Below, in pieces: positions 1 to 64,000 of a stretch of 64,000 nt of DNA; position 1 is the stretch's first letter, and every line of letters begins with the position of its first letter. This DNA comes from Tubulanus polymorphus (lineage: Eukaryota; Nemertea; Palaeonemertea; Tubulaniformes; Tubulanidae). The stretch spans positions 16,370,155-16,434,154 of the forward strand of contig NC_134033.1 in assembly GCF_964204645.1 (NCBI RefSeq). The letters run 5' to 3'. Both the position numbers and the translations under genes were made by a program. A model generated the notes under the pieces. It made no database searches, was not told the origin of the DNA, and was given only the letters and a program-made list of their open reading frames with translations.

Positions 1-266
1 GCTAACATTGCCAGAAGTCTAATCAGTATTGCACGTAAGTACTAACGAGTCTATCCTACATATAGTACGGAAGGTGCCATACGGAAGGTGCCAAGGTGCC
101 TTGGTGCCATACGGGATAATGCCATTCGACATAATAAGTCGAAATTGTGAAATAATTATCTTGTAAGTCACCGAGGGGAATCCGCAATATAGTCCTTTCA
201 TTTGAACTCTTTCAATCTATTTAAGTCATTTTTATCATTTCAGTTCGAATCAAAAACTTCGGTTAG
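1..266 (+). CDS. 3' end of a secreted amphipathic peptide precursor (paralogue A), truncated by window edge
   Basis: Two terminal coding exons are visible: 1-34 (donor GTAAGT at 35) and 244-266 (acceptor TTTCAG, stop TAG 264-266). The split codon C|TT joins them and the protein ends LRIKNFG-stop, identical to the end of the complete gene at 2220-4116. The preceding residues (ANIARSLISIA) differ from that gene at several positions, so this is a diverged tandem paralogue and not an assembly copy. The terminal Gly is the usual donor for C-terminal amidation. The UTR copies are also alike and AATAAA lies at 387-392. The start, signal peptide and propeptide lie outside the window. Function is inferred only from the complete copy. 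Confidence 0.7.
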
Positions 267-2219
267 ATTAAACCGTCTTCATATCGGCCGTGGACCATTC
301 ATTCATCTCGAAACTAATATCTTGAATATTGCATATGATATGTATATGTATGTTTCATTAATTGTGATGAACAAATTATTGTTCTGAATAAATATCGTCA
401 ACTATCTGTCATATAGAAACGAGTTTGTTTTATTAGCTGTGAACTCTTTACCTGAGACAATAGCGAGCAAGGACAATAGGAGTTCCTGGGCTCGATGCCT
501 TTGGCTGCGATTGACCTCACTTTCATTTTTTGGGGTTGAGACACAACTACAAATGACGGGTAAAACCTGGTGTTGAATTGGTGTAACGTAAGATGGATAT
601 TTTGCTATAAAGGTTTAAAACCCTTTACTAGTTTATTCGAGATCTCACCACTCGTGCATCGTAGCCCAAATAAACTTGTTTACCTATTACAGTAGTATCT
701 TTTTCTCTACATTTTACTGATTCCTTATTCCATACTTCAAAAAAATGATTATTTCTAAACCCAAGATTCAAAGATTCAAAAGATTAAATTTAAATTTAAT
801 TAAAACTAAATTTATTGCTCAAGAAATTAAAAATCTATATATAGCCGCGAAGCTGCTGCTGCCACTGCTGCCGCCGCCCCCGCTGCTGCTGCCGCTGCCG
901 CTGCCGCTGCTGCTTCATCTTTATCTTTGGTTATATACAGGAACCAAAATAACGTGTTTGCCGTTGAATTCTAATTCCACGGTTTATTGATTTTCTTGGT
1001 CGGCTTAGTTCGTGTTGAAGAAGTGTCGTACCTGGAGTGTTGGTCCAATACTGAGCATTGCTAGATTTCTTTGATTTTGAACTTTATACGGCCGTTTGTA
1101 GCATCTCCTTTATATCGTCGTCGGAATAGTTTAGGTTTAAATGTTGCTGAACAAGTTGTAACTTAACTTGTCTTAATCCATTTTAGCAACAGAGAAAACT
1201 TTCGCGCGATGGAGGAATATAGGCGATCGGAATGCTAAGAACTAAAGAATATAAAAATCTAGAATTCAACACAAAGTATCTCATAAATCTCATCATTTAA
1301 ACATCCTTACAATATTCACACATACAGACACTAACAAATAGGTTACATACAGTTCAATGTAACATGTGGGCCTAAAATCCATTCGAGTCATCGTGAAATA
1401 AACTAATAAGTCACTTGGAACAATCATCGACTGGAAACCCGTCAAACCATTCCCGAAACCTGTCAAACAATGTATGCAATTGTCAAACAATGTGTTATCT
1501 GGAAACCATCCGTAACTAGAGACAATGTGATGCGTATCAACCGGACCATCCAACCACGGATGCTGTGACGCAGGGAGTACCATCTGATACCAGGGACGCT
1601 ATTCATAAGAGCCGCTGAAATATTACCAGCTTCAGTCTTGTTTGACCGGTCACCAGCGACAGTAGAGGTAGGTACGTACGTTGAAGTCATGGACCCAGTT
1701 CCACAGTTGTGTGAGTTTAATTTAACTCTTCACTAAGGATCGTATCATTTTCCCAAAATGATTTATCTCTGAGTCAAATTTAAACAGTGGAACTAACTAA
1801 ATATGTATCTTGAATGGTGCATATATTATATATGTCTGATTGAATAATTATGATGAACAAATTATAGTTCTTCTTCTGAATAAATAAATGAATAAACTAT
1901 CAGTCATAGAAAATTGTGTCTTGAATCCAGTAACTGAGTAGTTGAGAGTTAGAGGTAATTTTAAGTAGAAATTAGTTCATTTTCAATGAGTTTTAACTTA
2001 GTGACACAACTTTGTAAAACTGATTCCCCGCGGTATTGATACATAACGAATGTTTCATACGTTCTTTGTACATAAATATACAACATTTATGTTACATGAT
2101 AATTCTCCTATCATCAACTGTATTCGTCATTTTGTCGATTCCTATAGAAATCATTATCTTTTGTTTTCATATTTTGTATCTTCTAGTTTCAACGCTAAGT
2201 ATTTTGTAAACAAGTCATA
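267..2219. other. Intergenic region between peptide paralogues
   Basis: No gene was recognised. It holds a polyadenylation signal at 387-392; a segment at about 476-545 ending in a TTTGGCTGCGATTGAC motif that recurs near 6085-6125 (dispersed repeat); a GCT/GCC-rich trinucleotide tract at about 846-916; a segment at about 1035-1110 that recurs near 6775-6865 (shared GTTTGTAGCATCT-like end); and a stray copy of the peptide-gene 3' UTR, annotated separately. Several ORFs of 60-96 codons lie here but show no family motif. Confidence 0.5.
1783..1925 (+). repeat. Orphan copy of the peptide-gene 3' UTR
   Basis: About 140 bases here match 4162-4290, downstream of the complete peptide gene, almost base for base. 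The match includes the AATAAA at 1879-1884 (matching 4249-4254) and the TCAGTCATAGAAAATTG end. The coding exon that should precede it (LRIKNFG) is absent, so only the 3' UTR survives. It is best read as the remnant of a third tandem copy. Confidence 0.7.
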
Positions 2220-4116
2220 ATGAAAGGTAAGCACTTATATCAATTCCCTTCCAGAGAATTAAGGTAAGATTCCCTAGTACGTTACAAATGTCCTTAGATT
2301 TGATTTTCTAGCTGAATTTGTTATTTTGAATTGTGACAATTTGATGATGTATGTAGGGTTCTTTGTAGGCAGACGTCTTTTCTTAAAGTGTGCATAAAAA
2401 GTGTTGATGATGAGGGATTCTTTGGGAATTATTTGGAAGTGAATATCTACGGGGTGTAATTAACTGATGTCATTGGGGATTTGTGGAGTCAGTTATTGTT
2501 TCTGGTAAGGTTGTATATACATGCTGTTTGATGTATGAATTTGTTTTCTGCGCAGATATTCAAGCAATGTTCACTGTATTGGTTGTCGGTTGTCTACTGA
2601 TATCGTCAGCTCCGGCCTCAGCAGGCGATTCATCTGCTCCAGCCTCTCCAGCCGCGCCTCCCGCAGACAATCCTACTCCAGTCGCTCCTTCGACAGACGA
2701 TGATGAGGTAGCGGCAGCGGCAGCAGCGGAATTTAGCAAATTGGTTGAAGAAGTTTACAAGGAAATGGAGAAAGCTGACGATCCGGATAGCACTCGAAGC
2801 AAACGTTTGCCTTGGGGTAAGATACTGGTTGGATGGGGGTCTTTAATGGGGGAGTCTCTACTGGCGAGGTTCGGGTCTTCAATGGTGGAGGGTCTGGTGG
2901 GGGTCTACACTTTGAAGGAGTATCTACTGAGGTTGGGAGTATCTGCTCGGGGGGATACATCTTATCTTGTGTGAAAATGTACGTCCCAAATAACAGAAAT
3001 TTCCACATTACGCCAGGAAATGATACGTTATTTCTCCTAATCCGCCAGGTCATTTTGTAAACTGCAATAAACTGTGGGTCTGTTATATTTAGCTTTATCA
3101 TAATTTTAAAAACTGTATGTTTTTGTCAATAACAACATAACAAGTAAAACACAATTAGGTTTACTAGCTTTTGTCCGATTTTTGTCATTAGGGATTCTAG
3201 GACAAATTCTTGTGACAAATGAGAATATGTACAACTGAGACTAAATTTCACAAGTATACACATATGTCAATGGTCTTGCTTCCATTGTCTCATCAATAAC
3301 TTGTCTTTCTAGTTGGTAAAGCAGCGGAAGCAGCTTTCATTGCTAGAGATCTATTGAATATTGCACGTAAGTACTAACGAGTCGATCCTATAGTTCTGAC
3401 ATTTTGAACTCTTTAATTATACATATTATAAATGTTGTAAGGGCCTAATGCACGCAACGCCAAAGCGCGTCATACTGGCCGTCAAGCGCAAGCGGTTGAT
3501 TGAAGTTAAAAACCACTAGAAATTGACGGCCACTTGACGTCCAATATGACGTATGTTAACGTTACTCATGGTGCCCAAGCATAATCTCTACTGCTTGATA
3601 ACTAGTTCCTTGATGCTTGAATCTGGCGTCATTTGACTCAGCGAACCGTGGAGAAAGTCTTGCTTCATATGTTACTTTTCTTGAAATAGTAGTTATGTCG
3701 TTCAAGTATCGTTGTCTCGCCTCGTCCAAACTCGCTTAGTTGAAAATCTTTTCCGAAAAACTTAACATATGCAAATCGTTCATTGTCGAGAATAGTGACT
3801 GCATTAGTGTATAGATGGCGACATAGTCGCTGCAAAAGTTTTATAATTGTAAATTCGTCTTGGTGTCCCGCTGTGTACTTTTCATTGATGTGATGAGTGT
3901 AGATGAATTTCGATTTCAAATTGCATTATACCAGGCGCAATATGATGTTGTTTAAACCCAAGATATTTACAGTAGTCCAGTTATATTTTTCCGGTATCCT
4001 CTTTAAATGAAAATATGCCTTCCATTAACAATTGTTTGTATATTATGTATCCGTGCCTGAATAATGAACATAATTCACCGATTCTCATTTCAGTTCGAAT
4101 CAAGAACTTCGGTTAG
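2220..4116 (+). CDS. Secreted precursor of an amidated amphipathic peptide (antimicrobial- or neuropeptide-like), 4 exons
   Basis: Exons 2220-2226, 2556-2816, 3313-3366 and 4094-4116 join in phase to give 114 residues. Residues 1-25 form a signal peptide (hydrophobic core after MKDIQA, small residues APASA at the likely cleavage site). A Pro/Ala/Ser-rich, then strongly acidic propeptide follows (DDDEV, a run of seven Ala, then a Glu/Lys helix). A Lys-Arg pair at 85-86 precedes a final 28 residues that start LPWVGK and end in Gly before the stop. The final segment has two Lys and two Arg against one Glu and one Asp, and alternates hydrophobic and polar residues as an amphipathic helix would. 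Dibasic cleavage plus a terminal Gly implies a 27-residue amidated product. The acidic pro-part with a cationic mature part is typical of antimicrobial precursors, but a neuropeptide is possible. I recognise no named family. The start is set by the first exon's ATG, whose phase joins exon 2. Confidence 0.7.
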
Positions 4117-4248
4117 ATTGAACCTTCTTCATCGGTCGTGGATTCATTCGTTCATCTCGAAACTAACTGAATATGTATCTTGAATGGTGCATATATTATA
4201 TATGTCTGATTGAATAATTGTGATGAACAAATTATAGTTCTTCTTCTG

Positions 4249-4254
4249 AATAAA
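4249..4254 (+). terminator. Polyadenylation signal of the peptide gene
   Basis: AATAAA lies about 135 bases after the stop codon, inside a 3' UTR that is shared with the copies at 387-392 and 1879-1884. Confidence 0.7.
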
Positions 4255-4280
4255 TAAATGAATAAACTATCAGTCATAGA

Positions 4281-4758
4281 AAATTGAGTTTGTTTTACTG
4301 TGAATTCTCATTGTCAGTTACCTGCTTCACCAGGCCGGCATTTGAACGGGCGATAAAGCAAAGATCCTCCCTCGACAGACGGGTTCGAATTTGATGGCGA
4401 TAATTGGGCTCGAATCCCAGTCGAGGGAGAAAGGGACAACGAAAAAGCCTCAACAGTGACTTCCCCATATGCGCGACAGGTCCGACGTCACATTAATAAA
4501 GAAAGACGTGGACTTTTCGAGTTCCAAAAATGTGTTTATTTTGTGGAGGAAATTGCCCAAAAGGCACGTATTACCATAACCATTCCTGTTTTAGAAAAAT
4601 GAGTCGATGTAGATGCCTCTGATTTTTCAAAATTGTGGGGGAAAATTTCAGCGTATGCCTTTTTTTCCTGATGTCTGACCAATAGAAAAATGAAGGCAAT
4701 CTCAGCTTTAAAAAGGAAACTAACCGAAAAAAATTATAATTCGTCATTTTCCAGGATT
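4281..4758. other. Intergenic spacer between peptide gene and astacin 3' end
   Basis: No gene seen. It holds an imperfect palindrome at about 4362-4432 (CCTCCCTCGACAG...CAGTCGAGGGAG) with two TTCGAA/CTCGAAT motifs resembling tRNA B boxes, so it may be a decayed SINE. Confidence 0.4.
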
Positions 4759-7700
4759 TTATTGACATTTCGGCATACAACCGTACAAGCGTTTGATTCG
4801 CTCGACATCTATCGGATGTAGTTTGTTACGACCGATTTCGACATCTTTCTGTCGAGGAACGATTGTCGATATACGATTCTTACTGAAAAACAGTAATTAA
4901 ATCACCACAATTCGCATTATTCAAAATCATAGATTTAACTTTTTTGATGCGCAGTTGAACTTTACCTGAATGCGAATACACCGTAGTGCATCAATGAGCC
5001 ATACGTGTACGGAGTGCCCAGAGTATCAGCTTGCACTATCTCGAAATTGTGTCTCTCCTCTACAAGAAATCCATATATTCTTCTATACATGGGTCCTTTT
5101 AAAAGGAGGGTGATAGTATTGGGCTTTCAGGGAATATATTTTTGGGCATTCAGTTTTTAGCGGTTAAGCTACAGCAAACGAGTAACAATTACGCAAGCTG
5201 GAGTTCGTGGCCGTTGTTGTCAGACTATCTGCGTGGATGCTTATATTACATATAAACTATAGATCGTTATTTTGAAATACATATCTACGCGTCATTGTAG
5301 GGCAACCCACATATGGCTCGGCCGTGAGCTCTGGTGAGGCCAAAGTACGGATGTTATGAATGGTGACGTGTGAAGGTACGTAAGCACTCCATACATGGGT
5401 CGGTGAAATGTTGTGGCGCCGTATGACTGCGTCACAATCCGTGAGCATCGAGCCATGTGTGGTCAAGGACCTGTACACGTCACTAAAAAGTTAACAGATA
5501 GAAAAGAAAAGGAAGAGCAGTTAGAGAAGAGATGAGATATCAGAGTAAAATTGAATTGGCGAACGTTTTAAGTGAATGGGTTAGAGAAATGGGCGAATGT
5601 TAATATCGGATAAAAAGAGCTGAGAGCCCACACCAACCCCAGACATCAATGGAGAATTAGGGAGAGGATTGCACAAACACAATAAGGGCGGGGATATCCC
5701 ATACACAAGGATAGTGGGTGGTATTTAGCGAGTCATCACACTGACCAGACAAACTTACAAACTAGTTCAGTGCTCAGTGAAACTGATTTATGAGTAGACA
5801 AGATAATTTACTAACTAGTTTTCTAGCGTACCCTGTTGGGAACTTGGAGGTCGGCCGGATTCGAATCCAGAGTAAGGGAATCGGCCAACATAGGGTATTC
5901 ATAGTTGTTTTTTAACAAAATTATGAACTTTGCCAATCATAACAGTTCAGGGTCCAGTTCCACAATTCTGAGTTCAGATACAACTCCGAGTTAACTCATT
6001 GAAAAAAACTAACTCTAACTCACGACAGTGGATCTGGGTCCAGAGGTCTAGTCACAAGCAAGCAGGATATTAATATAATAGAAGGTCCTGGGTTCGGATC
6101 CTTTGGCTGCGATTGACTTTCGGTGTCACTTTTTTGTATTGACTTCCTCTTATCTGTACTAAATGAATTGTTGCTGATTTTCTATACTATTGCTATTGTA
6201 AAAAAGGAAAGGGAATTATGAAACTGACCTGGTTTTACGTTTTCCCAGAATACTTTAACGAACTGTTCCCTATCAGGACGCGATTGTTCGTGAATGAATC
6301 CAAGCGCGTGTAACAATTCGTGCATTATCGTATAACGTTGTTTCACACACGCAAAACTCAATCCTACTAACTGTCTGCCACCGACCATTCCAACCGACGA
6401 GAAACAACTACAAAAAACACCAAACAAAACACAAACAAATTAAACTCTGTCTCTTTCGAGCATATACGCGACGTTTCGGACTCTCTTTCTCTCTCGAGCA
6501 GCTGCCACCGCTGCTGTTCAAATGCTGTATTCAATGCATTTTGATATGTAATGATATTAAACAAAAATTTAACTGTTTTGGGGTTCGACCCAAATTTTCG
6601 CGGTAATGGATTTTTATGGTACGCTTAAAATTCCCCTGCTTCGTCCACTGGGGCGTTACGATGAAATGCGATAGATTTGGATGTGATCACCTCACAGGTG
6701 ACTGACCAACTGACCCAATTTTCTGCTAGACGCTTTATTCCTCTAAAAAAGGTTAAGACGTGTTGGACTAAACGTACCGTGTATGTGGTCCGATACTGAG
6801 GAAGTTTTTCGTATTGCTAGATTTGATTTTAAACTTTATACAGCCGCTTGTAGCATCTGTCAGTTCATCCATGGTTTTATAGATTTCAACTCTTTCCGAG
6901 AGATCTTCAACGAGAACAAAAGATGATATGACCTGCACAACCACTAAAAGATGCCCAGAACTTCCATAGATGTTTTTGATTTACGTCATTTGTTTATCTT
7001 GCTTTATATAGTTTGGATCATAGTTTCCCAAGACTTCCATATTTGATACCTCTCGAAGGGATTACATTCCCCCAGCAGGGATTCGAACGAGATTGACATG
7101 TTAAGGAACATGCAACACTAACCGCGAGTGCGCAGCCTCATGTGCAGCCTCATGCTAAGCTAAATTCTATTTTGTTTTAACCCGGGTTTTTCCATTTATA
7201 GTTCTGCCATGAAATTTGCCTCAGTGATTAGGCCTATACAATTGCACTGTATGCAACCAACAGGACTCAACCTGCTTGGACTCAGCAGTGATAATGTATG
7301 AGATTCCCGCAGTTTCACGACACTCGTAGTTTTAGTTTCACTTAATTACGTAAATTACATACCGAAAAATTCTGTTTCAAAGTAAACTGTGTTGTTCGGC
7401 CATTTCCTCGCTCCTTGTTGTAAATTCCTAAACTGTGTTAAAAAAAACTAAGATGCGTTGAACGCTCGCATTTCAACCCATGGCTTTACTAAATTACTGT
7501 TACTATCTAATATACTATTTCGTTTTATAACAGGCTTCGAACTTGGGATCTGGGTTGGTCTGACCATAAAAATATTGATAACTATATTTCCGATAGATGG
7601 CGTATGTAAAATACAGTTCAATGCAAATCTTTGCCATTGACGTTTCAAGAAATTTGGTAGTTCAGCGAAATTCTAATAGATGGCGATAATGTCGTAATGA

Positions 7701-8810
7701 ATATTCCTCGTACATCTCGGTTTAACAAACATTTGCCAATCATTCATGAAACGATTATCTCAGGACCACTCGGATTCGGTATCAGTAAAAACTGATTCGA
7801 TTCTTGGACAACATATATCCAAGACAATGCAGAATCAGCGGGAATAAGCATTAGGTTCGGACCTAGGGTAATCACACTTGGGTAGGTATCAATAATAAGT
7901 ACTGGGTTCGAGCCTAGGAAACCAGAGTTCATCGTGGAATAGATATCAATAATATAGATTATCAAATGCATACGGATCCAAAATTGCTGATGTCAATATC
8001 TCCTTGGTAAAGACCTGAAAACTCCGTGGGATGCTGTTCTGTAAGAAATATATAAACGGTTTAAACAAGTTTGATGTCAAAAATTATTTATCTTCGAGGT
8101 AAAAGCGAGCGTTTAACTCACGTTTGTAAGCCTCGAATTCTACTTCACTCTGAAAATGCAGATTATTTATTCAAAAACGTGTCAGGGTTATCATCATCTT
8201 TGCGATGATACAGGAGTGTCTTGTTGAAGGCTACTGAATTCTAGATCTCTTCTAATCTATGTCGTACGGTTAATGAGTTAGGAGAAAACATCTCATTCAA
8301 AAAAGTGGGGTCGCATTTATTAAGATACATGTTAATAAAATCCCACAATAAAATAATTAATGATAAAATGTTTATTCTAAAAACATAGGAGAAATATTTC
8401 GGGTGGTTCCTACCACATTTCTTCAGTCAAAAATGACTTGCCAAAAGCAAATATTTCTCATATTTTTTTAAATAAACATTTTATCATTAATTAATTTATT
8501 GTGGGATTTTATTCATATCGTTTTATCACGGATATTGTGATCTAATTGATTTAATAAGATAAATGGTAGTTGCGGCCTGGAAGGCGCCGCGTCCTTGCAA
8601 TTGAAATAATTATATACCTAACGTTTCATCGTTACTTTTCAAAGGAAATTTTCGACAAGTAGGCTGCGAAAGACCTAAACTGCATACGAACATAGTAACT
8701 AATATTCTTACCATAATCGGCTGTTTTATATCAACATCGTTGTTGGGAACCGCTACAGAAGTTCCGAGGAACAACGCGCAGTTGATAATTCCGATAACAA
8801 ACGCCGCCAT
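4759..8810 (-). CDS. Astacin-family zinc metalloprotease, minimal (prodomain + catalytic domain), one region unresolved
   Basis: Exons on the minus strand, in order: 8712-8810 (signal peptide, MAAFVIGIINCALFLGTS), 8122-8149 (28-bp microexon), 7974-8038 (prodomain, with LYQGDI), 7490-7549 (ends KRNSILDSNSNL, the usual start of the mature enzyme), unresolved exon(s), 6229-6407 (SSVGMVGGRQ and zinc site HELLHALGFIHEQSRPDR), 4966-5059 (Met-turn SLMHY) and 4759-4882 (C-terminus, stop 4759-4761). All joins that can be tested are in phase. The zinc site HExxHxxGxxH, the Glu following its third His and the Met-turn Tyr are intact. Nothing follows the catalytic domain (no CUB, EGF or ShK), so it is a short astacin, probably secreted and activated by prodomain removal. 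The segment that normally carries IPY and TCIRF, between 6408 and 7489, could not be found; GA-rich sequence near 6470-6500 may have disrupted it. It is either a gene with one diverged exon or a decaying one. Confidence 0.8.
8332..8513. repeat. Hairpin (MITE-like) element in astacin intron 1
   Basis: Two arms of about 43 bases, 8332-8376 and 8471-8513, are near-perfect reverse complements (TAAAATCCCACAATAAA... and ...TTTATTGTGGGATTTTA), separated by about 95 bases. The outer sequence resembles the end of the repeat near 52890-52930, so it belongs to a dispersed family. Confidence 0.65.
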
Positions 8811-8820
8811 GTTTGCGTAT

Positions 8821-8850
8821 GACTGAACGATGAAACAGCGCCGCTTTATA
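8821..8850 (-). promoter_or_regulatory. Core promoter of the astacin gene (TATA box and initiator)
   Basis: On the minus strand TATAAAG lies at 8850-8844 and TCAGTC, an initiator-like sequence, at 8826-8821, about 26 bases downstream of the TATA start. The astacin ATG is at 8810, implying a very short 5' UTR of about 14 bases. The spacing fits a classical TATA promoter. Confidence 0.55.
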
Positions 8851-9869
8851 CCTGTGATGCATGTGTGCATTTTCGATTTTCGGATTGATAAGATTTCGAG
8901 AAAAAAACAGTGATATATCACATTCACATTCAGATTTAACTGATTCACATGTAAATTGTGTTGATGGCTGTCATGAAAAATTGGTTTTGACTTTTGTTAT
9001 CAATCATTTTCTGTTGCTGTTTTATCATAAAACGGAGTTGATATATCATTTTCATATGTTTTTCTGTTCTGGTTCAAGTTCAAGGTCACCGTCAAGCCCC
9101 CACGCACTACCTTCTCCGAACTGAAACATCCATTATCTAACAACAAGGGAAATATAATTTACAATTGTCTATGTGCTTTATTCCCATCGCGTAGTTATGT
9201 CTACAAAATGTGACAGCAAGAAAACTTGATTTGAAAATTGTTGAGAATTTCAACCTCGTGAAAAACTACGTACAAGACCCAAACCTAAAACACATTTATA
9301 TATTGAAATAAGAAACAGAAATTCGTGAGAAAATTATTCTATAGAATATAAAGGATACATCAATAACCGAACTATCAAAACTCATACATAGAAAATTGCA
9401 CGCGTGCCTCGAATCTCGTGGGAGAACCAATAAATTATCACAAAATTCTCCGGACCAGTCGATGGGATCGTTATCACAGTCCAATTGGAGTGATATAATG
9501 CGTAGGGCTAAGAAAATCTATACCTTGTTTCTCACTTCGGCTGAGCTAAAAAGTTGACTCGGCCGGCCGCCCGTCTACCATATGTACATAAATTATTTTC
9601 AAAATCGGCGATCGAGGTAAAATTAAAAGACCCGGCAGTTATAGAAAAGAATTGACTAATTAAATGAATCATATCATATCATATCAACTTCACAAATTTT
9701 ACATGAGTGAACCGCCCGATTAGGAGAAACAAGGGTATCATTTTTGTTTGATATATCGGCGTCAGGCGGGGCACGCAATATCTGAGATAATCGACTCACC
9801 GGGGGCTAAACAGAGTCCGGGACACGTGATAATCCGGGAGGCTAAAGCGCAGTCTAATATGTCTATAAC
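8851..9869. other. Intergenic region upstream of astacin and downstream of GPCR
   Basis: No gene recognised. It contains the MITE-like element at 9515-9747. A 62-codon minus-strand ORF (9296-9484) with four Cys has no motif or splice context I can identify. Confidence 0.4.
9515..9747. repeat. MITE-like element, family with GATACCTTGTTTCTC ends
   Basis: The ends are inverted copies of ATACCTTGTTTCTC (left near 9519-9533, right GAGAAACAAGGGTATC near 9723-9738), with a GACTCGGCCGGCCGCC core. A second copy lies at about 51597-51795 with the same ends and the same GGCCGGCCGCC core, showing mobility. Confidence 0.65.
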
Positions 9870-10968
9870 TTATTTGTCGCCGCCGCCGGAACAGCAAAAC
9901 ATCTTAAGGACGATTTCTCGCACTTCCGGTGATGTAAACACGTACAGAATGAAGTTAATGGAATATGAGGCGTCCCAGACGAGCAGCATAACCTCCGCAA
10001 TCACTCCTACAATCTTCAAATCGGGTCGAATCGTGTAAACAGTACTCAACACGGCGCCAGGTGTCGCGCAAATCATAAAAGTTATCGAAATCGCCAGAAA
10101 TAATTTCGTAACGCGGTTCGTCGCCTGCGCCTTTTTGTCGTTGCTGCCGAACGCCGAGTTTTTGCGCAACGTCTTTATCACGATCGCGTTAACGATCGCG
10201 ATCACTAAAAACGACCCGTGACTCAAAGCGATCGTCGTGAAGATCACGTTCGCGAAGTCGGTCGCTAACTTCACCAAACACGCACCTGCTATGTAATGAT
10301 TAGCGACGCCCGGTATCAGCTGATAAGCCCAGATGATTATCGTAAAGGTAAACATACTGGCGATGATTTTCTTCGCCGTCGATTTCGAGCCTAGCCGTAG
10401 ATACGCCAACGGGAACACTAGCGCCACCAATCGGTCGACCGACACGACGATAATCATCCAGTTGCTGAGCGCCGTTACTAGGTAATACACGTAGGACGTC
10501 GCCGCGCACGACCAAGGCCCGACGAACGGTCGAACGATATAACCGTAACCGAGCCATACACCGAGCAGGTTTAGATAGAAAATAAGTCTGATCAGCACGT
10601 TCAGCAGATCGGTGACGGCAAGAACTGCGAGATACACGCTGTAGGCGTGTCGTTTCATCTGGGAACAGGTCATTATGAAAAACGTGAGCGAGTTGCCCAG
10701 AATTCCGATCGGAATGATGATCGCCAGCGATATGACGTTCAACCAGACCTTCCAGGGCGTCACCAAAAAACCCGGTCGGATAGTCGCCGATGTACAAGTA
10801 CGGCCACGGGAATCCGTACCCGAGCGATTCGAAAAAAGCAGCCGGGTCGACGAAGCCGGCAAAAATATTACCGAAACCGCCACCGCCGAAAGCGCCACCA
10901 CCCGTGATGTTTCCTAACGAAAAGTTCGCGTTGGCGAGCATGGATCCCGTTGGTAAAGCTGCCGCCAT
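9870..10968 (-). CDS. Class A (rhodopsin-like) peptide-type GPCR, single exon, interrupted by one apparent frameshift
   Basis: From about 10750 down to the stop at 9870 the frame encodes seven hydrophobic segments. TM1 has GNS, TM2 LAVLAVTD, TM3 the disulfide Cys (GPWSC) and DRL in place of DRY, TM6 CATPG in place of CWxP, and TM7 SINFILY in place of NPxxY. This combination is common in orphan and FMRFamide-type invertebrate receptors; the ligand is unknown. The ATG at 10968 starts a second frame that gives a plausible extracellular N-terminus with two N-glycosylation sites (NFS, NIT) and a Gly/Phe-rich stretch ending GDYPTGFF. The two frames meet at a run of six A on the plus strand (10765-10770). 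With five, they would be continuous. This is an assembly error or a real lesion. The ATG at 10901 in the 7TM frame gives a poorer N-terminus. Confidence 0.85.
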
Positions 10969-12360
10969 TTTAGCCGATTAGAATTCCGTTGAATTCGAAA
11001 GTCAAACTGATTCTTTTAAGTGATACGCGTACAACACCGTGTTTCTCCAATTGTTTCAGTTCAGCTTCAGTGAAGCAGCAGTAAAAAAGCAAAGTTCTTG
11101 CGATACTTGACTTTAGTCTGCTAAAGTTGAGTAACTGAGTAACTAGCATCCGCAACCATCGTGCGTTTTGTTCTGGAAGTCGTTTCGGCCAGAGTTGGTA
11201 CTTCAATATATAGGCCTAAACCCTGACCAATGACTCTTCACGGTGCCACCCTTTCAATTTCCAAAGAAATTCGATCTTCCGCCGAATTCGAACTGTGATA
11301 ATTATAATCTAGAGATTGTGAAATTCGGCTTCGGGTCGGATAGCGAGTTTTCGATATGATGTTGAGAGTAACATCTGAAACCGTATAATTATATAGCAGG
11401 CCCACTGCTGCACACAAAACCAATCACATCAATTCCATCAATCGATAGGTTTGGTCATATTTTCGATTACACGATCAATCACAATCGGACACCTTTTATA
11501 GACCAGGCAGGTGTGTCCATATTGAGGGAGAGTCCATGTATCGATCTAAACGGAGACTTCCACATCTTGGGTACAGGGTCTAATAGTTTCTGCACAAAGC
11601 TTAGATTTTCAGGCGCGGCAGACGGTAGCACCGTATAGGCACGTGCTTCCGTCGCGAAAATCTCGTGCCCTTTTTCATTTTTTTCTTCCCCATTGTAAAA
11701 AGGGAACATTTGGTCATCTATGAATCCCACAAGTAGAGAATGGCACATTTTTACAATACGAAACCGATAATTTCAAACGAAAAAAATGTACATTCAGTCG
11801 TCCAGCAATTCTGAAAAAAAAACAAGAAAGGGCGGCCTTTCTCTGTGAATCCCAAAAGTAAAGGGCACATCTTTACGAGACAAGGCAGATCAAACATAAA
11901 GGCGTTGCACCATTCTTCATGATTTCATTGCCTGAAAACTAACATGCAGTAAATTTTCTAGAAATCAATATGCATCAAGACTTCATCATTTATTTCCAGG
12001 AAATTGAACCAAAAGCGGTAAGGATTTTCTGGGAGAGCTGTGTGAATACTATAATAGTGAACACTGTAATACTATAATCTGGATTTCTGTGTACAACCTT
12101 TCAAGCATGAATTGTCCTTTATATATTAAGCAGCTTGTGATTTACGCATCATTGAACACGTGTATTTATATTGGTGAGTCCTGTTATGTGGACGAGAAAT
12201 AAACTAGACATGCGACAAACGTCACATTTATTGTTCCTACGTCATATCAGCCACCAAATGGCCGTCGTTTATCCCCTGGTAGCCGCTTGCGCTTCACTAT
12301 ACGCGCAAGGCGTTGTGACGTCATTTCCCCGTAAAACTTTTGAAAGTGAGTAATTGGAAG
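10969..12360. other. Intergenic region upstream of the GPCR
   Basis: No gene recognised. The minus-strand ORF at 11479-11748 (89 codons) has no recognisable family and may be transposon-derived or chance. Confidence 0.4.
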
Positions 12361-12575
12361 CCAACAGGCCCAAGACTGAACCCTGGGGAAGCCCACTACT
12401 AAGCATTTTAGAAGTTGATCTGCTGCCATCGCGTTAAGCATGATTACTGAGATACAATCTTAACCATTCAAGCTCTGTACTATTAAGGACTAAGATGTCC
12501 CTCATGTGGTAGAGAAGGATAACATGGTCCGCCGTGTCGAATGCCGCACTTGAGTCCAACAGCACCAGTATAACG
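12361..12575 (-). mobile_element. Fragment of a non-LTR retrotransposon reverse transcriptase (CR1/L2/Jockey-like)
   Basis: On the minus strand the frame reads VLLDSSAAFDTADH, then a stretch ending YLSNHA, a stop codon, then RDGSRSTSKMLSSGLPQGSVLGLL. These are conserved blocks of non-LTR reverse transcriptases (the SAAFDTxDH block and GLPQGSVLGP). One in-frame TAA where Gln is usual, plus truncation on both sides, shows a dead fragment. There are no flanking ORF1 or endonuclease parts. Confidence 0.75.
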
Positions 12576-14092
12576 TGACGTCAAGTATAAATATGTGACA
12601 GCAAAATCCTCACGCCTCGATTAAAAGGCAAAAAAATCACGAAAATTCATTCTTTACGAAAATATAGCTTTTATTATTCGTTCAACGACACGCTCACAAT
12701 ATTCATAATTCGAAAAATACGAAAAGAAATACATGGACAAATCGTCAGTAAATCCACGTAAAGCTTAATAATACTAGCAATTACTACAGCAGTTTAAATA
12801 TTAGGAAAAAAACATGACTTATTGTGAATTCTTGGACGGAAAAATCTCAGTTAAGACTGCCACGAACGCAGGCCAAGCACAATTAATCTCTTTTCGTCTC
12901 TTTTCGCGGGGAAAATTTCTTAAATCATTCATTAATTTCTATCACAGAAAGTTGCTACATTTATTGATTAAAAGATTATCTATTAACAATTTATAAACAT
13001 GTGGATCCTGTTTCTGTGGGCTCATGCCCGAAACCTACCAGAACACGGGCCCATGATAATCAAAGAATTCCAAGATACGTTATCTATCATTGATCACAAT
13101 TTAGTTATACAGAACAGTTCCACAGATTAATGGATCCATTTCCACAATTATGGATTCAGTTCCACATTTCTGGATTCAGTTCACCGCAGATCCAGTGGAT
13201 CCAGTTCCACAGTTATGGATTCAGTTCCAAGATTCTGGATCCAGTTCCACAGTTGTGGATCCAGTTCCAAGATTCTGGATCCAGTTCCACAGTTATGGAT
13301 TCAGTTCCAAGATTCTGGATCCAGTTCCACAGTTATGGATTCAGTTCCAAGATTCTGGATGCAGTTCCACAGTTGTGGATCCAGTTCCACAGTTATGGAT
13401 ACAGTTCCACAGTGTTCTAGACCCAGTTCTGAACCCAGCATCACAGTTCAATTAGACACTATGGAGTAGCAATTAGTTCATTTACAATAATTAAACAATA
13501 AAAGGTTCAAATTAACGGTCACGAAGTGACTCTGACTTCACTAAACATTGCAATAAACTCACAACAAACTGTGGAACTCGATCCACGAAAACATATTTAC
13601 AAAACAAATTAATCTCACACAAAATACATATAGTAATTACAAAATCTTAAAAATATTATTTTTGACGAATTTCTTTAACATGATTTGATAAAATTACGTA
13701 GAACCTTCGAAGTCCTTCCAATAAACTACAGTTAAAGCCCGTCCTTCTTGGGCCCAACACATTTCAGAGAACAAATTTATCAAATCTGACTTAAATTCGA
13801 TGAAAATATAATTTTTCTATCATAATGCCGAATTTGTTATGATACCATATCGGCCCAATGATGGCAACTGACTTTAATATTACATATAACAGCTTAAAAT
13901 CCTCACCACAACTAACCGTAAGAGCATTTACAAATAGAATGGGACAAGAGGTCAGTATTTCCCCTCATCAACTCCATGAATAAACCAAAAAACTGCATCA
14001 GTTTTACGTCAAGTTAAAAACGACCCTGTTTTCTACAAATACAATAACACTCCATTAGTTTACCTTCTAATTAACATAACTAGTTTTTTAAT
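12576..14092. other. Intergenic region downstream of ANKMY1
   Basis: No gene seen. It is AT-rich and contains the 20-bp minisatellite at 13128-13440. The ANKMY1 3' UTR must lie in its upper end; no clear minus-strand AATAAA was fixed. Confidence 0.4.
13128..13440. repeat. 20-bp minisatellite built on a CAGTTCCACAGTT motif
   Basis: About 15 head-to-tail units of roughly 20 bases, alternating GGATCCAGTTCCACAGTTAT and GGATTCAGTTCCAAGATTCT types, giving a higher-order repeat of about 40 bases. All three plus frames stay open as a by-product. The same unit forms arrays at 15028-15245 and 25316-25635. Confidence 0.85.
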
Positions 14093-15992
14093 CTAATTGA
14101 AACTGTAATTGTCCATATTTGGGTTGGTGTTGAGTTCATTCGGCGCCGATGGAGGTCCTCCTGTTTTATTATTGATGTTGCTGTAGAGATTGTTGCCGGT
14201 GCGTTTGCGATCGGCGCTGCGACTTCGACCTTTAAACGGCACCTACAGAAATACACAACAGAACAAAATTGATTAATAACGAAACAAATCAAACTTTCAG
14301 GATTGAATTCTAATAAAGGACCGTGGGTAGGGAATACATTTTACTTTTGAAGACAAAAATCGATTTGTTCTCGAATTGCAATAGCAATCAACAGCTGATA
14401 AAGATGAAATTATGTTACTCTGTGTAGTAACTATGTTCACCTTTGATGATATATATGTATATGGTAATGGGTTTTCTCTGTGACTCAATAGCAGATCGTA
14501 GAATAATCAATACTATCTTCTTTGTTTTGTTTGTTTGTTTGTTTGTTTTGGCTTTACGTCACTTGGATCTTGGTTTCCCGAAACTAACCCTATTGAATTA
14601 TTCTTTTAACCTCACGACGGGACCACGGCCTTTGAAGTGTTGCCCGCTGTAAGCAGCCAGCAGGACTCGAACTCACTTGTCACTCGGCACTGATAGTGGA
14701 CGCAACAGCATCACGCCTTATCTCACTGAGCTACTGAGTTGATAAGGAAATCACTCGGGAAGCCATTCTAAAGGGCTTTCCAAGTGATGCCCTTTTGAAG
14801 GGCTTTCCCAGTGATGTCACCATCGATAAACTAGGTCAAGCATTGATTAGTAGAATGGGGAAAAATTGATTGAATTTTTGCACAATTCCTCCCAGTACCG
14901 CCAAACGGCTTAAGAGCTGATGGACGAAACTTGCTATCAATTCCAACATCTATCTCCCTCCTAATGACAAAATATCAGCTGTTTATATCCAGTGGTAACA
15001 ATTTGTGCCACCAAGAGCTAACAGAAAGTTACTCTCAGGACCATTCCAGTTCCACACTTCTGAACTCCGCAGTTCAGGATTCACTTCCTCAGTTCGGGAA
15101 CCAGTTCCACAATTCTGGACATAGTTCCACAATTCAGAATCCAGTCACACAGTACTGGTTCCAGTCACACAGTACTGGATCCAGTCACACAGTACTGGAT
15201 CCAGTCACACAGTACTGGATCCATTTACACAGTTCTGGACCCCGTTCCTCATATCACAATAATTCAAATAACATTTGCAAAACACGATGCACACATTGAC
15301 ATAAGTATAGGTCGGTTTTAGTGATGGGCGGAACACAAAATCAAACCACACAGAAATCGTTCCTCATTGAGGAGATGACACACAGATACTTAACGGTGAC
15401 GACCTTCAAACCACACGAACAGTTTAACATACTTACTATAACGATACGATCGCTGGCTACTTTGTTAAAGTAATCACCATAAAACTATACGTTAGATTCA
15501 ATATTATTACACGTAAGAAATACAGAGTTATACACGACTGGTAGAGACTGGTAGAAACTGGTAGAGACTGGTATTAATATCTTAGTATTTCAGATTTAAT
15601 GAACAAAACCCACGGTTGATGATTTTGCAGTTTATTTTCCGACAGTTTCCAAGTTTTGTCTTAACTTCATCATCGCTTTTTGGTTTCTCTGGTGATGATG
15701 ACTCTGATGATGAAGACTGATGATGATGACTCTGACGATGATGATGACTCTGATGATGATGATGATGATGACAAGTTTAGTCAATACTTGGAAACGATCA
15801 GAAAATAACTGGTTAAATCTGTGGGTTTCACTCGTTAGAAGTAATCATTATTTGACCAGTAAAATTTGAGCCTTCCAGGATCCATTTCCACTTGGATTTA
15901 GAACATTAATTAGTTAATTTTCGATGTTTCTAATTAAGTCAAATCCTAACTGAAGAAGTGGACCGAGGAATCTCACACCCGCCCGCCCGCTC

Positions 15993-16027
<35 letters not shown>

Positions 16028-19000
16028 TGCTCTCTCTCTTCTCACCTTGACTCTATTCGATTGACGATCACCCATTAGATTATTAACAGTTGCAGGTAGC
16101 TTTTTATTAGGATTTGTCGTTGGCGTCGGGCTGTCTACTCGCTTGCCACGGGTGCCTCCTGGACTTGGACTGCGACCTACATAAGCAAGCACACACACTC
16201 ACTGATTAGCATTAGTAAAGGCTGGCAGAGGAAACAAGGGGGCAGAAACAGGGAAGGGGAGGTGGTAGGGAGTAGAAACAGGTAAGGGGAGGTGGAAGGG
16301 CCAGAAACAGGGAAGGGGAGGTGGTAGGGGTAGAAACAGGGAAGGGGAGGTGGTAGGGAGTAGAAACAGGGAAGAGGAGGTGGAAGGGCCAGAAACAGGG
16401 AAGGGGAGGTGGTAGGGGTAGAAACAGGGAAGGGGAGGTGGTAGGGAGTAGAAACAGGGAAGAGGAGGTGGAAGGGCCAGAAACAGGGAAGGGGAGGTGG
16501 TAGGGGTAGAAACAGGGAAGGGGAGGTGGTAGGGAGTAGAAACAGGGAAGAGGGAGGTGGACGGGCAGAAGTTTTTTCTAAGGGTTTTCATTTATTAAGT
16601 TTACGGTCAAATTCATATCAGACAATTGAAATTTTAACCTGTATTTGAGATGTTATAAAGGGCAGAGGAAAAGGGAATTTCTAGGAGCTGGGAAAATGTT
16701 TTTAGGAGTCATACAAGTCATATTTTAACCACTGTATCCATGGGTCTAGGATAACTTTATGGTATACAATTGACATGTCATATGCCTATACATGGATTAG
16801 TTTCAGCTTTTGGGATTAAATAAAATTAGATTATGTGAATCTTCGGTGGAGGTACATATAAAGGGTATGCCGGCGGACGCTCGTGTTGGTTTTGAGTGAA
16901 AAAGCAAGAATTTCAAGTTCAAACAATAACATACTGTGGCAATAGTTAAAACCAGTGTTGCTATAGTAATGGGATGAGTGTGCGTTTATTGAACGACGGG
17001 AATGATAAGCGTGGATTCTATACGACTACACTAGCGACACCTGGTGTCGTCTATAATCATCTTACCGCCGTCCGATTCGGTATTTACTCGTTTACTGTTT
17101 TTAGCGCTCAAATCCGGACTGAGCTGAGGTCGAAACTCTGTATGGGAGAAGTTTAAATAGTCTCTCAGTATCGGCAATTTATGATCCAAATCGATCCTAA
17201 TTCAAGATCAGACGTCAGTTCCACGGTCAGTTCTGAATCCGGTTTCAAGAAAACGGTTTTAAGCTTAAAACGGTTCAACGAAACCAGACTCGGGAGTGAG
17301 AATTTACTTAAATTCGTTCATTTTCATCGATCCAAAAAGTCACAAATAAATCTTACCCCGAACTCGGGTGGAACTGGTTCCGGAACATTTTGTCCGAACG
17401 CAAAAAAAAGGTGAAGAATTCAAAAATGTAAAAATCGCATGCATTCATTTAGAAAACATTAAGACAGATTTCATTTAAAAGTATGAGCTTTCACTACAGA
17501 AGGGGCTGCAGTTGCTGTGAAGTCGGTTGTCACGTACGTACCTCCGATACGAATACATTCCTCTTTATGTCTCGTATTCCACGCTTTCAGTTTACAAGCC
17601 TTACTACAATAATACACCTCTTTACAGCGCGTACACGCGGCTAATCTCACTCCGACAGACCTTCCGCATTCATAGCAATACTTCAATATCGGGTGCCTAC
17701 AACAACAATAACACAAACAATCAAATTCATATTTACTTTCATCTTTAACCGCTGACTAATCAATACGTACCCTAAAGTGTTGGAGATAATTTTTTCCCCG
17801 GTGTTTTGAATAAAAGGTATACCTCTATAGTGCGTCTACACCGCGGTGCGATGTATCGTTAGGACGTACTAATATTTCAATTTGCGCTGATATGACTGGT
17901 ATACCGTTATAGTGTGTCTACACCGCAGTGCGGTGTATTTTTATTTACTAATACTTAAGCGTTTTGGAAAGGCGCCGCCATCTTTCATTAGAGATAAAAA
18001 CTAATAATAACATCAATACACCACGATGCGGTGTACTAGCTAAGTGTTTTACCGACTTATACACCGCACTGCGAAGTAGACGCACTAAAAGGGTTAAAAC
18101 AATCGGACTGGATTTCGATTAGGCCGATATGTTAAACTTGACGAGTAGAATCTAACACGAATAGATTACATATGAAATTGTTAGAGAGCTATCTATTGAT
18201 GCATGCTGCTATAGGCTTAAGAGAATCAGTGGAATATAACAATGAAAACTGATTGAATTCTCGAGAAAAATGACGTGACAGAAAACAATTAACTTGTTCA
18301 CAAGTAAGAGCAATATCCATGATTCACGTTGAATAGACAATAGACTGAGCCACCGTTAGACAATATAGTAGTTTCTATACAGATCACTAAAGGGAGCCAA
18401 TACTTGTTTCTACAAAGGTAGCTAAACGGAGCCACTAGTAGTTTCTATACAGATCACTAGAGGTCGCTGCTACTAATAGCAAACCTTGCCACTAGGCGGC
18501 GTTCGTTGTCCAGTTTAAGTTTAGCCAGAAACACGGCGGCGTCGCGTTCAAAAAGCACCAAACACCGTTTTATGTTTGACTCGTTACTGATGAATATAAA
18601 AGTTTCCGAAAAAACAAACCTAAATTTCACGATTTAACGGCACTGCCACCTGGAGGTTAGAACTCAACAAGATACACCGAATTGGTCCAACCTAAATGTG
18701 CCTCTCCCTATGTGCGGTGTACCTCACAGGGACAGATCCAGACTGGAAGAAAGGGGTGCACCTCATATTACTAGCGCAATGATGGGTGTCCCGGAGAGCG
18801 CCACAGGCACGAGCCACTTGCAGAGGTGTCTGAATTTATCCCCGAGAAAAATTTTGAAAATCTAGGTACATTTTCATGCACACTAGATCAAGAGTAGTAC
18901 AGGGGATAAAAAGCCTATATCATGTGGATTTACAAAAGGGCGCTTGATCAGAGAAAGGGCGATTCGAACCCCAAGCCCCCCTCTGGATCTGCCACTGCCT

Positions 19001-22000
19001 CACCTGCAAACCTTGTTCAACTATAGAATGTATCTCTTATTCAATGCGTCAGTTTCTACTGCCGAATATTCAAAAATTAACATTAACAGTTCTACCTGCT
19101 CGTTAAACTATTAACTCAGCCCCGACATCTATAAGCTAAGCCCCTTGATCTACATATGAGCTCGCCCCTGTCAAACTATAAGCCACGCCCCATAAACTAT
19201 AAGCCCCACCCTAAGGATTATAAGCTCCACCCCATAAACTGTCAATATCAGTTCCTCCTGCCTACCTGATATCAGCTGTTGAATCTGGTAGAGCTGTTTG
19301 ACCGCCGCGACTATCATGAGTTACCGCATTGAAACTAACGCCCCCTTTATTAGTCGACCGTGGACGGACGCCACCAGGGGGCACCGCTGCTCCGGTACCG
19401 GTATATACAAAACTCGGACTCGGACTGCGACCTAAAATGTAATACGGACGAAATTGATTTTCGAACAATCTTAAATTTCGAGTTTTTCCCAAGATCGAGT
19501 AGCTTACTTCTAATGCCGCCGAGTTCTTCCATTTCCAGTCTATAGCGCTCTCGTAGTACGGCTTTTTCCCTCAAGATGGCGCCGACGTGAGCGAGCAATT
19601 GTCTGCGATCGTTGAACGTGTCTCGTTCCGCGGGAGTGAGGGCGTGGTACGGCATATGAGCTATTCGCCGATCCTACAATACAAAATCACTAACCGGTTA
19701 TACCCTATAGATGGCGCCACAAACCACTTATTTGTACCACAAACAAGTCAATCATAACTCCATTGAGAGAAACCGACAATATCAATTCAAACAAGAAACG
19801 AAACGCTTAATATGACTTTCCTAAATTAACATGACGGTGCTTGTTTAATCCATCATCAAAATTAAACATCAGTAACTTTTAACTGCTAGCGTTTAAGTAT
19901 TCAAAATTCATAAACATTTCATTAAAGCAAAGATTTAATAACTGTATTGAATATTTTGAAAGTTCCGAAGAGAAACTAAGTCTCTATTACGAGTTATTTT
20001 CAACCAAAGGAAGAAATTGTGTCATAGCAATAGCAAAAATGAACTTGGCTAGAGCGAAAGTCCATAACAATGTTTTTGTTGTTTATTTTCTTATGTTCCA
20101 AGGAATCGTTTCACCCATCTTAAGAGTTAATTTGAAAAAAGATGGACAGTTGTTTGATTAATAATTCGTGCGTTTTTCTCGATGGTATTTATCGAGACCG
20201 GAAATAATCTGAACTGTTTACAACGACATTAATTACAACTTACGAGATTGTACATGTAATACGCGTAATCGACAGCAGTTCCTGGAATTCTCTTCGGGCC
20301 GATCAGAATCGGAGCCAGAACGTTCGCGCCTGATTTCACTAACTTATCAATCTATCGTAAAAATAAAAACACAAATCATTCTTATCCATGAAATATACAT
20401 ATATCATATACGTCATCGAATCGCGAATCGGGATTTCAAACTTAGCATGGTGGCCACTTTTATTTGACGCGCTTTCCCCCCGACTATTCCCAGACATGCG
20501 CGTTGATTTCCCTGACTTGATCTGCTAAGAATCCGATCAACTAACGTAGTTAAATACATAAGACATAGACGTAAACTGATTGATTTTACGCGCGATCCGG
20601 CAATCTGAACATATATCCAAGACTTTTCCCTGATTTACCGACCAGATTTAGACGACTGCTGATCGGTCGTCTGTGCTCGTACTCGGTCGATGACGCCACG
20701 CAGAAAGCGCTTCCGATTCCGTGAGTCAAACGTAAACTGGGATTCGCGCCGTACAACAATAGTTCGTCTATCGCCAGGTCGTTACCGCTGGTGATGGCTA
20801 GCGAGAGCGGCGAGTGACCATTGCACAGTAGATTCGGGTCGGCGTGGTGATCCAACAATAGATGTACGACGCGGCAAGCTTTCTGTAGTGAATACGTAGA
20901 AAGTGTTAGATCAAAATCATCTGCATTTTCAAGCTACAAAAGATTACAATTTCAAAACAGCTGCCAGCTCTGTTTGTCTGGCTTCACCCTTAAAGCTGCA
21001 ACTTAAATGAGTCTGGCAGCAGGGTTAACCCATCGGCGCTCAGGAATTTCACTATATAGTGTCTATTACTCCACAGAAAATTGAAGGGAAAATCAAAGTT
21101 CATCGCGAATAGCTCATTTGTTGTTCATTTTCATGCATTATAAGTTTGTGTTATTCTGTAGTAAATAGTCAAGGCTTTCGTATGGATGTAAGATTTGATG
21201 AGGTGGGCCACCAAAATCGTGTCCTTTGCCCCCCCCCCCACCCCACCCGAAATTCATCCAGACTTACTTGTATTAGAAGTGAGCGCTCAGATACGGTGCT
21301 CTGTACGATATTGTGAGGACTCGGGTGTCTAGTTTATCATAAGCTATCGGGTTCGAATCCCACTATAACTGTTTATGTACAGCAGACGTAAAAAGATTCG
21401 GGCAGCTCGAGGAGTAATAGGTAGGGTGGATATGGGCAGGGCTCGAGGAGTAATAGGCAGGGTGGATTCGGGCAGCTTGAGGAGTAATAGGCTGGGTGGA
21501 TATGGGCAGCTTGAGGAGTAAGAGGCAGGGTGGATATGGGCAGCTTGAGGAGTAATAGGCAGGGTGGATATGGGCAGGGCTTGAGGAGTAATAGGCAGGG
21601 TGGATATGGGCAGCTTGAGGAGTAATAGGCAGGGTGGATATGGGCAGCTTGAGGAGTAATAGGCAGGGTGGATATGGGCAGGGCTTGAGGAGTAATAGGC
21701 AGGGTGGATATGGGCAGCTTGAGGAGTAAGAGGCAGGGTGGATATGGGCAGGGCTTGAACGGTAATGGGTTAAAAAAGACCTTCCATTTTATGTTGTCAT
21801 ATATATCATGTATCACTCTCGAAATATTGCTGGTTATTCCTGTTAAAATAGGCTCAATGTCATCAGTGCGTTTCTCCATATTGTGTCAAATGCCTTTTGG
21901 TAGTCGATGAATATCCAATAAAGTTTACGCTCATTACAAAGTAAGATATTCAAGAGCGTGAAGTAAAAATATGATCCATGATACTGAGGTTCTTGGTTTT

Positions 22001-25000
22001 CATCCTAGTAATTGATTTATCTTCAAAGATTCGTCTAAACATTCATTTATTACACTAGTAAATAAATTATTCAGGCAGCTCAAAAGAGTTCTGGCGAGGC
22101 TCGCGTGCTAATGGGTTAAAGAGTCATAAATATTTACCTCATAATCGTCGTCCCGCGCGCAAGCGATATGTAAAGGCGTCCGTCCGCCTAAGATCGATCT
22201 ACTGACATCATCGATCTGATCTTTAATCCATTCATCGTACTGTAAGAGCGAGTGACGGAACAATTTGAGTTTAACACGTAAAACTGTACCCCAGAGTCAG
22301 CAGTTGGTTGAAGTAATACGGTCCCTACAGATCAGTCATAAAATGGTTGCAGTGGAGTCGGAATTGTAGCGACTGCGATAGCTGCGGCAATAATTAACTG
22401 AATGATTTTTCCTTTGAATACCACGTTTTGACGAAATTGATGTCAATTCAATTCGCAGCAGCAACAAATAAGAATCTGTCAAAAATCAGCAACTGGCCGC
22501 AGCGATCAAAAAATGCTTCCCACGTCCCTGGGTTGAAGTAAACCGATGATGCCGTGACTTTTATGGAATAAATTTAACGATATCGACCCAACTTTTGAAA
22601 ACCTTAACAAACAGTTTCAATTAATACGAATTACGTATGTCTAGTCATCAAATTTTTCTCTCCAACTTTCTTAACTCCGCGCGATAAAAAAGTTTATTTC
22701 ACTTTTAAATTGAAGTCTGTCACTATCAATTCTGCAGAAACATACTTGGCCATCCTTTATACGTACTGTGGCATTATCTAATCATTGTAATACGTAATCA
22801 TTTCGAATAAAGTGACTTATAAGTCTAAATTAGGGCTGGGAACTAAAACTATAGCTTCTATCTATGTTCATATATGATGTACATGTCACTATAATAGATA
22901 GATGAATAACTAAGTGTCGTGGTTACGTACGAGTAGTTTATTGAGAAATGTTTCATCCTCCGCCGATCTGACGTCAGGATTCGCTAAAGCGTCGAGCAGC
23001 AGACGTGTGATCTGAACTCCTTCTTCACCCGGTAGAGCGCACGATATGTGCAATGCAGCTAAACCACCTTTCTGTAAAACAGATCGAACAGTTCGATTAG
23101 AAACCAGGGGCCAGTTGCACAGTCGTGACTTAAGTCCAAAAGTGATCTTAAATTTTAAGACTGGTCTTAAGTTGTTAGATTGGCTATAGAACAAAGTTGA
23201 TCTTAGACTGGTCTTAAGTCTAAGCCATGACTTTGGAACCGGCCCCAGTTTATCGTGAACCAATTCCATAGGTTGTAAGTCACATTAAGTTGAGCTAATT
23301 TTCTAATCTTAACCCAGAATTGTGGAACTGGGGCCTGAGCCATAGAAATGGATTCAGTTTTACAATCTTAGATCCAGATCCACAGTTCTGGATCCAGTTC
23401 AACAATTCTGGAGCCAGTTCCACAGTAGGCCTACTGGACCCAACAGTTTGGGACTATTCCAGAGTACACTAACTAAACTGAACTGTCCTGAATTGTGGAA
23501 CCGGGTCCACGTGGAACTGTGTGGAATTGTATACATGTCGAACTGTGGCCGGTGAATACCTCTTTAGCGAGTGTAGATTCTGTCGAAGCTCCTTTCAACA
23601 GGAGCAGACGCACCATCTCGACGTCTGCAGCTTTAACCGCGAAAAACAGAGCAGGCATCGGGACAGACGCCGCATTAGGATCAGCTCCACGCTGTAATAA
23701 TAACTGTATCGTACTTTCCATCAGAGTATACCTACAAGAAACAATACCAAATAAAGCTTTATTCATTTCAACTCTTAGATGGTGGCTTATGTTAATACTT
23801 AATTTTACAATTCCGGGCCCTGTTGCTGAGTGATGTATGAAGTCTAATAGGGATCGTAAATTGAAAGACTAATCTTATGTTGTTAGATTGGCTTGACTTG
23901 GCTATGTTACCTAAGACTGTAAGATCGGCTATAGAACTAAGATGGTCCTAACACAGGTCTTAAATTGTTAGGTAAGCTATAGAACTACAAGGTTGTCTGG
24001 AACTAATATTGTATTAGACTGGTTTTAATGATGTTAGATTGGTTATAGAACAAAAATGAACTTAGACTGATCTTAAGTTGTATGGATTGATTATAAAACT
24101 TGGACTGGTATCAAATCAAAGCTATAACTGGCTATAGGACCCAATTCCCGTGTATCCACAGTTCGATAGTTCTGAAACCGAATCCTGAACTGTGGAACCT
24201 AGTCTTAAACCATTTTTAAATTGAAACTTACTCAGATTTTTTGACGGCTAACTGTCTGGCGGTACCGTCATCTCCGACCTGACATCGTTCCATCACCGAC
24301 TCGTTACGACTCAAGGTCGTCGCGCACCGTTCCACGAGCTGATTGGTCACCGTGATCGAGTAATTACGCATGGAGACGTTCGATTCGAAGTCGCTGAACG
24401 GAGTCAGTAAATCCGTACGGTATTCGTCGACGTCCTGACCCGCGTCCGAACCCTCGTCCGAAGTCGAACGCTCGCGAGTCGTATTGAGTTTTACCCTCGC
24501 GGTATTGTCGCCGGTACCGTGATGAGGATCTATGACCTCAGAACTCGCGAGGGTCCGCGTCGGCGCGGCGACCGGCTGCTCGGTTTTCTTTCTGTTCGTT
24601 TCTACGTTCAGTTTTTTTCCGCCGACCGTCGACGCCTTTTTCAAATTCGCAGCTACGCGAAACAATAGAAACGAAACGACATTGTGGTTACCATAGAGAC
24701 AACTGATAAAATCATCCCTGGTTTTAGAAACACAAATTAGAGCAGCCATGCTTAGGTTATTTAAGCGACCATCTTAGATTCTGATTAGCGGTCATCTTGA
24801 ATTTTAGATTTAAGTGGCCATCTTGGATTCTGTTTAAAGCAGCCATCTTGGATTCTGATTAAAATGACCGTCTTGGATTTCTAATAAAGCGGCCATCTTG
24901 GGTTTTGGTTTAATTTTCATCAAAGCATCCATCTTGGATTTTTATTAACGAATCCATTGAATTTGATTTAAGTGGCATTCTTGGATTTTGAATAAAGCGG

Positions 25001-28000
25001 CCATCTTGGATTTGACTTCACGTTGAATTCTTTGAAAAGCAATATTTACGTTTTTTTCGTTCCGATTTCTTATCACCGTGCGTCTCCTTCATAATGCCCT
25101 TGACGTCGGTGTGTTCGCCCTTGACCTCCGGAGCGTTGTCTGCTATTGTCGTCTCGGCGATGTTCTGTTTGAATCGATCGATCGGATAAAAGAACACGCA
25201 GCACGTCGCCAACGACGACATGCCTTCATCTGTCATTTTATTGACGTCTGCTCCGTGATCGAGTAAACAGTTGATCACGTCCTTAAACCAGTTCACCTGA
25301 AACACACATCATTTCTAATCATGTTCCACAGTTCTGGACTCAGTTTCACAATTCTGGACCCAGTTCCACAGTTCTGGACCCAGTTCCACAGTTGCGGACC
25401 CAGTTCCACAGTTCTGGACCCAGTTCCACAGTTCTGGACCCAGTTCCACAGTACTGGACCCAGTTTCACAATTCTGGACTCAGTTCCACAGTTCTGGACC
25501 CAGTTCCACAGTTCTGGACCCAGTTCCACAGTTCTGGACTCAGTTTCACAATTCTGGACCCAGTTTCACAGTTCTGGACCCAGTCCCACAGTTGTGGATC
25601 CAGTTCCACAGTTGTGGACCCAGTTCTAAGCTGCTTCACCCTTTCAGTGCCGTCTAATCAATACCTGGTGATAGCTGGTAATAATTTGAAAATATTTCAA
25701 AAACTCCACCCCAGTGCATAGTAAGAACAGGCATACCACTATAGTCTACATCGCAGTGCGGTGTACCGGTATCTTTAGTTACTTACATGTTTAACAGATG
25801 CTGCCATCTTTCAATAATATAGAATGAATAAGATAAACACTAATTACTAATGATATCAATACGTCGCGATGTGTTAGCTAAAATCCAGCGCTGATTAATA
25901 CACCGCACTACGGTGTAGATCAACTGAAAGACCTCTAAACTTGCTAGAATACTCACAGAAGCTGCGATCAACGAAGTGAACCCGTTCTTATCGGCAACAT
26001 CAACAAACGCTTTACGTTCGTTCAAAATGGCCGCCACAAGTGTCAAATCACCGTTCATCGACGCTTGAATCAACTGTTCGGACGCGAGTTCAATCGCACC
26101 GCGCTCGCCGCTAAACCCCGACCGGTCGCCTCTCATTATCGCCGCTACATCGAACGAGCAATCGCCCGAAAATGAGTCGTGTTTTAATACGTGTTTCTGA
26201 ATTTCCACACAAGATGGCGTTTTGTTCAGTATTTTAACCGGTTGTTGCTGCTGCTGCTGTTGCTCGTCAGCTGCGAGATCCTCGCTGCTCATCGTGTTCT
26301 GTTTGAAATATTCGGTATCGAATATTTTCCGATCTATCGCCGCGCTGCGCGGATCCAACGTCTCGCTGAATATACTAGCGCTAGTCGATTCGCGCGAGAT
26401 TCCTCCAACGCCGATTCCCGTCGATTGAATTTTACGCAGATTCTTTTCGTTTTCGTCGGAGCAGACGTCGCCGAAACGTCGCACGTTGTCGTTGATTCGC
26501 ACCCGGCTGCTTCGTCCGGTTACTCGCGATTCCTCGTGTTCAACGCCCTCTATATCCGGTTTGATGTACTCGACGTGGTGCGCCGGATTGTACTCGAATT
26601 CCGCGTGATCGGACATCGTAAAAGCGCCCTCTATCGGCGTACATATTTTCAGCAGACGCTCGCGATGCCACAAGCCGACGTCTTGTTTGCCGTCGGTGTA
26701 GGTTAAAACGCCGGGACCTTCTCTCTCATCGGCGCGGTATAAACCCTACAAATACAGTCCCGAAAAATATCAGGGCAAACAGTTTCATAAAATTGATTTT
26801 AAAGATTTTGAGGAGAAAATTCAAAATTACGAGGAAGTGTCTGCATCACTTTCATATCCCAAATTCTGTAGACTCCTAAATCGGTTCTGTTTATCTTAAG
26901 TAAACCATTAATTTGGTGGATTTGTAAGCAAATTTTCATCATTAAGTCTATCTAAACTTGGTTTCTAATTCGCTAACCGCCTAATTGTTACTTATGGCAG
27001 GGGTTCGCATTGATGAACTCACAGGTGACTGGTAGGTTGACAATGATCTCAGAGTAAATGAGCAAAACCCTCAGTTCGTGATGGTTTCTCTGACAATGAA
27101 GTTTTAATCAAAACTTCAAAAATGTCAGAAGTCGGTTTCACTCAATAACGCAGGGTTTTCCACATTGTTTTCCCATAAATTCTTCCCAGATTTTTCACTA
27201 TTTCGAATTTTGCGAATATTTTTGCGCAAACTTTTCTCGCATTTTTTTAAACATATTTTCATGATTTTCATGGATATTTCACATTTTTTCACTCGCATCG
27301 ATCAAACAAAAATTTGAAGAGTTAAAGCTGCATGATGCTGCATTAAGATGGACAAATTTCACCATAAAGATCCAACCTTGTATCAACGACTAATCTGAAC
27401 ACAATAACTATGATTTCTAATTTTCTAAGGCTGCACGAATGCCATACGTACCTCGAACTGCGAGCCGTCTGGGTAAGTAAAAATGCCGTAACCTTCCTTT
27501 TTATCCATATAAAACAATCCGGAAAACGCCGATCCATCCGGCCATTTATATGTTCCGCGTCCATGGCGACGGTCTCTAAAAAACTGACCGGCATACTCCT
27601 GAAAATGAGAAATAGAAAAAATCATTTCCCGATCATAAAGTTCTATATATGATTTTGAATTAATCTCTGGATCTAAAACCTTTAGGTAGCTGCCGTTAAA
27701 TTTGACTCTAGATTTAGAAATTCAAATGAAGTTTGATTTTTTTTTAAACCAAAAGAACACGCGATAGAAATATAAGTCGGTCAACCCTTAATCAAGTTAT
27801 ATCCGGCTGAATTTATAACCGGGCGGACGTACGTGATCAGTTTGTTTAGAGTAATAACAAATCTAGCTGTTTGAATGTTATAACGATCAATGAACGTCAC
27901 GCTACTAGTCACACTAGTCATACTAGTCACGCTAGTCACGAATAGCCTACAATAAACACTGCACAATACGTGCTATACTTCAGTATTGAGTGCCGGGGAA

Positions 28001-30027
28001 GAGTCTTTTCTTAATCATCGACATAAATCTTACTAATGAAATAAAATGGCCCTAGGCCTTATTGAATTGAATATTAAACAAAATCTCTGCTTGAAAGGAA
28101 TTAGTTAATAAAATGAGGCGATTTTTAATTCCATCCATGTACACAAGTTTCAAATATCCCCAAGAAATGGCCAACAATTAATGACAAAATCACTCGCGGT
28201 TGATTTTGCCCCTTTAAGAGACTGAAATTGTAATTTATCAGTAATAGGCGTCTGGCTCTACATCAGGGTGAGGAATTCTGCACGATCTGTCTATATACAC
28301 AGTGGACTCATTATAGTCTGATTAATTATTCATAGATTCATGTCTCGCAGATCAGTAACTACAAAACTATAAGCAGGAGCATAGGAGGCACCCACCCGAG
28401 CACAGGAGGCACCCACCGGAGCACAGGAGGCATCCAACACCAGACTGAGCCAGTGTTCTCCACAACAGGTTTTAGAGGGGTGGCCACCCCTTTCCTTTTC
28501 ACATCCACCCCTTAAATAAAATAACTGACCCTCCCTGAGCGGATGTCAATATTCTATTAATGCTGATAATTGATTTGAAATATACAATGTAATGTGAAAA
28601 ATAGAAGATTCCACCAAAATTGAATTAAAAGCTTAAATTTTCTGTTTCCCAGGGGATCGAAAGCCATCAGCAGCCACTATTTCATACACTTAACAATGAA
28701 TGCAGCCCTTTTAAAATCCCCGCGTGGAGATTACACTGGGACCTGCTGGAGGAGGGGGAGGAACCACAAGGGGAGGGGACTTCTGCTGGAGGAGGGGAGG
28801 AGGAACGACGAGGGGAGGAGACTTGAATTATTGATTACCTCTCCGTTCGACCAGTGATGTTCACCGATTCCATCTCGTAAATCTTCGATGAATCTTCCTT
28901 CGTAACTGGCTCCATCAGCCCAAATCTGTTTACCTTTTGAGACAATCGAACAATAATTAGATATCATTCCCCACAATTAATTACCTCGGGTTCTAGGGGC
29001 ACGGTTAGACTATAGCCTACGGGTTAGTTCAAGACCTATTTGGGGTAGGCCTATGTTGGGTAGGCCTACTCCTAAAAGTGATCTAAAAGATTGAAAACCA
29101 CTAATATACAAAATCAACAAGATCAAAAATGAAATCTATTACATAAGGCTACAACATTTCAGACTCTTTCTAAGGGGTATGATCAAAATACATTGTTTCT
29201 TTGACGTTAGAGTTCAGATAAAATTCCAAAAACTGTCAGATTAGAAGTCATCTGTGGGTTTTGCTATCACCTCTGAATAGGCCTACCGAGATCTAGGCTT
29301 CACTCGACCAGACACCTGACAGCGGAATTCTGTTTTCAAAGATACTGGAATATTGGATAATCTAAGCTAATATTAGTATTCAATTATTAAGGTACCCCAA
29401 AACTTCAACTATGGGCCCCAGTGTAGCCAGACCGAGCCCTTGCCCTGTCCTTTTCAGGCTTGTGTCGAGGGAGTTCAGGGTTAGCATACGAACCCGCTAA
29501 AAATGTGTGCCTTTCAAAATGTCCTGATGTCAAAAAATTTGGGTCAAATTTTTTTTCCGAAATTTGCGTACAGTTAACAAGAGTTGCGTACAGTTGTGAT
29601 GGTCTTTTTGTAATGAGAAGTAATCCGTTCTCAAATGACTTATTCAGTTAGCCTAACTAGGCCCTTCATATTTAAGATGTTCTGTCATTTTTAAATAGGA
29701 AGCCTAGTGCCCCTTTTCATGGTAAAAAATGCCCCTTTGCTTGAAATAGAACTGCCACTCAAAAAAGCTGGGCACTGATTGGTTTCTTGGTCCATATTTA
29801 CCATGTCCGTGTCGAATATTACAAATGAATTCTCCTTCATATTGAGCTCCATTCGGCCAAACAAAAACTCCCAATCCGACTTTCTTATTGTCCTCGATTC
29901 GACCTTTAAACGTAGCTCCGCTTTTATAGGTTTTTTCATCGTTTTCCGACGACGAAGATAAATCCTGACGAGTTACGGCCGATTTCAGCGTCGGTAGACT
30001 GTGATCTGAACGCAGTGTCACTTTCAT
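14093..30027 (-). CDS. ANKMY1: ANKMY1: MORN, ankyrin-repeat and MYND zinc-finger protein, 16 exons
   Basis: Exons: 29802-30027, 28839-28933, 27452-27598, 25957-26745, 25077-25296, 24232-24652, 23560-23731, 22931-23071, 22138-22239, 20643-20882, 20244-20351, 19508-19673, 19266-19431, 17542-17696, 16046-16176, 14093-14242. All junctions are in phase and the sum is 1142 residues (human about 940). Order: five or six MORN motifs (e.g. YEGEF, YEGRF, YAGQF, each with a GxG), a disordered region with seven Gln, ankyrin repeats ([39 protein letters not shown]), a short coiled segment, a GRSPSP linker, the MYND finger (CYEC, CTRC, CSKAC, HKEEC; all ligands present) and a basic tail ending NYSFN. The exon 10 donor (GTCGGT) is weak but is the only in-phase choice. 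MORN and MYND proteins of this group are linked to cilia; the X-box at 30446 agrees. Introns carry many repeats. Confidence 0.93.
14640..14745 (-). repeat. tRNA-derived SINE-like segment
   Basis: Minus strand shows TAGCTCAGTGAGATAAGGCG (A-box-like) and, about 40 bases on, GAGTTCGAGTCCTGCTGG (B-box-like). The arms do not pair as a functional tRNA, so it is a SINE head or tRNA pseudogene. Confidence 0.5.
15028..15245. repeat. Minisatellite array, CAGTCACACAGTACTGG-type units
   Basis: About ten 20-bp units in the last ANKMY1 intron, starting with CAGTTCCACA-type and grading into CAGTCACACAGTACTGGAT-type units. It is related to the arrays at 13.1 and 25.3 kb. Confidence 0.75.
15680..15775. repeat. 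GAT trinucleotide microsatellite
   Basis: Interrupted GATGATGAC/TGATGATGAT runs in an ANKMY1 intron. Confidence 0.75.
16222..16565. repeat. Purine-rich minisatellite (AGAAACAGGGAAGGGGAGGTGG units)
   Basis: About 11 units of 31-32 bases, themselves grouped in a higher-order set of three (GGAGTAG, GGGCC and GGGGTAG variants, about 95 bases), next to a CT microsatellite at 15990-16040. It lies in the ANKMY1 intron between exons 14 and 15. Confidence 0.8.
17812..18095. repeat. MITE-like element with internal palindrome ACACCGCAGTGCGGTGT
   Basis: GGTATACCTCTATAGTGCGTC at the left and GACGCACTAAAAGGGTT at the right form terminal inverted repeats. Inside, several copies of a palindrome around TACACCGCNGTGCGGTGTA occur in both orientations. 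A second copy is at 25725-25935. Confidence 0.7.
21410..21760. repeat. 35-bp minisatellite (GAGGAGTAATAGGCAGGGTG)
   Basis: About ten tandem units of 35-37 bases, each with GAGGAGTAATAGGCAGGGTG followed by GATATGGGCAG, in an ANKMY1 intron. The minus-strand ORF across it is a repeat artefact. Confidence 0.85.
23105..23253. repeat. Palindromic MITE, GGCCAGTTGCACAGTCGTGA ends (copy 1)
   Basis: The left end GGGGCCAGTTGCACAGTCGT and the right end GACTTTGGAACCGGCCCC are inverted copies; the body is built of AAGACTGGTCTTAAGT motifs. The copy at 63388-63531 matches it in the opposite orientation. Confidence 0.75.
24766..25015. repeat. Array of about ten GGCCATCTTGGATT units
   Basis: Irregular units of 25-35 bases, each with a (G)CNGCCATCTTGGATT core followed by T/A-rich spacer, lie in the ANKMY1 intron between exons 5 and 6. 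The core resembles the YY1 binding site in reverse (AAGATGGCCGC). Confidence 0.8.
25316..25635. repeat. 20-bp minisatellite CAGTTCCACAGTTCTGGACC
   Basis: About sixteen near-identical 20-bp units, open in several frames on both strands. It is in the ANKMY1 intron between exons 4 and 5, and is the purest of the three related arrays. Confidence 0.9.
25725..25935. repeat. Second copy of the ACACCGCAGTGCGGTGT MITE
   Basis: GGCATACCACTATAGTCTAC at the left and GTAGATCAACTGAAAGACC at the right flank two inverted CACCGCAxTxCGGTG palindromes. It matches 17812-18095 in layout. Confidence 0.65.
26795..27010. repeat. Dispersed repeat shared with 42185-42400
   Basis: Both segments contain GAGGAAGTGTCTGTATCACT (one mismatch between them), CCCAAATTCTGTAGACTCCT-like sequence, CTGTTTATCT and an ACTTGGTTTCTAATTC stretch in the same order. 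Each is intronic. Confidence 0.65.
29390..29760. repeat. Dispersed repeat shared with 56805-57080
   Basis: The two segments share, in order, a GGCAxAGGTACGAACCC-like start, TGTCAAAAAATTTGGGTCAA-type sequence, AAGTAATCCGTTCTCAAATG-type sequence and a GTGCCCCTTCTCATGG-type end. Both are heavily diverged. It lies in ANKMY1 intron 1. Confidence 0.55.
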
Positions 30028-30445
30028 CGTTCGATTTCAAAATTTAATATCCCGAAGAAAATGTCGGATTCTTTTAAAAAAGAATATTTTTCACTTTACT
30101 TTCTATTCCCGAATAGAAAGAGTGAACTAAATTATTTATATTTAGATTTTTCAACAAATTCGATACTATTATTTTCAATTAATAGCGTGTGAAGAGTTTC
30201 CTGGCCGAAGTTTTCTACGGCGGAAGTCAGTATTTTACGACCCGTTTAACGCGTATTTCTCCGGTTTATTGGATATAAATCGATATTCTCACTCACTCGT
30301 ATTAAGTCCGTTTAGTTTTTTTCGGCGCGGATACATTTTGCGGGGGTTGTTAGCCCCGTGAAAAGCTGTGTTCCTGATTTTCGATCCAGTTTTTTTATTT
30401 GTAGGAACAAACGGCGGCCATTTTACGCCGTTTAACTTCCTATCA

Positions 30446-30458
30446 GTCGCTTAGCAAC
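30446..30458. promoter_or_regulatory. X-box (RFX site) upstream of ANKMY1
   Basis: GTCGCTTAGCAAC fits the RFX consensus GTYRCY-N-RGYAAC exactly and lies 419 bases upstream of the ANKMY1 ATG. X-boxes mark many ciliary gene promoters. Whether the transcription start is close enough is not known from sequence. Confidence 0.5.
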
Positions 30459-33400
30459 GGCCATAACAGTGGCACGCGACCTAAGTTGTCCTCCACTATA
30501 ACCAGTAACTGGATTATAATCAGTAACCGGACATTAGAAATTATAATCAGTAACTGGGCTAACAATCCGCCACACATTCGCATCGTTTTTTTTTTTCACG
30601 GTCCGCCTGCCGATAACTGAAGATTAAATTCGCCTCAGGGCGGTTGATATCTGCAGAAGCTAAATTCGCTTCTCATTCGTTTAGTTCGACTATAGTCGAC
30701 TAACTCGGAAGGTGGCCCTGGGTTCGTGAAAATGATTCACGGGCGAGAAGCAGTTAATTTTATAGCTTGGCAGAGAAATAGGGGTGTTACTAAAAACTAT
30801 GCGCTACTAAAACGTAGGCCTATGCACTTTTGAGGTATTAAAACTATGCATGACTAAAAAGAAGTCCGAAGATACTCGAAATCATCACTTGGGCCGCTCT
30901 GTGTACCACCACTGGCGGAACGTAAATTGGTCGGTTTTCTCGGGTGCATATAGTTATCGTTTTTAGTAGTGCTTCGTTTTAGTAACACTTGTAACAACGA
31001 ATGACAACTTTCAAAATCAATCATATTTATTCTCATACAACAATTATACAAAATGCCAGGTTTGTGCTCGAGGAATTATAACGTAAGCTCCTCAAACACG
31101 TGGACTTTCAAAAACAACTAGTCCAACCACCATAGGCGTATAAACTATAAATGAGAGTTTATACGTCCATGGGTCCAACCATAGACTCTAAAACAGAGCG
31201 TAAATGGCCCACAACCATGGACTCTAAACTGTAAGAGTCCATGGCTCCCCGCACTAAAACCAGAGATAAACCTGGCCGAATACTCAGGAAAGCGTAGGAT
31301 TTCAAGTAATCAATCTGATTTACATATGTTACATCATTTTATTTTCACATATCAAATTATTAACTTTTAGCTTATTTTCTCAAATTTTGATAGTAATTTC
31401 ATTTCTATTACGAGATTGTACTAACTTAAAACAAATTAACATGTAAGGTATTTAGAAGTCTTTATCTACGATACATTTCCACTACAGCTGATTCAATTTG
31501 CATCAATAACAAAAATACACAAATAATTGTAAACATCGATCCATTAACCAACGAAAATTGGACGAGTCTAAGATTATGAATTTGACAATTCATGAGGTCA
31601 ATATAACCGAAACTTGTTATATTTCATGAAATATGAATCTATCATCGTCAACTTTTCAAATGACATCGAGATTGAGAACATCTCATTTATCAAGAAAAAG
31701 CTCAACTTTTTTCGATAGGACCTTAATAAATCAGTGTTTTATGAACAATTCACATGAACGTGTCATTTTACCCCCCCCCCCCCACAACAACAATCATACC
31801 TAAATGACAGGTATTTATGTACTCGGGGAAGTGCCTCAGTCATTTACAAAAACGTGACCTGTATTTCAAAAAATTCTCCAACATAAAAACATTAAAACCA
31901 GAGATAAAACCACAAATTCAAACTGGAAAGCTTATGATTAACTAAACAGTCTTTGATTTAATTTTCATTTTAACATTATTTTAAGATAACTAGAGTTTTG
32001 CCACCTTTGTCTTTAAGAGGTTTTCAGACATTATCAAATTGGTTATTTTCTCAAATGTTACATTTAATGCAAAGTATTTTGGAGGTATTCTCTTCTATGC
32101 ATACAACAAGATAAATTGAGTATATAAATATTGTTCAAATGTCAATTTGAATATAGCTAGGGCAATTACTAATAACTAATTGCCTTGATATCTACAATTA
32201 AGTTAGATTCAATAACTTTTTGAAGTGCTTCTTGTGCAGATATCTCAGGACCCATATAGTAGACATTGTTAAACCATGGTTTTAGAGTCCATGTATAGCT
32301 GGCACAATCTACTAATTGATACTGTTCACATATCCTCATTTATCAAATTTTCCATAAGGGCCTTAATAAAAATAGTATTCTATGAACCAGTGAAAAAGTA
32401 GCAATACACGTAACAAAACGGTTCAAAATAAAAACATTAGGCCTACAAATTCACTCACTCTGGAAAGCATAAGGTTAACTGATTCTTAATCATTACAAGA
32501 AAACTAAAAACATTGCCAAATTCTAAAAACATTGCCAAATTTTCCTCGTCTTTAAGAGATTTCTTTAAACATTATCAACTGGCTTATTTCACAAATGTTA
32601 CAATTGAAACAAAGCAGGGTCCGATCTAAGCCCAGGACAAGTATATTTTCATTAGGACATGTAGCTTATCATAATCACTCGTCGACCCGGATAGTGAAAT
32701 CTATGTCTCAAAGCTTTTATCCCACTCGATGCAAGGGATGATGTGTCACAATTGGACTGCTCTCGAATACAATCAAGTTGATTTTTGAGGGGGCAAGCGA
32801 TATTACATATATGCTTGCACCAAGGTCAAGTGGCATTTATTCCTTAGATCGAACCCTGCAAACTATTATTAAGGTTTTTCTTTGTGATAATCTAAAAACA
32901 AATCTAGTATCTTCATATAAATATGGTTTGACTGACGAAGCTCCAGTAACTTCTAAAAATTTATATTATTTGACTTGATAGTAGATATTAATACAACTCT
33001 GTATAAAGATCAGAAATTCTTCTTAACCAGATATTACAGGCCCCACATAGATGCGGTTAAACCGATAATCAAAACAAAGCTAGGACATTTGACCAATTAG
33101 CACTGTATCCTCAAGTTAGCCTATCAAGAAACTCTGACCTTCTATTCTAAGCTCCTGCTATTTTCGACAGGGCCTTAATTCAATCAGGATTTTATCAACC
33201 ACTGAAAAGCACCACAGTGGAATTGTTGCTATAAAACTTAACAACTGAAAAGTTTCAACACGAATGGTGAAAATGTACATCGTTTTATTCACACAACAAT
33301 AATATCTTAACCGAGGAATCATCCTGCAAGTTCCTAATTTCGAAACACGCGAACTGTATTACAATAACAGTCTCCAACATAGAGCATTAAAACTAGAGAT

Positions 33401-33727
33401 GGAACATACAGATTCACTCTGGAACTCTAAGTATCAACTAATCATTACTTTTACTAGAAAACTAGAATTTTGCCAACTTTGCCTTGTCTTAAAGATGTCC
33501 AAATACCTAGACCTTAAATACTAAGTATTCTGACGTTTTTCCTGGCAGCTTCAACATAATTATACAATCGGTAACTAATCAATAACATCAATAACTTAAG
33601 TTTATAGCTGTTGTAAATTCTTTCTAAAAAGTAAAATGTATGTACCAGATTTTAGAACATGTAAAACAATGAACAGTCACAGCAGTGATTGAGCGCGGCT
33701 AGTTGAAAGGACGGGTCGATCTTTCAT

Positions 33728-33851
33728 CACAGTTATTCAAAGCATTCTATCATATCAGTTATTTTTTTAAATGTTTTCGATTTAGTTAAGGTTTATGGTT
33801 ATTTGTTTTGTTCATTACAATAACTGAGTTGATAGAATGCTTTGAATAACA
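33728..33851. repeat. Hairpin (MITE-like) element
   Basis: The arms 33729-33760 and 33819-33850 are inverted copies (CAGTTATTCAAAGCATTCTA and TAGAATGCTTTGAATAAC) with a T/A-rich loop. Confidence 0.7.
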
Positions 33852-35165
33852 ACAGAAAAGATCTCGGGTTTTCGCTATACTTAGGGAAGGTTGTTCGATA
33901 AATGAAGAACCTTGTTGATAAATATTTGAAAAAATGCCTTTTCATGTAAATAGAATATTAATTTGTTCATTGTTTGTATTGTTGTTTATTATTTCATCTT
34001 TTTATATATACATATTATCTATTTATGTATGTACTTGTATTTTGTATTATGTATTATTTATACTCCTCTATTTACAACTGCAGGCATTTTTTCACTGTAA
34101 AGTTTCTGGGCCCATTTTAGAAAAGCACTACCGATTCACTGCCACTCCTTGATAATCATTATACACCCAATTTGAAGCCAAGTGATTATTCACGAGAGCC
34201 ATCTCGTGATATGGATTTACCCATTATAATAACGAATGTTCAAACAGCTATAAACAATGTTAAAACGTTCAAAATTAGTCCTAGCTATAACTTTATGCCT
34301 TGTTATTCCTAGCTTTACCTCTCAAATGTAAATAATGGTCTCCTTTCAAATAAAGCTTTCGATTTCAAATACGTAGCAATGATCATCAAACAGATTGATG
34401 GAGGCTCAAAGTTAAAACTCGATGTGAAAATCGACACACACGATTCAATTGTGAAAGTGGGCCTTCGAAAATATATATCCATCAAATAAATGCATCTACA
34501 ATTCAGCGAATACTTAATATTTGTACATCAACACTGGCCTAACGTTATGTTCTATGTTTCCTAACTATGTGATACCTACACGGACAAATAGCCATAGTTG
34601 ACTATGTTTAACTATGGTAAAGTTAAAAGATTAAACTCACAATATCATGTTGAAACTATATCTCAGTTTAGGAGTTAACTCAACAGACCTACGAGTTCAA
34701 ACAAGGCGCTCGACGCGACCATTTACCCCTAGTGACTAACCTAACTTGACTTCTCTATCAACCAAGGATCGAAGACCAATATCGTGAATTAATGGAGCTT
34801 AGCTTTTATTAGACTCTCACATTGCATAAAACATTATAAAATAATTTCCTTGAAAACACTATATCAGACTGGTTTGAAAAAGGGTGATAAGTAAAAAAAT
34901 CAATACTTTAATACAGAAATCTGCTATTGTCTTTGCCGCTCCTGGATCTCAGTGTTTATAAGATGCACTATTGTTTATGCTGCTCCTAATAAGATACACT
35001 ATTGTCTTTGCTGCTTTTAAAACAGTGCTTATCCTGAATCAGTGTTTATGAGATAATCCCGTAGCTGAATCAGTGTTTATAAGATTCACTATAGTCTCTG
35101 CTGCTCCTGATAAAATATTCTATAGAAATCAACCACCGTTTGTAGAAGAATCCATCATTGAGTGA

Positions 35166-36105
35166 TTAATCCGTTGCTGGCTCCTCAACTTCTCATCTGG
35201 GCTTCTGCAGTTTTCATCAGCAAATGGGTCAATCAGTATTCATCTACTTGTAGATTTTCTGATGAGTAGATGATCTCAAGCTGGGCTTCTTCTTATAGTT
35301 CAAATTTAGCTGCAATGATTAAAAGAAGATATCCTGTAATGACAAAATATTTCAATAAGAATCAATGGAAATAATTTCATGTATATCAAGTTACCTTTTA
35401 TGATTGCTGGGTTTGTTATCGGTGTGGATCATCTAAAGTTGTTGGGTTAATGAGTTCGATTCTGTTGGCCTCATCTGTTCGCTGTTCAAGTTGGTCGATT
35501 TTGGACGAGTAGCTGATCTCCAGCTGGGTTTCTTCTTATAGTTGAAATTTAGCTGCAATGATTAAAAGTAGATATCCTGTAATGACAAAATATTTCATTA
35601 AGAATTAATCATAATAATTTCATGTATATCAAGTTACCTTTTATGATTGCTTGGTTCGTTATCGGTGTGGATCATCTTAAGTTGGTTGGTTATGAGTTCG
35701 ATTCTAGTAGGCTGTGCACCGTTCAAGTTGGTCGATTTTGGACGAGTAGTTGATCTCAAGCTGGGTTTCTTCTTATAGTTGAAATTTAGCTGCAATGATT
35801 AAAAGTAGATATCCTGTAATGACAAAATATTTCAATAAAATTAATGGAAATAATTCCATGTATATCAAGTTACCTTTTATGATTGCTGGGTTCGTTATCG
35901 GCGATTATCTTATTAGTTGATTGGTTAATGAGTTAGATTCTGTTGGCCTCATCTGTTCGCTGTTCAAATTGGTCGATTTTTGACGAATATAGTTGATCTC
36001 AAGCTGGGTTTCTTCTAATAGTTGAAATTTAGCTGCAATGATTAAAAGAAGATATCCTGTGATGACAAAATATTTCATTTAGAATTTATCATAATAATTT
36101 CCATA
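35166..36105 (-). repeat. Tandem array of four exon-like 240-bp units, degenerate
   Basis: A motif TAGCTGCAATGATTAAAAG recurs at spacings of about 243, 237 and 243 bases (near 35311, 35554, 35791, 36034). On the minus strand each unit has an acceptor (TTGCAG), a Lys/Glu-rich reading frame (EETQLEI, then NYSSK or a variant, then IDQLEQRTDEANRI in the best copy), and all but the lowest unit end in the donor AAAAG|GTAACT. Acceptor and donor are both phase 1, so whole units could be added without a frame change. Every copy now has at least one stop or frameshift unless a downstream AAG acceptor is used. A related unit without the front half is at 36825-36935. These may be duplicated exons of an unrecognised coiled-coil gene, now decaying. 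Confidence 0.5.
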
Positions 36106-36824
36106 AATAATATACCTAGAATAGCCTACTCAAGTTATATTCGTAACACCGAACAAATTATAAGCGAACATACGATACCTAGTCGAATGAAATGCTCGCC
36201 ATTTTGTTTTAGGTTCCACATTGGGTTTTCCCAATGGGGTTTCCCAATTACATCAGAAGTTCCTGGAATTTCCGGTATATCCAACAAACAGCCAATCACA
36301 TTCAATGTAGCTCAGGTAACGAGGTCAACTCAGATAAATAGAAGCAAGAAAATTTTGGGGGTTCATAAAGTGAGGACCCGTAGGTCGAAAAGTACATCGA
36401 GATGAGTCGCAAAAAAAACGGCAACACTTCCAGGAAGGATTGAACTTTTATATATTTCAATTCCAAGTATGCTAATTCTCATATATGAAAATGTGCCATT
36501 ACTTAGTGCTAAAAAGCAGGGTTTTTACGTGTTTTTCAAGAATAAGTCCCCTAAAAATAACTTGATCACTATGAAATTTTTGTGGGCTCGAGAACTCATT
36601 ATAAGCCAAACAATGACACCAAAAATCAACACTATTGGTTCAACAGCCAATGTTTATGCCTTGTTGAAACACCGGTACTCTATTCATTTTCAATGAAAAC
36701 TGCTTCTTCAGACCATTTGCATAGGCAAACCTACGGTTCGCCAAAAATCAACTTACATTTCAAGTTTGCTGGGGTCAGTATCGGTTGAAATGTTCCGAGT
36801 TTGTATCAAATATCAAATTACCTT

Positions 36825-37413
36825 CTATGATGGCTGGGTTCATTATCGGAGGATCTCCTAAGTTGGTTGGTTGAGTTTCATCCAAATTGGCCCCTTCTGT
36901 GCACTGTTCTCTAATCGGCAGATCTTAGTTGATGAGCTCTCGTTCGACTTTTTTAGTTGGTGTCCCTTACGATCGTGACACACCTGCCAGGAGCGAAACA
37001 GGCGGGAATCGAAGAACAGATATAGTTGTGTGATCGTCGGTCGATTCTACATCATTTTTTTTCGATAATTTTACAATATTTGGTCTTTTTTTTTCATGTA
37101 GTCCGAAAGTTTACAAGGTTGAAGATAATTTTGTCTAATTTTTTTTTTGAAATCGAAGTACAGATATAGTTGTGTGATCGTCGGTCGATTTTACATCATT
37201 TTTTTCGGAATCGAAGTACTTCTTTGTCTTCTTGGGTTTCGTCGAAGCTGAAATTGAGAAAAAGAAAAACATTTTGTAGTCACACATTTCTTCATCATTA
37301 ATCCTAATTTACGTGGGTATCAACTTAACTTTCAAGATTGCCGAGTTCAGTATTTTTTTCGGCATCTTCTGTAGTCGCCTTCTAGCATCTTCCTCTTCAA
37401 CTTCTTGGGAGTC
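36825..37413 (-). pseudogene. Exon-like segments related to the 240-bp array
   Basis: Three minus-strand segments look like exons. 37328-37413 (acceptor TTTCAG; DSQEVEEEDARRRLQ..., then ILNSAILK) and 36829-36935 (DLPIREQ..., then IMNPAIIE, donor GAAG|GTAATT) both end in a block that matches the ITNPAIIK end of the array units. 37180-37248 (acceptor CAATTTCAG) encodes Lys-rich STKPKKTKKYFDSEK. The donor of the first is GTTAAG and would shift phase relative to its relatives. No known family. It could be the 5' part of the same broken gene; the assignment is weak. Confidence 0.3.
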
Positions 37414-37440
37414 CTGAAATGAAAAAAAGAGAAGAGCGAT

Positions 37441-38245
37441 GAAAACCTGGTACGGAACAAAACTAATGTTCGAAAGCTTTTCAGCTCTCCGTCGCCGGTC
37501 ACATGCCGAGAACACCAGACAATGAGCCAGCCAGGAATATACTGCCCTCTACACGCCCTCACACAGAACGCGAAAACCAGAATGACAACGCCCCACATTC
37601 CCCATCTAACTGCAGGATGTACTGGGCGACGTCAGTAACTGACACACCTGTAAAATTGCACGAAACACAAATAGCGCAGTGCAACCAGCTTGACCGGGTT
37701 GAGATTCAGGATCTCAACTAGCACTCAAAAGCGTGACAAGAGACTTCATCCACTGACCGAGGTTGTCACAAGGACACAATGAAACTAGCACTCACAAGCC
37801 GACAAGAGACTTCATCCACTGACCGGGGTTGTCACAAGGACACAATGAAAACTAGCACTCAAACTAGAAATCAAAGAGCGTGACAGTAGAATCATCCCTC
37901 AGCCGACTCAGAATACCAGAAACAAAGAGCGTGACAGTAGAATCATCCCTCATCCGGGCGGTCACAAGGACACAATGAATGCTAGTAGCGTGACAATCCA
38001 GTATAACCGCTCCATTTGTATCCCGCGCAATCCCACAAATATGCCCGTCATTGACATCACTCAGCACACTTTGTAGATAGGTGGGGGCAGTGAGGCCTCG
38101 TCATCCTGGTTTTCGTGTTCCGTATGAGGGCGTGTAGAGGGCAGAATTTCCTGACCGACTCTTTGTCTGACATCCTCGACACATGAGCGGCGAAGGAGAG
38201 CTGACGCTTTCGGACATTAGTTTTGTTCCAGCAAACTTTGAAATT
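37441..38245. repeat. Inverted duplication (arms 37450-37640 and 38060-38240)
   Basis: Plus-strand 37450-37600 and minus-strand 38240-38090 share GGAACAAAACTAATGT, GAAAGC, AGCTCTCC, CTGCCCTCTACACGCCCTCA and CGAAAACCAG in the same order. Between the arms are short direct repeats (GAGCGTGACAGTAGAATCAT twice; ACTTCATCCACTGACCG twice). Confidence 0.7.
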
Positions 38246-38440
38246 CGACAGAGAAATCGGCCCTGAAAAATAAAACGGGTTAATTGCTGAAAAATAGAAC
38301 GGATTAATAAACACGGAACAGTACAGGACAGCACAGAGACAAACAGTAACACATAAAACATAAAGACGTCGTTCCTCAGGAAGCAGGAACAGGAGCAAGA
38401 GCGGGAGCGCAGCGAAAATCGCCAGGAGGAGAATCCACGG
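38057..38440 (-). CDS. Unrecognised ORF with N-terminal hydrophobic segments
   Basis: A 145-codon ORF ends at 38057. The best start is the ATG near 38440, giving MLPWILLLAIFAALPLLLLF, a strong signal anchor, a second hydrophobic stretch (LYVLCVTVCLCAVLYCSVF), a repeated NPFYFS block and a basic, Cys-containing tail. The tail half lies in the inverted duplication, so part of the coding sequence exists twice. No family is recognised and there is no clear promoter. An internal TTTATTTTTCAG could be an acceptor. It may be a small membrane protein or a chance ORF in a repeat. Confidence 0.3.
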   Translation of the reverse strand, partial: PWILLLAIFAALPLLLLFLLPEERRLYVLCVTVCLCAVLYCSVFINPFYFSAINPFYFSGPISLSNFKVCWNKTNVRKRQLSFAAHVSRMSDKESVRKFCPLHALIRNTKTRMTRPHCPHLSTKCAE

Positions 38441-38499
38441 TAGCATGTTCACAGTGTGAGTAAGCTGAGGTGAATGGCCTATGCTTGTGTACACCGTGG

Positions 38500-40424
38500 T
38501 CAGCCGGTGACGAATTCAATAGCGCGTATAAATGATATCAACAACTCTGAAAAACCGCAATTGTGTCTTTATTGTTGAATGGGTTTACATTATGAAAGGT
38601 TCCACCGCCGGGTTGAATACGCGCCAGTAGTCAGCTGAACAATATAGTGGAGGAACTTTAATAAGGCCATGAAATAAATTACTTGATTCCCAACAGCTAC
38701 TTCCGAATTTATTAGCCGCCGGGCCTGTTTTTTTTTTCTTAAATTCTAGAATAATTTATAGATTATACCGACCGATAGCTCTTCAGTTTAAGATTCACAC
38801 CAACACAGGTCCTCATATCATAGAAACCGCGTAAACATTTACTAATGAAATTAGTTTATTTGTCACGGACAGTTCATGCACCCCGAGCTAACAACTCACA
38901 GCATGCACGAGGCCGAGTTAGGCGGTCTATTTGAGTCATTGAGGGAAAACCCACTAATACCGTGTATTCATGTAATCATCATTCATACTGTTATCACAGA
39001 ATCCCATCAACAGACAGATGTTCATTTTTTTTTAAACTTGATTCATATTGAGGGGAGACATATTAGGCTTTTTTATTTACTTGGAGCGCCGATCCTCTGA
39101 AATTCTACCAAATACTTCATGCTTACCACTCATAATTTAAAAAAAAAACAAATTGTTTTCTTTAATTTTGATACTGGATTAAACGGTACATCATCATGTA
39201 AATTTAGGAAAGTCCATATTGGAATTTCGTTTTTTGTTCCAATTTACTCTTATCCCATTTTTGATTTTGGTCAGAGTATGGCGGTATCAAATCATGCGTA
39301 CAGGGTCGACAGTCTGTCCATGAGGATACTAGTTGTAATAAGTCAGAAAAGTCATGATTAGGCAATGATGCAATTCACTAAGTGAAAAACGGCCACTTGC
39401 CACTTTTTCCGCATTAAGTGTTAAATTTTGCTTAGCCTACAAAAATCATGTCATCATTGATGCCGGTCCTCTGATAGAAGAAAAATAAACTCAAAAGAAA
39501 AACCATTCAGTAAATGATAATAATATTTAGTTTATTAATCACAATGCAATAAAAGTAGTAATTGTCAATTTGCCTCATGCTAATTCATACGCTTGCTGTT
39601 GTAATGTGTCTCTGGTGAAATTAATCCCTTAAAGCCGCGTTCACACGACAACTAGTAAGACCGGTCTAAATGGGTCCGTACCTGGTCCGGTCCAAATTTA
39701 GACCGGACCAAATTTTGGTGAGCGTTCACACGGCGTTTTGACACGCGGTGATAAAATCGCTTGTCACCGGGCCCACAAGATGTCGCCATCTGCTAAATAA
39801 TTAATTGCGTCTGGATGAAGTCTTGCTACCAGATTCCAAGTAGGACAAGGCATTCTTCATTTGACCAATTCGATCCTCTGTCAGGTTTAGACATTTTTGC
39901 GAATTCGATTTTATTCGATCATGCTGAAACTCTAAGTATCATTTAAACACGGTTTAAAGCACCGCAGTAAAACTGATGATGATCGCGATAAACGAATACG
40001 AATTACGCTCCAAACATTTCCATTGAATAGGGAGGAAAAAGAGTACTTAAAAAATAATTACATAAACGCTAATAAAAGCATTTAAAACTTAATAAACTGG
40101 ACTCACACTCTACCGCAGAGGTTGCGACATCTGCCGCAGATATTTAGAATTACAATTTAGACCAGACCTGGTACCAGTTTCTGTCCACACATGGATATTT
40201 AGACCGGTCCAAGATTTGGTCCGGACCTGGTTCCCTCTTTTAGACCGTGCCAAATTAACCCGGTCTAAACTAGACCGGTCTAATTTGGAACGGTATTTTT
40301 GCCCGTGAGAATGCTTGGTCCGGACCAAATTTAGACCGGTCTCAATTTCGTCGTGTGAACGCGCCTTAAGTTCTTATCTTTGTCTCTTGGTGAAATAATG
40401 TACGTTCGATATTGACCCTCGCCC
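38500..40424. other. Intergenic region downstream of TXNL1
   Basis: No gene recognised. It contains the long MITE-like element at 39629-40370; the rest is AT-rich unique-looking sequence. Confidence 0.4.
39629..40370. mobile_element. Non-autonomous DNA-transposon-like element with GCGTTCACACGAC ends
   Basis: The left end AAAGCCGCGTTCACACGAC and the right end GTCGTGTGAACGCGCCTT are inverted repeats flanked by TTAA-like sequence. Sub-terminal TTTAGACCGGACCAAAT motifs repeat many times in both orientations. It has no transposase ORF in about 740 bases, as expected for a MITE. Confidence 0.75.
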
Positions 40425-41514
40425 TCAATGACTCTCACCTTTCTTTCCCGTCACCTGAAATAATAAAAAGAAAGTATTTCTTAGTGGTTAATTATTGATG
40501 TCGAAAAGTCTGCAAAACATTCTTAGAATCTTGAAAATTATACAGCGGAACCTCGTTGCAACGAACTTCGGGGCACCAGAAAATCTGTTAGTTATAATTC
40601 GTTATATCAAGTGTGGAAATAATTGATTTTGTCTTATCTGGAATGAAATTTAGTTTTGTAGTAACTGATAAATTGTTCAAACGAGGTTCCACTGTAAACA
40701 GAGTTCTACAGATGGTGAAAATGTCTCAGAATTCATTGTCTCAATGCAGGTTGAAATTCCAAATAAGGAAATAACATCTGACGAAATCATCTTGAAAATA
40801 ACATCTTAAAATTGATCTACGCTGGTCGACGAAAATGAAAATCTTCACCCGTTAACGAAAATATCATCTTTTGAAATGATCTTGAAAATAACAATCTTTA
40901 AATCGATCTACACCGGGCGATGAAAAAAACAATCTTACGACGGGCGCCTTCGTCGGCATTTGAAACTTACTTGTTTGAAGTCGAACATGGTCGTAGCCAT
41001 CTCAGGTGAACCGATAGATCCTAAATAGTTAATAACGGTTGTCTCTTCACCTCCTTGATTATCATTTACGAATATCTGGAAAATTAACATAATGCGTGGA
41101 TAATTAACTCGAATAAAACTAATGTCTCCAACAATCCCCAAAAATCTTTGAATCAACGACAAGTAGACTGTGCTTCAGGTGAAAAACTAAATTGTGTTGA
41201 AATCAGCCTTTTCTAGAGTCTTAAAAGAATCTTAGAGAATCAATCTTTAACTTCCATCTAAAGACTAATAGAAATTCATTGAATTGGCAGTTTTTTTTCA
41301 AACTCTTTCGAAGCTGCTGTAATTTTTCTGTTTTTTTTTTTCGAATTTGAACTGTAACTGTTTTAACTATTGAAATATGAAATGATTTTCATTCTTACCG
41401 AATTGCTGGAAACATTTTTGAATTTGACGTATCGTAGCGGTATTAAAGTTCCTTCTTTTACATCATCCGCGGTCAATCTGCGTTCAAAAAGAAACAAGAT
41501 GAAAGAGACTCAGG

Positions 41515-41559
<45 letters not shown>

Positions 41560-43824
41560 AGGGAGGGAGGGAGGGAGGGAGGGAGGGAGGGAGGGAGGGA
41601 GGGAGGGAGGGAGGGAGGGAGGGAGGGAGGGAGGGAGGGAGGGAGGGAGGGAGGGAGGGAGGGAGGGAGGGAGGGAGGGAGGGAGGGAGGGAGGGAGGGA
41701 GGGAGGGAGGGAGGGAGGGAGGGAGGGAGGGAGGGAGGGAGGGAGGGAGGGAGGGAGGGAGGGAGGGAGGGAGGGAGGGAGGGAGGGAGGGAGGGAGGGA
41801 GGGAGGGAGGGAGGGAGGGAGGGAGGGAGGGAGGGAGGGAGGGAGGGAGGGAGGGAGGGAGGGAGGGAGGGAGGGAGGGAGGGAGGGAGGGAGGGAGGGA
41901 GGGAGGGAGGGAGGGAGGGAGGGAGGGAGGGAGGGAGGGAGGGAGGGAGGGAGGGAGGGAGGGAGGGAGGGAGGGAGGGAGGGAGGGAGGGAGGGAGGGA
42001 GGGAGGGAGGGAGGGAGGGAGGGAGGGAGGGAGGGAGGGAGGGAGGGAGGGAGGGAGGGAGGGAGGGAGGGAGGGAGGGAGGGAGGGAGGGAGGGAGGGA
42101 GGGAGGGAGGGAGGGAGGGAGGGAGGGAGGGAGGGAGGGAGGGAGCTTTTTTGCTGCAGTTCCATCTGAAAAATTAAGTTGAATAATTTGAATTTGAATG
42201 TAAGGAGTTTTAAGGCAGAAACTTTCAAATTGTGAGGAAGTGTCTGTATCACTTTCAAATCCCAATTACTGTAGACTCCTCATAAATGGGTACTGTTTAT
42301 CTCAGTAAGCCGTTAATTCAGTGTTTTGTAGGCAAGTTTTATCCTCAGCACTACCTTAACTTGGCTTCTAATTCAGTATCTGGCCTACCTAGTAATTGGG
42401 TAATGAAAAATCCTCGTCCCAACTTTACAGATTCAGGCATAGTCTAATGTACAACTACAAAAATTTCTAAATTTCCTATTTCTCAAAATTGAAGGAGTTT
42501 CAAGCACCTTTTAACAGCTTTTTCAGTTTTAAAGGAGTTTTGAAGGAATCAAGGAGACATGGGGACCCTGTTTAAAGGAATTAAGGAGACATGGGGACCC
42601 TGTTTAAAGGAATTAAGGAGACATGGGGACCCTGTTTAAAGGAATCAAGGAGACATGGGGACCCTGTTTAAAGGAATCAAGGAGTCTTAGAGACGCTGGA
42701 GTCTCTTACCGTCTGGGGCGTACATCTTTAACGAACTGTTTCATCTCTTTCTCCTGGCTCTTGATAATGCTTCTTGATGTTTTCCTTTCGACTTTGACCT
42801 TGTTTTTGAAGAAGGTGTAGGTCGGCATCGCTGTATATTGTACCGATTCGTCACTTCCTAAAAAGTGACGAATAAATCATTAAAGCAGAATACGACGGGT
42901 TTTTTGGACGCTTTAAGTACAAACGAACCCGTCTCTCATGGACTTACGGTCAATTTATCGACGTCAACTTTTAGAAAAACGGCATTAGAATATTTGGTGG
43001 CGTCTCCTTCGAAGACAGGAGCGATTCGATGACAAGGGCGCCACCTACAGATAAATCAACAAATACAAACAGATCCGTTAGTACACAGAGGTTAAGTGAT
43101 AGGGTTAAGGTTATAGCAAATAAGGCATATGTTTTTCTTGACCTCTCAATCAATTTGTAAATAGTTTATCAAAAGAGCCACCGATTGATTGACGGAAAAA
43201 TCGGAATGGATTTTTGTTTATTTTTTCGCTCAGGCTATTTTTACGACGCCGTTAACGGATGACACTAGCTATATTTACGACGTTTCATTCTGATTGGCTA
43301 ATCACGTTGCGCATGCGCACTAGGGTGCGCGACTTAGAAAATTCAAGGCAAGTGTGGAGAGTTAGAGAAAATCGAGCGGATCGAGCGAGACTCGAACCCG
43401 GGCCAGTAAATTACTAGCGCAGCATCATACCACTAGATCACCGAGCTCGCTGGGATTCGGTCGAATGTTTTAACTAGATATAGCCTCACCTTACCCTAAT
43501 CCTATCCCGGGGGTAAAACGGACCCTTACCCTAACCCTAACCCTCTCTGGACCCTCTTCTCACCCTCTTGACACTAATCCTCTCCTCTCTTGACCATAAT
43601 CCTAAATTCAATATAAAACCGTCGTAAATGTAGAATTCACGACCGCTTTACGACGCCGTAAATATAGCCACTTTGTTATTTTTTTGGTGGCCCGGCCCGG
43701 TCTGTCGGGCAACTAACTTTAACCAGGTTGCGAACAAATCTACGACGACCATTTTCGAACCAGCGCTGTTCAGTTCAGCCTGAAATTCAGCATCATCGTT
43801 TAAAACTTTTAAATTACCAGACAT
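40425..43824 (-). CDS. TXNL1: Thioredoxin-like protein 1 (TXNL1) homologue, incomplete or damaged
   Basis: Exons recognised: 43724-43824 (start, thioredoxin beta strand VVVDLFATW), 42948-43044 (RIAPVF... VFLKVDVDKLT), 42710-42857 (AMPTYTFFKNK), 41399-41477 (PITH domain, LTADDVKEGTLIPLRYVKF), 40971-41075 (IFVNDNQGGEETTVINYLG... DFKQ) and 40425-40454 (VTGKKGESH, stop). The C-terminus matches TXNL1 closely; TXNL1 is a redox protein bound to the proteasome through PITH. Three oddities. The active site reads WRPC where CGPC is expected, losing the nucleophilic Cys. Exons 2 and 3 are out of phase by one base at the junction ACC|GTAAGT. The exons for the first half of PITH, expected between 41477 and 42710, are missing where a ~590-bp GGGA array now sits. 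The exon 1 donor (GTTAAA) is also weak. It may be a decaying copy, or a normal gene spoilt by assembly at the array. Confidence 0.85.
40541..40697. repeat. MITE with CAGYGGAACCTCGTT ends (pogo/Tigger-like), copy 1
   Basis: TACAGCGGAACCTCGTT at the left and AACGAGGTTCCACTGTA at the right are inverted repeats flanked by TA. Related copies are at 58446-58614 and, partially, 58970-59040. The terminal motif resembles pogo-type elements common in animals. Confidence 0.75.
41520..42145. repeat. Very long GGGA tetranucleotide microsatellite, preceded by (GA)n
   Basis: A (GA)n run of about 33 bases is followed by roughly 148 uninterrupted GGGA units (about 590 bases). All plus-strand purine. The ORFs read through it (Gly-Arg-Glu-Gly and Pro-Ser-Leu repeats) are artefacts. 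It lies inside TXNL1 where PITH exons are expected. Confidence 0.95.
42185..42400. repeat. Dispersed repeat, second copy of 26795-27010
   Basis: Shares GAGGAAGTGTCTGTATCACT, TACTGTAGACTCCT, CTGTTTATCT and ACTTGGCTTCTAATTC in the same order as the copy in ANKMY1. Confidence 0.65.
42535..42690. repeat. Minisatellite, AAGGAGACATGGGGACCCTG units
   Basis: Four tandem units of about 37 bases (AAGGAGACATGGGGACCCTG then TTTAAAGGAAT), immediately upstream in window order of the TXNL1 exon at 42710. Confidence 0.85.
43378..43452 (-). repeat. tRNA-derived SINE head
   Basis: Minus strand shows GCTCGGTGATCTAGTGGTAT (A box) and CCGGGTTCGAGTCTCGCTCG (B box) about 30 bases apart. The acceptor stem is imperfect and no 3' end is formed, so a SINE or tRNA pseudogene is favoured over a working tRNA. 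It lies in TXNL1 intron 1. Confidence 0.6.
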
Positions 43825-44700
43825 CGCGGCTTCAGATCGATTTACCGATTCGCAATAATGATTACCGCAGTTTTCGACCGGTGCACCACCCAGCGGCAGA
43901 ACGTAGAATCCTCTATTCATCGGGGCGCGGACTATTCGCTACTAAACGGATTTGATCTCGGTTTTCTATCAAACATAGCACTAAAATTGGTATTAACCTC
44001 GCCAATATCTGATATCGAATTCCTAGAATAAATTATTACAGATCGTGAGCAGTGGGGGTACAAAGTACACGACATCTTGGGGCTGCGGTGCCGAACCCTT
44101 TTGGGAGCGGCCTCTGTGCCCCGCGGGCCCCGTTGCGTCCCGGGCTATCGATACAACCGCGAAACGGCAGTTTTTTACAGTCATGACGACAGCTAAGAGT
44201 AGTGCAAATAACCATCAGAAAAAAACCCATTCTTCGATCTGCTTTTCACATTTCGAAATTCATGTGACTGTCACAATCAGGTGACGCTCTTTATTTCTGG
44301 GCTATTGGCGAAAAGCGACTATCGAATTAAGCACGCGGCGCCGGCGTTATACGTAAAAACAATAGTGTCACAAGTTACTCGGCTGAGTGCACTATCGATC
44401 GGGTGTCAATCCGTTATCGAGAGTCCTTGGACTAACTATCAAATAGGTTCAATCAATTAGGTTATCAGTTCAAATGAAGATGATTTTGATATAGTCGAAA
44501 CGTTGAATGAACTTATTAACTTCGAGGATACATTTCGGACTTTATTTGTCTTTGTTAGTGTCAGATATTACATGAGTCTCTATGATAGCGTGGTTGTGTT
44601 GTTGTCGCGACCAGAACTAGGCCTATTAAATACTCATCACCGGCTTTAAGTTAGATTCGCAGTGTATTTCTGGTCTCTATATCTGCGCCGAGGGAACGCT
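43825..44700. promoter_or_regulatory. Shared upstream region of divergent TXNL1 and SMPD1
   Basis: The start codons are 876 bases apart, facing away. The middle (about 44050-44180) is GC-rich, unlike its surroundings. No TATA box is evident for either gene. Small ORFs run both ways through the GC-rich part; I could not assign them. Confidence 0.45.
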
Positions 44701-47700
44701 ATGGTTTATAACAAGTAAGTTGTTAATTCTACGCAGTATAATAAACGACGCGATGAATTGGGTCGCGCATTCAAAAAAGAAGAACACTTGTCTCTAATGA
44801 ATGGTGTTAGTGTATGCAAGATAGTATGTAGATGAGTCGTGCTTCCTGGCGTCGAATCAATGAATAGGTTAACTCGATTTAATCATGCACTCTCTAGACA
44901 ATGATTTTATCAAAAGCACGCGCTTTATTGCTAGGCATACTATAGTGCATACTAGCTTTATCGAATACACTTGAACTTGAACTTATATTTATTGCGCCGT
45001 ATATAACATTTATACATAGGATAAGTCATGCGACAAATTTACAGGACAAAACATTGGAGAAGAGTACATAATACATGTAGCATAAAAACAACAGCTTATA
45101 CCAGAAACACCAGCTTGTTCCAGAATACACAGCCGATTAGTCAGGCATACTCACCCGATGAAGCTACTGTAACCCAGTGTAGCGAAAACTGATCATTTAT
45201 TAAGTTTTTAGCTTAGACATTTTCATGAAACTGAGTTGGGCATTATTCATTGCTTGCGTCCAAAGATGATCTCAAAACTAAGAGACTTGTATTAGATATG
45301 ACATAGATTGTCCTAGATCTCGACCTTGACTGACCCCTGGCTGGAATCCTGCGACACCTATACCCAGAAATCCCAACTATCAAACATGTTTTCTTGTTTT
45401 AGGTTTTTCGCAGTTCTGGTGGTTCTATTGGCGATACTGGTGTCACATGACGCGTTACCGCTTTACGACCGCAGCGCCTCTGCCGGTCACTTGCTACTAC
45501 AACAGTACCTCGACGCCAGTCGCAGCTTGAGCGATCACGTGATCGTCGATGGCGACGCCGAACAGCAGACGTCTACCAGTCACGTGGCCCGGCAACAACT
45601 GAGAGGTTTGGCAAAAAATATCTTTGGCCATCCTCGCTTGCCAGGTCTTGGATTGCCCGTCCGCCGAAGTTCACACCAATAACAACCCTGGCCGCAAATA
45701 TTTAATTGGGCGCACAGGGGTCCCGTTCAGCGCCCACCAGTCTATATATCAAGCCAGTCAGATGCGTTTTTGCAGGCACGACGTTTGCTCTACAAATACC
45801 ACGCATCTGATTGGCTAGATATATAGACTGGTGGGCGCTGAGCGGGGACCTGTCCGCGCAAGAAATCGCGGGGCAATGTAATAGACCAATGAAGGGTTTG
45901 CGGCCAGGGGTTTGTGTTGGCGTGAGCTCCAGTGGGCGGCAATCAAACCCTGGCAAGCGAGGATGATATTTGACGTGAATAACCGAAACATCATTTTTTT
46001 GCATCCAAAACTATTTATATAACCTGTAAGAATCCTGGGCCCGGTTTCATAGACCGAGTATCAAAGTTTTCCCTAGGGGTAAATCCTCAATCTGGGTGAC
46101 AAAACCACCATAGTTACAATGAGAAACCATGGTTATAACAGGCAAATTTCAGAATGTTCCCAGGGACTCTTTTTCTTCCACATCTATGAAACCCACCCCA
46201 GGGTCTTGTGTCCAAGACCATCGAATATTGTGAGTTGCCCCTATCTCATATTTGATTGGGATCTCTTAAAAACGTTTACCCGGGCGCGTTGGAAGCAATG
46301 TTTTATTGCTGCGGCCAAATGCCGATTTTGGACAGATTCTTAAAATTCTCAACAACGCCACTGCTACCGGCATATCAAATGGAATCTTTCTTATAAACTT
46401 CTCTCTTTTGGTTGGATAAGGGCAAGTTTTCCACTCTGAAACTCTGCAAAGAATGTACCTCGCTTATCAACAAATGTTCAAATGCGTCGCCTTAATTTCT
46501 TATACGCCTCTTAAATTGACTTTCCTTTTCACTGATCAAAAAATACCCCCGGATATGACACAAGAATTTTAAAAGTCGACCGCGGATCTGTCCCTGCATT
46601 TTATAACTATATTTGTTGAAGATGGCGACTTATTTTGCAGCCGTATCCAAAGCTTTATGGAGCGTCATCTGGTCTCGGTACACACGTGGCAATACGGAAG
46701 TGGGGACAATGAGTTGCGCCACCTGTCGGTTTCTGGTGATAGCAGTAAAGACCCTAATCGAACAGCAGCCGACGCGTGAGAAGTTAATAGAAGGACTGAT
46801 CAGTATCTGTAAAGTGCTCAAAATCGAAGATACTCGCGTTTGCGATAGTGTAATCAGAGAATTCCAGGTACGGGGAACGGCAGCTGAATATTCCACCCAT
46901 ATCCACAGTGCTCTGCGACGTTATATATGGATTCTTAGCGAGTCTACATAAAGTGTTTAGATATGTTTTCCTTCTTGGAATTCTTGGTTTTTTTTTCTAG
47001 AACGAAGTTTTATACGTTGTGTCGCATTTAGTGTTTGACGCGGATGAGTTGTGTGGACTGGTTGTCGGCGATTCGTGCGGTAAACCTTACAATCCAATGG
47101 ACATGTGGAACGTATCTTTACCTAACATACCGAAACCACCGATTCGTCCACCAGTTCCACCAAAGGTAACCTTTATGGGGAAAATGGGGCATCTTTTGAT
47201 AAAATATGTGGGTGCATCGCAACTGGGGCCATCTTTCGTTTAAAATATGTTGGTGCATCGCTACTGGGGGAGGGGGCATCTTTTGATAAGATATGTGGGT
47301 GCCTCGTTGCTTGGGGCATCTTTTGATAATGGGGGGGGGGGGGGGTGAGGGGCATATTTTGATGAAATAGGCCTATGTGGCTGAATCTGCAACATGGTCT
47401 GTCCGTTCAAATCTATAACACGAATAAAATGGCTCTAAAAGTTATGATTTCGCTAAAATGACCCCTAAAATCACGAAATATCTATTTTTCAAGCCTGGTT
47501 CACCTACATTGAGGATTCTACAGTTAGCTGATATACATTACGATCCTCTGTATAAAATAGGCAGCAATGCGAAATGCGGAGAACCACTTTGTTGCCACGA
47601 AGTGGACGGAATGGCTCGTAAGTATTGCTTGCAACACAGGAATAAATACCCCTGAAATTCTTGAATAAGAGTTGCATTCAACTCATTTAATTCACCCGTC

Positions 47701-50700
47701 TTCGGATATATTAACACATTACCCAAGTCATCACTATTTGTGAGTCCACATCTAAATATTTCTAATCTACTTTACTAAGTGTAGGTCGTCATGTGGATAA
47801 GTGTTATCACATTACCAGCTGAGATCATCAGTATTTCGAGTCCCAATTCTTATTTCCAATTTATACATTACTAACTGTGAGCCATAATTTTGAATCGTCA
47901 CATTACGGAAGTCACCTCTATTTTGAGTCTCAATTTGTATTTTTCAATTTTCAACTTACTAAATAGGCCATAATTTTGTTGAGTCGTCACACTACTGAAG
48001 TTGTCTCCTATTTTACATGTATTTAAAATTCAATTTACTAAGTGAAAGTCGTCATTTGGATTTCGGAATGACTACGAAAACTTCAAAAGTTCCAATGCAG
48101 GAACATGTGATATAATGTCCCGTTTTGTATTTAAGCTCCTGGTAAACCGGTGGCTGGCAAGTGGGGATATCCCGGATCGTGCGACTCGCCGATACAATTG
48201 ATCGAAAATCTGTTCGCTCACATTAACAAAACCGATAAAGTAAGAAATCGAAGAAAATAAATATTCATAATTTTGTCCAAACATATTGGACGACCACACG
48301 CACAGTGGGCTTCATAATTTTGTCCAAACATATTGGACGACCACACGCAGTGGGCTTCAAGATTGTATCCAAATACATTGAACGACAGCACAGTGTAGAC
48401 TACCCCCCCTCCCTGCCCCATCCCCATAACCAGGCACGGTTGGCTACCCCGCAAAGGAAGACACACAGTCAACACACAGTACACGGTCATAGAACAAAGC
48501 TAAGCCGTAAGCACGTGCGACGGCGATCAATGATGACGAATCTTCGTGAATTTCCACCCGTATATGTCATATATACCGCAAGCTCGGTGATGTAGTCACG
48601 TGAGGAGTGATAGTGAAATCCTTTAGATTTTGGCGAAGGCACCTCATAGGTGACTGACCCACTGACTAAATTGTCCGCTAGATGGCGAACTAGTCGAAGG
48701 TGGCTGCTCTTACAGCACTGGCATGTAGTGTAGAGCTGTCTTGAGTTGACCCTGGCTCCTTTTCTCTACAACTCTTACGTCAATAGAGACGATGTATTTG
48801 TTTTGTGGTGGTTTTTGTATTTGTTTTGTGGTGTTTTCTACGTAGTTTGATATGATCTATTGGACCGGTGATCTGCCCTCTCACAACGTCTGGAACCAGA
48901 CTCGTGCGCAACAAATCGCCGTATACAAAACACTGACGAAACTGTTCCTGAAATATTTCCCGGGAGTACCGATATACGGGGCTTTAGGAAACCACGAGAG
49001 CGCACCTGTAAACAGGTACGTAGGAATGGCATGTTGAAAGTGTGATTGGATCCAGGACCCAATATTCTAACGGCTTAAACGGCTCTAACAGCTTATCTTA
49101 CCTCAAAATGTGGAACTGGATCCTGAGTTCAGAGTTAACTCTAGCTCACAACTTTGTAACTGGAATTAAATAACTGGATCCTGAGTTCAAAACTGTGAAT
49201 TGAGTTTTGACTCAGATTAACTCATTGGAAATTAACTAATTTTAACTCAGAGTGATCACTAACTCACGACCGTGGAACTACTGGCCTCTGGATCCTGGAG
49301 TTCAGTGTTAACTCACAACTGTGGAACTGGATCCTGAGTTCTGGGTTAACTCTAACTCACCGATTGTGGAACTTAATCCCCGTGCTAGCCCCCGTGCCAT
49401 TAACCTCTCTGCGTAACTATCTCATTCCAGTTTTCCTCCGCCGTTTATAACCGGGGACAACTCGATTCGATGGTTGTACAGCGAAATCGACCAAAGCTGG
49501 AGTCATTGGTTACTTGATTCGACCAGACGAACCATCCTCTAGTAAGTTTAACCCTCTAGCTACATAACTATCAGTCAGAAAAAATGCCGATTTTCACAGC
49601 ACCAAACAGTCTTGGATTATCATTGAATTCTGAGTTATTTTCAGCGGTGGTTATTATACGGCTTTGGTGAAACCCGGATTACGAGTGGTGTCGTTAAACA
49701 TGAATTACTGTAACAATCAGAACTGGTGGTTATTGCTGAATTCTACAGACCCGGCTCAAGAATTACAGTGGTTAGTCGATGTATTGCAACACGCCGAGAA
49801 TAACCACGAAAAGGTATTTCACAGCGGTGCATCCTTCATCGGCGGGGATTCAAACCTGATGGCATCGTGAGACGCTGCCACGTTCCTCCCTCGGTAGGGA
49901 TTCGAACCTGATGGCTTCGTCAAACTCTCGGCAGGGGTTCAATAGATTCAAATCCCTGTCACGAAAGCTGCATTACAGATTGTCACCTTGACCTTTTGGA
50001 TCTGTGTATTATCTGTGTAAAAGTAAAATACGTATAAGTAGTTGTTTTATTCTGTAGGTTCATATCATAGGCCATATTCCGAATGGGAAGTGGGATTGCA
50101 TGAAACCATGGAGTTGGAACTATTATAACATCATAAACAGGTATTTGAATAAATTCACCTTTAATAATGTTAGCGAACGAAATACAACTCGAACATTATA
50201 GAATCTCAACTGTGCATCTACAGCAGTCCTAACGCTACCGAGTTTCTGATTCTCAACTCTGCAACTACAGCAGTCCAAACGCTACCGAGTTCCCTGATTC
50301 TCAACTCGGTAGAATATTTCATTCGTCCTTCACGTTAAGTAAATTTCCTTGCTATAAAAATGTTGTATCTTTGTCATTTATGATATCAGAAATAAAAGAA
50401 CGATATTTTACGGTGTAGACATTATCATGAATGTTGAATTCATTCTGTGATATAAAGAACTGAATATATGAATCACAATGGAAGCTCGTGGGTCGGTTTG
50501 AAATCTAGCCAACCTTCGAAATTCTATTTATATAGAAAACATATAACCGAATTTCAATTCTAGCGGCACGCGTTTTTACGAGCAGTTTCCAGCCGCTGGA
50601 CAAAAAAGCTTTCGCATGCAATAGCTGGAAATTGCCGCTGGTAGCTGGAAACCGCTCCCGCAGTTTGGCCGTTTTCACGAGCGTTTTTGGTGGCAGAGCT

Positions 50701-53700
50701 GGAAACCGCTGTGCTAAGCATTTTTTTCGAGAGGTTTCAAGCCAGCAATTTCCAGCTGAGAAATTTTGCAGTAGCTTTTTCCAGCTGCCGGGTTTTCCAG
50801 CTCGGGTCCAATGGTTCGGTTGTGTTTTCACGAGTGGCAGCTGGAAACCGCTCGTTAAAACTAGCCTTAACTAACGAACCTACTAAATTCGAGTAGCAAA
50901 AACTCGCACTTTTGATAAAATCTTATTAACCCTACGCTTTGCAGTAAGCCTCACCCATAAAACTCAGATAAGGCCAACTCGGAATTTTTATCTAACTCAG
51001 ACAACAAACGAAATCGTTTTTTTCTGACTGGCCAACGCATTTTCCTATCAAGGTTTAATTTTACCACCGGTGCGGCGAGGTTTACTGTAGTATTTGTCTT
51101 AACGTTTTACCGCTTCGACATTAGGTTAACGAAAGCTCTTCTAACGACTCTCCTTATTTTCATGAAAATGTCTAAACCTCGTCACATTTTCAGATACGAG
51201 AGCGTCGTCGGCGCTCAGTTCTTCGGCCACACGCATCGCGATGAATTCGAGATATTCTACGATTTGTCGAATAAATCGCGAGCGTTGAATATCGCTTACA
51301 TATCGCCAAGTGTGACTACGTTACCGCGGCTGTTTCCAGGGTATCGTATTTACACCGTCGATCGACAGCCGTCTGCCATGGTACGTCACGACACCGCACC
51401 GCACCACGTGACCTATTATAGTCAGCGCACGCGTTCAACCAATCAGCATTCGGCATTAACTTCACACAGGCGCATGCGTGAAGCCCACGCTCTCTCACTC
51501 TATCTAGCTTTGTGTTTTGTTTTGGTGATAGGTTATATCAGTGGACTATAAAACGAATATTCGTTTTAAATGTTTAATTAAGACTAAAAGAATCGATACC
51601 TTGTTTCTCCGCTCTACTGAGCTTTAAAGTTGACCCGACCGGCCGCCTATCTACCCTGTATATTACTATTTTAAAAATGGTGATCAATTTTACCATAACA
51701 GACCCGGCCGCTATAGAAATGAGCTGATTACAAATTCCATTACATTTTACAAAAAATAGCCCGCTGCGAAGAAACAAGGTATCATTTTTGTTTAGCCTCA
51801 TGATTAGTTTGTTTTTCACACAGTGTGTGCTACACTTTTTTGACGGACAATCAAAATGCACATTTTAACTTGACAAAATGCACATTTAACCATTCATAGT
51901 CCATGATTTGATTATCATAGATTGTCTAAATTAGGCACGGGCCAAAATCGTCTCCGAGCGATCGAGGCTTATGTCCACTGGTAAATGAACCCTAACCCAA
52001 CAGTATTAAGAGAATCAAACAACAATGATTAATAATATAAAGTTCGAAAATGTCTCCCTAAACTTGTATAGTTCATTCAAAGTCTCGACCATCCTAATTA
52101 TAGTCACATCTTCAGGAAAACTGTATTCCTTGAACTAGTGTAGTTTATTCAACGTTTCGACCATATCCTAATAGTCATCTTCAGGAATACTGTATTCCTT
52201 GAGCTAGTGTAGTTTATTCAACGTTTCGACTATATCCTAATAGTCATCTTCAGGAATACTGTATTCCTTGAACTAGTGTAGTTTATTCAACGTTTCGACT
52301 ATATCCTAATAGTCATCTTCAGGAATACTGTATTCCTTGAGCTAGTGTAGTTTATTCGACGTTTCGACTATATCCTAATAGTCATCTTCAGGAATACTGT
52401 ATTCCTTGAGCTAGTAGTTCATTCAACGACTATATCCTAATAGTCACATCTTCAGGAAAATTGTATTCCTTGAGCTAGTGTAGTTTATTCAACGTTTCGA
52501 CTATATCCTAATAGTCATCTTCAGGAATACTGTATTCCTTGAGCTAGTAGTTCATTCAACGACTATATCCTAATAGTCACATCTTCAGGAAAATTGTATT
52601 CCTTGAGCTAGTGTAGTTTATTCAACGTTTCGACTTTTTCCTGAAAGTCATCTTTAGGAATACTGTATTCCTTGAGCTAGTGTAGTTTATTCAACGTTTC
52701 GACTATATCCTAATAGTCATCTTCAGGAATACTGTATTCCTTGAGCTAGTGTAGTTTATTCAACGTTTCGACCATATCCTGATAGTCATCTTCAGGAATA
52801 CTGTATTCCTTGAACTAGTGTAGTTTATTCAACGTTTCGACTTTACCCAGCTCAGTCATTCTCGAGAACACTGAATTTTTCGTCATTATTGTGGGATTCT
52901 CTTCATATCTGTATCGTCACAACACGGATATATTGGCTTATCTATGGTTAACTCTAAGCCACCTTTCGAGCAACTGGCCCTGGGTTTATCTATACTGGTA
53001 GATTTTAGAATGGTTGCGGGGTTCTTCTATTGGCACAACTGAGAACCTTTAGATTCCTGTACAAATGTCCTGCATGCACCACTCTCTATATCCTACCTAT
53101 ATTTCCAGATATGAAGGCACGGTAGCCGGTCAATTTTTCGGTCACACGCACAAAGACGAATTCGAAATATTCTACGATCAAAATGACGTCAGACGAGCGA
53201 ATAATATAGTTTTTATATCGCCCAGTATCACCCCTTTTACTGCGACCCCTAATTATACTCTTAACTCCGGGTATCGCATTTATACCGTGGATAATACAAT
53301 ACGAAAGGTAAATAACGATGACCCAACTAACATTTATTTACAGTAAACCTCGCCCTAACCTCGGACAAACCGGGACCGGTGGAAAAATTGATCCGGGGTT
53401 AGTGAAGACAGCGTTAATGATCGGAAGATACGTTTATGAAGTTGGTGAAACATCAAAATGTGATGTTTCAGTCCGAGTTTGAGACGAACGTCGAAAATTG
53501 ATTTCATAAGGCGAGGTTTACTGTTGATACGTCTAACTCATCCTCGCTTGCCAGGGTTTGATTGCCTCTCGCCGAGCCCATACCCTGGCCGCAGACCCTT
53601 CATTGGTATATTACATCGCCCAAGATTTCACGAGTGGACAGGTCACCGCTAAGCGGCCACCAGTCCATACGTCTAGCCATTCAGATGCGTTGTTTTCACC

Positions 53701-54258
53701 GGCAGATACGCTCTACCAATTTGGTCGACAACTGTACGTAATTCGTGTTTCTGAATCAGAAAACCAAAATGTCCGTTACATCATTTCAGGATGTTTTGGA
53801 TCATGAAACGTATATATTGAACATCACTGAAGCGAATATCTCCAACGACCCTAAATGGGTCCTCGAATACAAAGCTAAGGTAAGCGTCGCTACAAAATGG
53901 AGGATTCGATGTTTTAACCGTATTCAAATTCTAGATTTATGTCGATATTCGTCCTCGACTACTTCTTTATAGGACGCTTACGGTATGACATCATTGTACC
54001 CACGTGACTGGGATAAACTCGTGCAGCGAATGAAAACGGACGACGAATCGTGGAATAAATTCCAAACGTAACGTTTTAAAACACCGATCAGGTTCGAATC
54101 CCAGCGTGTGTAAAGTCACGAATTTTTTTTTCACATTTTGCAGATACTACGTGAAGTCTTCGGATTCGTCAGCTCGATGCGAGGGCAGCGCCTGTCGACA
54201 CAGCATGCTATGTGCTTTACAGACTGGACGGTCACACGATCAAACGTTCTGTAACTAA
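44701..54258 (+). CDS. SMPD1: Acid sphingomyelinase (sphingomyelin phosphodiesterase 1), with a duplicated catalytic exon
   Basis: Exons: 44701-44714, 45403-45605, 46641-46867, 47001-47165, 47494-47617, 48136-48239, 48846-49015, 49431-49541, 49645-49813, 50058-50140, 51194-51380 (11a) or 53109-53307 (11b), 53790-53879, 53973-54067, 54144-54258. Every junction is in phase: 618 residues with 11a, 622 with 11b (human about 630). Order: signal peptide, saposin B domain (MSCATCRFL... VCDSVIREF), Pro-rich linker, then the metallophosphatase domain with metal and catalytic motifs [27 protein letters not shown] and FGHTH, and a Cys-containing C-terminal domain. It hydrolyses sphingomyelin to ceramide in lysosomes or outside the cell. 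Exon 1 is a 14-bp piece chosen because its phase-2 GTAAGT donor completes a good signal peptide; the alternative ATG at 45386 reads through a likely acceptor. Exons 5 and 6 use AAG acceptors. Confidence 0.93.
45629..45965. mobile_element. Palindromic MITE with CATCCTCGCTTGCCAGG ends
   Basis: CATCCTCGCTTGCCAGG at the left and CCTGGCAAGCGAGGATG at the right are perfect inverted repeats. An inner inverted pair (GCGCCCACCAGTCTATATAT) makes the whole element foldable. It starts 24 bases after the chosen exon 2 donor of SMPD1. A half-copy is at 53537-53715. Confidence 0.85.
50560..50873. repeat. MITE-like element with GCTGGAAACCGCT repeats
   Basis: CTAGCGGCACGCGTTTTTAC at the left and CGTTAAAACTAGCC at the right are diverged inverted ends; GCTGGAAACCGCT/AGCGGTTTCCAGC-type motifs repeat inside in both orientations. 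In an SMPD1 intron. Confidence 0.65.
51597..51795. repeat. Second copy of the GATACCTTGTTTCTC MITE
   Basis: Ends GATACCTTGTTTCTCC and GAAACAAGGTATC are inverted; the core CCGACCGGCCGCC matches the copy at 9515-9747. It lies between SMPD1 exons 11a and 11b. Confidence 0.75.
52030..52850. repeat. About 62-bp tandem array between SMPD1 exons 11a and 11b
   Basis: About 13 units around AGTGTAGTTTATTCAACGTT, TCGACTATATCCTAATAGTC and ATCTTCAGGAATACTGTATT; two units are shortened in the same way (AGCTAGTAGTTCATTCAACG), suggesting higher-order duplication. The end at about 52890 resembles the outer part of the hairpin at 8513. Confidence 0.85.
53343..53523. repeat. MITE-like element with CAGTAAACCTCGCC ends
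   Basis: ACAGTAAACCTCGCC at 53340 and GGCGAGGTTTACTGT ending at 53523 are inverted repeats. The left end abuts SMPD1 exon 11b's downstream intron. A related diverged pair is at about 50938-51092. Confidence 0.7.
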
Positions 54259-54347
54259 GCAACCTCGAGACGTCCATTGCCGGAGAACTGGGTCAATGAT
54301 CTTTTTTAGAAATAGTTTGATTATGTCTTTCATATCACATCATTAAG

Positions 54348-54357
54348 GAAAAATAAA
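54348..54357 (+). terminator. Polyadenylation signal of SMPD1
   Basis: AAAAATAAAT contains AATAAA about 90 bases after the SMPD1 stop codon. Confidence 0.6.
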
Positions 54358-54988
54358 TTTCGTTTGACAAATTATGGATTTTTTTGACTGACTCATCCGA
54401 TACAAACGATTATCCGATTTACGTGTTTCGTCTACCAAACTGATCCAGGGGTATCTGACCTTTTTACTATAACTGCAACGTCAATAATTGTCTGACTGGC
54501 TCCACCTGGCGGATAAGTAACGTTCCCATCGTCGTAAAAGAAACGGCAGTAGAACAAATGCACAAACACTGATTTGTTTATAACATTGAATTTATTTTCA
54601 TTGCTACAGTTTATAAACTAGTCGCTAGGTGGCACGATGTACGCTATTTATCCAGATCAGATTTTGATATTTCATTCAAATACATCTCACACTACAGAAG
54701 CAAGTGTTAATATATATATTCTAGTAATAATTCATATATTTCAACGAGATGAGTAGTACTTTAAATGTTAACTATTTATTTCATTTGACTTTCGCTATAA
54801 GTTTCATCACGGGTGAATGATGAATCCACTATTCTCTAGTAGAGGAGAGCTCGTGTATCGAATAAACTAGTTAATCTATAAAGTACTATCCATCTCGTAT
54901 TTATTCTATACCCGGTTATCACGACTCCTCTTCTCACGTATTTCATACTAATCGATTGTTCCAAAATGGCTTATATCATATATCATTC

Positions 54989-55096
54989 TGGACCCAGTTC
55001 CACAGTTGTGAATTAGAGTTAACTCTTAGTTAAAATTAGTTCATTTTCAATGACTCTGAGTCAAATCTTAACTCACGACTGTGGAACTGGGTCCAG
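54989..55096. repeat. Short MITE with GGACCCAGTTCCACAGTTGT ends
   Basis: About 108 bases with inverted ends and a GAGTTAAC/TTAACTC-rich core. Related partial copies occur near 1690, 5950-6045 and, several times, 49070-49375. Confidence 0.75.
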
Positions 55097-55368
55097 AGGT
55101 CTAATTTCTACCCTTACCCTTACTAACCTTAACGTGAGTCTTTAAATTCGTTGAAAATGGAAAAGTACCGGTGCTACACGAAAACAAAAACTACGAAAAA
55201 AATGTTACAAAAACAACGACAAAAATGGATAACTACAAATGTTATAGTACATTGGAGTAGAACTTAAGTCCTGCTTTCATAACTAAGTCTGACTTTTAAA
55301 CTAATATTTAAGTCCTACATTAGAAATAACTTTAAGACTTGTCATTCGCTGAAATATTCTAGTAAAAC

Positions 55369-56428
55369 CTAAATTCTGCTGATTACGGCCGCCGCTAAGG
55401 TAACGACGAGCGTCGCTACGGACATCCGTGACGCAGTAGCGCTGTTGCACCAGTCACTCTCATCGCAACACACGGGGGTTTCTACAGTGGCTACTTGAGA
55501 GGCTGCTGGGACTGACGTTGCTCCTGTTAGAACGGCGTAGGCGTGGGTTTTTATATCGTTCTCGAAGCCTGTCTTCGCCTCGGCCACGTTATACTTGTAA
55601 GCGTCGTCATCGCATTTCATGGCTTCTACACAGTCTCGTAGCACGTAATTGATACCATTAGCCTTGCCTTTCATAATCTGCAATCATAAGAGACATTATT
55701 TCATAGTTGTCAGATTCATCATACATTATACGTCATAAACAGGGGCTCGTATTTGAAGTTTGGGTGTGAACTGTAGCTTAAATCATCCAGTATCCCAGGG
55801 TACAGATCATCCTTGTAGTACGAGGGATACTGGGTGATCTAAGCTACTACAGGAGGGTTAAAACAACGCAACGGATCTGAAAACGGAACCTGTAGTCCTG
55901 GTTCCATAGATATCTGCATTCATTTTGACTAAGTCCATGTAAAAATGTGTAGTTTAATGTAATTTTAGATCACTTACTACGGCTACGTGTTGATCACCAC
56001 CAGCACCAAGACCACATGGTCTACCGAGCAAGTTCATATAGCCGGCTTCGGTGGCGTGAGCTGCCTCGTGTATCGACGGTTGTCCATCAAAGCATGCCTT
56101 ATACCCGTGTGTTTTATGGGCAGCATTGGCCTTATCGGAGCCCTTACACTGGTATACTAAAAGTGGAGAACCCGCGCGTTGTCCTGAAATGAAATAACTG
56201 ACATTGAATGCAGGAAAGCATATTCGAGTTTATTCGCTTCATTTTCAATAAGCCTGCGTACGTAGTTGATTTTGAATCAAAACCGAACTCACAACTGTAG
56301 AAACACTTGAGTCGTTTCTGTTCAACTAGTTGAAATAGAAAAATAAATCATCAGTTTTAAATTTTAATCTTACCTTGCGCCATCAGAACGAGGCAGCAGA
56401 GGGCGGAGATACATAAAACTAACTTCAT
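55369..56428 (-). CDS. Secreted GPI-type Ly6/uPAR-like (three-finger) protein, 3 exons
   Basis: Exons 56374-56428, 55978-56183 and 55369-55677 join in phase to 189 residues. The protein starts with a signal peptide (MKLVLCISALCCLVLMAQG), then LLVYQC, the usual start of an LU domain, further Cys at KAC, RPC, RDC and MKC, and the terminal CC-x4-WCN signature of LU domains. A hydrophobic C-terminus (MSVATLVVTLAAAVISRI) after small residues is a GPI-attachment signal. It is therefore probably a cell-surface three-finger protein. The insert between the first and third Cys is longer than in typical Ly6, so membership is likely but not certain. The specific function is unknown. A TATTTAAG at 56524-56517 (minus) may be its TATA element. 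Confidence 0.7.
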
Positions 56429-59400
56429 CTCGTAGAATTCAAGTCTTCACTTTGTGTGGTGTTGCAACCAAAAGATCTCACGAACCAAACTGATTCGAAC
56501 ACCGGAATACTCGGTTCTTAAATAGTTAACCTATCCATTGCTTGGTTACTAGAACTGTTTATTGTAGCAACAGGACCAGTTTTCATTTTGCTGCAACGAA
56601 AGTGGGCGGTTACAAAACTTCATCTGCATATGTTTGATGTGTTCCATAGCTCAGTTACGTCACGTGAACCAGTTCGGTCGGATCTTTTTTTTCATGATTT
56701 TTTCTTAATCCCAGAGTTTAACAGGGTGCAATGGCAAACACGACAGTAAACACAAAATGAAACTTGAAATAACGAGACAATAACGTTCCTGTCTACGCTT
56801 CTCCAGGCCCGTGCCGGGAGGGGGAATGTTTTCTGGGCAAAGGTACGAACCCCCTAAAGTTTTCAAAGTGCCCTTCAAAAAGTCAGTGACAAAAAATTCG
56901 AGTCAAGAATTTCATCGATATTTGGATACAATTTTCATGTTTTTTTGTGGTATATGGAAAGTAATAGATTCTCAAATAATCTATTAAGGTACCCGGGCAC
57001 TTCATATTATAGGTTCTTTTTCATTAGGAAAGTGTCCCTTCTCACGGAGAAACCCGAAAAGGGCGGTTCTTTATATAGGATATACCATTGATATTTGCAA
57101 AAGGGCACCAAAATTCCCCCCTCCGCTAAATAGGGAAATGACATGTCTCAACGCTGGAGGCTTAATATCTAGATGAAAATCAATTGAAAATGAAGCAAAT
57201 TTTGTTTGAATTGTCATTGCCTTATTGTTAAGCAGCCCATCTGACGGAATAACAAATCTAAAAGATACCAGTCCAGCCTTATACTTGAATCCTGACTATT
57301 GAACCGGCCATTGGATCGTTACCGTCAACACAAAAAAAATCAACATGTTCCAGCGTCGTGAAAAGCCGTTCACTGCTTGGGCATGTTTCGGATAAAAAAA
57401 ATTTATTCCAAATAAATATTCCGTGTATGTCATCAAACTATAAGGTTTCAAGCGTGTTTACGTATTAAGCGAGGGCTTGGGGTCTTCCTGACGATGAATT
57501 TAATATTTCTTAAATGCGTCGTAAAACACTGGTCTGTCTGACATCATAAATGAAATGAATTCCACATTTCTATGAACGTCTACGTCGTAAAATTTTGGTC
57601 TTTCTGACATCGTTATAATGAAAAGAATTCTGCATTTAAGAAAATTCAGTAAATGCGAAAACAAAGGTTGAACACGGCTGGCAGCGATCACGGGTTTTCT
57701 GCATTAACGATTCCGTTGTACGGATCGTAAGGCCCATTCTTCAGAGATGGTTCTTGCCAAGAGAAAAATGTAATGTTTCAACACAGATCAAACGGTTCAA
57801 AGGTTTTTGTTCTGAGTTTATTATTTTCGGATAAAACTATGAGCCACGAGGAGTGTGAAAACACTGAATGTAATGTTTCAACAATCAATAAAGTATCAAT
57901 TGCATTGATTTGAACTGAATTTCAATTGAATAATTTGTCCCGCTAGACGGAGCTGTTGTAGATAGATAGAGGCCACAACAGAAAGCTATTTCTCTCTCCT
58001 TTTATTAATTGTGCCTATTTAGAAATTGTAAATTTTATTGTTTGTTTGTTTGTTTTTTCTCTCAATTTCTGTACATGCGGCCTGCCATGCTTTCCATTAA
58101 ATAAATTTGAACTTGAACTTGAACCAGACGTCGTCACTGAGTAAGGCCGGAAGTAATTCGCCGCCATAATATGCTCAACCCCGAGGGGTGTCGCAATAAA
58201 GTGTTGATCAAATATAGTCATGTTTTAGAGTAAAGTTATTCAGTACCCTAATTCAGGGGCCAGTTTTACAGTTAATACCAGGACCTGAAGATAAGCAAGA
58301 ACGCGTACGGTAGCAGAATAAAACACTTTTATTAGTGTAATCTGTAGACGAGTTTTTGTGTAAAATTATGTTGAGAAATAATGGCTTGATTTGGTAGAAT
58401 AACCACACTCAGGCGTGGAGAACGGGTAATTATTTCAAAACCGAGTACAGTGTAACCTCGTTATAACGAACTCAGATACAATGATTCATTGGTTATAACA
58501 AATATAGAATTTCGTCCCAAGTAAGAAAATTTGATACTGGATACAACGAAGTATCGGTTATAACAGAGAGATTTTCTGGTCCCGTGAAGTTCGTCGTAAC
58601 CAGGTTCCGCTGTATATACAAAATTCTAAACGATTAAAATCGAATTTTTATCTCGATTCCAAACTAGGTTTCAAATTTATTAATGGCTTGATTCGAAGAA
58701 AAATGCATTTTCAAATGTACTTTTCATTTTGGAGATCTAAAACGAGTTTCTGTAAACAAAAAAGAGACACGTATGTGATTTAAGGATTGGGTTCATAAAA
58801 CCTCTTCAACGTTCTTAAAAATGAATAACTGGTAAAGACTTCGTAAAAACTGGTTGTACTTCGAAGGTCGATTAGATGTACTTTAACCGACGAACCTTTG
58901 GGGTGAATACATTTACTAGATGAAGCTTCTATGCCCCGCGAAATCTCTGAAATTAACCTGCACAGTCTACAGTGGAACCTCGTTAGTACGATGTCTGCGG
59001 TAAATTGAAAAATCATCGTACTAACTGAATTTCGCATTAACCGCTTTATAAAAACGATTTTATATTACCTTAAAATATTAACAGGACACCCCATAAAGAA
59101 GTTTATTGCACGTGTGTTCAGCGCCACAACACAATAGATAGCCCAGACGAAGCATAAATAATGCGGACGAGTTCAAATCTTAAAAAGTTCAAATTTATGG
59201 GAACTCATTAATGAACTATCGCGTACTAAACTTTTTTTTTACCGTAGCAATGAATGGGAGCGGCCACGTCGTATTACCCGGAATCTCGTGTATTAACGTG
59301 ATCGCTCTGAGCGATTCTAAAATTCACCATTATTACTGAGGTTTTCGTTTACAGCCGAATCGTACTCGAATAGTATAAATGATAATAATAATAATAGTAA

Positions 59401-59866
59401 TTTATTTACTTATAAAGCGCATTTCTATAAAACATAATCATTGCACTTCACATTATTAAAACAGATGAGACAGAAGCAGATTAAAACACTAATTGTACAG
59501 GTTTCTAAAATAAAACGTTTTTAAACGTGATTTAAAACATGAGACAGTTGGACTTTCACGAATTTCCTTTCACAAATCGACTCGTAATAGTGCTCTTATC
59601 ATAACCGAAACGAAACATTTTAAATGCGATTTTTACTCTCTCTGAGTCCGAATTACGCGTCGGACTCAAACCCACATTTTTTGGTGTAATCAAAATCTAG
59701 AAGTAGATTAAACTAATTTTCAATTACGTCCTTAACTTTTCATGAAATCCCAACTCATAAGTGTTGATGCCTCCTTACTGCTCTTACCATGATTTCTAAA
59801 ATTACCAGTTAATTTTACAACTACTAGTTTAAAAAGGAATTAAACAGTTGAAAGTTTTAATCTTAC
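56429..59866. other. Repeat-rich intergenic region
   Basis: No complete gene seen. It holds the diverged copy of the 29.4-kb repeat at 56805-57080, a LINE/SINE-tail-like TTGAACTTGAACTTGAAC at about 58110, the pogo-like MITE at 58446-58614 and a partial relative at 58970-59040, and TTATTTACTTATAAAGCGC at 59400, a motif often seen at retroelement tails. Confidence 0.45.
58446..58614. repeat. MITE with CAGTGTAACCTCGTT ends, copy 2
   Basis: TACAGTGTAACCTCGTTATA and GTAACCAGGTTCCGCTGTA are inverted ends flanked by TA; the interior repeats TTATAACxAA motifs. Related to 40541-40697. Confidence 0.75.
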
Positions 59867-59921
59867 CTTCTATCTTCAGGACGAGGCAGCAGAGAGCGGA
59901 GATAGATAAAACTAACTTCAT
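59867..59921 (-). pseudogene. Duplicate first exon (signal peptide) of the three-finger protein gene
   Basis: This 55-bp exon starts with ATG at 59921 and ends G|GTAAGATT, with the same length and phase as 56374-56428. It encodes MKLVLSISALCCLVLKIEG. The match continues upstream for about 90 bases through the promoter (TTCTTGAATTTTACGAGATG and AGATCTC...CAAACTGATTCGA-like blocks). The TATA-like TATTTAAG is TTTTCAAG here, and LMAQ became LKIE, which weakens the signal core. No matching exon 2 lies nearby, so it is an orphan duplicate or an alternative first exon for the same gene. Confidence 0.65.
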
Positions 59922-61516
59922 CTCGTAAAATTCAAGAATTTTACTTTGTGTGGTGTTGCAACCAAAAAGATCTCCCGATCCAAACTGATTCGAGCACCGA
60001 AATCCTCGGTTCTTGAAAAGTAAACTAATTGCTTGGTTTGATTATAAACCAAGCCAATAAGTGTTTATTTATAAAACTAGCAACAAAAACACTTTCATGT
60101 TTCCTATGATCAATTATCTTAAGATGATATTTAATTATAATTGCTCATATATGTTTTACGTCGCGTTCTGTTGTCATGGATGTATATTCGGTTCCAACAT
60201 CAATCAGTTTAAGTTTAAAGTTGTTATAGGGTTTTTAGTTAATGCCATTTTTCATTTCCTAGTAACAATATTGCGCTTAAACCACTTCTGTGTCGGATAT
60301 CCTTCATTCATTTCAAACTATTCAAACAAACTTCCAACAGGTCTAAACCGGCAAGACTGATTGGGGTGAAATCAAATTTGGGGGATTTTAATCAAGGGGA
60401 TTTTACCGGGGGATGGGGGATTTTACCGGGGGATGGGGGGGATTTAACCGTTGGATGGGGGGATTTTTACCGTTGGATGATTTATCTGTTACCGGAAGCG
60501 ATTGCTGTTATGTATGGCTATTTTCCACTTCTCTTGTCTTTTTTCTGTTTCTTTATATTTTATAGTAAAATTTTTTATCGCAATCAAGAATAGTGACAGA
60601 ATTGAATTGAATTGAATGTACACAGGCGGCGGGGAAGCGAGTTGTTTCTACTGGGAACGCTCCGGTGGCAAGCGGTTTGTCGGTAGACTGGTTACCGGTC
60701 CCTATCTTCACAATGAATCGTAGACTGGTCACCTGTCCAATTCTGCGCCACCTGCATTCGCAGTCAGAATATAGACTGGTTGCCGGTCTCTACCTGTGGA
60801 CAGGCGACCAGTCTAAAGTCAGAATAGAGACCGGCAACCAGTTTAATTGAATGGAACAGGTAACCAGTCTAGTTTGCCGGTAAACAATACAATGAAATTA
60901 GAACCAACTGTTTTCAGACACGTTTTAGGCGTATTGCTATTCAGTTTTCATCCAAAGAGTAGTTTCGTTAAAAAGGAAGAGCCATTGGTCAATATATAAA
61001 TAAAGCTTCGTTTTGATTTAATTGATCCAAGATGGCTGCGCCCTTGATTTTGAAAATAGTCGCATTGTTTCACCATTGTTTTGAGGCGGAAATTAAGCGA
61101 TAGAGGAGAGATTTTAGAGTGAATACTTTAGCTGTAGCGGAAAATAATTTGACCGTTGGTGTCTGGTTTTATAAATTATTCACGTATCTGCTGGAGCCAC
61201 AAAAAACAGGGACGAGAAGTTGAGAGGAGTGCTGATGCTCGACTTTAAAACTGTATAGGCTGGATTGATTTTTATGTGATTTGTGGAGGAGAGAGAGAGA
61301 GAGAGAGAGAAGGGTCGTCAGTCGGTCTAGTTAGGCCTATATACAAACTTTAAGGTAGGTAGCAAGATTATATGTTAGGGAGCATCTCAAAATTCCAATA
61401 GTTCCGTCAATTAGAATAAACTGTCTCTAATTGGTTTCTGTATTGGAGTGGCCTAAATGAGAGATTGGCAATTAATATACGGTATTTAGATGGTTAGTCC
61501 TATTTAGATCTGGGTG

Positions 61517-61958
61517 CCTACAAGCGGTCATCCTTATTACCGAGATGATGTATTTTACCGAGATGAACCGAGATGAAATTAAATATAACATATTTATTTA
61601 TTCCATATTGATTTTAACCATTGAAATCATATTATATCAATAATAAATGCCTGCTGGAGTCATATTTTACATATTTTGTTGGATATTTTGTAGAAAAATA
61701 ACTTTTAACTTTACCGAGATGAGATCGTCGATCAATCAAATTCAATGAAATTTTATTCCTAACCGAGTTTACGTATTTGAAGTCAAAATTTTTTTAAATA
61801 AAAAAAATGTAAAATATGACTCTATAAGGTATTTATTACTGATATAACATGATTTTAAGTGTTAAAATCGATAAGGAATAAATAAATATGTTATATTTAA
61901 TTTCATCTCGGTTGATCTCGGTAAAATACATCATCTCGGTAATAAGGATGACCCTCTA
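61517..61958. mobile_element. Foldback element with arms of about 190 bases
   Basis: The left side GTCATCCTTATTACCGAGAT... and the reverse complement of the right side match over nearly the whole element (GATGTATTTTACCGAGAT, GAAATTAAATATAACATATT, GAGTCATATTTTACAT), leaving a loop of about 50-60 bases. There is no ORF. Confidence 0.85.
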
Positions 61959-62064
61959 CAGTTACGGGAGTCTATACCATACGCACTTGCATGCCTTGGA
62001 ATGAATAAGGTTAGGGTAAGGTTCAGTTATACGTAGATTAGATTTCATCAAGCCAGTAGTTGTG

Positions 62065-62140
62065 TTCACTGTGGTTCAGTGGGTAAAGCACTGGACCACG
62101 GTTAGATATTGTTCCTTTGGTTTGATTCAAATCCCAATAA
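62065..62140 (+). repeat. tRNA-like SINE head
   Basis: GTGGTTCAGTGGGTAAAGCA (A-box-like) and GGTTTGATTCAAATCCC (B-box-like) lie about 35 bases apart. The arms do not close as a tRNA. Confidence 0.5.
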
Positions 62141-63128
62141 GCTTATTACATGCACCCCAAACAGGACTCCCGTAACCATAGCTGTTGCGCTCCATTTACT
62201 GATTCCTGTAACCATACATGGTTCCCTGTACCTCGTGTTGAGGCCTTCAGAAAAAAAATACAGCCATTGCCTGTTTGTGAGCTTAACTTATAGACTGTCA
62301 GGTGATCATCTCTAGACTACCCAAAAGCAAGGCTCATAGTGCCCTAACCATGTTTGCCCTCGGTAGGCCCTGTGGCCTGTTTATATTAGTTGACCAGCTC
62401 TATAGACTTATCAGAAGCTGGGGTTAGGTGGAAGGTGGAAGGCCTCCTAGGTGGAAGGCTATTTGCATTATCACCAGTTCCAGATAATCTCCAGCTAGGG
62501 TTAGGGTTGCAATGAGCTAACCTTAGGTGGGGGAGACTTTTAACACAGCAGGTGACCAGTTTTTGGACTAACCAAAAGCTAGGTTTTTAGTAGGCCTAAA
62601 CCATATTCACCCTAGGTGTGGCCTGTTTCTGTCAGGCGACCAGCGCATATTTTGATTAAGGCCGCGCCTAGGGTTGTTTTTTATTCTGTCGCATCAGATA
62701 ACAAGTTCTAAACCAACCTACGTGCACACACCTGAAGACCCCCTCCGACTAAAACAACGCACTTTAGGCCTGAACACCCGCATTAAAGTGTTACACTTTC
62801 ATTCACATTAACCCCACTAAAGATGGAAGCTGGTTACGAGGTCGTAGTTCTGTCGCACGGTGCTTTTAGAGATAGACGTGGTAGAGGCTTACCGAATCTG
62901 GGTCCGGATTCACAGTTCTTGGGTCGAATTTGATTCAAGAATTATTTCCTTTCTCGTGCTTGTAATTCTAGATTCGAATCTGAACCAATAGAGAACTGTG
63001 GATCCGTGAAACTCGAGTTCCTTCTGTTTAAACTAGCACCGACCGTCCGGAATCAACGGCCTCAAATCGAGAAAGCTGATTTAGCTAACATCGTTTGATT
63101 AGGCAGCGTCCAAATTAGACTACCAATA

Positions 63129-63860
63129 ATGCCCCCGCCTAAAAAGAAAGCGAAAACTGACGATGGTTCTTCGAATACTGCGGGTGCTGCGGGTGCTGCT
63201 GCTGCTGCTGCTGCTGCTGGTGGTACAGATATAATCGAAAGACTCGAATTGAGTAAGTATCATCCGATCATAGGTTTCACCATTCTGGCTCTGCAGTTGC
63301 TCAAAAGCTGATTGAGAGTTAACCTGTAGATAGTTGACATAGTGAATATTAAAAGTTCATCGTTACTATGGATGGTATCTATCCGCTGGGGCCGGTTGCA
63401 TGGTCATGGATTAGACTTAAGACCAGTCTAAGGCCAACTTAGATCTACAGCCAATCGAACAACTTAAGACCAGTCTTAAGATTTAAGCCCACTTTTGGAC
63501 TTAAGTCACGACTGTGCAACTGGCCTCTGGTTATCTTTAACCAACTGTTGAGCAACAGCAGGCTCTGGGTTGAGTTTGACTTTCTGAAATACACTTATTT
63601 CCATTGTTTATTTCTGAGAGTCAAATGTAAACCCGCAACTTCAGAACTGGGTTCAGAATCGCGATTGTGGTTCTCTTAGAATTCTTTTCCGGTACGCTGA
63701 TATGTTTGTGTTTTACTCTCAGGTCGAAGTCAGTTCGCAAAATCGATCGCCGATTTCAAGTTCAACAAAAAAAGAGTTCGAGTCCTGTCTAAAGCTCAGG
63801 ATATACCGGACGCGAGTCGAGGCGTCGTCTATTGGATGGCTCGAGATCAAAGGCTTCACG
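63129..63860 (+). CDS. phr: Class II CPD photolyase, 5' part (continues beyond window)
   Basis: Exon 1 is 63129-63252 and exon 2 is 63723-63860, joined by the split codon A|GT; exon 2 ends in phase 1 with donor GTACGT. Exon 1 encodes a basic, nuclear-localisation-like start (PPKKKAK), a poly-Ala tract, and IIERLEL. Exon 2 encodes FAKSIADFKFNKKRVRVLSK, then DIPDASRGVVYWMARDQRLH. The NKKRVRxL and GVVYWMxRDQR blocks are hallmarks of the N-terminal domain of class II DNA photolyases, which use FAD and blue light to split cyclobutane pyrimidine dimers. The rest of the antenna and FAD domains must lie past 64000. The ATG is the first in frame and follows a stop-containing leader. Confidence 0.88.
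63388..63531. repeat. Palindromic MITE, copy 2 (with 23105-23253)
   Basis: GGGGCCGGTTGCATGGTCAT at the left, ACTTAAGTCACGACTGTGCA then ACTGGCC at the right, inverted, with AAGACCAGTCTTAAG motifs inside. It sits in photolyase intron 1. Confidence 0.75.
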
Positions 63861-64000
63861 GTACGTTTTCAGCTGAACTTTTTTTCAAATGACGACAGTT
63901 CCACAGTTGCTGGTTGAGTTCGACTCAAGAAAAAAAGTTAATTTCAAATGTATAATAGCGTGCTAGGGTCTGATTTCGATCTAACGCTGTGGAACCCCAC

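Follow-up and report, generated by a model that had tools for sequence, protein, structure and literature searches.

The window analyzed here, a 64-kb stretch of DNA (positions 16370155–16434154 of contig C9, in a genome of 268 Mb and 77 contigs that was also searched), carries a single SMPD1-type acid sphingomyelinase gene. Gene structure points to an animal genome; a search of the assembly for COX1 gave no match. The gene lies on the + strand, with its ATG at 45386 and the last base of its TAA at 54258 (Table 1). We modeled it with 13 coding exons per isoform: nine before a pair of alternative exons, which we call a and b, one member of that pair, and three after it. GT is present at 13 of 13 donors and AG at 13 of 13 acceptors of this model. 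The introns around the pair measure 1053 nt 5' of a, 1728 nt from a to b, and 482 nt 3' of b. The pair had been numbered exon 11 in a first-pass annotation of this DNA, a number that does not match the nine coding exons found upstream of it here, while the coordinates given there for the two exons proved exact.

Table 1. Exons of the SMPD1-type gene and repeats in the introns flanking its alternative exons, in window coordinates.
Feature	Coordinates	Strand	Remarks
Coding exon 1	45386..45605	+	ATG, hydrophobic N-terminus, in phase with exon 2; further 5' exons possible
Exon 2	46641..46867	+	Saposin-B-like region begins; Pfam SapB_1 E 3.3e-4, under the curated cut-off
Exon 3	47001..47165	+	End of saposin-like region, then proline-rich linker
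Exon 4	47494..47617	+	Equivalents of human D206, H208
Exon 5	48136..48239	+	Gene model
Exon 6	48846..49015	+	Equivalents of human D278, H282, N318, H319
Exon 7	49431..49541	+	Gene model
Exon 8	49645..49813	+	Gene model
Exon 9	50058..50140	+	Human H425 equivalent; last two bases start an Arg codon
Alternative exon a	51194..51380	+	187 nt; FGHTH, Leu at human Tyr488 position, sequon NKS, short loop 5' of GYRIY
69-bp tandem array	52107..52842	+	10.8 copies, in the a–b intron
Alternative exon b	53109..53307	+	199 nt; FGHTH, Phe at human Tyr488 position, longer loop with sequon NYT 5' of GYRIY
Dispersed repeat with inverted ends	53336..53530	+	Lies in the intron 3' of b and includes one arm of the strongest intron–intron pairing found
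First common exon after a/b	53790..53879	+	Encodes [18 protein letters not shown]...
Common exon	53973..54067	+	Gene model
Last coding exon	54144..54258	+	Contains TAA; AATAAA at 54352

Other features of the window lie outside this gene. On the - strand, a single open frame at 9870-10913 encodes a rhodopsin-type G-protein-coupled receptor (Pfam 7tm_1, E 2.6e-19). An ankyrin-repeat frame lies at 23473-23868 on the same strand (Pfam Ank, E 3.5e-6), within a stretch spanning 23473-26745; a further frame in that stretch, at 25840-26745, resembles MORN and ankyrin repeats on visual inspection and gave no Pfam family match. A long simple repeat at 41470-42180 reads as GREGGREG-like on the + strand and as PPSLPPSL-like on the - strand in the listed frames.

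The product of the SMPD1 gene is predicted to be an acid sphingomyelinase (SMPD1 type) rather than SMPDL3A or SMPDL3B. The b isoform matched acid sphingomyelinase structures at E 1.7e-162 to 4.5e-144, with an alignment covering residues 95-622 and including the saposin domain and linker, as against 9.2e-58 or weaker for SMPDL3A and 2e-52 or weaker for SMPDL3B. Metallophos and ASMase_C domains were recognized by Pfam in both isoforms; SapB_1 alone reached 21.0 bits, under the Pfam cut-off of 25.2. All seven zinc ligands (human D206, H208, D278, N318, H425, H457 and H459) and the active-site histidines H282 and H319 are identical in both isoforms. Across the common part of the protein, nine of the ten human active-site or contact residues that we checked are identical, and the tenth, E388, is replaced by Gln.

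Three protein queries of the genome returned no convincing locus besides the SMPD1 gene, although their loose first pass could miss distant paralogues such as SMPDL3. Two weak matches were discarded: the one on contig C11 (E 1.42) falls in what appears by eye to be an unrelated frame, and the one on contig C10 (E 0.126) falls on a short tandem repeat. A query with the family also found nothing elsewhere in the genome, but it was insensitive, the SMPD1 gene itself reaching only E 1.18. Scans of prokaryote contigs with exon b and of viral contigs with exon a gave no match, in keeping with an animal gene.

Exons a and b are clearly homologous. The peptides [22 protein letters not shown] and GYRIYTVD are shared by the two. 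Identity, earlier estimated at about 60%, is 36 of 61 for aligned residues and 112 of 183 for nucleotides (42, 45 and 25 at the first, second and third codon positions). Their difference in length amounts to four residues, made up of a five-residue gap before GYRIY and one residue in the opposite direction further on. The NYT sequon within the longer loop before GYRIY is confined to b, as the first-pass annotation had claimed. When each copy was searched against the window with tblastn, it found the other with E values of 5.3e-20 and 6.6e-20, which excludes chance likeness; the remaining matches in the 64 kb had E values of 2.3 to 9.9, and there is therefore no third copy there. Taken alone, each exon also matched acid sphingomyelinase structures (best E 1.9e-17 for a and 6.5e-16 for b).

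Both exons follow an AG, finish at a codon boundary and have a GT donor directly 3' of them, and the first base of each completes the Arg codon opened in the preceding exon. The start is A|TAC in a, as reported previously for both, and A|TAT in b. Exon 9 breaks off two bases into a codon and the common exon after the pair starts on a whole codon. To keep the frame, either version therefore has to consist of a single base and a run of complete codons; the lengths are indeed 187 = 1 + 186 and 199 = 1 + 198. Either exon joins its neighbors in phase, as had been proposed, giving an open frame of 619 aa with a alone or 623 aa with b alone. Because each exon is 3n+1 nucleotides long, however, using both in series produces ATA TGA at the a/b junction, with the stop at codon 522, and using neither leads to a stop within 10 codons, at codon 468. 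A complete enzyme is encoded only by transcripts with exactly one of a and b. The first-pass annotation had argued against double inclusion on the ground that it would duplicate the metal-binding block. That cannot happen, since the frame shifts and an immediate stop truncates the enzyme; the frame-based ground is the stronger of the two, and the claim of exclusivity is therefore strengthened.

Mutually exclusive splicing of a and b is, in our judgment, very probably the best explanation for this arrangement. At the level of sequence, this proposal from the first-pass annotation is supported by adjoining homologous exons, equal phases, intact frames, GT/AG sites and the clash of frames if both or neither are used. 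A survey of human genes took similarity, equal reading frame and similar length as the marks of a candidate pair, and counted a frame shift with decay on joint inclusion among the routes to exclusivity (PMC5740500). Here, the exons are adjoining and internal, at 187 and 199 nt they differ by a multiple of 3, and they have an equal frame, no in-frame stop and splice sites at both ends. A device against joint inclusion is present in the form of the stops that follow from using both or neither, with decay as its presumed second step. The same survey warns that many similar adjoining exons are not spliced exclusively (PMC5740500). By eye, we did not see minor-spliceosome sites, and the frame shift is the sole device found against splicing from a to b across the 1728-nt intron.

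We propose that an old tandem exon duplication gave rise to a and b, that the cell uses both, and that the gene could thus make two full-length enzymes through exclusive use of one or the other. In RNAs with both or neither, a premature stop would fall far ahead of the final exon junction, and such RNAs would probably be removed by nonsense-mediated decay. The choice would swap a stretch that contains two zinc ligands, kept in both versions, together with a residue packing on the catalytic histidine.

These same improper joins could instead be the point of the arrangement. The pair might serve mainly as a quantity switch, in which joint inclusion or skipping makes a stop on purpose and lowers output, either through decay or through a truncated, possibly dominant-negative protein. 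Both improper joins truncate the protein ahead of the common C-terminal region, and human SMPD1 has inactive or decay-prone forms, some of them reported to be dominant-negative (PMC3338701, PMC4405572). A pure switch, however, has no need of a second coding-competent exon under protein-level selection, and we regard it as very unlikely to be the main role of the pair, though it may coexist with mutually exclusive splicing.

To compare splice sites, we scored them with a matrix built on the 11 common sites per end. The donor of a outscored eight of the 11 common donors and that of b six of the 11. The acceptor of a was the lowest of the 13 (0.04; two common exons scored 1.04 and 1.23), and 24% of all AGs in the window do at least as well. 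Exon a may therefore be the minor form, although a matrix made from so few sites is too small to settle which form dominates.

The good donor on a also speaks against another way in which this exon might be used, namely to end the message. The frame from a stays open to 51551, and read-through past the donor would add 56 codons with a hydrophobic end, which could yield a shorter, membrane-anchored form. A tail equally hydrophobic follows 19 of the 7350 GT sites in the window, counting both strands. Such a form would lose the C-terminal domain, whose side chains constrain H457 and H459 in the human enzyme (PMC5062611), and neither AATAAA nor ATTAAA occurs in the 1728-nt a–b intron. We rejected an alternative last exon (51381-51551, + strand) because that intron has no polyadenylation signal; its hydrophobic tail is probably due to chance, and a message ending at a seems to us extremely improbable.

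We also asked whether the introns around the pair might interact, as in exclusive splicing of the docking-site/selector RNA structure type, where complementary intron sites around the variants compete. Pairing between the intron upstream of a and the intron downstream of b reached -55.3 kcal/mol, and none of 20 shuffles was as strong (best -50.0), while the other two intron–intron pairings were matched by 4 of 20 and 3 of 20 shuffles. The strong pairing would enclose both exons and so offers no choice between a and b, and its downstream arm lies in a dispersed repeat. All 21 genomic candidates for this repeat were scored, giving 21 matches when its own place is counted. By eye, a similar stretch seems to lie inverted near 51021-51100, upstream of a, and a stem around both exons is possible. 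Other repeats are present in these introns. Members of a foldback-like dispersed family lie in opposite orientation at 53536-53720, in the intron after b, and at 45626-45966, in the first intron; this family gave 58 matches among the best 40 of 528 candidates scored. The unit of the 69-bp array between a and b is likewise dispersed in the genome (142 matches among the best 40 of 399 candidates scored), and several other contigs carry arrays of it, with identity as high as 99% across 241 bases. This satellite has perhaps moved recently or is homogenised.

Differences between a and b number 19, 16 and 36 at the first, second and third codon positions of the 61 codons (Fisher p 1e-4, third versus first and second together). 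The distance dN between them is 0.29-0.35. For dS, NG86 was saturated over the whole alignment and yielded a value, 3.4, once restricted to the first 43 codons, and ML gave 27 and 13; as the silent distance was either saturated or not computable, we used dN/dS for direction alone. Saturated silent sites together with the excess at third positions make both copies look old and constrained. In the 400 nt flanking a and b on each side, likeness does not rise above the chance level (best E of 0.80 upstream, and of 0.066 downstream with the strands opposed), which suits an old duplication.

Could only one exon, probably b, be in use, with the other an unused or decaying relic? The acceptor of a scores lowest of the 13 in the gene, and a has Leu where mammalian sequences have Tyr or Phe. 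Against this, an open frame, GHTH and GT/AG sites persist in both exons despite silent-site saturation, and their differences are mostly at third positions. Simulated neutral decay at 0.3 substitutions per site (5000 runs) left the frame open in 18% of runs for a and 22% for b, and left both the open frame and GHTH in just 1.1% and 1.5%. At 0.1 substitutions per site, open frame and GHTH were retained together in 19% (a) and 21% (b). Use of a single exon therefore strikes us as improbable.

Over the first 44 positions, a and b have seven residues in common against human; a match with human is seen in a but not b at five positions, and in b but not a at three. Over 57 positions, a equals b at 37, and each equals the two mammalian sequences in the alignment at 31 to 34. 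Agreement between a and b is thus barely above their agreement with mammals, and a duplication within the animal's own lineage is not established by these counts. The copies appear to be old, and they may have arisen on either side of the divergence from the vertebrate lineage.

To predict what mutually exclusive use of a and b would change in the enzyme, we numbered the swapped stretch from H457/H459. It corresponds to human residues 445 to about 508, starting at R445 and including Y488. The equivalents of H457 and H459 are kept in both exons. At the Y488 position, the alignment has Leu in a, Phe in b, Phe in the second mammalian sequence, which we take to be mouse, and Val in SMPDL3A. The loop before GYRIY has the human length in a and is five residues longer in b, and the N-glycosylation sequons, NKS in a and NYT in b, differ and sit at different places. 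In human acid sphingomyelinase, H457 and H459 are zinc ligands constrained by side chains of the C-terminal domain, the imidazole of H282 stacks on Y488, and N325, E388 and Y488, all no more than 7 A from the zinc ions, are potential partners for bonding to the substrate (PMC5062611). Among the latter three contact residues, N325 is kept here, E388 is Gln, and Y488 is Leu or Phe depending on the exon. Tyr488 mutants were not named among the papers listed by a literature search; a supposed disease variant at this position was set aside, as the sole literature match concerned GALC. We predict that the swap would tune activity, substrate fit or glycosylation rather than act as an on/off switch of the enzyme.

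More speculatively, the b form, in which the residue against the catalytic histidine is aromatic as in mammals, might be the sphingomyelinase, and the a form, aliphatic there as SMPDL3A is, might have a shifted substrate preference, so that splicing would replace the paralogues of other animals. That three protein queries turned up no second convincing locus, distant paralogues aside, would be consistent with such a replacement. We nonetheless think this idea rather doubtful. SMPDL3A, a nucleotide-hydrolysing relative, has neither sphingomyelin cleavage nor a saposin domain (PMC4961792). It resembles a in its aliphatic residue at the Tyr488 position and resembles b in its TP motif and longer loop (alignment), and it differs from the gene described here both in that missing saposin domain and in the strength of its match (E 9.2e-58, compared with 1.7e-162 for acid sphingomyelinase).

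If the two exons are used as we propose, an exclusive pair would occupy an unusual place, the active site of an enzyme. Two apparently competent active-site exons would make a natural paired comparison of the zinc-site residues that set activity or substrate choice, and would indicate that ceramide production can be regulated via exon choice in a medically important enzyme. The pair would also illustrate neatly how incompatible reading frames can commit a duplicated exon to mutually exclusive use.

The closest parallels in arrangement are the human mutually exclusive exon pairs (PMC5740500), in which the adjoining exons are likewise homologous, comparable in length and alike in frame, and in which joint use shifts the frame. 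They differ in that no SMPD gene is named in the main text of that survey and in that the pair described here is a prediction from DNA sequence. We did not find a mutually exclusive exon pair in SMPD1 in the largely open-access literature searched. The first-pass annotation knew of no such choice in vertebrate SMPD1, and this agrees with the human variants, which arise by exon losses and intron-derived insertions or retentions; the term 'mutually exclusive' is absent from the main texts that describe them (PMC3338701, PMC4405572). The human transcripts ASM-2 to ASM-7, and later ones, belong to the same gene family, and their splicing touches the exon 5/6 region (ASM-6, and a 21-nt loss at exon 6). 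From the figures for ASM-6 (506 aa, 13 unique and 136 lost; PMC3338701), we place the human exon 5/6 border near residue 493-495, which would put it within what is a single exon in the present gene. Those human SMPD1 variants that have been examined are reported to be inactive (PMC3338701). The human forms lose whole or partial exons or gain intron sequence (PMC3338701, PMC4405572), whereas the two forms predicted here are full-length and keep all zinc ligands.
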